From NCBI GenBank assembly GCA_025355875.1, contig JANXYV010000169.1, positions 1 to 35,827 on the forward strand: DNA of 35,827 bases, written 5' to 3'. Both the position numbers and the translations under genes were made by a program. The notes beneath the pieces are model-generated. The model saw only the letters and a list, made by a program, of their open reading frames with translations. It ran no database searches and was not told the DNA's origin. This DNA is from Prolixibacteraceae bacterium (GTDB lineage Bacteria; Bacteroidota; Bacteroidia; Bacteroidales; Prolixibacteraceae). Below are positions 1-35,827 of the stretch, one piece after another; position 1 is the first letter of the stretch, and every line of letters starts with the position of its first letter.

Positions 1-488
1 GTTACCGTACCTGCCCGGTAAGCAAGTTTAAGCGCTTCTCCAAAGCTTCTGCGCGAAGCCGATGCCACCCTGACATTTGCCTGCACAGCCATTCTCATAC
101 CAAACTGACCCACCATCAGCGAAAACAGTGAACCCATGATAAATGCCACTGCTCGGCCAAAACCGATGACCAGCTTCAGCGATTCGTCGGAATAACCCGC
201 AAAACGCAGTTTTGATTCATCGGTAGGAGGAACCACATACACTGATAAGAAAAGAATAATGGTAAAGATGAAAATAAGTGGAACAATGGTTTTTAACTGC
301 CTTTTCAGATAAGCATTTGCGCCTATCCTTATGCCGTCCCAGACTTCCTGCATTTTAGCCGTTCCCTTATCGCATACCATCACCTGCCGGCGAAGAAACA
401 TCGCATAGGCAAGTCCAAAAAAGGCGATAACTAAAACACTCCAGATCGCTATTACTTCAAAAGGGGTTGCCCCTGGCAAACTGACCAT
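1..488 (-). CDS. hppA: Membrane-bound ion-translocating pyrophosphatase, N-terminal part (gene leaves the window)
   Basis: The reverse strand from an ATG at 488 stays open to the window edge, about 162 codons. An N-terminal membrane helix is followed by an MQEVWDGIRIGANAYLKRQ segment, a second hydrophobic helix, and a helix ending GQFGMRMAVQANVRVASA. This matches the start of H+/Na+-translocating pyrophosphatases, where the equivalent motif is about 'Y.GM..AV.AN.R.A.A'. The family hydrolyses cytoplasmic PPi and pumps H+ or Na+ across the inner membrane. The catalytic Asp-rich loops lie beyond the edge, so ion specificity cannot be judged. The start is the only ATG in the 26-base gap after the upstream gene, so co-transcription with 515-1279 is likely. 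Confidence 0.85.
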   Translation of the reverse strand, partial: MVSLPGATPFEVIAIWSVLVIAFFGLAYAMFLRRQVMVCDKGTAKMQEVWDGIRIGANAYLKRQLKTIVPLIFIFTIILFLSVYVVPPTDESKLRFAGYSDESLKLVIGFGRAVAFIMGSLFSLMVGQFGMRMAVQANVRVASASRRSFGEALKLAYRAGTV

Positions 489-514
489 AATGTTTATGTT
501 TAAGAGGTTGAATA

Positions 515-1279
515 TTAAATAGCCCTAAAAAATTCATAATTAATGTTTTCGAGTTCACTAATGCTTGGATACGGATAAAAAACAATTTCATCTTTCGATC
601 CAACGTAGAACCCGCTTTCGATGGTCCGGTAAAGAAGTGACCCTGAAAATACCCGTTGAACCGTTTTCATGTGTTTTTCATAGTCGCCCTTTAAAACTTC
701 GAGGCAGTCCCTCAGGTGTGCCACGTTTGCAAATGGCAAATAATCAACCGAACCTTTCAATGGATTGGTCGCCAGGTCTCCCAGCTTCAATTCCACAAAA
801 AACAACTTCGGAAGAACAATGGGAGTTGATCCGTCAGTCAGCCGTTTCATAAATGCGGAGGGAGCCAGTCCGCTTGCCACCATTGGAGATACCGGGCATA
901 ATTCCTGAAAAAGATAGAGTTTGTTTTTGGCTTCTCCTGACAAATCATAGGGAGTTCTTTTCAATTCAAGCGTATATCCGTTATCCGTCGTAATAAAAAG
1001 ACTTTTAAGTGCCGACAACGGGATCATTTCCAGAACTTTGTAAACGGAAAGATAAACTGAGTTTTTTGGGCTTCCATCGGGTTTTGGAACACAGCGTTGG
1101 TTCAGGCTATCTATATCAATCAGCTTTTCAATCTGATTGAGGTCGACTTCAAAAAATATGGCCTGACCCTTATTCCTTTTTCTGGTTCCGGTTGAAAGAT
1201 AAGCACCAAACTCTTCGGGGGGTAACATCGAAGCAATCAGCGCTTCGGGAGTAGCAGTCAAATAAATAAATTTACTCAT
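515..1279 (-). CDS. Uncharacterised protein, 254 aa
   Basis: The reading frame runs from an ATG at 1279 and is 26 bases upstream of hppA on the same strand. The protein is soluble-looking, with no signal peptide or obvious membrane helix, and is mixed alpha/beta in composition. I recognise no catalytic motif. The N-terminal segment SKFIYLTATPEALIASMLPP, followed by FGAYLSTGTRKRNKGQAIFFEVD, resembles conserved hypothetical proteins of Bacteroidota, but I cannot name a family. Length and coding-like composition make it a real gene; the function is unknown. Proximity to hppA is the only context and is weak evidence for a link. Confidence 0.7.
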   Translation of the reverse strand: MSKFIYLTATPEALIASMLPPEEFGAYLSTGTRKRNKGQAIFFEVDLNQIEKLIDIDSLNQRCVPKPDGSPKNSVYLSVYKVLEMIPLSALKSLFITTDNGYTLELKRTPYDLSGEAKNKLYLFQELCPVSPMVASGLAPSAFMKRLTDGSTPIVLPKLFFVELKLGDLATNPLKGSVDYLPFANVAHLRDCLEVLKGDYEKHMKTVQRVFSGSLLYRTIESGFYVGSKDEIVFYPYPSISELENINYEFFRAI

Positions 1280-1336
1280 AGGTTATATTTTAGATATGAA
1301 ACAAATCCTACGAACAAGAGAATCAACTTTTTAAAG

Positions 1337-1348
1337 CTGAAATTTCAG
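1337..1348. promoter_or_regulatory. 12-bp perfect palindrome in a divergent intergenic region
   Basis: CTGAAATTTCAG reads the same on both strands. It lies between the minus-strand gene ending at 1279 and the plus-strand gene starting near 1506, in an AT-rich stretch. The position suits an operator for a dimeric regulator, but a palindrome this short in AT-rich DNA can arise by chance. Confidence 0.2.
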
Positions 1349-1505
1349 TAAATATATATCATATATTTCTAATTGAATGAAATCTGCACTTTTTATTTTG
1401 CATAAATACTTAGGCTAGTTTGTGTTATTAAACCTGAAACTGAAAAGAACCGGGACATATAAATTCAGAAAAAATAAATATATTTGGCGGCTGAAAAAGA
1501 ATGTC

Positions 1506-1913
1506 ATGAACCTCAAGAAATATCTGTCGAAACATATTATCATTCGCCTGTGCCTCCTGATTGCGTTGGTTGGCGGGGCAACGGTTTTCGATTTGGTTCA
1601 TACTGCCAACCAGAAACTGGCTGAAAAAATCAGGAAAATCCCTGCTCAGGAAGAAACAGAAACCCATAAAACCTTCTTCTGCAATCAGGTTCCCACCTTC
1701 AATTTAAAGACTTCAGTGACTGAGTTTTCTGTGCGTTTTCAATTTGCATGCAGTCAAGACAAATTTTTGATCCGGCATTATAATTTACGGACCTTCCAAT
1801 TGATGAAAGCAGAGGCCGTTCATTCGTGCTTCCCATCCGTTTCTTCGTTTCATTCACTTCCATTTAACCGGGTCATATATGCCAGTCCCGACGATATCCC
1901 TCCACTTGCTTAA
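1506..1913 (+). CDS. Small membrane-anchored protein of unknown function, 135 aa
   Basis: The frame is open from a GTG at 1422, but I prefer the ATG at 1506 (MNLKKYLSKH) because it places the hydrophobic segment IIIRLCLLIALVGGATVF at the N terminus as a signal anchor. The remaining roughly 100 residues would be periplasmic. Small Bacteroidota proteins of this build often sit alone and are poorly conserved. No catalytic motif is seen. Two Cys in the C-terminal half (FACSQD and HSCFPS) could form a disulfide. The next gene, secDF, begins 140 bases downstream. It is an expressed gene only if the coding signal is real; confidence is moderate. Confidence 0.45.
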   Translation: MNLKKYLSKHIIIRLCLLIALVGGATVFDLVHTANQKLAEKIRKIPAQEETETHKTFFCNQVPTFNLKTSVTEFSVRFQFACSQDKFLIRHYNLRTFQLMKAEAVHSCFPSVSSFHSLPFNRVIYASPDDIPPLA

Positions 1914-1921
1914 TTGAGAAT

Positions 1922-1940
1922 TGATCTCTTTTTAAGATCA
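1922..1940 (+). terminator. Weak hairpin after the 1506 gene
   Basis: TGATCT and AGATCA pair around a T-rich loop just after the stop at 1913. The 6-bp stem has no strong U-tract, so this is a weak terminator candidate. A second small inverted repeat, CATGTTC/GAACATG (1965-1971 and 1978-1984), lies between it and secDF; its role is unknown. Confidence 0.25.
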
Positions 1941-2052
1941 TTCTTCAGAAACCGATCAGATTCACATGTTCTTTCCTGAACATGAAATCATCAAATCCGG
2001 AATAAATATTTCACTCTAAATAATTAGTAATAAACAATTTAAATTTAATCAA

Positions 2053-5040
2053 ATGCAAAACAAAGGTGCAATTAGACTTTTTGCGATACTCCTTGGTTTG
2101 ATTTGCGTGTATCAGCTGATGTTTACCTATAGGGCCAGACAGGTTGAGAATGCAGCCAAAGTATATTCAAAAGGCGATAAACACAGAGAGCAAGTCTATC
2201 TCGACTCGATGCAAACAGAGGTAGTTTACAATCTTTTGGGGCTCAAAAAATACACGTTTAAAGAAGTCAAAGAACTTGAACTTGGATTGGGTCTTGACTT
2301 GCAGGGCGGTATGAATGTTACGCTGGAAGTTTCGGTGGTTGATCTGATTAAATCCCTGTCAAACTTCAGTAAAGATTCAACCTTCAATGCAGCCATCAAA
2401 CTGGCCAAAACAAAACAATTAAAGAGTCAGGATGATTTTGTTACTCTTTTTGGAAAGTCCTACGAAGAACTTGCTCCCAGTGGCAAGCTGGCTTCCATCT
2501 TCAACACGCTCGATCTAAAAGACAAAATCAAATATAATTCGACCAATGCCGAAGTACTCGACGTTTTGCGAAAGGAAACCAAAGTGGCTATCGACAACTC
2601 GTTCAATATCATCCGCACCCGAATCGACCGTTTTGGGGTAGCGCAGCCAAATATTCAGCCTTTACAAACGGCTGGTCGTATTCTGGTAGAATTACCTGGC
2701 ATTGATGATCCACAACGTGTAAGGAAACTTTTACAGGGTACCGCAAATCTCGAATTCTGGGAAACTTACGATAATAGCGAGGTTTATCCATATCTGGCTC
2801 AGGCCAACACAAAACTCGCAGAAATACTTTCTCTGAAAACACAGACAACCACCAGCGTTGCAGACACAACTAAAAAAGCAACTGACAAATCAGGATCGAA
2901 CAGTCTGCTCAGCGAACTGGATAAAAAAGAGAAAACGGATGCTGCCTCGGTAGATAAAAATGCTGATTTAAAGAAGCAGAATCCTTTATTTATGATTTTG
3001 CAGCCAAGGGCATCGCAACAAGGCCTGTTCCCGGGCGCCGCTGTGGGTACTTCACATTTTAAAGATACCGCCACCGTGAACAGGTATCTGAAAATGGATC
3101 AGATCAAAGCCTTGCTTCCACGCAACCTTTCTTTCAGATGGACTGCAAAAGCGATGGACAAGGATGAAAAATTCTTTCAGTTGATTGCTATAAAAGTGAC
3201 CAGCCGCGATGGCCGTGCCCCGCTCGAAGGAGATGTAATTACCGACGCCCGTCAGGATTATTCTGATGGCGGCAGCAAACCTGAAGTGAGCATGAGTATG
3301 AACAGCGAAGGTTCCAAAACATGGGCCCGCCTGACCAAAGACAATATTGGAAAATCGATTGCCATTGTTTTGGACGGTTATGTTCGTTCATTTCCAAACG
3401 TAAATCAGGAAATAACCGGAGGTCGTTCTTCCATTACCGGAATGGGAAGTATTGAAGAAGCAAAGGATTTGGCGAACATCTTAAAATCCGGAAAAATGCC
3501 AGCTCCAGCCACAATTATTGCAGAAAACGTGGTAGGACCTACACTGGGACAGGAAGCCATCAGCAGTGGTATGTGGTCATTTGTGATCGCCTTCATATTG
3601 GTGTTGAGCTATATGTTATTCTTCTACAGCCGGAAAGCAGGTCTGGCTGCCAACATAGCCCTGATTGTGAACGTGTTCTTCCAGATAGGGGTTTTAGCTT
3701 CCATCGGAGCTGTTTTAACTTTGCCGGGTATCGCAGGTATTGTGTTAACCATGGGTATGGCCGTTGATGCGAATGTGCTTATTTATGAGCGTGTCGAGGA
3801 GGAGATAATGGCCGGCAAAACGGTTCGAATGGCGGTCCGTGACGGGTATAAAGCTGCCTACTCCGCCATTATTGACGGACACGTTACGCTCTTGCTGACT
3901 GGTATCGTTCTTTATATTTTTGGATCTGGTCCGATCAGAGGTTTTGCCACCACCTTGATTATTGGTGATTTATTCTCTTTGTTTACAGCAATCTTTATTT
4001 CCCGGTTAATCTTTGAACGTCAACTGGACAAGAACAAGGATATTACCTTTACAACAAGTTATTCAAAAAACTGGCTGCGTCACGTAAACATCCCATTCAT
4101 CGAAAAAAGGAAAATTTTCTATACGCTTTCAGGAATTATGATCACCATTTCATTAATTTCTTTCGCGGTTCGCGGTTTCGATAAAGGGATCGACTTTAAA
4201 GGAGGACGCACCTATGTTGTACGTTTCGACAAAGACGTAAAAGTGGACGACATCAAAAATGCGTTGTCTCCGGTTTTCAATTCAACTCCTGACGTTAAAA
4301 CTTACGGAAACAACAACCAGGTGCGTATCACAACCGGTTATAAAATTGAAGAGAGCACCACTGATGTTGACAACAAAGTAGAAGAGTTGCTTTATGGAGG
4401 ACTTAAAAAAGGCGGATTTATCGGGGAAACTTCTTTGGCAACTTTTAGTAAAGTAAATTTACAAAGCACGCAGAAAGTGGGTCCGACTATTTCGGATAAA
4501 CTTACCCGGGATGCTGTTATGGCGGTGTTATTCTCCCTGGTATTAATTTTCATTTATATCTTGCTCCGCTTCGATAGCTGGCAATTTAGTCTGGGTTGTG
4601 TTACCTCACTGGCTCACGATGCAACTATTACAATGGGGGCCTTCTCCCTGTTATATGGCTTTTTACCATTCTCGCTCGAAATTGACCAGGCGTTTATTGC
4701 GGCCATTCTAACCGTGATCGGGTATTCAGTGAATGACACTGTAATTATCTATGACCGTATCCGGGAATTCCGTCATTTGTTTCCAAAACGTGGATTAGCC
4801 CAAACAATGGATCATGCCATGAACTCCACTTTGCGCCGTACTTTCAGTACATCGTTAACCGTATTGATTGTTCTGTTTGCCATCTTCCTGTTTGGCGGAA
4901 CCTCTATCAAAGGGTTTACTTTTGCGCTCTTGATTGGTATTGGTGTAGGAACTTATTCATCAGTGTTTAACGCTGCTCCGATTGTTTATGACACCATCAC
5001 TCAGTCGAAAAAATTCAAAAAAGCCAAGCAACTGGTTTAA
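2053..5040 (+). CDS. secDF: Fused protein translocase subunit SecDF, 995 aa
   Basis: Accessory Sec translocon component of the inner membrane. SecDF uses the proton gradient to pull exported proteins out on the periplasmic side. The N-terminal helix is at about residues 8-24. The SecD motif LGLGLDLQGGMNVTLEV is at 77-93, and the periplasmic P1 region contains GGRSSITG. The SecD membrane motif GMAVDANVLIYERVEEE is near 566-582. The SecF half begins near residue 680 with GIDFKGGRTYVVRF near 712, and the SecF motif VNDTVIIYDR is near 892. The Asp and Arg residues of both motifs used for proton conduction are present. A hydrophilic Lys/Asp/Ser-rich insertion at about 255-315 enlarges P1, as is common in Bacteroidota SecDF. 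The ATG at 2053 directly precedes the first helix. It is followed by a strong terminator, so it is probably monocistronic. Confidence 0.97.
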   Translation: MQNKGAIRLFAILLGLICVYQLMFTYRARQVENAAKVYSKGDKHREQVYLDSMQTEVVYNLLGLKKYTFKEVKELELGLGLDLQGGMNVTLEVSVVDLIKSLSNFSKDSTFNAAIKLAKTKQLKSQDDFVTLFGKSYEELAPSGKLASIFNTLDLKDKIKYNSTNAEVLDVLRKETKVAIDNSFNIIRTRIDRFGVAQPNIQPLQTAGRILVELPGIDDPQRVRKLLQGTANLEFWETYDNSEVYPYLAQANTKLAEILSLKTQTTTSVADTTKKATDKSGSNSLLSELDKKEKTDAASVDKNADLKKQNPLFMILQPRASQQGLFPGAAVGTSHFKDTATVNRYLKMDQIKALLPRNLSFRWTAKAMDKDEKFFQLIAIKVTSRDGRAPLEGDVITDARQDYSDGGSKPEVSMSMNSEGSKTWARLTKDNIGKSIAIVLDGYVRSFPNVNQEITGGRSSITGMGSIEEAKDLANILKSGKMPAPATIIAENVVGPTLGQEAISSGMWSFVIAFILVLSYMLFFYSRKAGLAANIALIVNVFFQIGVLASIGAVLTLPGIAGIVLTMGMAVDANVLIYERVEEEIMAGKTVRMAVRDGYKAAYSAIIDGHVTLLLTGIVLYIFGSGPIRGFATTLIIGDLFSLFTAIFISRLIFERQLDKNKDITFTTSYSKNWLRHVNIPFIEKRKIFYTLSGIMITISLISFAVRGFDKGIDFKGGRTYVVRFDKDVKVDDIKNALSPVFNSTPDVKTYGNNNQVRITTGYKIEESTTDVDNKVEELLYGGLKKGGFIGETSLATFSKVNLQSTQKVGPTISDKLTRDAVMAVLFSLVLIFIYILLRFDSWQFSLGCVTSLAHDATITMGAFSLLYGFLPFSLEIDQAFIAAILTVIGYSVNDTVIIYDRIREFRHLFPKRGLAQTMDHAMNSTLRRTFSTSLTVLIVLFAIFLFGGTSIKGFTFALLIGIGVGTYSSVFNAAPIVYDTITQSKKFKKAKQLV

Positions 5041-5053
5041 TTAGATCTACCCT

Positions 5054-5105
5054 GAAGCAGGGGCTTCATTTGTCTTCGGACAAATGGAGTCCCTGCTTCT
5101 TTTTT
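5054..5105 (+). terminator. Rho-independent terminator of secDF
   Basis: A 21-bp stem (GAAGCAGGG... paired with ...CCCTGCTTC, two G-U wobbles) closes on a TTCG tetraloop at 5075-5078 and is followed by a run of six T. It starts 13 bases after the secDF stop codon. Confidence 0.92.
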
Positions 5106-5172
5106 ATACCCATCCAGACAGATAGGCAAAGTACTTTTTCATTGTTCACTGCCTTAGTTGTAAACAAGTTTG

Positions 5173-5180
5173 TATATTTG
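5173..5180 (+). promoter_or_regulatory. Bacteroidota-type -7 element upstream of tatA
   Basis: TATATTTG matches the TAnnTTTG -7 consensus of the Bacteroidota primary sigma factor and lies 43 bases before the tatA ATG, downstream of the secDF terminator. No convincing TTTG -33 box is seen at the expected spacing. Confidence 0.4.
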
Positions 5181-5223
5181 CTGAGTTTTATAAAATTGAC
5201 CAACTATATAATATGTTTAAGCT

Positions 5224-5604
5224 ATGGGTGGAGGAGAGATTGTATTAATCATTTTTGTTTTTCTATTGCTTTTTGGAGCAAAAGCAATTCCAGATATTGC
5301 CAGAACGCTTGGCAAAGCCATGCGCGAATTTCAGAAAGCAACCAATGAAATTAAGCGTGAACTCAATGAAAGCGGAGGCGGTCTGGGTGATGACATCAGC
5401 AATATCCGGTCAACTTTCCAAAACATGAAAAGCGATATTTCGGAAGGCATCCGGACTCATACCAGCGATATCACCGAAGTGGTGAAAGAACATACCTCCG
5501 AGGTCGAAAAAGGGATCAACGACATGAAAACGGATGTTACGAAGGAGGCTGAAAACGTTACCAAAACCGTTCACGAGGAACCCAAATCGGATTTCAGCAT
5601 TTAG
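5224..5604 (+). CDS. tatA: Sec-independent translocase protein TatA/TatB family, 126 aa
   Basis: TatA forms the pore-like oligomer of the twin-arginine translocase in the inner membrane, moving folded proteins with TatC. One N-terminal helix (about residues 5-18) is followed by the hinge FGAKAIPDIARTLGKAMREF, an exact fit to the TatA amphipathic-helix signature (F-G-x-x-x-x-P). The rest, about 40-126, is a long charged tail with a repeating hydrophobic pattern (DISNIRS, DISEGIR, DITEVVK), suggesting coiled coil. Typical TatA tails are shorter and less regular, so TatB-like function is possible. No tatC is in the window. A Tat-signal protein is encoded at 33121-34020. Confidence 0.9.
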   Translation: MGGGEIVLIIFVFLLLFGAKAIPDIARTLGKAMREFQKATNEIKRELNESGGGLGDDISNIRSTFQNMKSDISEGIRTHTSDITEVVKEHTSEVEKGINDMKTDVTKEAENVTKTVHEEPKSDFSI

Positions 5605-5671
5605 AGTTTCAAAATCACTAAAGAATCTCGTTCCAGAGACAAAAATATCGCTTACTTAAAATCATTCCTGT

Positions 5672-6325
5672 TTGATCAAAGTCGAGAAAATAAAAAAATC
5701 GTTTGGTGAACTTCAGGTACTGAAGGGAATTGATCTGGAAGTGCCTTCCGGAAAACTCTATTCGATTGTGGGTCCCAGCGGAGCCGGAAAAACAACCCTT
5801 TTACAGATTATCGGCACCTTGAGCCAACCTGCCTCGGGCAACATCTTCATCGACGGAAAAAACATTTCAGTCATGAACGAACGCCAGCTGGCCGATTTCA
5901 GGAACCGCCGGATAGGCTTTGTTTTCCAGTTCCACTATTTATTGCCCGAATTCTCGGCCCTCGAAAATGTGTGCATTCCGGCCTTCATCGCCAAAACGCC
6001 GAAAAAAGAAGCCGAACAAAAAGCACGTGAATACCTCGATTTCCTGGGATTATCTAATCGGCTGAATCACAAACCGGGTGAACTTTCGGGCGGAGAAAGG
6101 CAGCGGGTGGCAGTGGCACGTGCCCTGATCAACAATCCTTCCATTATTCTGGCCGACGAACCTTCAGGAAACCTCGATACCAAAAACCGGGAAGACCTTC
6201 ACGAACTATTTTTTACCCTGCGCGACCAATTCAAACAAACCCTGGTGATTGTGACCCACGACGAGAGTTTTGCCGCCCAAAGTGACTGCATCATCCGGAT
6301 GAAAGACGGCTTGATCGAAGTTTAA
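5672..6325 (+). CDS. lolD: ABC transporter ATP-binding protein, LolD type, 217 aa
   Basis: Cytoplasmic ATPase of the MacB/LolD class, which powers lipoprotein release from the inner membrane (LolCDE) or related mechanotransmission exporters. Walker [10 protein letters not shown] is at residues 34-42, the Q-loop Gln at 86, the signature LSGGE at 138-142, Walker B IILADEP at 158-164 and the H-loop His at 196; all are intact. The length is normal for LolD. The start is a TTG at 5672, because an in-frame stop lies 13 bases upstream and [12 protein letters not shown] is the usual family start. No permease gene adjoins it. The MacB-like exporter operon at 10935-16478 lacks an ATPase, so this protein could serve it, but LolCE encoded elsewhere is equally possible. 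Confidence 0.88.
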
Positions 6326-6339
6326 AAAAAAGTGATCAG
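6325..6339. repeat. Left copy of an inverted repeat flanking the DUF2400 gene
   Basis: AAAAAAAGTGATCAG here is repeated in inverse at 7230-7244 (CTGATCACTTTTTTG). Degenerate TTCAGT words follow it (6340-6363). The two copies bracket the gene at 6383-7156. The GTG in this repeat should not be taken as a start codon. Confidence 0.6.
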
Positions 6340-6382
6340 TTTCAGTGTTCAGTATTCAGTATTCAAAACCCAATTCGATTTA

Positions 6383-7156
6383 ATGGTTGATAATCCTGAA
6401 AATATCCAGTCGTTTCTTGATCAAAAGGTCATTTCATTCAATCATACTTCATTTATAGAAACCGATCCAATCCTGGTTCCCCGGCTTTTTTCCACCAAAG
6501 AAAACATCGAAATTTCAGGTTTTCTTACCGCTACCATTTCCTGGGGACAACGACCAACCATCATCCGCAATGCTCTTAAACTAATGGAGCTGATGGACAA
6601 CCACCCATTCGAATTTCTGATGAATACTCCCGAAGGGAATTGGGATGGGTTTTCAGAATTCAAACACCGGACGTTCAATGGAACAGATTGCCTCTTCTTT
6701 CTGAAGTCGCTTCGGAATATTTACCTGAACCACGGTGGTCTGGAAGAGGTTTTTACACAAGGATTCAAGAAGGATGAGACGATTTTCAGTGCACTGGTGC
6801 ACTTTCGGAGAGTCTTTTTTGAACTGGAGCATAAAAGCCGGACCGAAAAGCATATTTCGGATGTTGAAAAAGGCGCTTCAGCGAAAAGGTTAAACATGTT
6901 TTTAAGGTGGCTTGTCAGGAACGACCATACTGGTGTCGATTTTGGTCTCTGGAAGCAGATTCCGGCTTCGGCACTGATGCTTCCGCTGGATGTTCATACG
7001 GGAAATGTTTCGCGCAAACTGGGCTTGCTCCTTCGCACCCAAAACGACTGGCGAGCCGTGGAAGAAATCAGTGCAAAACTTCGGGAATTCGATCCGCAAG
7101 ACCCCATCAAATACGACTTTGCCTTGTTTGGTCTGGGAGTTTTTGAAAAATTCTGA
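6383..7156 (+). CDS. TIGR02757/DUF2400 family protein, about 257 aa
   Basis: The sequence matches the conserved Bacteroidota/spirochaete family TIGR02757 (DUF2400). Diagnostic segments are FLTATISWGQRPTIIRNALKLM near the N terminus, FKHRTFNGTDCLFFLKSL in the middle, and MFLRWLVRNDHTGVDFGLWK and PLDVHTGNVSRKLGLL near the C terminus. The last two have the flavour of helix-hairpin-helix DNA glycosylases, so a DNA-related role is plausible, but function has not been established to my knowledge. I chose the ATG at 6383 (MVDNPENIQSFLDQ) rather than the GTG at 6332, because the latter lies inside a dispersed repeat and would add a low-complexity FSVQYSVFKTQF leader. It lies 57 bases after lolD. Confidence 0.8.
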   Translation: MVDNPENIQSFLDQKVISFNHTSFIETDPILVPRLFSTKENIEISGFLTATISWGQRPTIIRNALKLMELMDNHPFEFLMNTPEGNWDGFSEFKHRTFNGTDCLFFLKSLRNIYLNHGGLEEVFTQGFKKDETIFSALVHFRRVFFELEHKSRTEKHISDVEKGASAKRLNMFLRWLVRNDHTGVDFGLWKQIPASALMLPLDVHTGNVSRKLGLLLRTQNDWRAVEEISAKLREFDPQDPIKYDFALFGLGVFEKF

Positions 7157-7229
7157 AAAAGTGTTCAGTCTCTGTGCTCAGTGTTCGAAAATCAACATTG
7201 GGAAGATTTTTTACAACTGCAACTGACCG

Positions 7230-7244
7230 CTGATCACTTTTTTG
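7230..7244. repeat. Right copy of the inverted repeat flanking the DUF2400 gene
   Basis: CTGATCACTTTTTTG is the reverse complement of the repeat at 6325-6339 over 14 bases. It is preceded by TTCAGT/GCTCAGTGTTC words (7161-7190) and followed by a CTTTCTACTTTTAACTTTTG tract, both of the degenerate kind that pads Bacteroidota intergenic regions. Confidence 0.55.
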
Positions 7245-7273
7245 CCTTTCTACTTTTAACTTTTGCCTTGAAA

Positions 7274-9454
7274 TTAATTAAACCAATAACTCAGTTTTAC
7301 CACCAGTGCACGGTTACGAGGACCAAAATTTCCGGTGTAATAGTTGTCGGTATAAACAATAAACAGATCGGAAACCGGTTGGTATCGCCATTGAAAACGC
7401 ATATTAATATTCATATTGTCGATTTGCTCGTTGTATTGTACAAAAGTCGAAAAGAACACTTTGTCGCTCAGTGTCAGATCTATTTTCGGACCGATCAGCC
7501 AGAATTTTGCCCGCTGAAAAGGTTCAGGAAGATTGATATCGGTATAGGAAAGATTGAGCGTCATATTCAGGTAGGGCTGAAAACGATAGGTCATCTGGCC
7601 ATTGATCAGGCCAATCTCGCCGCTGTAAAATCCACCTTTGGCAGCGGTCACCGAATAATTGAAAAATTTCCGGGTATCCGAATAGTAATCAATGAAACCC
7701 AATTTGGTATTGTATTCCGTTCCTTTTAGCAAGGTAGTATCGCTGATGTGAGTCGGGTCAAAATCCTTGTCGAGCAACACATAAAAATCTTTCATTCCGG
7801 CATCAAAAATAGAACGATTGCTGAATTCAAATTTATACATCGCCGTGTATTCATGGTCTGTCTGTTTGAAAGCCGGGTCAAAAAAAGAATTTGCAAGTAA
7901 AACAATCCCGTGGCTAACCACATTTTTGTTTGGAATCCACAAATAGCTAAATTCCTGGCTAAACTCGTTAAATCCGGTTCGCGGGACGTACCCTGATTCA
8001 GCTATATAATTGGTACCGACACTGGCCTGAGCCATGGAAGCATGAACCCGTTTTGAATTATATGTCAGACTGGAACCCTCAGCAAATTGTTTCCCGGGAT
8101 TTACGGGACTAAACGAGTGGTGGTAAAACAGTTTACCGGTCCATTCATTGTTGCTGCTCGCCAGGTTATAATCCAACCCGGCAATCCGGTTGAAATTCTG
8201 TGCCAACGGTTCGTCCATGTATTCCTTGTTCACCAGGATCAACCCGATATTTGAACGGGAAAATATTTTTCGCTGCAATGAAGCTACCATAAAATTGCGT
8301 GATAACTGATCATCAGTCTTCTCGGTCTGCATATCCAGAAATCCAAGACGCCAGTTATTATCCAGCTTCCCGCTCAACCGCGCACCTCCCAAAACCGGGG
8401 CATCGAGCCCAATCCTTCTTGAAAAGAAAGGATTGACCGAACTAAATCCAAAATTCGAAAAGAGGTCACTGTTTTCCAGAAAAAACTGTCTTTTTTCAGG
8501 ATAGAACAATTCGTACCGGTCGAGGTTCGTCACCTGCTGATCCACTTCCGCCTGCGAATAATTCGGATTATACGTCAGGTCAAGATTCATGGAAGTGCTG
8601 ATCCCCAACTTGGCATCAAAACCAACATCTTTTCGGTAGCTGGTATTTCCGCCTGACTCAAAATCTTTGGCCAAACCTCCGAAAATATACGGAATCACCG
8701 AAAACATCATTTTTGATTTCGGGAGAGGCCTGTCCCATTGCAGAACACCCGTGTAGGCCAGATTTGACGTGGTGAACTGACGGGGAACCGGCGCCCACGA
8801 AGATTTTTCGTTCGTTTTAAGATCAAGGCGGCTGAAATTGACATACCACCGGTCGGTTCCTGATTTAAAACGGATGGAACGGAACGGAATCTTCATCTCT
8901 GTCACCCAGCGATCTTTGTAATGAGTAGTTTTCGAGTCCCACTTGCAATCCCAGTTCAGGTTGATTCCGCCACCCGACATGGTTCCGTCCCATTTTGCTC
9001 CGGAAGCTGAAGCGCCAAACGAAAAACCATTGGTCTGGTCCAGAAATGTATCGAAAAATATCAGAACATTGTCGTTATTCCCGAAAATGAAATCCCGCCG
9101 GAACGATTCCATGATCCGTTTCCCCGGAATGGTATCAAAAAAGGTGATTCCCAGGTAGAAAGCCTTGTCGTCGTATGTCATGACCACTTCGGAAGGTGAT
9201 TTAGCGAATCCGGTGTCAATCGGAAGAACCAAATGAAAATCTTTTGCTTTTTCGGCCGATTCCCAGTCGGGTTCGCTGATCAGCCCGTCAATTTTAATAG
9301 GTCCGGTGGCTTTTTTGATATGCAGGATGTAGTTTTCGTTCTTTGTATGTGCGATCGAATCGTTTTGCTTTGTGCGTTTACCAGGAGATCGAAATTCATC
9401 GGAAAAGGCAAAAAGGTTCATTAACAGACATAGGAACAACAGCGGGAGCTTCAT
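7274..9454 (-). CDS. DUF5916 outer-membrane protein with N-terminal CBM9-like domain, 726 aa
   Basis: A signal peptide (about residues 1-18) is followed by a carbohydrate-binding family 9-like domain with the hallmark GPIKIDGLISEPDWESAEKA near residues 50-70 and MTYDDKAFYLGITFFD near 108-123. The rest is DUF5916: alternating hydrophobic strands rich in Tyr, Phe and Asn, with YNPNYSQAEVDQQVTNLDRYELF near the middle and a C terminus ending LSYWFN, as for an outer-membrane beta barrel. The length is typical. The substrate of this family is unknown; the CBM9-like part suggests glycan contact, which is inference. It has its own promoter-like sequence (9488-9517) and is monocistronic. Confidence 0.85.
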   Translation of the reverse strand: MKLPLLFLCLLMNLFAFSDEFRSPGKRTKQNDSIAHTKNENYILHIKKATGPIKIDGLISEPDWESAEKAKDFHLVLPIDTGFAKSPSEVVMTYDDKAFYLGITFFDTIPGKRIMESFRRDFIFGNNDNVLIFFDTFLDQTNGFSFGASASGAKWDGTMSGGGINLNWDCKWDSKTTHYKDRWVTEMKIPFRSIRFKSGTDRWYVNFSRLDLKTNEKSSWAPVPRQFTTSNLAYTGVLQWDRPLPKSKMMFSVIPYIFGGLAKDFESGGNTSYRKDVGFDAKLGISTSMNLDLTYNPNYSQAEVDQQVTNLDRYELFYPEKRQFFLENSDLFSNFGFSSVNPFFSRRIGLDAPVLGGARLSGKLDNNWRLGFLDMQTEKTDDQLSRNFMVASLQRKIFSRSNIGLILVNKEYMDEPLAQNFNRIAGLDYNLASSNNEWTGKLFYHHSFSPVNPGKQFAEGSSLTYNSKRVHASMAQASVGTNYIAESGYVPRTGFNEFSQEFSYLWIPNKNVVSHGIVLLANSFFDPAFKQTDHEYTAMYKFEFSNRSIFDAGMKDFYVLLDKDFDPTHISDTTLLKGTEYNTKLGFIDYYSDTRKFFNYSVTAAKGGFYSGEIGLINGQMTYRFQPYLNMTLNLSYTDINLPEPFQRAKFWLIGPKIDLTLSDKVFFSTFVQYNEQIDNMNINMRFQWRYQPVSDLFIVYTDNYYTGNFGPRNRALVVKLSYWFN

Positions 9455-9487
9455 ACAGTAATCTCGGTTTGGTTGTGTTTAGATTGT

Positions 9488-9517
9488 CAAAAATACAAAA
9501 ACCAACCATTCCACAAA
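9488..9517 (-). promoter_or_regulatory. Promoter of the DUF5916 gene
   Basis: On the minus strand TTTG (9514-9517), an 18-base spacer and TATTTTTG (9488-9495) match the Bacteroidota -33/-7 consensus TTTG...TAnnTTTG. The -7 box is 33 bases upstream of the ATG at 9454. This is the best promoter match in the window. Confidence 0.65.
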
Positions 9518-9561
9518 ACGGACGGTACAAAACTGTTGATGACGACTGGAAAAAGAAGTTC

Positions 9562-10902
9562 CTAATTCTTCAGGATTTTGACCAGCTCCGTTTTCTTTGG
9601 AAAAGTAACCTTAAGGAAATACATTCCTGAAACCAAACCCGACAAATCCAGTTGAAAAGAATTGCCGTTCAGCTTCAGATCTCCAATATCAATCGTTTGC
9701 CCGGAAGAACTTAATAATCGTATGGATTCAGGAGAAGGAGCTGAATTTTCTAATTGAAGCGTCACCATTCCGTTGGTTGGATTTGGAAAAGCCTTAACCA
9801 GCGAATTCGGGTCGCTCAGGCCTTTGCCTGCGGAACCATACTGAACGAGATGCCATGGATAATCGGAAGGTAATTCATTGATTTTCCCGGATGTTTTCAT
9901 GATCAGACTATATTGGCCGGAAACAAAACCTGTGCTGTCGTTGATAAAATAAATTGAATTTAAAGGGATTCCGGGAGAAGAAAAGGTTTCCCAGGTTTCG
10001 CCACAATCTTTAGTCTTGGATACAGAAAATGACGTTGAAGAAGCTCCTCCGGTAGTTATTGCTCTCTGGACTCCGAGAACAAATCCAATCTTATTCGAAA
10101 TAAAATGAATGAACGAAATACCGTTCCAAAATTCAGTAATGTTCTTTTCGGTCCAGGTCAGGCCTCCATCAACTGTTTTATAGAGAATGCCAGGTTCTGT
10201 CCCAATAAAACCAATATCTTCATTAAGGAAACAGATGGAAGTTAACTCATGTTTAAAAGTACATAACGTATCCCATGACATTCCTGAATCAACCGTTTTT
10301 AGAAGAATATTATCATACATACCATACTTTGGATTACCAATGCCTACCGCAAATCCAATTTTCGAATTTATAAAGCATGTTTTCTTAAGCTCGACATTTA
10401 AATAATCCAGTAGTGTATAGTTCCAAACGGAACTCCAGGTCTTTCCTGAATCGGTAGTCCGGTAAATTCCGCTATAACCAGCGACAATTCCAGTTGTGGC
10501 ATCCTGAAAAGACAATGAAAAGAGAATTTGTCTGGGGAAACTGGCAACCGAATCCCATGTATCACCGTTATCCTGCGACTTTAAAAGTATACTTATCCTA
10601 CTTTCACCATTTTCAAAATCGGAATCACCAATAGCATATACTACGGAATCACCGACAAATTGAAAATCATTCAGGTTAATTTTTCTTTTAAAAAGCACCT
10701 TACTCCAGTTTTCTCCAACATCGGTAGTTTTTAGTATGTTTGAATTGTCGCCCATAAACAATCCCAGCGAATCGTTTTTGAACTTTACGAGATTGTTCCA
10801 GGTATATTGGGTTTCATCCAAATGCTTGACCGACCATTGAGCTTTTGCCTCAATGCAAAATTGAAAAAACAGAATTGCTATAACGATCCGAGGAAGTTTC
10901 AT
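9562..10902 (-). CDS. T9SS-exported YCF48/BNR-repeat propeller-like protein, 446 aa
   Basis: A signal peptide is followed by AKAQWSV. The body then consists of repeated units such as GENWSKVLF, GDTWDSVASF, GKTWSSVWN, GMSWDTLCTF, GLTWTEKN and GETWETFSS, each after a (K)TTDxG-like motif. This is the BNR/YCF48-like beta-propeller pattern, about seven blades. Residues from about 365 (FPNPTNGMVTLQLENS) to the end (SGMYFLKVTFPKKTELVKILKN) form a type A T9SS sorting domain, so the protein is exported through the outer membrane and probably surface-anchored or released. Its ligand is unknown. It starts 32 bases after the exporter operon ends and may be co-transcribed with it. Confidence 0.85.
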   Translation of the reverse strand: MKLPRIVIAILFFQFCIEAKAQWSVKHLDETQYTWNNLVKFKNDSLGLFMGDNSNILKTTDVGENWSKVLFKRKINLNDFQFVGDSVVYAIGDSDFENGESRISILLKSQDNGDTWDSVASFPRQILFSLSFQDATTGIVAGYSGIYRTTDSGKTWSSVWNYTLLDYLNVELKKTCFINSKIGFAVGIGNPKYGMYDNILLKTVDSGMSWDTLCTFKHELTSICFLNEDIGFIGTEPGILYKTVDGGLTWTEKNITEFWNGISFIHFISNKIGFVLGVQRAITTGGASSTSFSVSKTKDCGETWETFSSPGIPLNSIYFINDSTGFVSGQYSLIMKTSGKINELPSDYPWHLVQYGSAGKGLSDPNSLVKAFPNPTNGMVTLQLENSAPSPESIRLLSSSGQTIDIGDLKLNGNSFQLDLSGLVSGMYFLKVTFPKKTELVKILKN

Positions 10903-10934
10903 AACATAAAGATTGAATTCCTCTAAAGTTACAG

Positions 10935-12191
10935 TTAATTACTGGCAACTTTAATTATTTCAACCTGAAATTCTTTGGGCTGGTAAAGTAAAACCACATC
11001 GCCTTCCTGGATGTCATTTTTAACCACGCTGAACTGATCGTTTTCGGCCACCACCTGAATTTCCTCTTCAGTAATGTTGCCGCCCTTTTTCAGGTAAACT
11101 ACCGGTTTTCCTTTTTTGGCAAAGATGGCTTTTTTCGGCACCAGAATCTGGTCGCGAAACGAAGCGACAATGATATCGCTGTTGGCGTTCATCCCCGGTT
11201 TCATGTCCTTGTCAGAACGCTCGAACCGGATAACCACCCTGAAAACCTTCATATCAAAATCCTGGTGATCTTCGCCAATATTGGCAATTTTCACCACTTT
11301 TCCGATGAATGATTTGGAGGGCAGTGCATCGATCTTTATTCGAACACTGTCGCCCATTTCGATCTTCGAAATATCAATTTCCCGGACAAAAGTTTCGGTA
11401 ATCGCCACCGACATATCGGGCAAAGTGGCGATCAGTGGCCTCCAGATGTTGATCTGCGAATCTTTTCCGTATGCTTTTCCGGTCCAGTCTTTGGTAAACA
11501 TTACGATGCCATCTTCCGGAGTGGTTATCGTCGTTGCCGCCAAAGCTGCCTGGTATTTATCAATTCGTTTCTGGCGGTCGGCAACCCGATCCTGGTAACG
11601 GGTAACCTGAAGTTTTGCCCGGTTCTTATCGAGCAGATAATTCCTGCGAATTTTTTCCACTTCGATTTCGGCTTTCTGATAATTCATCTGAGTTTTGCGC
11701 TGATAGGCTTCCGATTCGTATTTAGACTGTTCGAGATCAATTTTAACATATTCCAGGTCGAGTTTGGCATTGTTGATGGCTTCCCTTCGCTGCGAAAGAT
11801 TAACGGTACTGTCGAGGATCACATTTTTCAGGTCGGCGTCCATTTTTTCCTTTTCTAGCATAATTTCACGCATGTTGTTCTGTATCTGGCTATCGTCGAG
11901 TTTGGCAATGTAATCGCCCTTTTTTACTGCCTTTCCTTCCAAAACCACATCCGCAATTTTGAACTGGTAGACATGCAATTCCTCGTCACAAATCACATCC
12001 GGCAAATTTATTTCGGTATATTTTTCACCCTTCACTTCGCCCTTGCAATTGACCAGCACCTCCAGGTTGCCCCGTTTTATCTTTTGCGTTTTCAGCACAC
12101 CCGGTTTGATCCGAAACACCAAAAAAACCGCCAGTCCGATGATCACCACCGCAGCTCCTAAAATCAGATACTTATTTTTCGATAGCGTCAT
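10935..12191 (-). CDS. HlyD-family periplasmic adaptor subunit, 418 aa
   Basis: A single N-terminal membrane helix (about residues 8-26, ILGAAVVIIGLAVFLVF) precedes a periplasmic membrane-fusion protein: a barrel-sandwich half (KGEVKGEKYTEINLP and VKKGDYIAKLDDSQI), a long coiled-coil hairpin of about 110-215 rich in Lys/Glu/Gln, the returning half (TTITTPEDGIVMF) and beta-barrel (GDSVRIKIDALPSKSFIGKVVKI). Such adaptors bridge an inner-membrane transporter and a TolC channel. It is the last gene of a tight operon, 3 bases after tolC, and is the second adaptor there. The two adaptors share the same fold but only moderate sequence, so they may form a heteromeric adaptor ring (inference). Confidence 0.88.
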   Translation of the reverse strand: MTLSKNKYLILGAAVVIIGLAVFLVFRIKPGVLKTQKIKRGNLEVLVNCKGEVKGEKYTEINLPDVICDEELHVYQFKIADVVLEGKAVKKGDYIAKLDDSQIQNNMREIMLEKEKMDADLKNVILDSTVNLSQRREAINNAKLDLEYVKIDLEQSKYESEAYQRKTQMNYQKAEIEVEKIRRNYLLDKNRAKLQVTRYQDRVADRQKRIDKYQAALAATTITTPEDGIVMFTKDWTGKAYGKDSQINIWRPLIATLPDMSVAITETFVREIDISKIEMGDSVRIKIDALPSKSFIGKVVKIANIGEDHQDFDMKVFRVVIRFERSDKDMKPGMNANSDIIVASFRDQILVPKKAIFAKKGKPVVYLKKGGNITEEEIQVVAENDQFSVVKNDIQEGDVVLLYQPKEFQVEIIKVASN

Positions 12192-12194
12192 GTC

Positions 12195-13682
12195 CTAATT
12201 TTTTATGATTTTATCGTATTCGGCCGTCAGGTCTTCCTTCTTCACAAAATCGTAGAGGGTTAGCATCCGCAAGCGATAAAAGTAGCTCCAGTAGGTATTG
12301 ACCGAGCTGATAAAGGCTTTCCGGGCCGATTCGCGGTCGTTGCGTGCCTGATTCAACTTAATCACATCGACTTTCCCTATCAGAAACCGCTGAAAAGTAA
12401 CTTCGTACCCTTTGGCCGCCACTGTGTCGGCTTTGGCGGCATTCTTTACCTGTTCAGCCTGAAGGTTGAATTCCATGACCGATTGAAAAATATTTTGCTC
12501 GAAGTCGATCCGCGACTGTTTAACGCGTGCGTTAGCTACTTCACGGGTCGATTCAGCCATCATCAGACGGCCTCTCCGCCGGCCCCAATCTACAATCGGT
12601 ACATTCAGGCCAATTGTTAAACGCTGGCTCTGATCCGGGTTTTGGTAAACCTGTGAAATATCGTTGGTAGATTGGTTCAAACCAAATGCGGCAAATAGGC
12701 TGGTATTCATTCCGGTTTCCGATTTTACCTGGGCTACAACACGGTCCTGTTCCATCATTTGCTGTTCCTGGTCCAAAATGTCAGGATTATTTTTTAGTGC
12801 CCGACTCAGGGCTTCATCGGCCAGAATCTGAAGGGTCGGAATTTCGGAAGGAACCTTACAATTCAACTGCGTTCCCTTGTCCATAGTCAGGTACGAATTC
12901 AGTCCCGACTGGGCACGCTGGACTTCAAGTCTGGCCTTGTTCAGCGCTTGCTGCGAATTCAGTTGTCCCAATTCGAGGTTGAGAAGTTCGTCCTGGGTCA
13001 CTGTTCCCACCTGGAAACGTCCTTTCCCGATTTTATATAGCGTGTCGGCATTCGACATGTTGTTCTGGGCAATTTTCAACTGTATTTGTGCTTCTACCAA
13101 ATCGAAAAACATGGTGGTGCTTTTCATAGCCAGGTTTTCCTGTGACTGAATAAATGATTTCTTTGCCTTTTCAAATTTGATCGGTTCGATTTTCGATTGC
13201 CATCTCAGGTCGTTGTAACCGTTCAGTTTTTGCGAATAGCCAATGTTGATAGGGACTGACTGGTAAGAAGTGCTCACATCGCCACCCAGGTTTTTAACCA
13301 TTCCCATTCCTGAAGTAACGTACAAATCTCCCCCGGTCAACCCAATTTTCTGATCAACCTGAAGCGCCACATCCGAATTAAAATAATCGCGCAAAACATA
13401 TTCATCCTGGTTGGTCTGGAAATTGTATTCACGTTTCCGGTAATGGTTGTAATCGAGCGGAGTGGTCGTCAAACTCAGGCTGGGCAACTTATCTGCTTTA
13501 TAATACCTGAATTCCCAGTAACTGGAGAGGTACATATTTTTATACCTGAAAGCATCGAGCGACTTCTGAGCCGCAATTTTTACGGCCTCTTCCAGACTCA
13601 GGCTGATCGTTTCTTTTTGTGCTTGTACTTTCAAAAAAACTCCTGAAAAGATGAGGATCAGGAAGATTGCTATTTTGTTCAT
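12195..13682 (-). CDS. TolC-family outer-membrane channel, 495 aa
   Basis: A signal peptide (to about residue 21, FLKVQAQ) is followed by ETISLSLEEAVKIAAQKSLDAFRYKN, the typical TolC/OEP start. Two long-helix repeats follow, with GRFQVGTVTQDELLNLELGQ in the first half and FQRFLIGKVDVIKLNQARNDRESARKAFISS in the second; these are the paired OEP signature segments. The protein should form a trimeric outer-membrane barrel with a periplasmic alpha tunnel. It lies between the MacB-like permease and the second adaptor in one operon, consistent with a tripartite exporter. Confidence 0.9.
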   Translation of the reverse strand: MNKIAIFLILIFSGVFLKVQAQKETISLSLEEAVKIAAQKSLDAFRYKNMYLSSYWEFRYYKADKLPSLSLTTTPLDYNHYRKREYNFQTNQDEYVLRDYFNSDVALQVDQKIGLTGGDLYVTSGMGMVKNLGGDVSTSYQSVPINIGYSQKLNGYNDLRWQSKIEPIKFEKAKKSFIQSQENLAMKSTTMFFDLVEAQIQLKIAQNNMSNADTLYKIGKGRFQVGTVTQDELLNLELGQLNSQQALNKARLEVQRAQSGLNSYLTMDKGTQLNCKVPSEIPTLQILADEALSRALKNNPDILDQEQQMMEQDRVVAQVKSETGMNTSLFAAFGLNQSTNDISQVYQNPDQSQRLTIGLNVPIVDWGRRRGRLMMAESTREVANARVKQSRIDFEQNIFQSVMEFNLQAEQVKNAAKADTVAAKGYEVTFQRFLIGKVDVIKLNQARNDRESARKAFISSVNTYWSYFYRLRMLTLYDFVKKEDLTAEYDKIIKN

Positions 13683-13713
13683 TTCGATTGATTTAATTGG
13701 ATACTAACTGGAT

Positions 13714-15063
13714 TTAGGCGCGCAATGATTCAACAGGATCTTTATCGGAAGCCCTTTTGGCCGGCATGTACCCAAACGTGATCCCGACCAGTGCCGAAAC
13801 TCCGAAAGCAATAAAAATACTGAAGAATGAAACAATGGTCTTGATATCGAAAACTGCTGTGATAATTTTTGACAGTACCACACCGAGGACGATGCCAATG
13901 ATTCCGCCTGAGATGCTGATCAGGGTCGATTCGGCCAGGAACTGGGCTACAATGTCTTTTCGCGATGCCCCGATGGCCTGACGTGTTCCAATTTCACGGA
14001 TCCGCTCCATCACCGAGGCCAGCATGATGTTCATGATTCCAATCCCTCCGACGATTAGCGAAATGCCGGCAATGGCACCCAAAACAATGTTGAAAATCTT
14101 CTTGGTCCGCTGCTGCTGTTTTAGCAACAGTTCAGGAATCGTGACTTCAAAATCATACAAACCCGAATGACGGCGCAGCAAGATTCTCTTGACAATATTT
14201 GCTGTAGAGCCCAGTTGCTCGGTTTCCTTGACCTGAAGGATGATTTTATCGAGCTGGTTTGGGTTTTTATCATCGGCTGAAGTTTTCGAGGTCGTTTCGG
14301 TAACCATTCGTCGGCGGGCGCTCGATTTTTCAACCTCATCGGCACGGATCAATGCCCGGTTTTTAAATCGCATCAGGATGGTTTGTGCCGGAATAAATAT
14401 TTTGTTGTCCGAACTGCTGATCCCCATCTCGTCGGAGGCCGATGCAGTAAAATCGCGCCGCTCGACCACTCCCACAATTTTCAGCCAGATCTGGCCACAT
14501 TTGATGTGTTTCCCGATCGGGTTTTCCTGGTTAAAAAACACTGTTTTGATATTGTCGCCAATCACACAAACGGGCAAACCTGCTTCCGACTGCATCCGGT
14601 TAAACACCTCGCCCGATTGCAGTCCAATGTTGAACAGGGTGAAATAATTGGTGTTCACTCCCTCGAGTACCACCGGCTTGCTTTTACCGTCGATAATGGC
14701 TGAATAATTGTACGAAATCACTGGACTGAGCATATTCACAGTTGGTACCACCTCCTCGATGGCCTGCAAATCGAGCAAAGTCAGTCCCCGGGAAAACTTT
14801 TTAGCGCCTGCCTTTTCCTCCTGACCGGTAGATGTGCTTTCACTTCCGGCAGATTCTATCGGGGTAATGATAATGTTGTTGACACCGACCATCTTGATTT
14901 GTTCCAGAATTTCCTGCTCGGCACCGTTCCCGATGGCCATCATGCTGATAACGGCAGCCACCCCGAAAATAATGCCCAGTGCAGTTAAAATCGACTTGAG
15001 CTTATTGTCGATAATGGCCTCAAAACCAATCACTATATCGTGAAAATATTTTTTAAAAATCAT
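13714..15063 (-). CDS. MacB-like ABC transporter permease, 449 aa
   Basis: Residues 20-45 (KSILTALGIIFGVAAVISMMAIG) form the first membrane helix of the MacB/FtsX fold. A large periplasmic MacB_PCD domain follows (about 50-315, with GVNNIIITPIE and FFNQENPIGKHIKCG). Three C-terminal helices form the FtsX domain, with the conserved ASVMERIREIGTRQAIGASRKDIVAQFLAES coupling segment at about 350-380 and the end PAKRASDKDPVESLRA. It lacks an ATPase domain, so it needs a separate ATPase of LolD type. The ATPase is not in this operon, which is unusual. The probable role is export of a small molecule, lipid or peptide; the substrate is unknown. Confidence 0.9.
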   Translation of the reverse strand: MIFKKYFHDIVIGFEAIIDNKLKSILTALGIIFGVAAVISMMAIGNGAEQEILEQIKMVGVNNIIITPIESAGSESTSTGQEEKAGAKKFSRGLTLLDLQAIEEVVPTVNMLSPVISYNYSAIIDGKSKPVVLEGVNTNYFTLFNIGLQSGEVFNRMQSEAGLPVCVIGDNIKTVFFNQENPIGKHIKCGQIWLKIVGVVERRDFTASASDEMGISSSDNKIFIPAQTILMRFKNRALIRADEVEKSSARRRMVTETTSKTSADDKNPNQLDKIILQVKETEQLGSTANIVKRILLRRHSGLYDFEVTIPELLLKQQQRTKKIFNIVLGAIAGISLIVGGIGIMNIMLASVMERIREIGTRQAIGASRKDIVAQFLAESTLISISGGIIGIVLGVVLSKIITAVFDIKTIVSFFSIFIAFGVSALVGITFGYMPAKRASDKDPVESLRA

Positions 15064-15089
15064 GAGTTGTATTTTAGGTTTTGTACCGT

Positions 15090-16478
15090 TTATTTGGATT
15101 GGATCACTCCCTGCTTCATCATGGCAGGCGCGGAAGGCGGTACCGGAACAGGCTGTTTTCTGAGCAATTCTTCCCGTTCTTTATCGGCCAGGATTTTGGC
15201 ATTCTCCTTTTCCTTTTTGATTTCAGCATAAATTTCGAGGCCTGTGAGTTTCAGTTCAGCAGCATTGGCTGGTTCGGTGAGCCAAACCACATCTCCTTTT
15301 TTTAAGCCTTTCTTCACCAGAACATTGTTTTCGTTTTCGTCGCCCAGCCATACAATCTGTTTGACCGGTTTTTCCTTGCCGACGTACACAAACTTCATGC
15401 TGTCGTTTTCAAAAATGGCATCGGTGGCAACCATCAGGGTATCAGTAAATATACCGGCCTCAATGGCATTGCTTGTGGTCATGGCGGGTTTCAGTTCCCT
15501 GTCTTTTTCAAAAATCTTGATTTTAACCTCGAAGACTTTGGCATCGCTGTTTGGCATGGCCTGTCCGATATTGGCCACCGAAATCACTTGCCCCGACAAT
15601 TGCTTTTCAGGAAAGGCATCGATCCCCAGCTTTACTTTTTGGCCGATTTTCACCTTCGAAATGTCAATTTCGTTGATGAAGGTCCTCGAAATGAGGTTCG
15701 ACATTTCAGGAATGGTGGCAATGATCGAACTGTATGGACCTACTTTGAAACCAGTTTTAACAATTTCGCCCCAGGGATATTTATAATAGGTTAGAATTCC
15801 GGCTTTGGGCGATTTGATTTCGAGTGAATTAAACAGTTCATGAAGTCCCTGCGAACGATCAAGGATTTGCCGATAGTTGATGTATTTCCGGTCGACCTTG
15901 TTCTCCTCCTGTTTCTTTTTCAGGATATAGGCCTGCTGGTCCTGCTCAAGTTTGCGTTTGGCTTTATCCAGATCCATGCTGGCTTTTTTCTGGATAGAAG
16001 GCGATTCGTAAGCCGATTCTTCCATGATGATCTTTCGTTCGGCCAGGTCGAGCCGTGAATTGACAATCATATCGCGCTGATTACTTAAATTCAGGTTCGA
16101 ATCAATTTTACTGTCTTCAAATTCCGACATGGTTCGTTCCATCTCGTCCTTAGCCAGCTTAATCTGTTCTTCTACTGCACTATGGTCGAGTGTAGCCACA
16201 TAATCGCCCGAATCTATACGGGTTCCTTCGTCAATCATGTGTGTGATGGCAAGTTCCCAGATGCGCAGTTCGCGATCTTTCAGTTTTTCAGGAATTTCAA
16301 TGTTTTCCGATTTTTCCGACTCAAGCTGACCGGAAGAAAATACAAAGGCGTTAAAGGTGCCCCGCTTTACTACTAAGGTAATCTGGCTATAATCGATTTC
16401 TTTTTTCCGGAAAGAAAAATACAGGATAATCATAAGAATGACAGCAACTGCTGCCAAAAGGATTCTTTTGTTGTTCAT
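15090..16478 (-). CDS. HlyD-family periplasmic adaptor subunit, first gene of the exporter operon, 462 aa
   Basis: The N-terminal helix (about residues 4-22, RILLAAVAVILMIILYFSF) anchors a membrane-fusion protein. It has the half-motif EGTRIDSGDYVATLDHSAVEE, a charged coiled-coil hairpin of about 110-225, the returning segment LEIKSPKAGILTYYKYPWGE and the barrel segment GQKVKLGIDAFPEKQLSGQVISVANIG. The C-terminal 40 residues are a Lys/Glu-rich helix ending in a Pro-rich tail (QPVPVPPSAP), which the second adaptor lacks. The permease starts 26 bases downstream. A possible -7 box lies at 16519-16526. Confidence 0.88.
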   Translation of the reverse strand: MNNKRILLAAVAVILMIILYFSFRKKEIDYSQITLVVKRGTFNAFVFSSGQLESEKSENIEIPEKLKDRELRIWELAITHMIDEGTRIDSGDYVATLDHSAVEEQIKLAKDEMERTMSEFEDSKIDSNLNLSNQRDMIVNSRLDLAERKIIMEESAYESPSIQKKASMDLDKAKRKLEQDQQAYILKKKQEENKVDRKYINYRQILDRSQGLHELFNSLEIKSPKAGILTYYKYPWGEIVKTGFKVGPYSSIIATIPEMSNLISRTFINEIDISKVKIGQKVKLGIDAFPEKQLSGQVISVANIGQAMPNSDAKVFEVKIKIFEKDRELKPAMTTSNAIEAGIFTDTLMVATDAIFENDSMKFVYVGKEKPVKQIVWLGDENENNVLVKKGLKKGDVVWLTEPANAAELKLTGLEIYAEIKKEKENAKILADKEREELLRKQPVPVPPSAPAMMKQGVIQSK

Positions 16479-16518
16479 GGTTGTTGGCTAATGGTATTTC
16501 CACTTGGTTAATTTCGCT

Positions 16519-16526
16519 CAAAAATA
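16519..16526 (-). promoter_or_regulatory. -7 element of the exporter operon
   Basis: Minus-strand TATTTTTG matches the Bacteroidota TAnnTTTG box, 40 bases upstream of the adaptor ATG at 16478. No clear TTTG -33 box is seen at the right spacing. Confidence 0.42.
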
Positions 16527-16557
16527 GGTCTTTCTGATAACTCTAGCATCATTTTTC

Positions 16558-16582
16558 ATCATCATTTCATCTGGTTGATGAT
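16558..16582. promoter_or_regulatory. 7-bp inverted repeat between divergent genes, possible operator
   Basis: ATCATCA and TGATGAT flank an 11-base centre, just upstream of the -7 element of the exporter operon, in the 266-base region shared with the plus-strand gene at 16745. The position suits a repressor or activator site for an efflux operon, but no regulator gene is nearby. Weak evidence. Confidence 0.25.
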
Positions 16583-16744
16583 TTTGAGAGGCTAGATTAT
16601 TCGAAATTCCCACGTAATTAGTTTATAACTATATGTTTCGTTACTTATTGCCCTGTCAGAAATTTTCTCTTTAACAATTCTTACCATCCGTTTTGGTAGA
16701 ATGAGTCAAAAAAAGCGTAGCTTTAACAGAATAAAACGAAGGGT

Positions 16745-17338
16745 ATGCGATTTTTACTAACCATAGTGTTTGTGTTTGCTGTGTTTCTGAGTATTGCGCA
16801 ACCTTCCGGAAAGATCCAGGTTTCAGGAACTGTGGTGGATGTTGACTCGTTCCCGGTACAAGGAGCTGCCATTATCAATGTGAAAACCGGAAAATTAATC
16901 CATACGGATAAAGACGGTCACTTTATGGCCGAATTCTCAGAAAAAGATTCTCTGTTGATTTATCATATCGCTTACAAGAAGCAATTTATTAACAGCACTG
17001 ATCCCCGGAAAAAATTCGTAATGGAGCCTGAAGTTCATGAATTAAAGCAAGTTAATGTAACTGATAAAGGTAAGTCAGGAAATAAAAATCTGGATAGTAT
17101 GATGATTTCTGCCAGTCAGCTCGCACAAAAGAAAAAGCTTACCGGATACGATGAGAAATCGCAGCTGGATTATTTCGTCGACCAGAATGGCTCACACAAC
17201 AAGGGATTCAGCCCCTATTTCGGACCAAGTTTTGGAATTCCGTTTGGGAAAAGCCTGGAAAATGTTTTAAAGCGCGAAGAAAGGCGCCAGCGAAAGGAAA
17301 TGACTTCGCATTATCATTTGGTCGAATCCAAAAAGTAA
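16745..17338 (+). CDS. Secreted CarboxypepD-regulatory-like domain protein, 197 aa
   Basis: A signal peptide (residues 1-18, ending SIAQ) precedes a carboxypeptidase-regulatory-like beta-sandwich: GKIQVSGTVVDVDSFPVQGAAIINVKTGKLIHTDKDGHF. This is the same small domain found at the N terminus of SusC-like TonB receptors, but here it stands alone. The MEPEVHELKQVNVTDK segment at about 97-112 resembles the strand after the domain in receptors. The C-terminal half is hydrophilic and ends in a basic tail (REERRQRKEMTSHYH). Function is unknown. It is not followed by a receptor, because a terminator lies 12 bases after the stop, so it is a complete stand-alone gene. Confidence 0.78.
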   Translation: MRFLLTIVFVFAVFLSIAQPSGKIQVSGTVVDVDSFPVQGAAIINVKTGKLIHTDKDGHFMAEFSEKDSLLIYHIAYKKQFINSTDPRKKFVMEPEVHELKQVNVTDKGKSGNKNLDSMMISASQLAQKKKLTGYDEKSQLDYFVDQNGSHNKGFSPYFGPSFGIPFGKSLENVLKREERRQRKEMTSHYHLVESKK

Positions 17339-17350
17339 AAAGGAAATAGG

Positions 17351-17390
17351 AAAACTGGTCAGCATTCTTTTATACTGACCAGTTTTTTTT
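17351..17390. terminator. Bidirectional terminator between the 16745 gene and glmM
   Basis: AAAACTGGTCAG (17351-17362) pairs with CTGACCAGTTTT (17375-17386) and is followed by a T-run on the plus strand. A-richness on the left supplies Ts for the minus strand, so it can end both convergent genes. Confidence 0.9.
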
Positions 17391-17394
17391 GTTT

Positions 17395-18780
17395 TCAGGC
17401 GATCAATGAACGAATATCCTGAATAATGGCTTGGGCCAGTTGCTCCGCTTCAATCAACGACGGAGCTTCGGCATAAATCCGGATAATCGCTTCGGTGTTC
17501 GATTTCCGGAGATGAACCCATCGATCGGCAAAGTCAATTTTAACTCCGTCAATGTCAGTCACCTGTTCGTGCAGGTATTTTTCCTTCATTTTGTTCAAAA
17601 TGCCATCCACATCAATTTCAGTGGTCAGTTCAATTTTATTTTTGGAAATGAAATAATTGGGATACGTTTTCCGGAGTTCCGAACATTTCATCCCCGATTT
17701 GGCCAGCAAAGTGAGGAAAAGTGCGATTCCAACCAGCGAATCGCGACCGTAATGAGAGGCCGGATATATGATTCCACCGTTTCCTTCGCCGCCAATTACT
17801 GCATGGGTTGCTTTCATTTTGGCCACCACATTTACCTCTCCAACAGCAGCAGCAGAGTATGTTCCACCATGTTTTTCAGTAATATCGCGCAAAGCCCGTG
17901 ATGATGAAAGGTTGGAAACCGTATTTCCCGGAGCTTGGCTCAGCACATAATCGGCAATCGACACCAGCGAATATTCTTCGTTAAACATGGATCCGTCTTC
18001 ACTGATAATGGCCAGCCTGTCGACATCCGGATCGACCACAAAGCCAACGTCGACCGAATTTTCGCGGATGATTTCAGCGGTATCGATAAGGTTCTCCGGA
18101 AGTGGCTCCGGAACGTGTGCAAATTGGCCGGTCGCTTCGCAGTTGATTTCAACAATCTCATCAACGCCCAAGGCTTTCAGCAAGGCAGGAATAACAACTC
18201 CGCCTACTGAATTTACAGCGTCGATAGCAACTCTGAATCCGGCGCTCCGGATGGCATTCACATCAACCAAATCCAGATCAAGTACCTGCTGAATATGAAT
18301 ATCGGCATAATCTTTTTCGAAAACTTCGCCCAGATCATCCACGTCGGCAAAACTGTATGATTCGTTTTCGGCAATTTCAAGAACCAAAGCACCTTCGGCT
18401 GCATTCAGGAATTCACCGTCCTGATTGAGCAGTTTCAGTGCATTCCACTGTTTTGGATTGTGACTTGCCGTCAGGATAATTCCTCCCTGAGCAGATTCTT
18501 CTTTCACCGCAATTTCAGTTGTCGGGGTGGTTGCCATACCTAAATCGACCACCATGCAACCCATTCCTGAAAGCGTTGCCACCACAAGCGATTGAACCAT
18601 TGGACCTGAAATACGGGCATCGCGGCCAACCACAATCGTGATGGTTTGTCCCGGATGTTGCTGTTTCACCCATTCAGCATAGGCAGCTGTATATTTTACC
18701 ACATCAAGTGGACTTAATCCTTCACCTGGCTTTCCGCCAATTGTTCCGCGAATACCTGATATTGATTTAATTAAAGTCAT
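17395..18780 (-). CDS. glmM: Phosphoglucosamine mutase, 461 aa
   Basis: Phosphohexomutase of the cytoplasm. GlmM converts glucosamine-6-P to glucosamine-1-P for UDP-GlcNAc and peptidoglycan/LPS synthesis. The substrate loop GRDARISG is at residues 52-59. The catalytic phosphoserine is Ser106 in GIILTASHNPKQWNALK. The metal site is DPDVDRLAI, and the sugar-binding GGEGNGG follows. The C-terminal RKSNTEAIIRIYAEA is the phosphate-binding loop. The start is MTLIKSISGIRGTIGG at 18780, the usual family N terminus. A longer frame reaches an ATG at 18828, but that overlaps the probable -7 box and adds an unrelated MPEHSSEVNQ leader. Phosphomannomutase activity cannot be ruled out. Confidence 0.9.
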   Translation of the reverse strand: MTLIKSISGIRGTIGGKPGEGLSPLDVVKYTAAYAEWVKQQHPGQTITIVVGRDARISGPMVQSLVVATLSGMGCMVVDLGMATTPTTEIAVKEESAQGGIILTASHNPKQWNALKLLNQDGEFLNAAEGALVLEIAENESYSFADVDDLGEVFEKDYADIHIQQVLDLDLVDVNAIRSAGFRVAIDAVNSVGGVVIPALLKALGVDEIVEINCEATGQFAHVPEPLPENLIDTAEIIRENSVDVGFVVDPDVDRLAIISEDGSMFNEEYSLVSIADYVLSQAPGNTVSNLSSSRALRDITEKHGGTYSAAAVGEVNVVAKMKATHAVIGGEGNGGIIYPASHYGRDSLVGIALFLTLLAKSGMKCSELRKTYPNYFISKNKIELTTEIDVDGILNKMKEKYLHEQVTDIDGVKIDFADRWVHLRKSNTEAIIRIYAEAPSLIEAEQLAQAIIQDIRSLIA

Positions 18781-18825
18781 ACTATTTTCGTTTCTGGATT
18801 GATTAACTTCAGATGAATGTTCTGG

Positions 18826-18833
18826 CAAAGATA
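18826..18833 (-). promoter_or_regulatory. -7 element of glmM
   Basis: Minus-strand TATCTTTG matches TAnnTTTG and lies 46 bases upstream of the ATG at 18780. It overlaps the alternative upstream ATG at 18828, which argues against that start. Confidence 0.45.
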
Positions 18834-19027
18834 AGGAGTTCGGTATCGAAAATTATCCTGAAATGAAAATATTGGCCACATATGATAGAAATAAACAGGA
18901 GCCATTTTTCAAAATCTTTGCAGACCTGTAAAATTTAATTCAAAAGTATTTATTAAAACTTTGATTTGCTTCAGCTATTGTCGAAATTCAAACCCGATCC
19001 ATAAACCAAATAAAAAGATATAACATC

Positions 19028-21472
19028 ATGAATTTTAAAAGACTAACAATAATATTTATCACGATTTTTCTCGATTTCTCATTGGTTATTTTGCAGGCAA
19101 ACGGTCAAAATTTGAAAGAAATTGAGGCCAGTCGGGTTTCGTTGCCAAACGGATGGAAACTTTCGCCTGTTGGTAAAATGCTGCCAGTTGGCGATCTGCC
19201 TTTGAATATTGCAGTAGCGCCTTCAGGTAAAATGCTGGCAGTAACCAATAACGGACAAAGCGATCAAAGCATTCATCTGATCGATCCGGAGAAAATGCAG
19301 GTACTCGATTCTGTAGTCACGGCAAAAAGCTGGCTGGGCCTGACATTCTCAAAAGATGGCAAATACCTTTATGCTTCCGGAGGAAATGACAACTGGATCA
19401 TGAGGTATCAGATAAAAAACAAGAAACTGGGTTCTTACGACACTTTGGTTATTGGTAAACCCTGGCCTGAAAAAATTTCAATTGCCGGCATAGCTGTTGA
19501 CGACAATCAGCATAGGTTGTATGCGGTTACCAAAGAAAATAATTCGTTGTATACCTTCGACCTGAAAGCGAAAAAAGTTACAAATAAATTTGAACTGGGC
19601 GGCGAAGGATATACCTGTTTACTGTCGGACGATGGTAAGTTTCTCTACATCACCTGCTGGGGCTGCGATAAAGTGATATTGTTCGACACGCAAAAACAGC
19701 AGATCACAGGCAGTATCCCGGTTGGGGATAATCCCAACGACCTATGCCAGACTCGAAACGGAAAATACCTTTTTGTAGCCAACGCGAACGACAATTCGGT
19801 TTCGGTTATTTCGCTGGAACAAAAAGGAGTCGTCGAAATCTTGAATTCCGCTCTCTATCCCAATTCTCCTTCAGGATCGACCACAAACAGTGTCGCTCTG
19901 AGTGAAGATGACAAAACCTTGTACATCGCCAATGCCGACAACAATTGCCTGGCTGTTTTCGATGTGAGCCATCCAGGAAAAAGTTTCAGCAAAGGTTTTA
20001 TCCCGACTGGATGGTACCCAACCTGTGTGCGTGTTGTCAAAAACACCATTTTTGTGGCCAATGGAAAGGGACTGACTTCCAAAGCCAATCCGAATGGCCC
20101 CAGCCCGGTAAGCAAAAAAGTAACTTCAGCTCATCATGCTGAAGCTAACAAGGGGAAAGTGCAATACATTGGCGGACTTTTCAGAGGAACTTTGCAATCC
20201 ATTCAACAACCGAACGACAATCAGCTTGGCCTCTTTTCGCAGGCAGTGTACAACAATACTCCATACAACAAGGGAGAAGAAATGCTTTCGAAAGGCGAAG
20301 ACGGTAATCCTATTCCATCGCGGGTTGGCGAACCCTCGCCCATTAAATATGTCTTTTACATCATCAAGGAAAACCGAACCTACGATCAGGTTCTGGGCGA
20401 TATTCCGGAGGGAAACGGTGATTCAACACTGGTGCTTTTCGGGAAAAATGTCACTCCAAATCTTCACGCCTTGGCAAAGCAATTTGTACTGCTCGATAAT
20501 TTTTATGTCGATGGAGAAGTAAGTGCTGATGGCCATAATTGGACGATGGGTGCCTACGCCACCGATTATCTGGAAAAGAACTGGCCAACGAGTTACGGGG
20601 TACGTGGCGGATTTTATCCGGGAGAAGGATCGCGTGAAATATCGAATAACAAGAATGGATTTTTGTGGGATTTTTGTAAACGTTACGGCGTGAGTTACCG
20701 AAGTTACGGAGAGTTTATTTCTGATTCGAAGCCAAATATTCCGGTGTTGAAAGATCATTTCTGCTCCTCTTATATCGGATGGGATTTGTCGGTTCGCGAT
20801 ACCATTCGCTTCTACCAGTGGAAACGCGATTTTGAATCTTTGCTTGCTGCCGGAAATGTTCCTCAGTTGAATACCCTGCGTTTCGGGAATGATCATACCG
20901 AAGGATTGAGGGTTGGCAGCCCCACTCCACTTGCATTTGCAGCCGATAACGATCTGGCCTGCGGTCTTTTTGTTGAGTACCTGAGCAAATCTTCCATATG
21001 GAAGGAAAGTGTGGTCATTATCGTAGAAGATGACGCGCAAAATGGTCCTGACCATGTGGATGCCCACCGATCAACAACTTATGTTGCCGGTGGCTTTGTG
21101 AAGCAAGGTTTTGTAGACCATACCATGTATTCGACCTCTTCTGCTCTACGAACCATTGAATTGATCCTTGGACTGCCACCGATGAGCCAGTATGATGCCG
21201 CTGCCGAACCGATGTGGCGGTGTTTTGACAAGGCAGCTACCCATCCATCATTTAAATCAACTCCAAATCTGGTTGATTTAAACCTGAAAAATATGGATGA
21301 AAATAAAATGTCCAGACTAAGTGAAGGATTTGATTTCAGGCAGGAAGACCGGATTCCGGATGCGCAATTTAATGAAGTGGTCTGGGCTGCGATACACGGA
21401 ATGAATAGCAAATGCCCGGCACCGGTTCATGCAGCATTCTTCACCAATCAGAAAGAAGATGATGATGACTGA
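19028..21472 (+). CDS. Bifunctional YncE-like beta-propeller / phosphoesterase (alkaline phosphatase-like), 814 aa
   Basis: A signal peptide (to about residue 26, QANGQ) directs it to the periplasm or surface. Residues of about 45-345 are a YncE-type propeller, with repeats such as LYASGGNDNWIMRY, LYITCWGCDKVILFDTQ, LFVANANDNSVSVISL and LYIANADNNCLAVFD. From about 437 the phosphoesterase domain begins (YVFYIIKENRTYDQVLGD; FVLLDNFYVDGEVSADGHNWT near 488), with VIIVEDDAQNGPDHVDAHRS near 660. The NRT and DGHNWT/DHVDAHR segments supply metal ligands in the phospholipase C/phosphatase superfamily. It ends in an acidic EDDDD tail. The substrate is unknown. No T9SS tail is present. The gene is followed by a strong shared terminator. 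Confidence 0.86.
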   Translation: MNFKRLTIIFITIFLDFSLVILQANGQNLKEIEASRVSLPNGWKLSPVGKMLPVGDLPLNIAVAPSGKMLAVTNNGQSDQSIHLIDPEKMQVLDSVVTAKSWLGLTFSKDGKYLYASGGNDNWIMRYQIKNKKLGSYDTLVIGKPWPEKISIAGIAVDDNQHRLYAVTKENNSLYTFDLKAKKVTNKFELGGEGYTCLLSDDGKFLYITCWGCDKVILFDTQKQQITGSIPVGDNPNDLCQTRNGKYLFVANANDNSVSVISLEQKGVVEILNSALYPNSPSGSTTNSVALSEDDKTLYIANADNNCLAVFDVSHPGKSFSKGFIPTGWYPTCVRVVKNTIFVANGKGLTSKANPNGPSPVSKKVTSAHHAEANKGKVQYIGGLFRGTLQSIQQPNDNQLGLFSQAVYNNTPYNKGEEMLSKGEDGNPIPSRVGEPSPIKYVFYIIKENRTYDQVLGDIPEGNGDSTLVLFGKNVTPNLHALAKQFVLLDNFYVDGEVSADGHNWTMGAYATDYLEKNWPTSYGVRGGFYPGEGSREISNNKNGFLWDFCKRYGVSYRSYGEFISDSKPNIPVLKDHFCSSYIGWDLSVRDTIRFYQWKRDFESLLAAGNVPQLNTLRFGNDHTEGLRVGSPTPLAFAADNDLACGLFVEYLSKSSIWKESVVIIVEDDAQNGPDHVDAHRSTTYVAGGFVKQGFVDHTMYSTSSALRTIELILGLPPMSQYDAAAEPMWRCFDKAATHPSFKSTPNLVDLNLKNMDENKMSRLSEGFDFRQEDRIPDAQFNEVVWAAIHGMNSKCPAPVHAAFFTNQKEDDDD

Positions 21473-21480
21473 ACAATTAA

Positions 21481-21530
21481 GGAAAAAGGAAAGAGGAAAA
21501 ATCATGATCATTTTCCTCTTTCCTTTTTCC
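21481..21530. terminator. Bidirectional terminator with perfect 20-bp purine/pyrimidine arms
   Basis: GGAAAAAGGAAAGAGGAAAA (21481-21500) and its exact reverse complement (21511-21530) bracket a ten-base centre, ATCATGATCA. It sits between the convergent phosphoesterase and valS genes. One arm is pure purine and the other pure pyrimidine. Confidence 0.85.
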
Positions 21531-21540
21531 TATTTTCTTA

Positions 21541-24500
21541 TTATTTCAATCCTGAAATCTGTTCTTCCAACACTTTGATTTTGGCTTCGGCATCAGCTTG
21601 TTTGGCGCGTTCAATAGCAACTACGGCTTCGGGAGCGCTGCTAACAAAACGTTCGTTGCTCAGTTTCTTGATCACCGAATTAAGGAAGCCAGTGGTATAA
21701 TCCAGTTCTGCCTGAAGTTTTTTCAGTTCTTCCTTCACGTCAATGGTTCCGCCCATCGGCACAAAAAAAGTTGTCGATTTAACCAAAAATGATGCAGCCA
21801 GTTTTACTTCTTCAGAAACCTGATTCAAGGCTGAAAGGTTACCCATTTTTAACAATACAGAATTAAATTCAGGAGCAAAACCTTTGTCTCCAACCATTAC
21901 AGACAGTTCGAGCTGATCTTTTTGTGGAATATTGTTTTTGGTCCGGATGGTTCGGATTCCAGCGATGGCTTCTTTAACTTCTTCAAATTGAGCGATCATA
22001 GTTTCGTCGTAACCGGTTGATTTTGGCCATGAACTGATCATGATGCTGTCGCCTTGCTTGCGTTCTTTCAGCAACTGCCATATTTCTTCGCTCACAAACG
22101 GCATAAACGGATGCGAAAAGCGCAATACTTCGTCAAAAATATCAATCAGTTCGTCGTAAGTTTTTCCATCGATGGGCTGCTGGTAGGCGGGTTTCACCAT
22201 TTCGAGCAACCATCCCGAAAACTCGTCGCGGATGGTGGTGTACACACTCATCAAGGCATCCGAAATGCGGAATTTATCGAAGTGATCGTCGGTCTGCTCT
22301 ACAATCTGGCTGAATTTTTCCCGGAACCAGCTAATAGCCAATTTCGAATGTTCGGGCTGCGGAATTTTGTTGCTCACTTCCCATCCATTCACTAAACGGA
22401 AGGAGTTCCAGATTTTGGTCACGAAACCGGCGCCTTGTTGCGGAAGGCTTTCGTCGAACAGCAAATCGCCACCGGCAGGAGAGCAAAGCAACATTCCCAC
22501 ACGTACGCCATCAGCGCCGTATGTGGCAATCAGATCAAGCGGATCGGGCGAATTACCAAGCGATTTCGACATTTTGCGTCGCTGTTTGTCGCGAACCATT
22601 CCGGTGAAATAGACATTTTTAAAAGGGAACTGTTGGCGATATTCGTATCCGGTAATGATCATCCGGGCTACCCAGAAGAAAATAATATCCGGAGCCGTAA
22701 CCAGATCGTTGGTAGGGTAATAGTAGTTGATTTCGGCGTTATCCGGATTACTTATTCCGTCGAAAACCGAGATTGGCCATAACCAACTGGAGAACCAGGT
22801 ATCGAGCACATCTTCATCCTGGGAAAGAGAAAAGGAGCCTCCCCTATCCCCTCCCAAGGAGGGGAACTTTGCAATTGCAAGTTCGCGGGCTTTCTCTTCA
22901 TTCTCGGCAACTACGAAGCCCCAAGTCCCCCCTTCGGGGGGATTTAGGGGGGCTGTGCTCTCTATATACCAAACCGGAATCCGGTGTCCCCACCACAACT
23001 GGCGGCTGATGCACCAGTCTTTGATGTTCTCCATCCAATGACGGTATGTATTTTTGAATTTTGGCGGATAAAACACAATGGTATCGTCCATCACATTCGC
23101 CAATGCCGGTTTAACCAGGTCTTCCATCTTCAGGAACCACTGAGCCGACAATTTTGGCTCAATCGGAACGTGTGTGCGCTCCGAGTATCCAACTTTGTTG
23201 TTGTAATCTTCAACCTTAGCCACATTTCCGGTAGCTTCCAGATCGATCATGATTTTTTCGCGAACAGCAAAACGATCTTCGCCAATGTACATTCCGGCAG
23301 CTTCACTCAAGGTTCCGTCTTCGTTGAAAATATCGATGCTCGGCAGATTGAAACGCAATCCGATTTGATAATCGTTCACGTCGTGAGCCGGGGTGATTTT
23401 CAGACAACCGGTACCAAATTCCATATCTACATATTCATCTTCAATAATCGGAATGGAACGGTTGATCAGTGGAACCAGGACCCGTTTTCCTCTCAAATGA
23501 GTGAAACGCGGATCGTTCGGGTTCACGCAAACTGCGGTATCGCCCAAAATGGTTTCAGGACGGGTGGTTGCGATTGTTACAAAAGAAGTCACAGCCCCCT
23601 CAACTCCCCCGGAGGGGGAGCTTTTAAGCGCTTCCTCAATAGATTGTATAACTGGATCAGTGTTCCCTAATACTTCTTCATTTGTAAACCGAATCACTTC
23701 ATAACCAAGGTCTTTCAGAATTTCGGCTTTAATTCTATCCAATTCCTGAATTTTCGGGTCATTGTGATATCCTCCGTCAACTTCAATAACAAGATTTTTT
23801 GAAAGGCAAATAAAATCAACTATAATATCATTAATGATGTGTTGTCTTCTAAATTTCTGCCCTAATTTATTCGCACGCAGCATTTCCCACAGTACACTTT
23901 CAGCTTCAGTTGAGAACTGACGTAATTCTTTTGCATTCTTCTTTAACAGTTCATATTCCGATTTCCTGGCAGTCTTGTAAAGGGGATCTTCTTTCCCACC
24001 TCCGGGGGGACTAAGGGGGGCTTCTTCGATTCTGTATTTCAGATAGTACAATTTCGATTGCATTTCCCTGAAAATTACTTCCTCATCGGAAAGGGCAGTT
24101 TTTGCAGCCGGATCCCAGTTCACCATACGAACTCCGCGATAGATCAGGCCTTTGTCATACAAATCGACAAATGTCTTGATGACCGATTCGCTGCGAACCG
24201 CGTCCATCGTGAATGCGGTACGATCCCAGTCGCAGGATGCGCCCAGTTTTTTTAACTGTTCCAGGATAATTCCGCCATGTTTGTGGGTCCATTCCCAGGC
24301 ATGATTCAGGAATTCTTCCCGGCTCAGATCAAATTTCGAAATTCCTTCATTCTTCAGTTTGTTTACCACGCGTGCCTCGGTGGCAATTGAAGCATGATCG
24401 GTTCCCGGAACCCAGCAGGCATTCTTGCCCAGCATCCTGGCGCGGCGGGTTAAAATATCCTGAATGGTATTGTTGAGCATGTGGCCCATGTGCAACACTC

Positions 24501-24639
24501 CGGTCACGTTTGGCGGCGGAATGACAATGGTATAAGGTTCACGCTCGTCGGGTTCGGAATGGAAAAACTTGTTTCCCATCCAGTATTGATACCATTTATC
24601 TTCAACTTCGGCCGGGTTGTATTTGCTGGGGATTTCCAT
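21541..24639 (-). CDS. valS: Valyl-tRNA synthetase carrying an in-frame DUF559 insertion, 1032 aa
   Basis: Class I synthetase charging tRNA-Val with valine. The HIGH-type motif HMGH is at residues 50-53, KMSKS at 689-693, the editing motif [13 protein letters not shown] at 357-369, TPAHD near 416-420 and [13 protein letters not shown] at 607-619. The C-terminal coiled-coil tRNA-binding arm is at about 960-1030. The protein is well over the usual length of about 880. The surplus lies in three blocks: about 207-350 (DUF559 nuclease domain with Pro/Gly-rich borders), 561-572 ([12 protein letters not shown]) and 593-602 ([10 protein letters not shown]). Each block coincides with a copy of one palindromic repeat. 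The native ValS sequence resumes in frame on both sides, so the gene may still give active enzyme. No inteins: the Cys/His-Asn splice residues are absent. There is one ATG start at 24639. Confidence 0.93.
22835..22868 (-). repeat. Solo palindromic repeat A inside valS
   Basis: A C/G-rich repeat of about 34 bases: a CCTCCCC block, TAT, a CCCCTCCC block, AA, GGAGGGG and AACT. Read in valS it encodes [10 protein letters not shown] (residues 593-602). It is the same orientation as copy C and inverse to B and D. It is inserted between native ...ELAIAKF and FSLSQDED.... Confidence 0.8.
22924..22954 (-). repeat. Solo palindromic repeat B inside valS
   Basis: The cleanest copy, 31 bases. On the plus strand AGTCCCCCC, TTC and GGGGGG form a hairpin, followed by ATTTA and GGGGGGCT. 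In valS it is read [10 protein letters not shown] (residues 563-572), the same frame and almost the same peptide as copy D (APLSPPGGG). It lies between native ...WYIE and [10 protein letters not shown].... Confidence 0.82.
23593..23622 (-). repeat. Palindromic repeat C, downstream end of the DUF559 element
   Basis: AGCCCCCTCAACTCCCCC is followed by GGAGGGGGAGCT, with a hairpin CTCCCCC/GGGGGAG. In valS it is read [10 protein letters not shown] (residues 340-349). It is inverted relative to D. Confidence 0.8.
23623..23976 (-). other. DUF559 (Vsr-like PD-(D/E)XK clan) endonuclease domain within ValS residues 222-339
   Basis: The domain starts [21 protein letters not shown] and includes [13 protein letters not shown] (241-254), KFRRQH (262-267), IVDFIC (273-278), [10 protein letters not shown] (284-293) and [14 protein letters not shown] (311-324). 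These follow the DUF559 family pattern with nothing missing. Asp275, Glu286, Asp288 and His292 are the candidate metal/catalytic residues by comparison with Vsr-type nucleases, so the nuclease could be active. Function in this setting is unknown. Confidence 0.85.
23995..24022 (-). repeat. Palindromic repeat D, upstream end of the DUF559 element
   Basis: In the valS sense direction it runs AGCCCCCC, TTAGT, CCCCCC, GGAGG, TGGG and encodes APLSPPGGG (residues 207-215). It pairs with repeat C as an inverted terminal repeat. It is inserted just after native KYRIEE. Confidence 0.82.
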
Positions 24640-24669
24640 GATCTTTCAATAAGCTTTAAAACGAAGCTG

Positions 24670-24677
24670 CAAAAATA
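24670..24677 (-). promoter_or_regulatory. -7 element of valS
   Basis: Minus-strand TATTTTTG lies 30 bases upstream of the valS ATG and fits TAnnTTTG. The -33 region holds only a weak TTCG at 24697-24700. Confidence 0.45.
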
Positions 24678-24721
24678 GGAAAATTAGTTTGGTGGCCGAA
24701 TAAAACCTTCAGTGGATAATG

Positions 24722-24752
24722 AAAAAAGGCCGGGAGTGAATTTCCCAGCCTT
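24722..24752 (-). terminator. Terminator of alanine dehydrogenase gene
   Basis: Read on the minus strand, AAGGCTGGGA pairs with TCCCGGCCTT (one mismatch), followed by a T-run. It lies 24 bases beyond the ald stop. Confidence 0.82.
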
Positions 24753-24775
24753 CTGAAAAGAATATTTTCTGCGGA

Positions 24776-25888
24776 TTACAACACCGTCTGAACATCCTGA
24801 TAGGGAAGTCCAAAAGCTTCAGCAACTCCTTGATAAACCACTTTTCCATTGACCACATTCAGACCTTTACGCAAAGCATCATTTTCATTACAGGCTTTCT
24901 TCCAGCCCTTATTTGCTATTTGAATTGCATAAGGTAAAGTCGCATTGGTCAACGCCAGGGTTGATGTGCGTGGCACTGCACCAGGCATATTGGCAACGCA
25001 ATAATGGATCACATGGTCAATAACAAAAGTCGGATGATCATGTGTAGTGGCTACCGTGGTTTCGAAACAACCACCCTGATCAACGGCTACATCAACCATA
25101 ACGGTACCATGTTTCATGGTCGGAATCATATCGCGGGTAATCAGCTTAGGAGCGACAGCACCTGGAATTAGTACCGCACCGATAATTACATCAGCATAGC
25201 GAACCATTTCGCGAATGTTGTATTCGTTGCTCATCATGGTTTTTACGTTTGCAGGCATAATGTCGTCGAGGTAGCGAAGTCGTTTCAGGCTCACATCAAT
25301 GATAGTTACATCGGCGCCCAGACCGCCGGCCATTTTAGCGGCTTCAGTTCCTACAATTCCGCCACCAATAATCAGCACTTTTGCAGGTGGAACTCCGGGA
25401 ACTCCTCCCAGAAGTACTCCGTATCCGCCAAAAGTTTTTTCCAGGTATTTGGCACCTTCCTGAACCGACATACGACCAGCCACTTCCGACATTGGAATTA
25501 GCAATGGCAATGAACGATCGGCCATTTCAACCGTTTCGTAGGCCAGGCAAACCGAACCATTTTCGATCATGGCCATGGTTAATGGCTCTCCTGATGCGAA
25601 ATGGAAATACGTAAATAAAATCTGGCCTTTTTTAATCAGTTTATATTCTGATTCGATGGGTTCTTTTACTTTGATGATCATGTCAGCAATAGCATACACC
25701 TCTTCAATGGTCGGAAGAATGGTTGCATGTGCGAAAACGTAATCCTGATCTTCAAATCCACTTCCCATACCGGCGGTTGCCTGTACATAAACAGTATGGC
25801 CATTTTTAACCATTTCAGCCACACCGGCCGGGGTTAAAGCAACGCGGTTTTCGTTGTTTTTAATTTCTTTTGGAACTCCAATTATCAT
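24776..25888 (-). CDS. ald: Alanine dehydrogenase, 370 aa
   Basis: NAD-dependent enzyme that interconverts L-alanine with pyruvate and ammonia in the cytoplasm. The N-terminal signature GVPKEIKNNENRVALTP is at residues 4-20. The catalytic Lys75 (KVKEP) and His96 (YFHFASG) align with family positions. The Rossmann glycine motif IIGGGIVGTEAAKMAGGLGA is at about 172-191. Length is typical. It has its own terminator and reads toward valS. A weak TAATTTCG box precedes the start at 25888, so the promoter is uncertain. Confidence 0.95.
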   Translation of the reverse strand: MIIGVPKEIKNNENRVALTPAGVAEMVKNGHTVYVQATAGMGSGFEDQDYVFAHATILPTIEEVYAIADMIIKVKEPIESEYKLIKKGQILFTYFHFASGEPLTMAMIENGSVCLAYETVEMADRSLPLLIPMSEVAGRMSVQEGAKYLEKTFGGYGVLLGGVPGVPPAKVLIIGGGIVGTEAAKMAGGLGADVTIIDVSLKRLRYLDDIMPANVKTMMSNEYNIREMVRYADVIIGAVLIPGAVAPKLITRDMIPTMKHGTVMVDVAVDQGGCFETTVATTHDHPTFVIDHVIHYCVANMPGAVPRTSTLALTNATLPYAIQIANKGWKKACNENDALRKGLNVVNGKVVYQGVAEAFGLPYQDVQTVL

Positions 25889-26109
25889 AGTCGTGTGATT
25901 TTAATGTTTTACGGGTCGAAATTAGACGTTCTGAATGGTCGAAAACATGATAAAAAACACCGTGTACATGTTCCTTCCAAATCGCAGATGCTCAATCAGA
26001 ATCAATATCATACCAGATACCATCCTGATTTGAAAAATTGAAAGTTATTGTGCTGTTAAGATTTCACATTAATCCAAAACCGAAAATTTTAATTTAAGAT
26101 TGATAATCG

Positions 26110-26117
26110 TATATTTG
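26110..26117 (+). promoter_or_regulatory. -7 element of the aminotransferase gene
   Basis: TATATTTG fits TAnnTTTG and lies 29 bases before the ATG at 26147. No convincing -33 TTTG box. Confidence 0.45.
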
Positions 26118-26146
26118 CCGGCTTTACTGACATTATTTTCAACAAC

Positions 26147-27373
26147 ATGCCAAATACATCGAAACGTGGTAATTTGATGCCGGATTCACCCATCCGGAAA
26201 CTGGTACCTCTGGCTGACGCAGCCAAGGAAAAAGGCCGAAAGGTGTATCATTTGAACATCGGACAGCCGGATTTGCCAACACCTCAAAACGCCCTGGACG
26301 CCATCCGGAATATCGACCGGAAAATTTTGGAGTATTCTCCCAGTGAAGGAATCAAATCATTTCGTGAAAAACTTGCGGCGTACTATCACACGTTCAAAAT
26401 CGATGTAACTGCCGACGATATTATCATCACCACCGGTGGTTCAGAAGCGGTAACCTTTGCTTTTCTGGCCTGTCTCGATCCGGGCGATGAAATTATCGTT
26501 CCCGAACCGGCCTATGCCAACTATACTGCATTTGCCATTTTGGCTGGTGCTGTCATTAAATCAATCCCGTCGAAAATTGACGAAGGATTTGCATTGCCTC
26601 CAGTTGCCGAATTCGAAAAACTGATTACACCGCGAACCAAAGGAATCATGATCTGCAACCCGAATAATCCGACCGGATATTTGTACAACCGCAGCGAAAT
26701 GAACCAGATTCGGGATCTGATCAAGAAATACGACTTGTATTTGTTCTCCGACGAAGTTTACCGTGAATTCTGCTATACCGGCGCTCCCTACATTTCAGCT
26801 TTCCATCTCGACGGAATTGAGCAGAATGTGGTCTTGATCGACTCGGTTTCGAAACGGTACAGCGAATGTGGCATCCGGATTGGTGCGTTGATTACCAAAA
26901 ATAAAGCGTTGAAGAAAAACGTAATGAAGTTTTGCCAGGCCCGGCTGAGCCCGCCTTTGATCGGACAAATCGCTGCCGAAGCTTCGCTCGATAACAACAA
27001 GGAATACATGCACGACGTGTACGACGAATATGTCGAGCGCCGGAAGTTCCTGGTCGACGGACTGAACCGCATCAACGGAGTATATTCGCCGATCCCGATG
27101 GGAGCTTTTTATACCGTTGCCCGCCTTCCGATCGATGATGCTGATGTATTTTGCGCCTGGTTGCTCAGCGATTTTGAATACGAAAACCAGACCATCTTTA
27201 TGGCTCCTGCCTCCGGATTCTATACCACTCCGGGCTACGGAAAAGACGAAGTCCGCATTGCCTATGTCCTGAAAAAAGAAGATTTGGCGACTTCATTGAA
27301 AATCCTGGAAGAAGCTTTGAAAGTATACCCGGGAAGTAAAGTCAGGCAGGCAGTAGTCGTGGCGGAAGAATAA
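26147..27373 (+). CDS. Class I/II pyridoxal-phosphate aminotransferase, aspartate-aminotransferase-like, 408 aa
   Basis: Fold type I PLP enzyme of the cytoplasm. NPNNPTG is at residues 171-177, SDEVYRE at 201-207, and the PLP lysine is Lys236 in SVSKRYSECGIRIG. The phosphate-binding TTGGSEA is at 95-101. GAFYTVARLP and VRIAYVLKKEDL in the C-terminal part complete the family pattern. Probably transfers amino groups from aspartate or a related amino acid; the substrate cannot be read from the sequence. The N terminus is slightly long (MPNTSKRGNLMPDSPIRKL), and the ATG at 26177 (MPDSPIRK) is an alternative start. A terminator lies just downstream. Confidence 0.92.
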   Translation: MPNTSKRGNLMPDSPIRKLVPLADAAKEKGRKVYHLNIGQPDLPTPQNALDAIRNIDRKILEYSPSEGIKSFREKLAAYYHTFKIDVTADDIIITTGGSEAVTFAFLACLDPGDEIIVPEPAYANYTAFAILAGAVIKSIPSKIDEGFALPPVAEFEKLITPRTKGIMICNPNNPTGYLYNRSEMNQIRDLIKKYDLYLFSDEVYREFCYTGAPYISAFHLDGIEQNVVLIDSVSKRYSECGIRIGALITKNKALKKNVMKFCQARLSPPLIGQIAAEASLDNNKEYMHDVYDEYVERRKFLVDGLNRINGVYSPIPMGAFYTVARLPIDDADVFCAWLLSDFEYENQTIFMAPASGFYTTPGYGKDEVRIAYVLKKEDLATSLKILEEALKVYPGSKVRQAVVVAEE

Positions 27374-27396
27374 AGGAAATCGAAATATGTTAAGAG

Positions 27397-27432
27397 AAAA
27401 GCGTTTGAAAAGAGATTTCAGACGCTTTTTTT
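27397..27432 (+). terminator. Terminator of the aminotransferase gene
   Basis: AAAAGCGTTTGAAA pairs with TTTCAGACGCTTTT (one G-U wobble), six-base loop, followed by Ts. It lies 24 bases after the stop. Confidence 0.88.
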
Positions 27433-27456
27433 ATTTAGCTGAAATACATAGCTTTG

Positions 27457-28051
27457 ATGAAGAATAACCAGATTCAGGATTTCTTAAATCAAACTATTTC
27501 AATGGAAACTAATCTTCTCTTTGTGATTCTAAGTGTGCCGGTTATTTTCCTCTCAAGGCAATCCATCTTCCGGATCAATACCCATGGATTCTACCGTTTT
27601 TTCAACTGGGAATGCATTTTATGGCTGTTTGCATCGAATGTGAGGTTTTGGTTTGTCAATCCTTTCAGCCTTAACCAACTTTTTTCATGGTTTTTTTTTG
27701 GTTCTCGCTACTTATTTGGTTATTGCGGGTGTGATTCAACTTCGAAAAGCAAAAAGACCGGATTCGGACCGGAATGAGGAACCGCTTTTTGAATTTGAAA
27801 AAACTTCAGAACTCATTGAATCCGGAATCTTTCATTGGATCAGGCACCCGATGTATTCTTCCCTGCTTTTCCTCGCTTGGGGAATTTTCCTGAAAAATCC
27901 GAAGGACTTGCTTCTGCTGGTCGGTTTGTTGTCAACCGTATTCATTTTTCTAACCGCACTTTTCGACGAAAAGGAATGCCTGGCTTACTTTGGGGAATCC
28001 TATCGCGATTACATGAAGCGAACCTGGCGATTTATTCCGTTTATCATCTAA
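27457..28051 (+). pseudogene. Isoprenylcysteine-methyltransferase-like membrane protein, frameshifted at a T9 run
   Basis: Two overlapping frames together form one protein. The first (from ATG 27457 or 27502) gives METNLLFVILSVPVIF... to FSLNQLFSWF. The second continues FFLVLATYLVIAGVIQL and then SGIFHWIRHPMYSSLLFLAWG and FGESYRDYMKRTWRFIPF. RHPMYSSLL and ESYRDYMKR...R are hallmarks of the isoprenylcysteine O-methyltransferase/PEMT family (several membrane helices, SAM-dependent). The switch falls at nine Ts at 27691-27699; eight Ts would make one uninterrupted frame of about 197 codons. The second frame has no ATG of its own at a suitable place. Either a true frameshift, an assembly error, slippage, or phase variation. 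Next gene starts 19 bases later. Confidence 0.75.
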
Positions 28052-28070
28052 CTCATTTTTTTGTAACCAT

Positions 28071-29615
28071 ATGAATTTCATCAGGCTGAATAATTTTTTC
28101 CGGCAGTATTGGATTCTAATTCTGCTGGTAACCCTCAAAATGAGCTTGCAGTATTTTCTCGTCAATCCGGTATACGAGCTGCAGCGCGACGAATTTATGC
28201 ACCTGGAGCAGGCTTTTCACCCGGCAGCCGGATACATCTCTGTTCCGCCATTTTCGTCGTGGATTGCCGTCCTCATCTATTTGCTGGGAGGAAGTTTGTT
28301 TTGGATCCGTTTCTTTCCGGCAATGTTCGGAGCCCTCACACTGGTTATTGTCTGGCTGACTGTTGAGGAGATTGGCGGTAAGCTTCCCGCAAAATTACTG
28401 GCTTCGATGCTTATTATTTTTTCGGTACTTTTACGGATCAACGTACTTTTTCAACCCAATTCGTTCGACATCCTTGCCTGGACCGCCGTTTTTTATCTTT
28501 TGACCAAATACATCAACAGCAAACAGCAAAAATGGCTCTTCTTGCTTTCAGTAGTAATTGCTTTTGGACTCTACAATAAATACAATATCGTCTTCCTGTT
28601 GGCAGGGATTTTTGCAGGACTTTGGCTCACACCCCAGCGCGAACTATTCTCCAAAAAGACGTTTTACCTGGCCATGGCTTTCTGCCTGATTCTTTTCCTT
28701 CCGAACATCATTTGGCAAATCAAGTTTGGGTTTCCGGTATTTCATCACATGAAAGCACTGAATGACAGACAACTGATCCACGTCAACCGGATGGATTTCC
28801 TGATAGATCAGGTTAAGTATGGTTTGCTGGGAATTGTCAGTTGCTCAGGAATTTTAGCGCTTTTTCTTTACAAACCTTTCAAACAATGGCGGTTTGTCGC
28901 GTGGACTTTTCTGTCCACCGTCGCGCTTTTCACCCTTGCACGGGCAAAAACCTATTATGCCGTCGGTTTATATCCTGTCTTTTTTGCGTTTGGAAGCGTG
29001 TATCTGGAAGCCGTGTTAAAAAAGTGGAAGACTATCTTTATTCCGGTTTTGGTCATTTCCCGGATTGTTATTTTTATCCTGATTGCCAAATATCTGATGC
29101 CTGTACAAAGCCCTGCTGAAATTATTGCCAATCATGAAACGTACGAAAAGATTGGGTTGCTTCGGTGGGAGGACGGGAAAAACCATTCCATTCCGCAGGA
29201 TTTTGCCGATATGACCGGATGGAAGGAAATGGCCGAAAAGGCTTTACTTGCCTATCAGCAAATTCCGGCAGAAGAACTCAGTCAAACCCTGATTTTTTGT
29301 AATAATTACGGACAAACCGGGGCGGTTAACTTCTACAACCGTGGAAAAATGCCCCCGGCATACGCCTTCAATACGGATTATATTTATTGGATGCCTCGTT
29401 TGACTGAGATCAAAAATGTTGTTCTGATTGGCGAGAAGCCAAAACAGGAAATCGTTGACTTGTTCAATTCAGTTAAACTCATCGGGATGGTTGAAAATGA
29501 GTATTCCCGCGAAAAAGGAACTCCTATCTATTTATTGACTGGCGCAAAGACGGACATTGCGGCAAGGATCAACCAGGAGGCTGCTGACCGAATAAAAACA
29601 TTCGATCTGTTTTAA
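28071..29615 (+). CDS. Glycosyltransferase family 39-like (PMT_2/ArnT-like) integral membrane protein, 514 aa
   Basis: A polytopic inner-membrane protein. The first loop reads VYELQRDEFMHLEQAFHPAAGYISVPPFSSWIAV at about residues 33-66. The acidic pair Asp/Glu in QRDEF is the catalytic-site region of polyprenyl-phosphate-dependent PMT/ArnT-type transferases, and the PP motif fits the family. About nine helices follow to about residue 345, then a soluble C-terminal domain of about 150 residues. It probably transfers a sugar from a lipid carrier to an acceptor on the periplasmic side; donor and acceptor are unknown. It lies 19 bases after the frameshifted methyltransferase-like gene and may be co-transcribed with it. 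Confidence 0.85.
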   Translation: MNFIRLNNFFRQYWILILLVTLKMSLQYFLVNPVYELQRDEFMHLEQAFHPAAGYISVPPFSSWIAVLIYLLGGSLFWIRFFPAMFGALTLVIVWLTVEEIGGKLPAKLLASMLIIFSVLLRINVLFQPNSFDILAWTAVFYLLTKYINSKQQKWLFLLSVVIAFGLYNKYNIVFLLAGIFAGLWLTPQRELFSKKTFYLAMAFCLILFLPNIIWQIKFGFPVFHHMKALNDRQLIHVNRMDFLIDQVKYGLLGIVSCSGILALFLYKPFKQWRFVAWTFLSTVALFTLARAKTYYAVGLYPVFFAFGSVYLEAVLKKWKTIFIPVLVISRIVIFILIAKYLMPVQSPAEIIANHETYEKIGLLRWEDGKNHSIPQDFADMTGWKEMAEKALLAYQQIPAEELSQTLIFCNNYGQTGAVNFYNRGKMPPAYAFNTDYIYWMPRLTEIKNVVLIGEKPKQEIVDLFNSVKLIGMVENEYSREKGTPIYLLTGAKTDIAARINQEAADRIKTFDLF

Positions 29616-29683
29616 GGCTTTTACCCTGGAAATAATTCCGTTCAACTACTTTCATTCCGGCAAATCGGGAACAAATTAATTGC

Positions 29684-29691
29684 TAAGTTTG
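29684..29691 (+). promoter_or_regulatory. -7 element of the xylanase gene
   Basis: TAAGTTTG fits TAnnTTTG, 26 bases before the ATG at 29718. -33 box not clear. Confidence 0.42.
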
Positions 29692-29717
29692 TCCAGAATT
29701 AACTTATAACCGACTCA

Positions 29718-32456
29718 ATGAAAAACAAAATGTCTGAATTTATCGTTACAAAAAGCAAATTATTCATGTGCTTCATAACGTTACTTTTACTTACCACTGG
29801 CTCATGCTTTGCCCAAACTAACCTCATTATCAATGGCGATTTTGAGAATAAAACCACCGGATGGATGGTTTGGGGCGCATCAATGGCAAGTTCCACGGAT
29901 GCTCATAGCGGAAAATCAGCCGTTCTGATCAGCAACCGAAAAAATCCATGGGATGCCCTGGTGCAGGATGTGAAAAGTGTACTCGTAAATGGCGATAGCT
30001 ACACGGTCAGCGCCTGGGTAAAAATTCCAAAACCCGGTCAGAATTTCAGAATCACTTTGGGAACGACGGTTGATGGGCAATCGTCCTATCTTGGACTTTG
30101 CCGAACCGGGAGTCCAAAAATTGGTTCATACACCTTCTATACCGAAACTTTTCCAGTCAAATGGACCGGAAATTTGCAAAGCGCCAATCTTTACTTTGAA
30201 CTGGAAAGTGTTGCAGGTGTATACTCGGATTACCTGGTGGATGATGTCCAGCTGGTAAAATTCACACCCATTCCTGATGTTGTTCAGAAAGGACCAGGAC
30301 TCAAAGACCTTAAAAGTTCAATGTTAATGGGCGGTTGCATTGGCGGAACCAAAAATTATTTCAACAATGAGGCTGCCAAGGCTCAGGTTTTAAAGGACTG
30401 CAATGTGGTAACAATCACCTGTTATCCGGCCTGGGGCCGCTGGGACGAAGTCAAGCATCATGTTTACCATATCGAAGATTTCAACAGTAAAGTTCTGGAA
30501 ATGAAAAAGCAACATCTCAATGTTACAGCGCACATGCTGCTGGGATGGGATTCCTATTTTCCGGACTGGTACAAAAAAAACGATTTTCCGGCTGATACAC
30601 TGGATGCCATCATGAAGAGCTGGTTGAAAAGCATCATAACATACCAAGGAAATGATACCCTGATCGACACATGGAATGTGGTCAATGAAGCGATCAGTTG
30701 GGACGGGAAAGGTGGATACTGGCCCGAAAATGCTGCCGATCAAAACAGTGCCTGCGAAATGCAGCGCATGGGATATGAACCTGATGTATCGGGCTTAACC
30801 GGAAAGCAATATGTGAATGCCAAACACCCGGTTTATATTCGGAAATCGTTTGAATATGCAAGGACTTTAACCAAAAAGAAACTTGAACTCCGGGATTCAG
30901 GAATGGAATTTCCAACCGATGCCAAATACAACGCATTTTATCAGTTAGCCGCTCACCTGAAAAAAATGAATGCGCCTGTCGATGCCGTTGCATTTCAGAC
31001 TCACATCGATCTCGAACGAACCTACGACTGGGAAGGATATGCCAATAATATCAAGCGGTATGTGCAGCTTGGGTATGAAGTAAATATTCCGGAGGTAGAT
31101 ATAGGCGATGCCAATAAAAGTTGGTCGGAATATAAAGCTGAACTGCAAAAAATGCAATATTACAATCTGGTTACCGCAGCGATTCGGGGAGGTGCCAGTC
31201 AGATTCAAACCTGGGGCTTTATCGACGATAACGAAGATTGGAGAAAAGGCCAAAGCGCTTTTCCTTATGACAATCATTTCGAAGCAAAACCAGCCTACTA
31301 TGGAATGAAGGAAGCACTGATTGATATGAGTTCCATGCTATTTTGGGAAATGGATGCTCCGGAAAATGACATCTTGCCCGATGTGATGAAATACAACAAC
31401 TTCGGAACATTGAATCATTTCGGAACTCCTGTTCTGGTTACCGGGTTTAAAAATAAGGCGCTTCAGTTCGATGGAATTCAAAACAACGTTTCGAGTGGGA
31501 AACTCACGAGTTCACTTTCAGGAAACCTAAGCTTTTGTTGCTATATAAAAACTGCAACCAGTAAGGCATCGGTCATTGCTGATCTGGCCAGCGGAGGAAC
31601 TTCAGGACTGAAAATCGGTATCAGCGCCGAAGGGAAAGTTTATCTTGGTGCCGCTGAAACCGGCATGGCTACTGATTTGATTAGTACGTCAGCAGTAAAC
31701 GACAATTCCTGGCATTTTATCGCTGTCCGCCGCGACAGTCTCAGCTATTATTTATATGTCGATGCTCAAAATCCGGTCGCATCAGGCAAAGGAACCACAA
31801 AAACCTATGACCAGCTTTTTGTCGGATCAGAAAGCGATGGCAGCTCGGCTTTTGCCGGAGTAATTGATGAATTAAAACTTTACGACACAGCGGTTGAAGA
31901 AGCAAGCTTCTTAAGGAGTATGTCACCAATCAACCCGATGAACCTTACCAAGGTAACCAATGAGCTGAACGTCAGACTGAGCTGGCTCGACAAAAGCAGC
32001 AATGAAGATGGATTTGTAATTGAGCGAAAAACCAACGATGGCGCCTGGGAAGAGTATTACAAAGTTGGGCCGAATGTCACTCTTTTTGTCGAAAATCTCA
32101 GGGACTACAATACTACCTACACATACCGAGTATGCTCCTTCAACAAATTTACCAAGTCGGCTCCCTCAAACGAAGTGGTTTATCTCACACCCAAAGATCC
32201 GACTCCTGTCATAGAACTTGGCTCACCGGCATTTCCGGTTTCTGTGTATCCAAATCCTGCCGGTGATAAATTTACACTCGTTTCTCCCGGTTCCTTGTCA
32301 ATGAAATTGGTCGATCTGGAAGGAAGGGTCATTTTGTCACGAAAGGACTGTACTTCAATTGAATTGATTGATATCAGCACCGTTTCTTCAGGAGTTTATT
32401 TCGTTCAGGTGGAAGACGGGCAAAAACAAACGATCGTGAAACTTGTTAAGAATTAG
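29718..32456 (+). CDS. Modular GH10 endo-xylanase (CBM4/9-like, GH10, LamG, FN3, T9SS), 912 aa
   Basis: Secreted xylan-degrading enzyme. Signal peptide to about residue 33. CBM4/9-like module at about 35-182 (LIINGDFENKTTGWMVWG to YLVDDVQLVKF). GH10 barrel at about 195-545, with acid/base Glu324 in WNVVNEAI and nucleophile Glu459 in VNIPEVDIG; both are present. LamG/laminin-G-like module at about 570-740 (ALQFDGIQNNVSSG to AGVIDELKLYD). Fibronectin type III at about 745-835. Type A T9SS sorting domain at about 840-912 (VSVYPNPAGDKFTLVS to IVKLVKN). So it crosses the outer membrane through T9SS. LamG and FN3 after GH10 is a less usual arrangement. No SusC/SusD gene flanks it. Confidence 0.92.
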   Translation: MKNKMSEFIVTKSKLFMCFITLLLLTTGSCFAQTNLIINGDFENKTTGWMVWGASMASSTDAHSGKSAVLISNRKNPWDALVQDVKSVLVNGDSYTVSAWVKIPKPGQNFRITLGTTVDGQSSYLGLCRTGSPKIGSYTFYTETFPVKWTGNLQSANLYFELESVAGVYSDYLVDDVQLVKFTPIPDVVQKGPGLKDLKSSMLMGGCIGGTKNYFNNEAAKAQVLKDCNVVTITCYPAWGRWDEVKHHVYHIEDFNSKVLEMKKQHLNVTAHMLLGWDSYFPDWYKKNDFPADTLDAIMKSWLKSIITYQGNDTLIDTWNVVNEAISWDGKGGYWPENAADQNSACEMQRMGYEPDVSGLTGKQYVNAKHPVYIRKSFEYARTLTKKKLELRDSGMEFPTDAKYNAFYQLAAHLKKMNAPVDAVAFQTHIDLERTYDWEGYANNIKRYVQLGYEVNIPEVDIGDANKSWSEYKAELQKMQYYNLVTAAIRGGASQIQTWGFIDDNEDWRKGQSAFPYDNHFEAKPAYYGMKEALIDMSSMLFWEMDAPENDILPDVMKYNNFGTLNHFGTPVLVTGFKNKALQFDGIQNNVSSGKLTSSLSGNLSFCCYIKTATSKASVIADLASGGTSGLKIGISAEGKVYLGAAETGMATDLISTSAVNDNSWHFIAVRRDSLSYYLYVDAQNPVASGKGTTKTYDQLFVGSESDGSSAFAGVIDELKLYDTAVEEASFLRSMSPINPMNLTKVTNELNVRLSWLDKSSNEDGFVIERKTNDGAWEEYYKVGPNVTLFVENLRDYNTTYTYRVCSFNKFTKSAPSNEVVYLTPKDPTPVIELGSPAFPVSVYPNPAGDKFTLVSPGSLSMKLVDLEGRVILSRKDCTSIELIDISTVSSGVYFVQVEDGQKQTIVKLVKN

Positions 32457-32487
32457 ATAAATTTATTTCAACTTAAAGTTTTGATGT

Positions 32488-33039
32488 ATGGCTGAAGAAA
32501 AAAAAGAAAAATGGATGAATTACCTGGCATTGAGTACGGTAATATTTGCAGTTTGCGCAACCTTGTCGACCTTTAAAGGTGGAGGTTATGGAAGCAAGGC
32601 ATTGTTGAACCAGTCGAATGCCTCCGATCAGTGGGCCTTTTTTCAGGCGAAAAGCATCAAAAGTTCACTGGCCAGCAACCAAAAGGAAAATCTTGAACTT
32701 CAGAAAGAAATCCTGAGCATTGATTCGCATTCCAAAGACAACGGATCGAAATACGATGCCCGGATAGCCAAGTATGAGCAGGATATTAAACGCTACGACG
32801 AAGAAAAAACAGCCATCAAAGCAAAGGCCGAAGCATTTGAGAAAGACCGGAATGTTTGTCAGGAGCACGGTGGCCAGTTTGGCCTGGCCGTCATTTTTCT
32901 TCAGGTAACCATTCTTTTGTCTTCCATCGCCGGACTTCTGAAAAAGAAACCGGTTTGGTATCTCAGTTTGGGGATTGGTTTCGTCGGCCTGATCTTTTTC
33001 ATGGATGGATTCTGGCTTTTCCTGAAGGCTTTTTTATAG
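32488..33039 (+). CDS. DUF4337 membrane protein, 183 aa
   Basis: N-terminal helix at about residues 12-28 follows a basic/acidic leader MAEEKKEKWMN. A soluble Lys/Glu-rich coiled-coil segment spans about 45-125, and two C-terminal helices span about 130-180 (FGLAVIFLQVTILLSSIAGLL and GIGFVGLIFFMDGFWLF). The pattern LALSTVIFAVCATLSTFKGGGYGSKALLNQ...A.DQWAFFQAKSIK matches the DUF4337 family. Function is unknown. It is 31 bases after the xylanase gene, so may be read through with it, and is followed by a shared terminator. Confidence 0.85.
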   Translation: MAEEKKEKWMNYLALSTVIFAVCATLSTFKGGGYGSKALLNQSNASDQWAFFQAKSIKSSLASNQKENLELQKEILSIDSHSKDNGSKYDARIAKYEQDIKRYDEEKTAIKAKAEAFEKDRNVCQEHGGQFGLAVIFLQVTILLSSIAGLLKKKPVWYLSLGIGFVGLIFFMDGFWLFLKAFL

Positions 33040-33065
33040 TCCGGACGACAGCTTCGTACCAATAA

Positions 33066-33096
33066 AAAACCCGGTATCAGAACGACACCGGGTTTT
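33066..33096. terminator. Bidirectional terminator between DUF4337 gene and the isomerase-like gene
   Basis: AAAACCCGGT (33066-33075) pairs with ACCGGGTTTT (33087-33096) across an 11-base loop; T-runs on each side serve convergent genes. Confidence 0.88.
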
Positions 33097-33120
33097 GATA
33101 TTAAATTCGGATCTGGACTA

Positions 33121-34020
33121 TTACAAAATCTTAGTTGTAAGGTTATTAATGCTGCTTTCCAATGCTTCGAATGGTTTGCCATTTCCCTGGTTGTCATCTT
33201 CAACAAAGGTGTATTTTACGCCGGCAACTTGTTTAGACTTCAGAATCGTTTTGAAATCAATAACCCCACAGCCTACACAAGTAATATCATCTTTAATCAC
33301 CTCATAGAACGGGGCCTGTTTGGTCTTCATATCTTTGAAATGCAGAAGCTGGAATCTGCCTGGATATTTATTGAACATCGCTACCGGATCCTGACCGGCT
33401 TTTGATGCCCAGAAAAGATCTAATTCCATCGTAATGAGGTCTTTGTCCATTTCAGGCAAAAATACATCAAAGTAAGGAACCACCCCATTGATGTTTGCAA
33501 ACTCAAAATTGTGATTGTGGTAACCAAATTGTATTCCGACCTCCTTCATGATTTTTCCCACCTTGTTCCAGTCGCCAATCATCTTTTTGTATTTTTCGAT
33601 CGTTCGGTCAACGGGTTCAATCCATGGCTGGATACAATATTTTACACCAAGTTGAGCATGAGCATCGGCCATAATTTTTGCAGTTTCGATGGTGATGCCT
33701 TTTGATTCAACTGCTGAATGGCTGCTGATAGCCTCCATGCCCAAATCCTTGATGATCTTCTTGAATTCTTTCGGGGCAAATCCATAAAACTTACCATTGG
33801 AATAACTGGCGAGTTCAAGGTTTTTGTAACCCAGATCAGACACTTTCTTTAATGTGCCTAAAGTGTCCGATGTCATTGCATCGCGAATGGTGTACAACTG
33901 AAGGCCAACACCGAAGCTTTTCCGGTTAATAGCCGCTGATTTAAAACCCTGGGATCCAAGAACGATCGCACCAAGGGCGCCTGCGGCCGAAATTTTAAAA
34001 AACTCTCTTCTGTTTTGCAT
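33121..34020 (-). CDS. Tat-exported sugar phosphate isomerase/epimerase-like TIM barrel protein, 299 aa
   Basis: N terminus MQNRREFFKISAAGALGAIVLG is a twin-arginine signal (Arg4-Arg5, consensus-like RREFFK, then a hydrophobic stretch). The mature part begins near residue 33 with KSFGVGLQLYTIRDAM, a xylose-isomerase-like TIM-barrel start. Metal-ligand-like segments follow: GYHNHNFEF near 166-174, ITMELDLFWASKAG near 196-209 and LLHFKDMK near 224-231. The family covers sugar isomerases and epimerases that are often exported in Bacteroidota. The exact substrate is unknown. A TatA gene is in the same window (5224-5604). The gene is convergent with the DUF4337 gene. Confidence 0.88.
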   Translation of the reverse strand: MQNRREFFKISAAGALGAIVLGSQGFKSAAINRKSFGVGLQLYTIRDAMTSDTLGTLKKVSDLGYKNLELASYSNGKFYGFAPKEFKKIIKDLGMEAISSHSAVESKGITIETAKIMADAHAQLGVKYCIQPWIEPVDRTIEKYKKMIGDWNKVGKIMKEVGIQFGYHNHNFEFANINGVVPYFDVFLPEMDKDLITMELDLFWASKAGQDPVAMFNKYPGRFQLLHFKDMKTKQAPFYEVIKDDITCVGCGVIDFKTILKSKQVAGVKYTFVEDDNQGNGKPFEALESSINNLTTKIL

Positions 34021-34135
34021 AGTTTTAATCGTTTATTTTTTAGTTGGAATAAATTCTATTTTTCGAGAGGATAAATATAATACAAAGCATTTATCTACAA
34101 ATCAAAATCTTGACGAACCTCTCAAAATAAAATAC

Positions 34136-34169
34136 AAAAAAGCACGCTGGTTTCCTGAAGTGCTTTTTT
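34136..34169. terminator. Orphan terminator-like hairpin
   Basis: AAAAAAGCAC (34136-34145) pairs with GTGCTTTTTT (34160-34169) across 14 bases, followed by TTTTTT in both directions. No gene lies immediately upstream on either strand except the isomerase-like gene, which reads away from it. Confidence 0.55.
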
Positions 34170-34328
34170 ATGAGCGAGAAACGAGACTACCTGCTTGACA
34201 AGCTTTTTAGTAGGCAGGGAACGTGGGGATACATCGTTGCCAATTCAACAAGCCAATTTTTCTTTCCCATTCGTGATTTTCAGAAAATATATCCCCCTAT
34301 ATTTTTTAAAGACATTAAAATGTCGTAA
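34170..34328 (+). CDS. Doubtful 52-codon open frame
   Basis: ATG at 34170 begins MSEKRDYLLDKLFSRQGTWG and ends at TAA 34326-34328. The ATG immediately follows the T-run of a terminator-like hairpin, which is an unlikely place for a translation start. No family recognised. Either a chance frame, or the tail of a formerly longer gene. Confidence 0.15.
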   Translation: MSEKRDYLLDKLFSRQGTWGYIVANSTSQFFFPIRDFQKIYPPIFFKDIKMS

Positions 34329-34380
34329 ATTTAATAGGGTCTTGGGTTTTTATTGCATAACAATCTAAATTCCAGATAAT

Positions 34381-35655
34381 ATGAAAACACTAATTCTGCT
34401 TACTTCACTTCTATTGTTTAACTCCCTCCTTTTTTCGAATGCACATGCTGCGATCATTTTCAGGCACCTTATTATGCAAGAAGATGTCACTGAACTGAAT
34501 GCACTGGGCAATGCTCTAGGGGTTGCAGGTAAACCAGGGATAAATGGATGGCCAGTATCTGCGGATCAATTTAACTTTAGGGGCAATAATTATGTATCTG
34601 GGGTATATTTCCTTGTAAAAGACACCTTAAAAAAAACGGAAGGGAAGGATGAAGTCTGGACCTTTCGATACAAAGTGAAACAGATTAACCTGGCAGGTTT
34701 AAGTTTGTCAGGGATCTTACCCGATCTCTCCTTCAGCGATCTGGAAGAATTCGACCTCAGTTTTAACAATATCTCTGGAAGCATCCCGGTTTTGTATTTT
34801 CCGAAATGCAAAAAGATCATTCTGCACCGAAACCAGTTGACCGGTCCACTTCCCAATTTCGACCTTCCTGAACTAACCGACCTCGGATTTATCAGCAATA
34901 AATTAAGCGGAACAATTCCCAACCTGAACCTGCCCAAATTGGTTGCACTCCAACTTGGTGATAACCAATTTGAAGGAGAAATCCCGAATTTCAATTTACC
35001 TGTCTTGAAGTTCCTTTATCTGACCAACAACAAACTTACCGGCAACATTCCAAACTTCAATTTACCTGAACTACAGGATCTGGATATTGAGGATAACCAA
35101 TTAACAGGAACAATTCCTGTGTTTAATTTCCCAAAAGCCTGGAATATCAGGTTGACGGCAAACCAACTGACTGGCCTTATACCCATTTTTAATATGCCGT
35201 TTCTATCAAACCTTGCTTTGGGGCAGAACCAACTGACCGGAACTATTCCCAAATTCAATATGGCTAACCTGATCCTTCTCAATCTTAAAGAAAACAAGCT
35301 GGAGGGAGAATTTGACAACTCTGGATTACCTGAACTGCTAGGTCTATATATTGAGAAAAATATGATAACCAAAATTCCTGTTTTGAAGGCTAACTCACCG
35401 AAGTTGGATGATGCGGATGTTTCGGGCTGCAACCTGAAATTTGAGGATATTGAACCCAATATGGATATTAAAATCTTCAATTATACAGGCCAACAGAGGA
35501 TTGAGACCTACCAGTCTCAGAGCGGAACACTGGTTATCCTTTCCGTAAAAGATAATGCGCCCCACAATGAATACAAATGGCGAAAGGTAAAAGACGGTGT
35601 AAACACTATTGTACCCGGAGCTGTGAACAATAGTCTAGTGTCACGTCACAGATAG
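34381..35655 (+). pseudogene. Secreted leucine-rich-repeat protein truncated by an IS630 insertion
   Basis: Signal peptide MKTLILLTSLLLFNSLLFSNAHA is followed by a non-repeat cap (about 24-117) and then about 11 LRRs of exactly 22 residues (about 118-359), pattern LPxLxxLxLxxNxLxGxIPxFN. A start of an Ig-like domain follows (about 375-418, ending KWRKVKDGVNTIVPGAV). The frame then runs into IS sequence and stops at TAG 35653-35655; the last about six residues (LVSRHR) are IS-derived. The intact gene would have continued, likely with further Ig-like and T9SS domains (inference). The remaining product would be exported but lack any anchor or sorting signal. Confidence 0.8.
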
Positions 35656-35827
35656 TATGACGTAATTAAAAAAAGTGTATCTTAGCAAAAAAAAAGGCTA
35701 TGAACACTTACAAAGTCACTCTCACACAAGAAGAACGAAATCAATTGACTGAAATTACCCGAACCGGAACCCATGCTGCAAGAAAGGTTATTCATGCACT
35801 GATTCTCCTGAATGTTGATCGCGGACA
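35636..35827 (+). mobile_element. IS630-family insertion sequence, left end and start of transposase
   Basis: Sequence change at about 35636, where the LRR gene ends. TA at 35636-35637 fits the TA target of IS630/mariner elements. The left end contains ACGTCA/TGACGT in inverse orientation at 35645-35665 and an A-rich tract before the transposase. The right end is outside the window, so the boundary is approximate. Confidence 0.75.
35700..35827 (+). CDS. IS630-family transposase, N-terminal 42 residues only
   Basis: ATG at 35700 begins MNTYKVTLTQEERNQLTEIT and continues RTGTHAARKVIHALILLNVDRG, the typical N terminus of IS630-family transposases (helix-turn-helix region). The DDE catalytic part lies beyond the window. 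Sits 63 bases inside the element. Confidence 0.85.
   Translation, partial: MNTYKVTLTQEERNQLTEITRTGTHAARKVIHALILLNVDRG

Follow-up and report, generated by a model that had tools for sequence, protein, structure and literature searches.

Inteins are in-frame selfish inserts that bring a homing-type nuclease into conserved enzymes, and in REP-RAYT systems dispersed hairpin repeats are accompanied by a cognate nuclease-type gene, the RAYT, which is a Y1 HUH transposase. Palindromic insertions can also persist in coding sequence: Rickettsia palindromic elements and in-frame REPs are tolerated inside protein genes, and the sections of PMC3733652 used here do not describe the Rickettsia elements as carrying a nuclease gene. 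Homing endonucleases of the EDxHD family are borne by introns or inteins or stand free, and have long DNA-binding parts; the portions of PMC3943268 and PMC9403480 drawn on here describe for them neither repeat ends nor residence as an unspliced domain. A DUF559 gene has been placed in this family (PMC9403480), and DUF559 is also mentioned in PMC12907096. A further class comprises the intrastrand triplex repeats BoxC, PIT and TM, which follow a three-block rule of hairpin plus mirror strand and belong to a G/C-rich purine class (PMC4666352; Holder et al. 2015). According to the parts of that paper considered here, the E. coli triplex repeats have a short second loop and come in TTA and CCG types; MG1655 holds 23 TM repeats, always intergenic and in five cases arranged as inverted pairs; a triplex fold is reported for TM_ECO; the repeats are associated with instability; and no mobility gene was found near TM repeats.

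The locus described here lies in a window of 35,827 nucleotides (the whole stretch of Prolixibacteraceae DNA that was analyzed), in which the gene for valyl-tRNA synthetase holds a nuclease domain between two repeats of the triplex type. Its features are as follows.

21541 to 24639, minus strand: valS, the host gene for valyl-tRNA synthetase, 1,032 amino acids including the insert (open frame; Pfam and NCBIfam valS models).
23584 to 24024, minus strand: the whole insert, ValS residues about 206 to 352 (comparison with empty orthologues).
23994 to 24020, plus strand: triplex-type motif, hairpin plus mirror strand, at the left end (5' in the gene); encodes APLSPPGGG (motif finder).
23595 to 23620, minus strand: triplex-type motif at the right end, an inverted copy of the left-end one; encodes 10 residues (motif finder).
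23626 to 23946, minus strand: DUF559 (PF04480) nuclease domain, ValS residues 232 to 338 (Pfam match, alignment).
22838 to 22865, minus strand: triplex-type motif at a second site in valS, without nuclease (motif finder).
22925 to 22952, plus strand: triplex-type motif at that second site in the opposite orientation (motif finder).

The window's list of open reading frames gives valS as a single uninterrupted frame, in which Pfam recognizes tRNA-synt_1, Anticodon_1 and Val_tRNA-synt_C, with DUF559 inside (E 5.1e-31; its 107.2 bits exceed the cut-off of 20.6, which makes it a member of the family). The initial annotation had taken ValS residues about 207 to 350 for a foreign segment that contains a complete DUF559 domain and has native ValS in frame on both sides. 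This account was borne out with slightly wider borders: because empty ValS orthologues of the genus read through this place, the foreign segment can be set at about residues 206 to 352, and native sequence picks up again at Phe353. Judged against the same orthologues, the insert replaces a few host codons of a turn and is thus not a clean addition, and no target duplication could be made out by eye at its borders. The insert lies immediately before the TTRPET motif, just as the insert in LeuS precedes TTRPDT and that of one IleS class precedes WTTTPW; on the basis of these short motifs, the three seem to sit at equivalent positions at the base of the editing domain. The four candidate active-site residues named in the initial annotation (Asp275, Glu286, Asp288, and His292) do not vary among the 74 aligned DUF559 sequences, the window's own counted, and neither do Asp301, Arg317, and Asn320; the conserved acidic and histidine residues may be catalytic.

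The domain also has matches among known structures. The DUF559 profile matches PDB 3hrl (E 1.5e-28), and the profile that we call A2 matches I-Bth0305I (PDB 3r3p) over profile positions 26 to 104 at an E value of 1.4e-7, which we accept as homology. I-Bth0305I keeps the glutamate and has alanine in place of Asp275, asparagine in place of Asp288 and tryptophan in place of His292; since three of the four key residues differ, we regard the valS DUF559 as a relative of I-Bth0305I and do not file it as a member of the EDxHD family. With the homing endonucleases of that family, as far as they are described in the sources cited above, it shares detectable homology and the lifestyle of a selfish nuclease at conserved genes, and it differs from them in its ends. 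An intein can be dismissed, in line with the initial annotation, which had seen no splice residues: no splicing model occurs among NCBIfam matches up to E 1 or Pfam matches up to 0.001. A group I or group II intron was likewise rejected, given that nothing in the window attains the gathering score of an Rfam family and that the frame is open throughout. These two results together imply that the DUF559 domain probably stays, unspliced, in the mature enzyme. Unlike inteins, then, the valS element is bounded by repeats, matches no splicing model and is probably not removed. We favor the reading that it is a copy of a small selfish, homing-like nuclease element with triplex-motif ends that is kept unspliced in the enzyme, and we put the probability of this reading at about 0.6.

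DUF559 recurs widely in related genomes. It was found in 54 of 101 genomes (the own genome and 100 relatives), which together hold 101 matches of at least 60 bits, 27 of them in open frames of at least 500 amino acids, and 164 of the 392 genomes in a sample of the phylum match DUF559 at E 1e-20. The own genome has two copies. The other one (L001, contig C205) sits in frame in a methylase-like gene, so named by motif, and is flanked by a different type of repeat. For comparison of hosts and ends, 81 loci were screened, of which 7 lacked the signature and 6 more were dropped (three duplicates, two weak matches, and one misread frame); a scan of named genomes with a profile of embedded copies supplied the best 80 of 580 loci, Bacteroidota as far as titles tell, of which 4 were dropped (three duplicates and one without the signature). 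This left 144 DUF559 loci, the window's own copy counted, with 104 embedded and 40 free copies in the tests of the ends; the Bacteroidota loci having been taken by top score, these numbers do not estimate what share of copies is embedded. The search for repeat-flanked DUF559 domains elsewhere, suggested in the initial annotation, thus succeeded, and many of these copies are in frame in large genes. Hosts identified by Pfam or NCBIfam models, mostly by one example each, are ValS, IleS, LeuS, RecG, MetH, HsdR, UvrC, MazG, a CCA-type PolyA_pol, GH31, a methylmalonyl-CoA mutase fusion, urocanase, guanylate kinase, PurL, a DEXH helicase, and a DegT aminotransferase; the remaining host genes were assigned by short motifs. 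DUF559 lies at the C-terminal end in HisD and TrpF and at the N-terminal end in guanylate kinase. In a tree of the domain (144 rows, 125 labelled), the host label changes 18 times, compared with a mean of 76.7 after shuffling, a contrast to be read with the few columns of the tree and with the kinship of the sampled species, which adds to the clustering. This suggests that nuclease lineages are largely bound to their sites, as is the case for homing endonucleases. RecG and MetH account for one change each and ValS and LeuS for three each, and the fidelity is imperfect, with eight changes for IleS, four of at most about five for ISP-type methylases, and seven for free copies.

The initial annotation had described the borders of the insert as inverted copies of one C/G-rich palindrome. 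They are indeed inverted copies of each other, but they are not simple palindromes: each consists of a block S, its reverse complement S' and a third block T that mirrors S', and both ends of the valS insert fit the intrastrand-triplex rule (S, loop, reverse complement of S, loop, mirror). In the set of loci, the third block was tested for its fit to a mirror and to a direct repeat, using a pattern that requires polypurine tails while leaving their order free and that finds both ends in 42 of the 104 embedded copies; it yielded 115 ends, of which 99 were asymmetric and 90 unique. Among the latter, the mirror fitted better in 75 cases and a direct repeat in 5, with 10 ties, and the mirror score averaged 6.91 for the 99 asymmetric ends, as against 5.49 (standard deviation, 0.07) when the tails were dealt anew.

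A motif finder built on this rule (stem of 7, at most one mismatch per pairing), which was devised after sight of the repeats and of the E. coli region treated below, reports four triplex-type motifs in the window, every one in valS, compared with one in total over 20 mononucleotide shuffles of the window. Two of the four surround a rewritten linker at 22838 to 22952, with no nuclease between them, and this second place has no motif in two relatives (G018 and G012) and others. Within 200 nt of DUF559 the density of motifs is 2.06 per kb for embedded copies (n = 104) and 2.05 per kb for free ones (n = 40), versus 0.096 and 0.215 per kb elsewhere in the same loci and none in 140 kb of scrambled sequence. 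Under the strict rule, motifs are present at both flanks in 55 of the 104 embedded copies and in 20 of the 40 free ones; 71 of these 75 pairs are inverted, and 65 have the mirror strand outward. A generic hairpin score, which exceeded its 95% threshold on both sides in 28 of the 103 embedded copies scored and in 8 of the 40 free ones, was too blunt and was therefore replaced by a G/C-run motif and then by the triplex rule. The simple G/C hairpin pattern marks both flanks in 65 of the 104 embedded copies and in 18 of the 40 free ones (shifted controls, 1/578 and 3/214), and the two flanks match each other in inverted orientation. With BoxC, PIT and TM, as far as PMC4666352 was taken into account, the ends share the rule of hairpin and mirror, the G/C-rich purine class, the short second loop, and the arrangement in inverted pairs, and they too may fold into triplexes. 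Whereas the repeats of MG1655 are intergenic, those described here form the borders of a nuclease gene and are found, in frame, within essential genes. In their in-frame insertion in a protein gene, seen for solo and paired repeats in valS, they resemble the Rickettsia palindromic elements as presented in PMC3733652, from which the valS element differs by carrying DUF559. Two solo repeat-like matches of the own genome (L004 and L030) fall in open frames of 881 and 782 amino acids, which suggests that copies lacking the nuclease can lie in frame as well.

The association between DUF559 and triplex-type motifs extends beyond the Bacteroidota. In E. coli K-12, a motif that obeys the triplex rule lies about 175 nt past the 3' end of ycjD, a DUF559 gene, and looks like TM_ECO. 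Among 38 plasmid records, one place was opened in each of 21; the 17 unopened records are from Escherichia, Klebsiella, Neisseria, further Azospirillum or Sinorhizobium, or are partial matches. A motif occurs within 250 nt of DUF559 in 14 of the 21 plasmid loci, from hosts that include Azospirillum, Picosynechococcus, Synechocystis, Pseudanabaena, Deinococcus, and Sphingomonas, and thus in 15 of 22 loci when ycjD is included; the other 7 show no motif within this distance. The background in these 22 loci is 6 motifs in 57.6 kb, and a binomial calculation on that rate gives a chance of 5e-12 for 15 of 22. By sample, the counts were 9 of 11 and 6 of 11, the second sample of plasmids having been opened once the finder was fixed. 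Several motif-flanked DUF559 genes (L350, L352, L353, L354, and L262) lie within operons (suf, paa and hpa), separating one gene from the next, as between sufB and sufC, between paaD and paaZ, and among hpa genes. The arrangement fabI-ycjD-sapF (L256 and L257) was located in 3,362 of 5,426 E. coli genomes, counting those in which a single place holds 80% or more of the query. In the one other strain that was opened, R12, an efflux cluster adjoins fabI and the stretch shown has no ycjD, so that no clean empty ycjD site was found there. A phage origin was considered and rejected: the search with YcjD gave no viral relative, the phage collection gave two weak matches, and among the viral loci found with profile A2 (80 kept of 124), none of 79 distant ones has a motif near the gene, the close relative L268 alone having one.

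Could the repeats be the sole mobile units, moved by a RAYT-like transposase or by replication slippage, with DUF559 as cargo caught between two copies? The numbers of repeats argue in this direction: the own genome has 72 matches to the repeat pattern (overlapping ones counted) versus two DUF559 genes, and one relative (G089) has 51 matches and no DUF559, which points to another mover or a lost one and also counts against our favored reading. By genome, the repeat pattern and DUF559 co-occur to a modest degree (27/37 versus 27/64; p 0.004, from hand counts with phylogeny not controlled). The own genome also encodes four Y1 transposases of the RAYT type. The palindromes beside them are, by eye, of other kinds (L112 to L114), and a triplex-type motif accompanies one of the four, at a distance of 595 nt, the other three having none in the stretch fetched; RAYTs were rejected as mobilizers on these grounds. 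Unlike in REP-RAYT systems, the nuclease here is a DUF559 protein, the repeats have a mirror third strand and they do not flank Y1 genes. That DUF559 recurs beside such motifs in several phyla and that the nuclease is under purifying selection (see below) further speak against mere cargo, and we consider this explanation unlikely.

Next to these rival movers stands the question of whether the element moves at all. ValS was found in 20 of the 23 genomes of the genus, the own genome included. The site holds DUF559 in eight of these (G000, G001, G004, G005, G009, G012, G016, and G021), a single repeat at the place of the right-end motif in two (G010 and G020), and nothing in ten, so that the segment, in answer to a point raised in the initial annotation, is not ancestral to the genus. 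Nine of the ten empty genes have no motif in the stretch fetched, and the tenth (G022) has two, at the second site. Outside the genus the site is filled in one genome (G031) and holds two repeats with a short spacer in another (G024). On a ValS tree of 29 rows with the insert removed, occupancy changes 12 times, compared with a shuffled mean of 11.3 and counts as low in 200 of 200 shuffles; occupancy thus does not appear to follow this tree, whose resolution within the genus is weak. Of 56 IleS places, 30 were read: DUF559 fills 5 of them (in the genus, 3 of 19) and is missing there from the others. One filled valS frame (L080, in G016) measures just 662 amino acids owing to a frameshift, a break or an assembly error, and a second ValS match in G001 (contig C233, 1390-1971; 70% identity) comes from a genome that is 66% complete and is perhaps contamination.

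Transfer of the element can be traced in one pair of species. When G021 is compared with G005 at codons that encode the same amino acid, 23 of 125 differ in the insert, repeats included, and 172 of 331 in the flanking ValS (p 5e-11), and the shift is abrupt at the repeats, with 13 of 26 and 19 of 29 differing in the adjoining 30 codons. Between G005 and G016 the contrast is weaker (insert, 45/129; host, 158/334; p 0.016), and between G021 and G016 the host is close (108/356) and the insert no closer (42/128), without a signal of transfer. Insert and host histories therefore disagree, and the unit that moved is repeat-nuclease-repeat, a transfer precise to the element whose sharp signal is confined to the pair G021-G005. 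Classical homing would be expected to co-convert the flanks in the host gene, and this pair shows no such co-conversion.

These observations bear on the alternative of an old vertical insertion, one per host gene, followed by many independent losses and without present mobility. The clustering of nuclease lineages by host site would fit it, and the solo repeats in G010 and G020 could be scars of loss. However, two DUF559 lineages occupy the same ValS site within one genus, the insert is younger than its host gene between G021 and G005, with sharp borders, and between the own genome (G000) and Mariniphaga the synonymous divergence of the insert (pS 0.59) is lower than that of the host (0.87). 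We therefore hold purely vertical descent to be rather improbable.

The insert has dN/dS values of 0.05 to 0.16 in 23 of 24 pairs, with one undefined, and host ValS of 0.03 to 0.06 in the 16 of 24 pairs in which it is defined; the values are rough because synonymous sites are near saturation. By these ratios, the nuclease is under purifying selection. A domain domesticated in the service of ValS, or one with a regulatory or defensive role such as an anti-phage nuclease on a housekeeping enzyme, would account for this low dN/dS and the identical active-site residues, and some hosts are restriction-modification genes, but it is highly improbable in view of functionally unrelated host genes, patchy presence within one genus, and PADLOC matches that are weak, the best (E 1.2e-4) being to a homing endonuclease model.

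With the insert absent from half of the genus and repeat-flanked relatives at other loci, the initial reading of a nuclease-bearing mobile element gains support; we infer both the activity of the nuclease and its role as driver of the movement. The triplex-type structure of the ends, the link outside the Bacteroidota, and the two nuclease-less motifs in valS go beyond that annotation. In the homing-like element that we favor, the unit of the family would be a triplex motif, a DUF559 nuclease related to I-Bth0305I and Vsr, and an inverted triplex motif, and it would move whole, repeats included. Its ends would be read through as loops rich in proline and glycine, so that translation would proceed through a copy placed in frame in a surface turn, leaving the nuclease as an extra domain. 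Spread would most likely be homing-like: the nuclease may cut or nick a conserved gene segment where no element is present, and its repair would then copy the element in. The end motifs are probably structures on which the nuclease or the repair machinery acts, and repeat copies without a nuclease would be its dependents; of all steps in this mechanism, what the triplex fold does is the least certain. The reading is also weakened by the replaced host codons, by the three key residues that differ in I-Bth0305I, and by the DUF559 copies that lack motifs on one or both sides. The lack of flank co-conversion at the one informative pair counts against plain homing, and the lack of a target duplication, together with lineages largely bound to their sites, counts against a plain transposon with terminal repeats.

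In the openly accessible journal literature searched, no paper was found that treats DUF559 and triplexes together, and among the matches listed for DUF559 or COG2852 with palindromes, in-frame repeats or BoxC, no title or abstract describes such an element. We thus did not find it described, which within this scope does not prove priority.

Since relatives of this DUF559 reside in further essential genes and, in other bacteria, next to repeats of this kind, the nuclease is a good candidate for spreading such repeats. It is tempting to speculate further, albeit at somewhat less than even odds, that this is a distinct class of mobile element, in which DUF559 nucleases move intrastrand-triplex repeats throughout bacteria, BoxC, PIT and TM with ycjD in E. 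coli included, by recognizing folded three-strand DNA, and which in the Bacteroidota can live permanently in essential enzymes as translated, unspliced domains. DUF559 would then be a candidate mover of BoxC, PIT and TM repeats that is testable in E. coli K-12, and a nuclease family of unknown function according to Pfam is now tied to a defined DNA structure. Selfish DNA may thus occupy essential genes without splicing, and could be a source of new enzyme domains.
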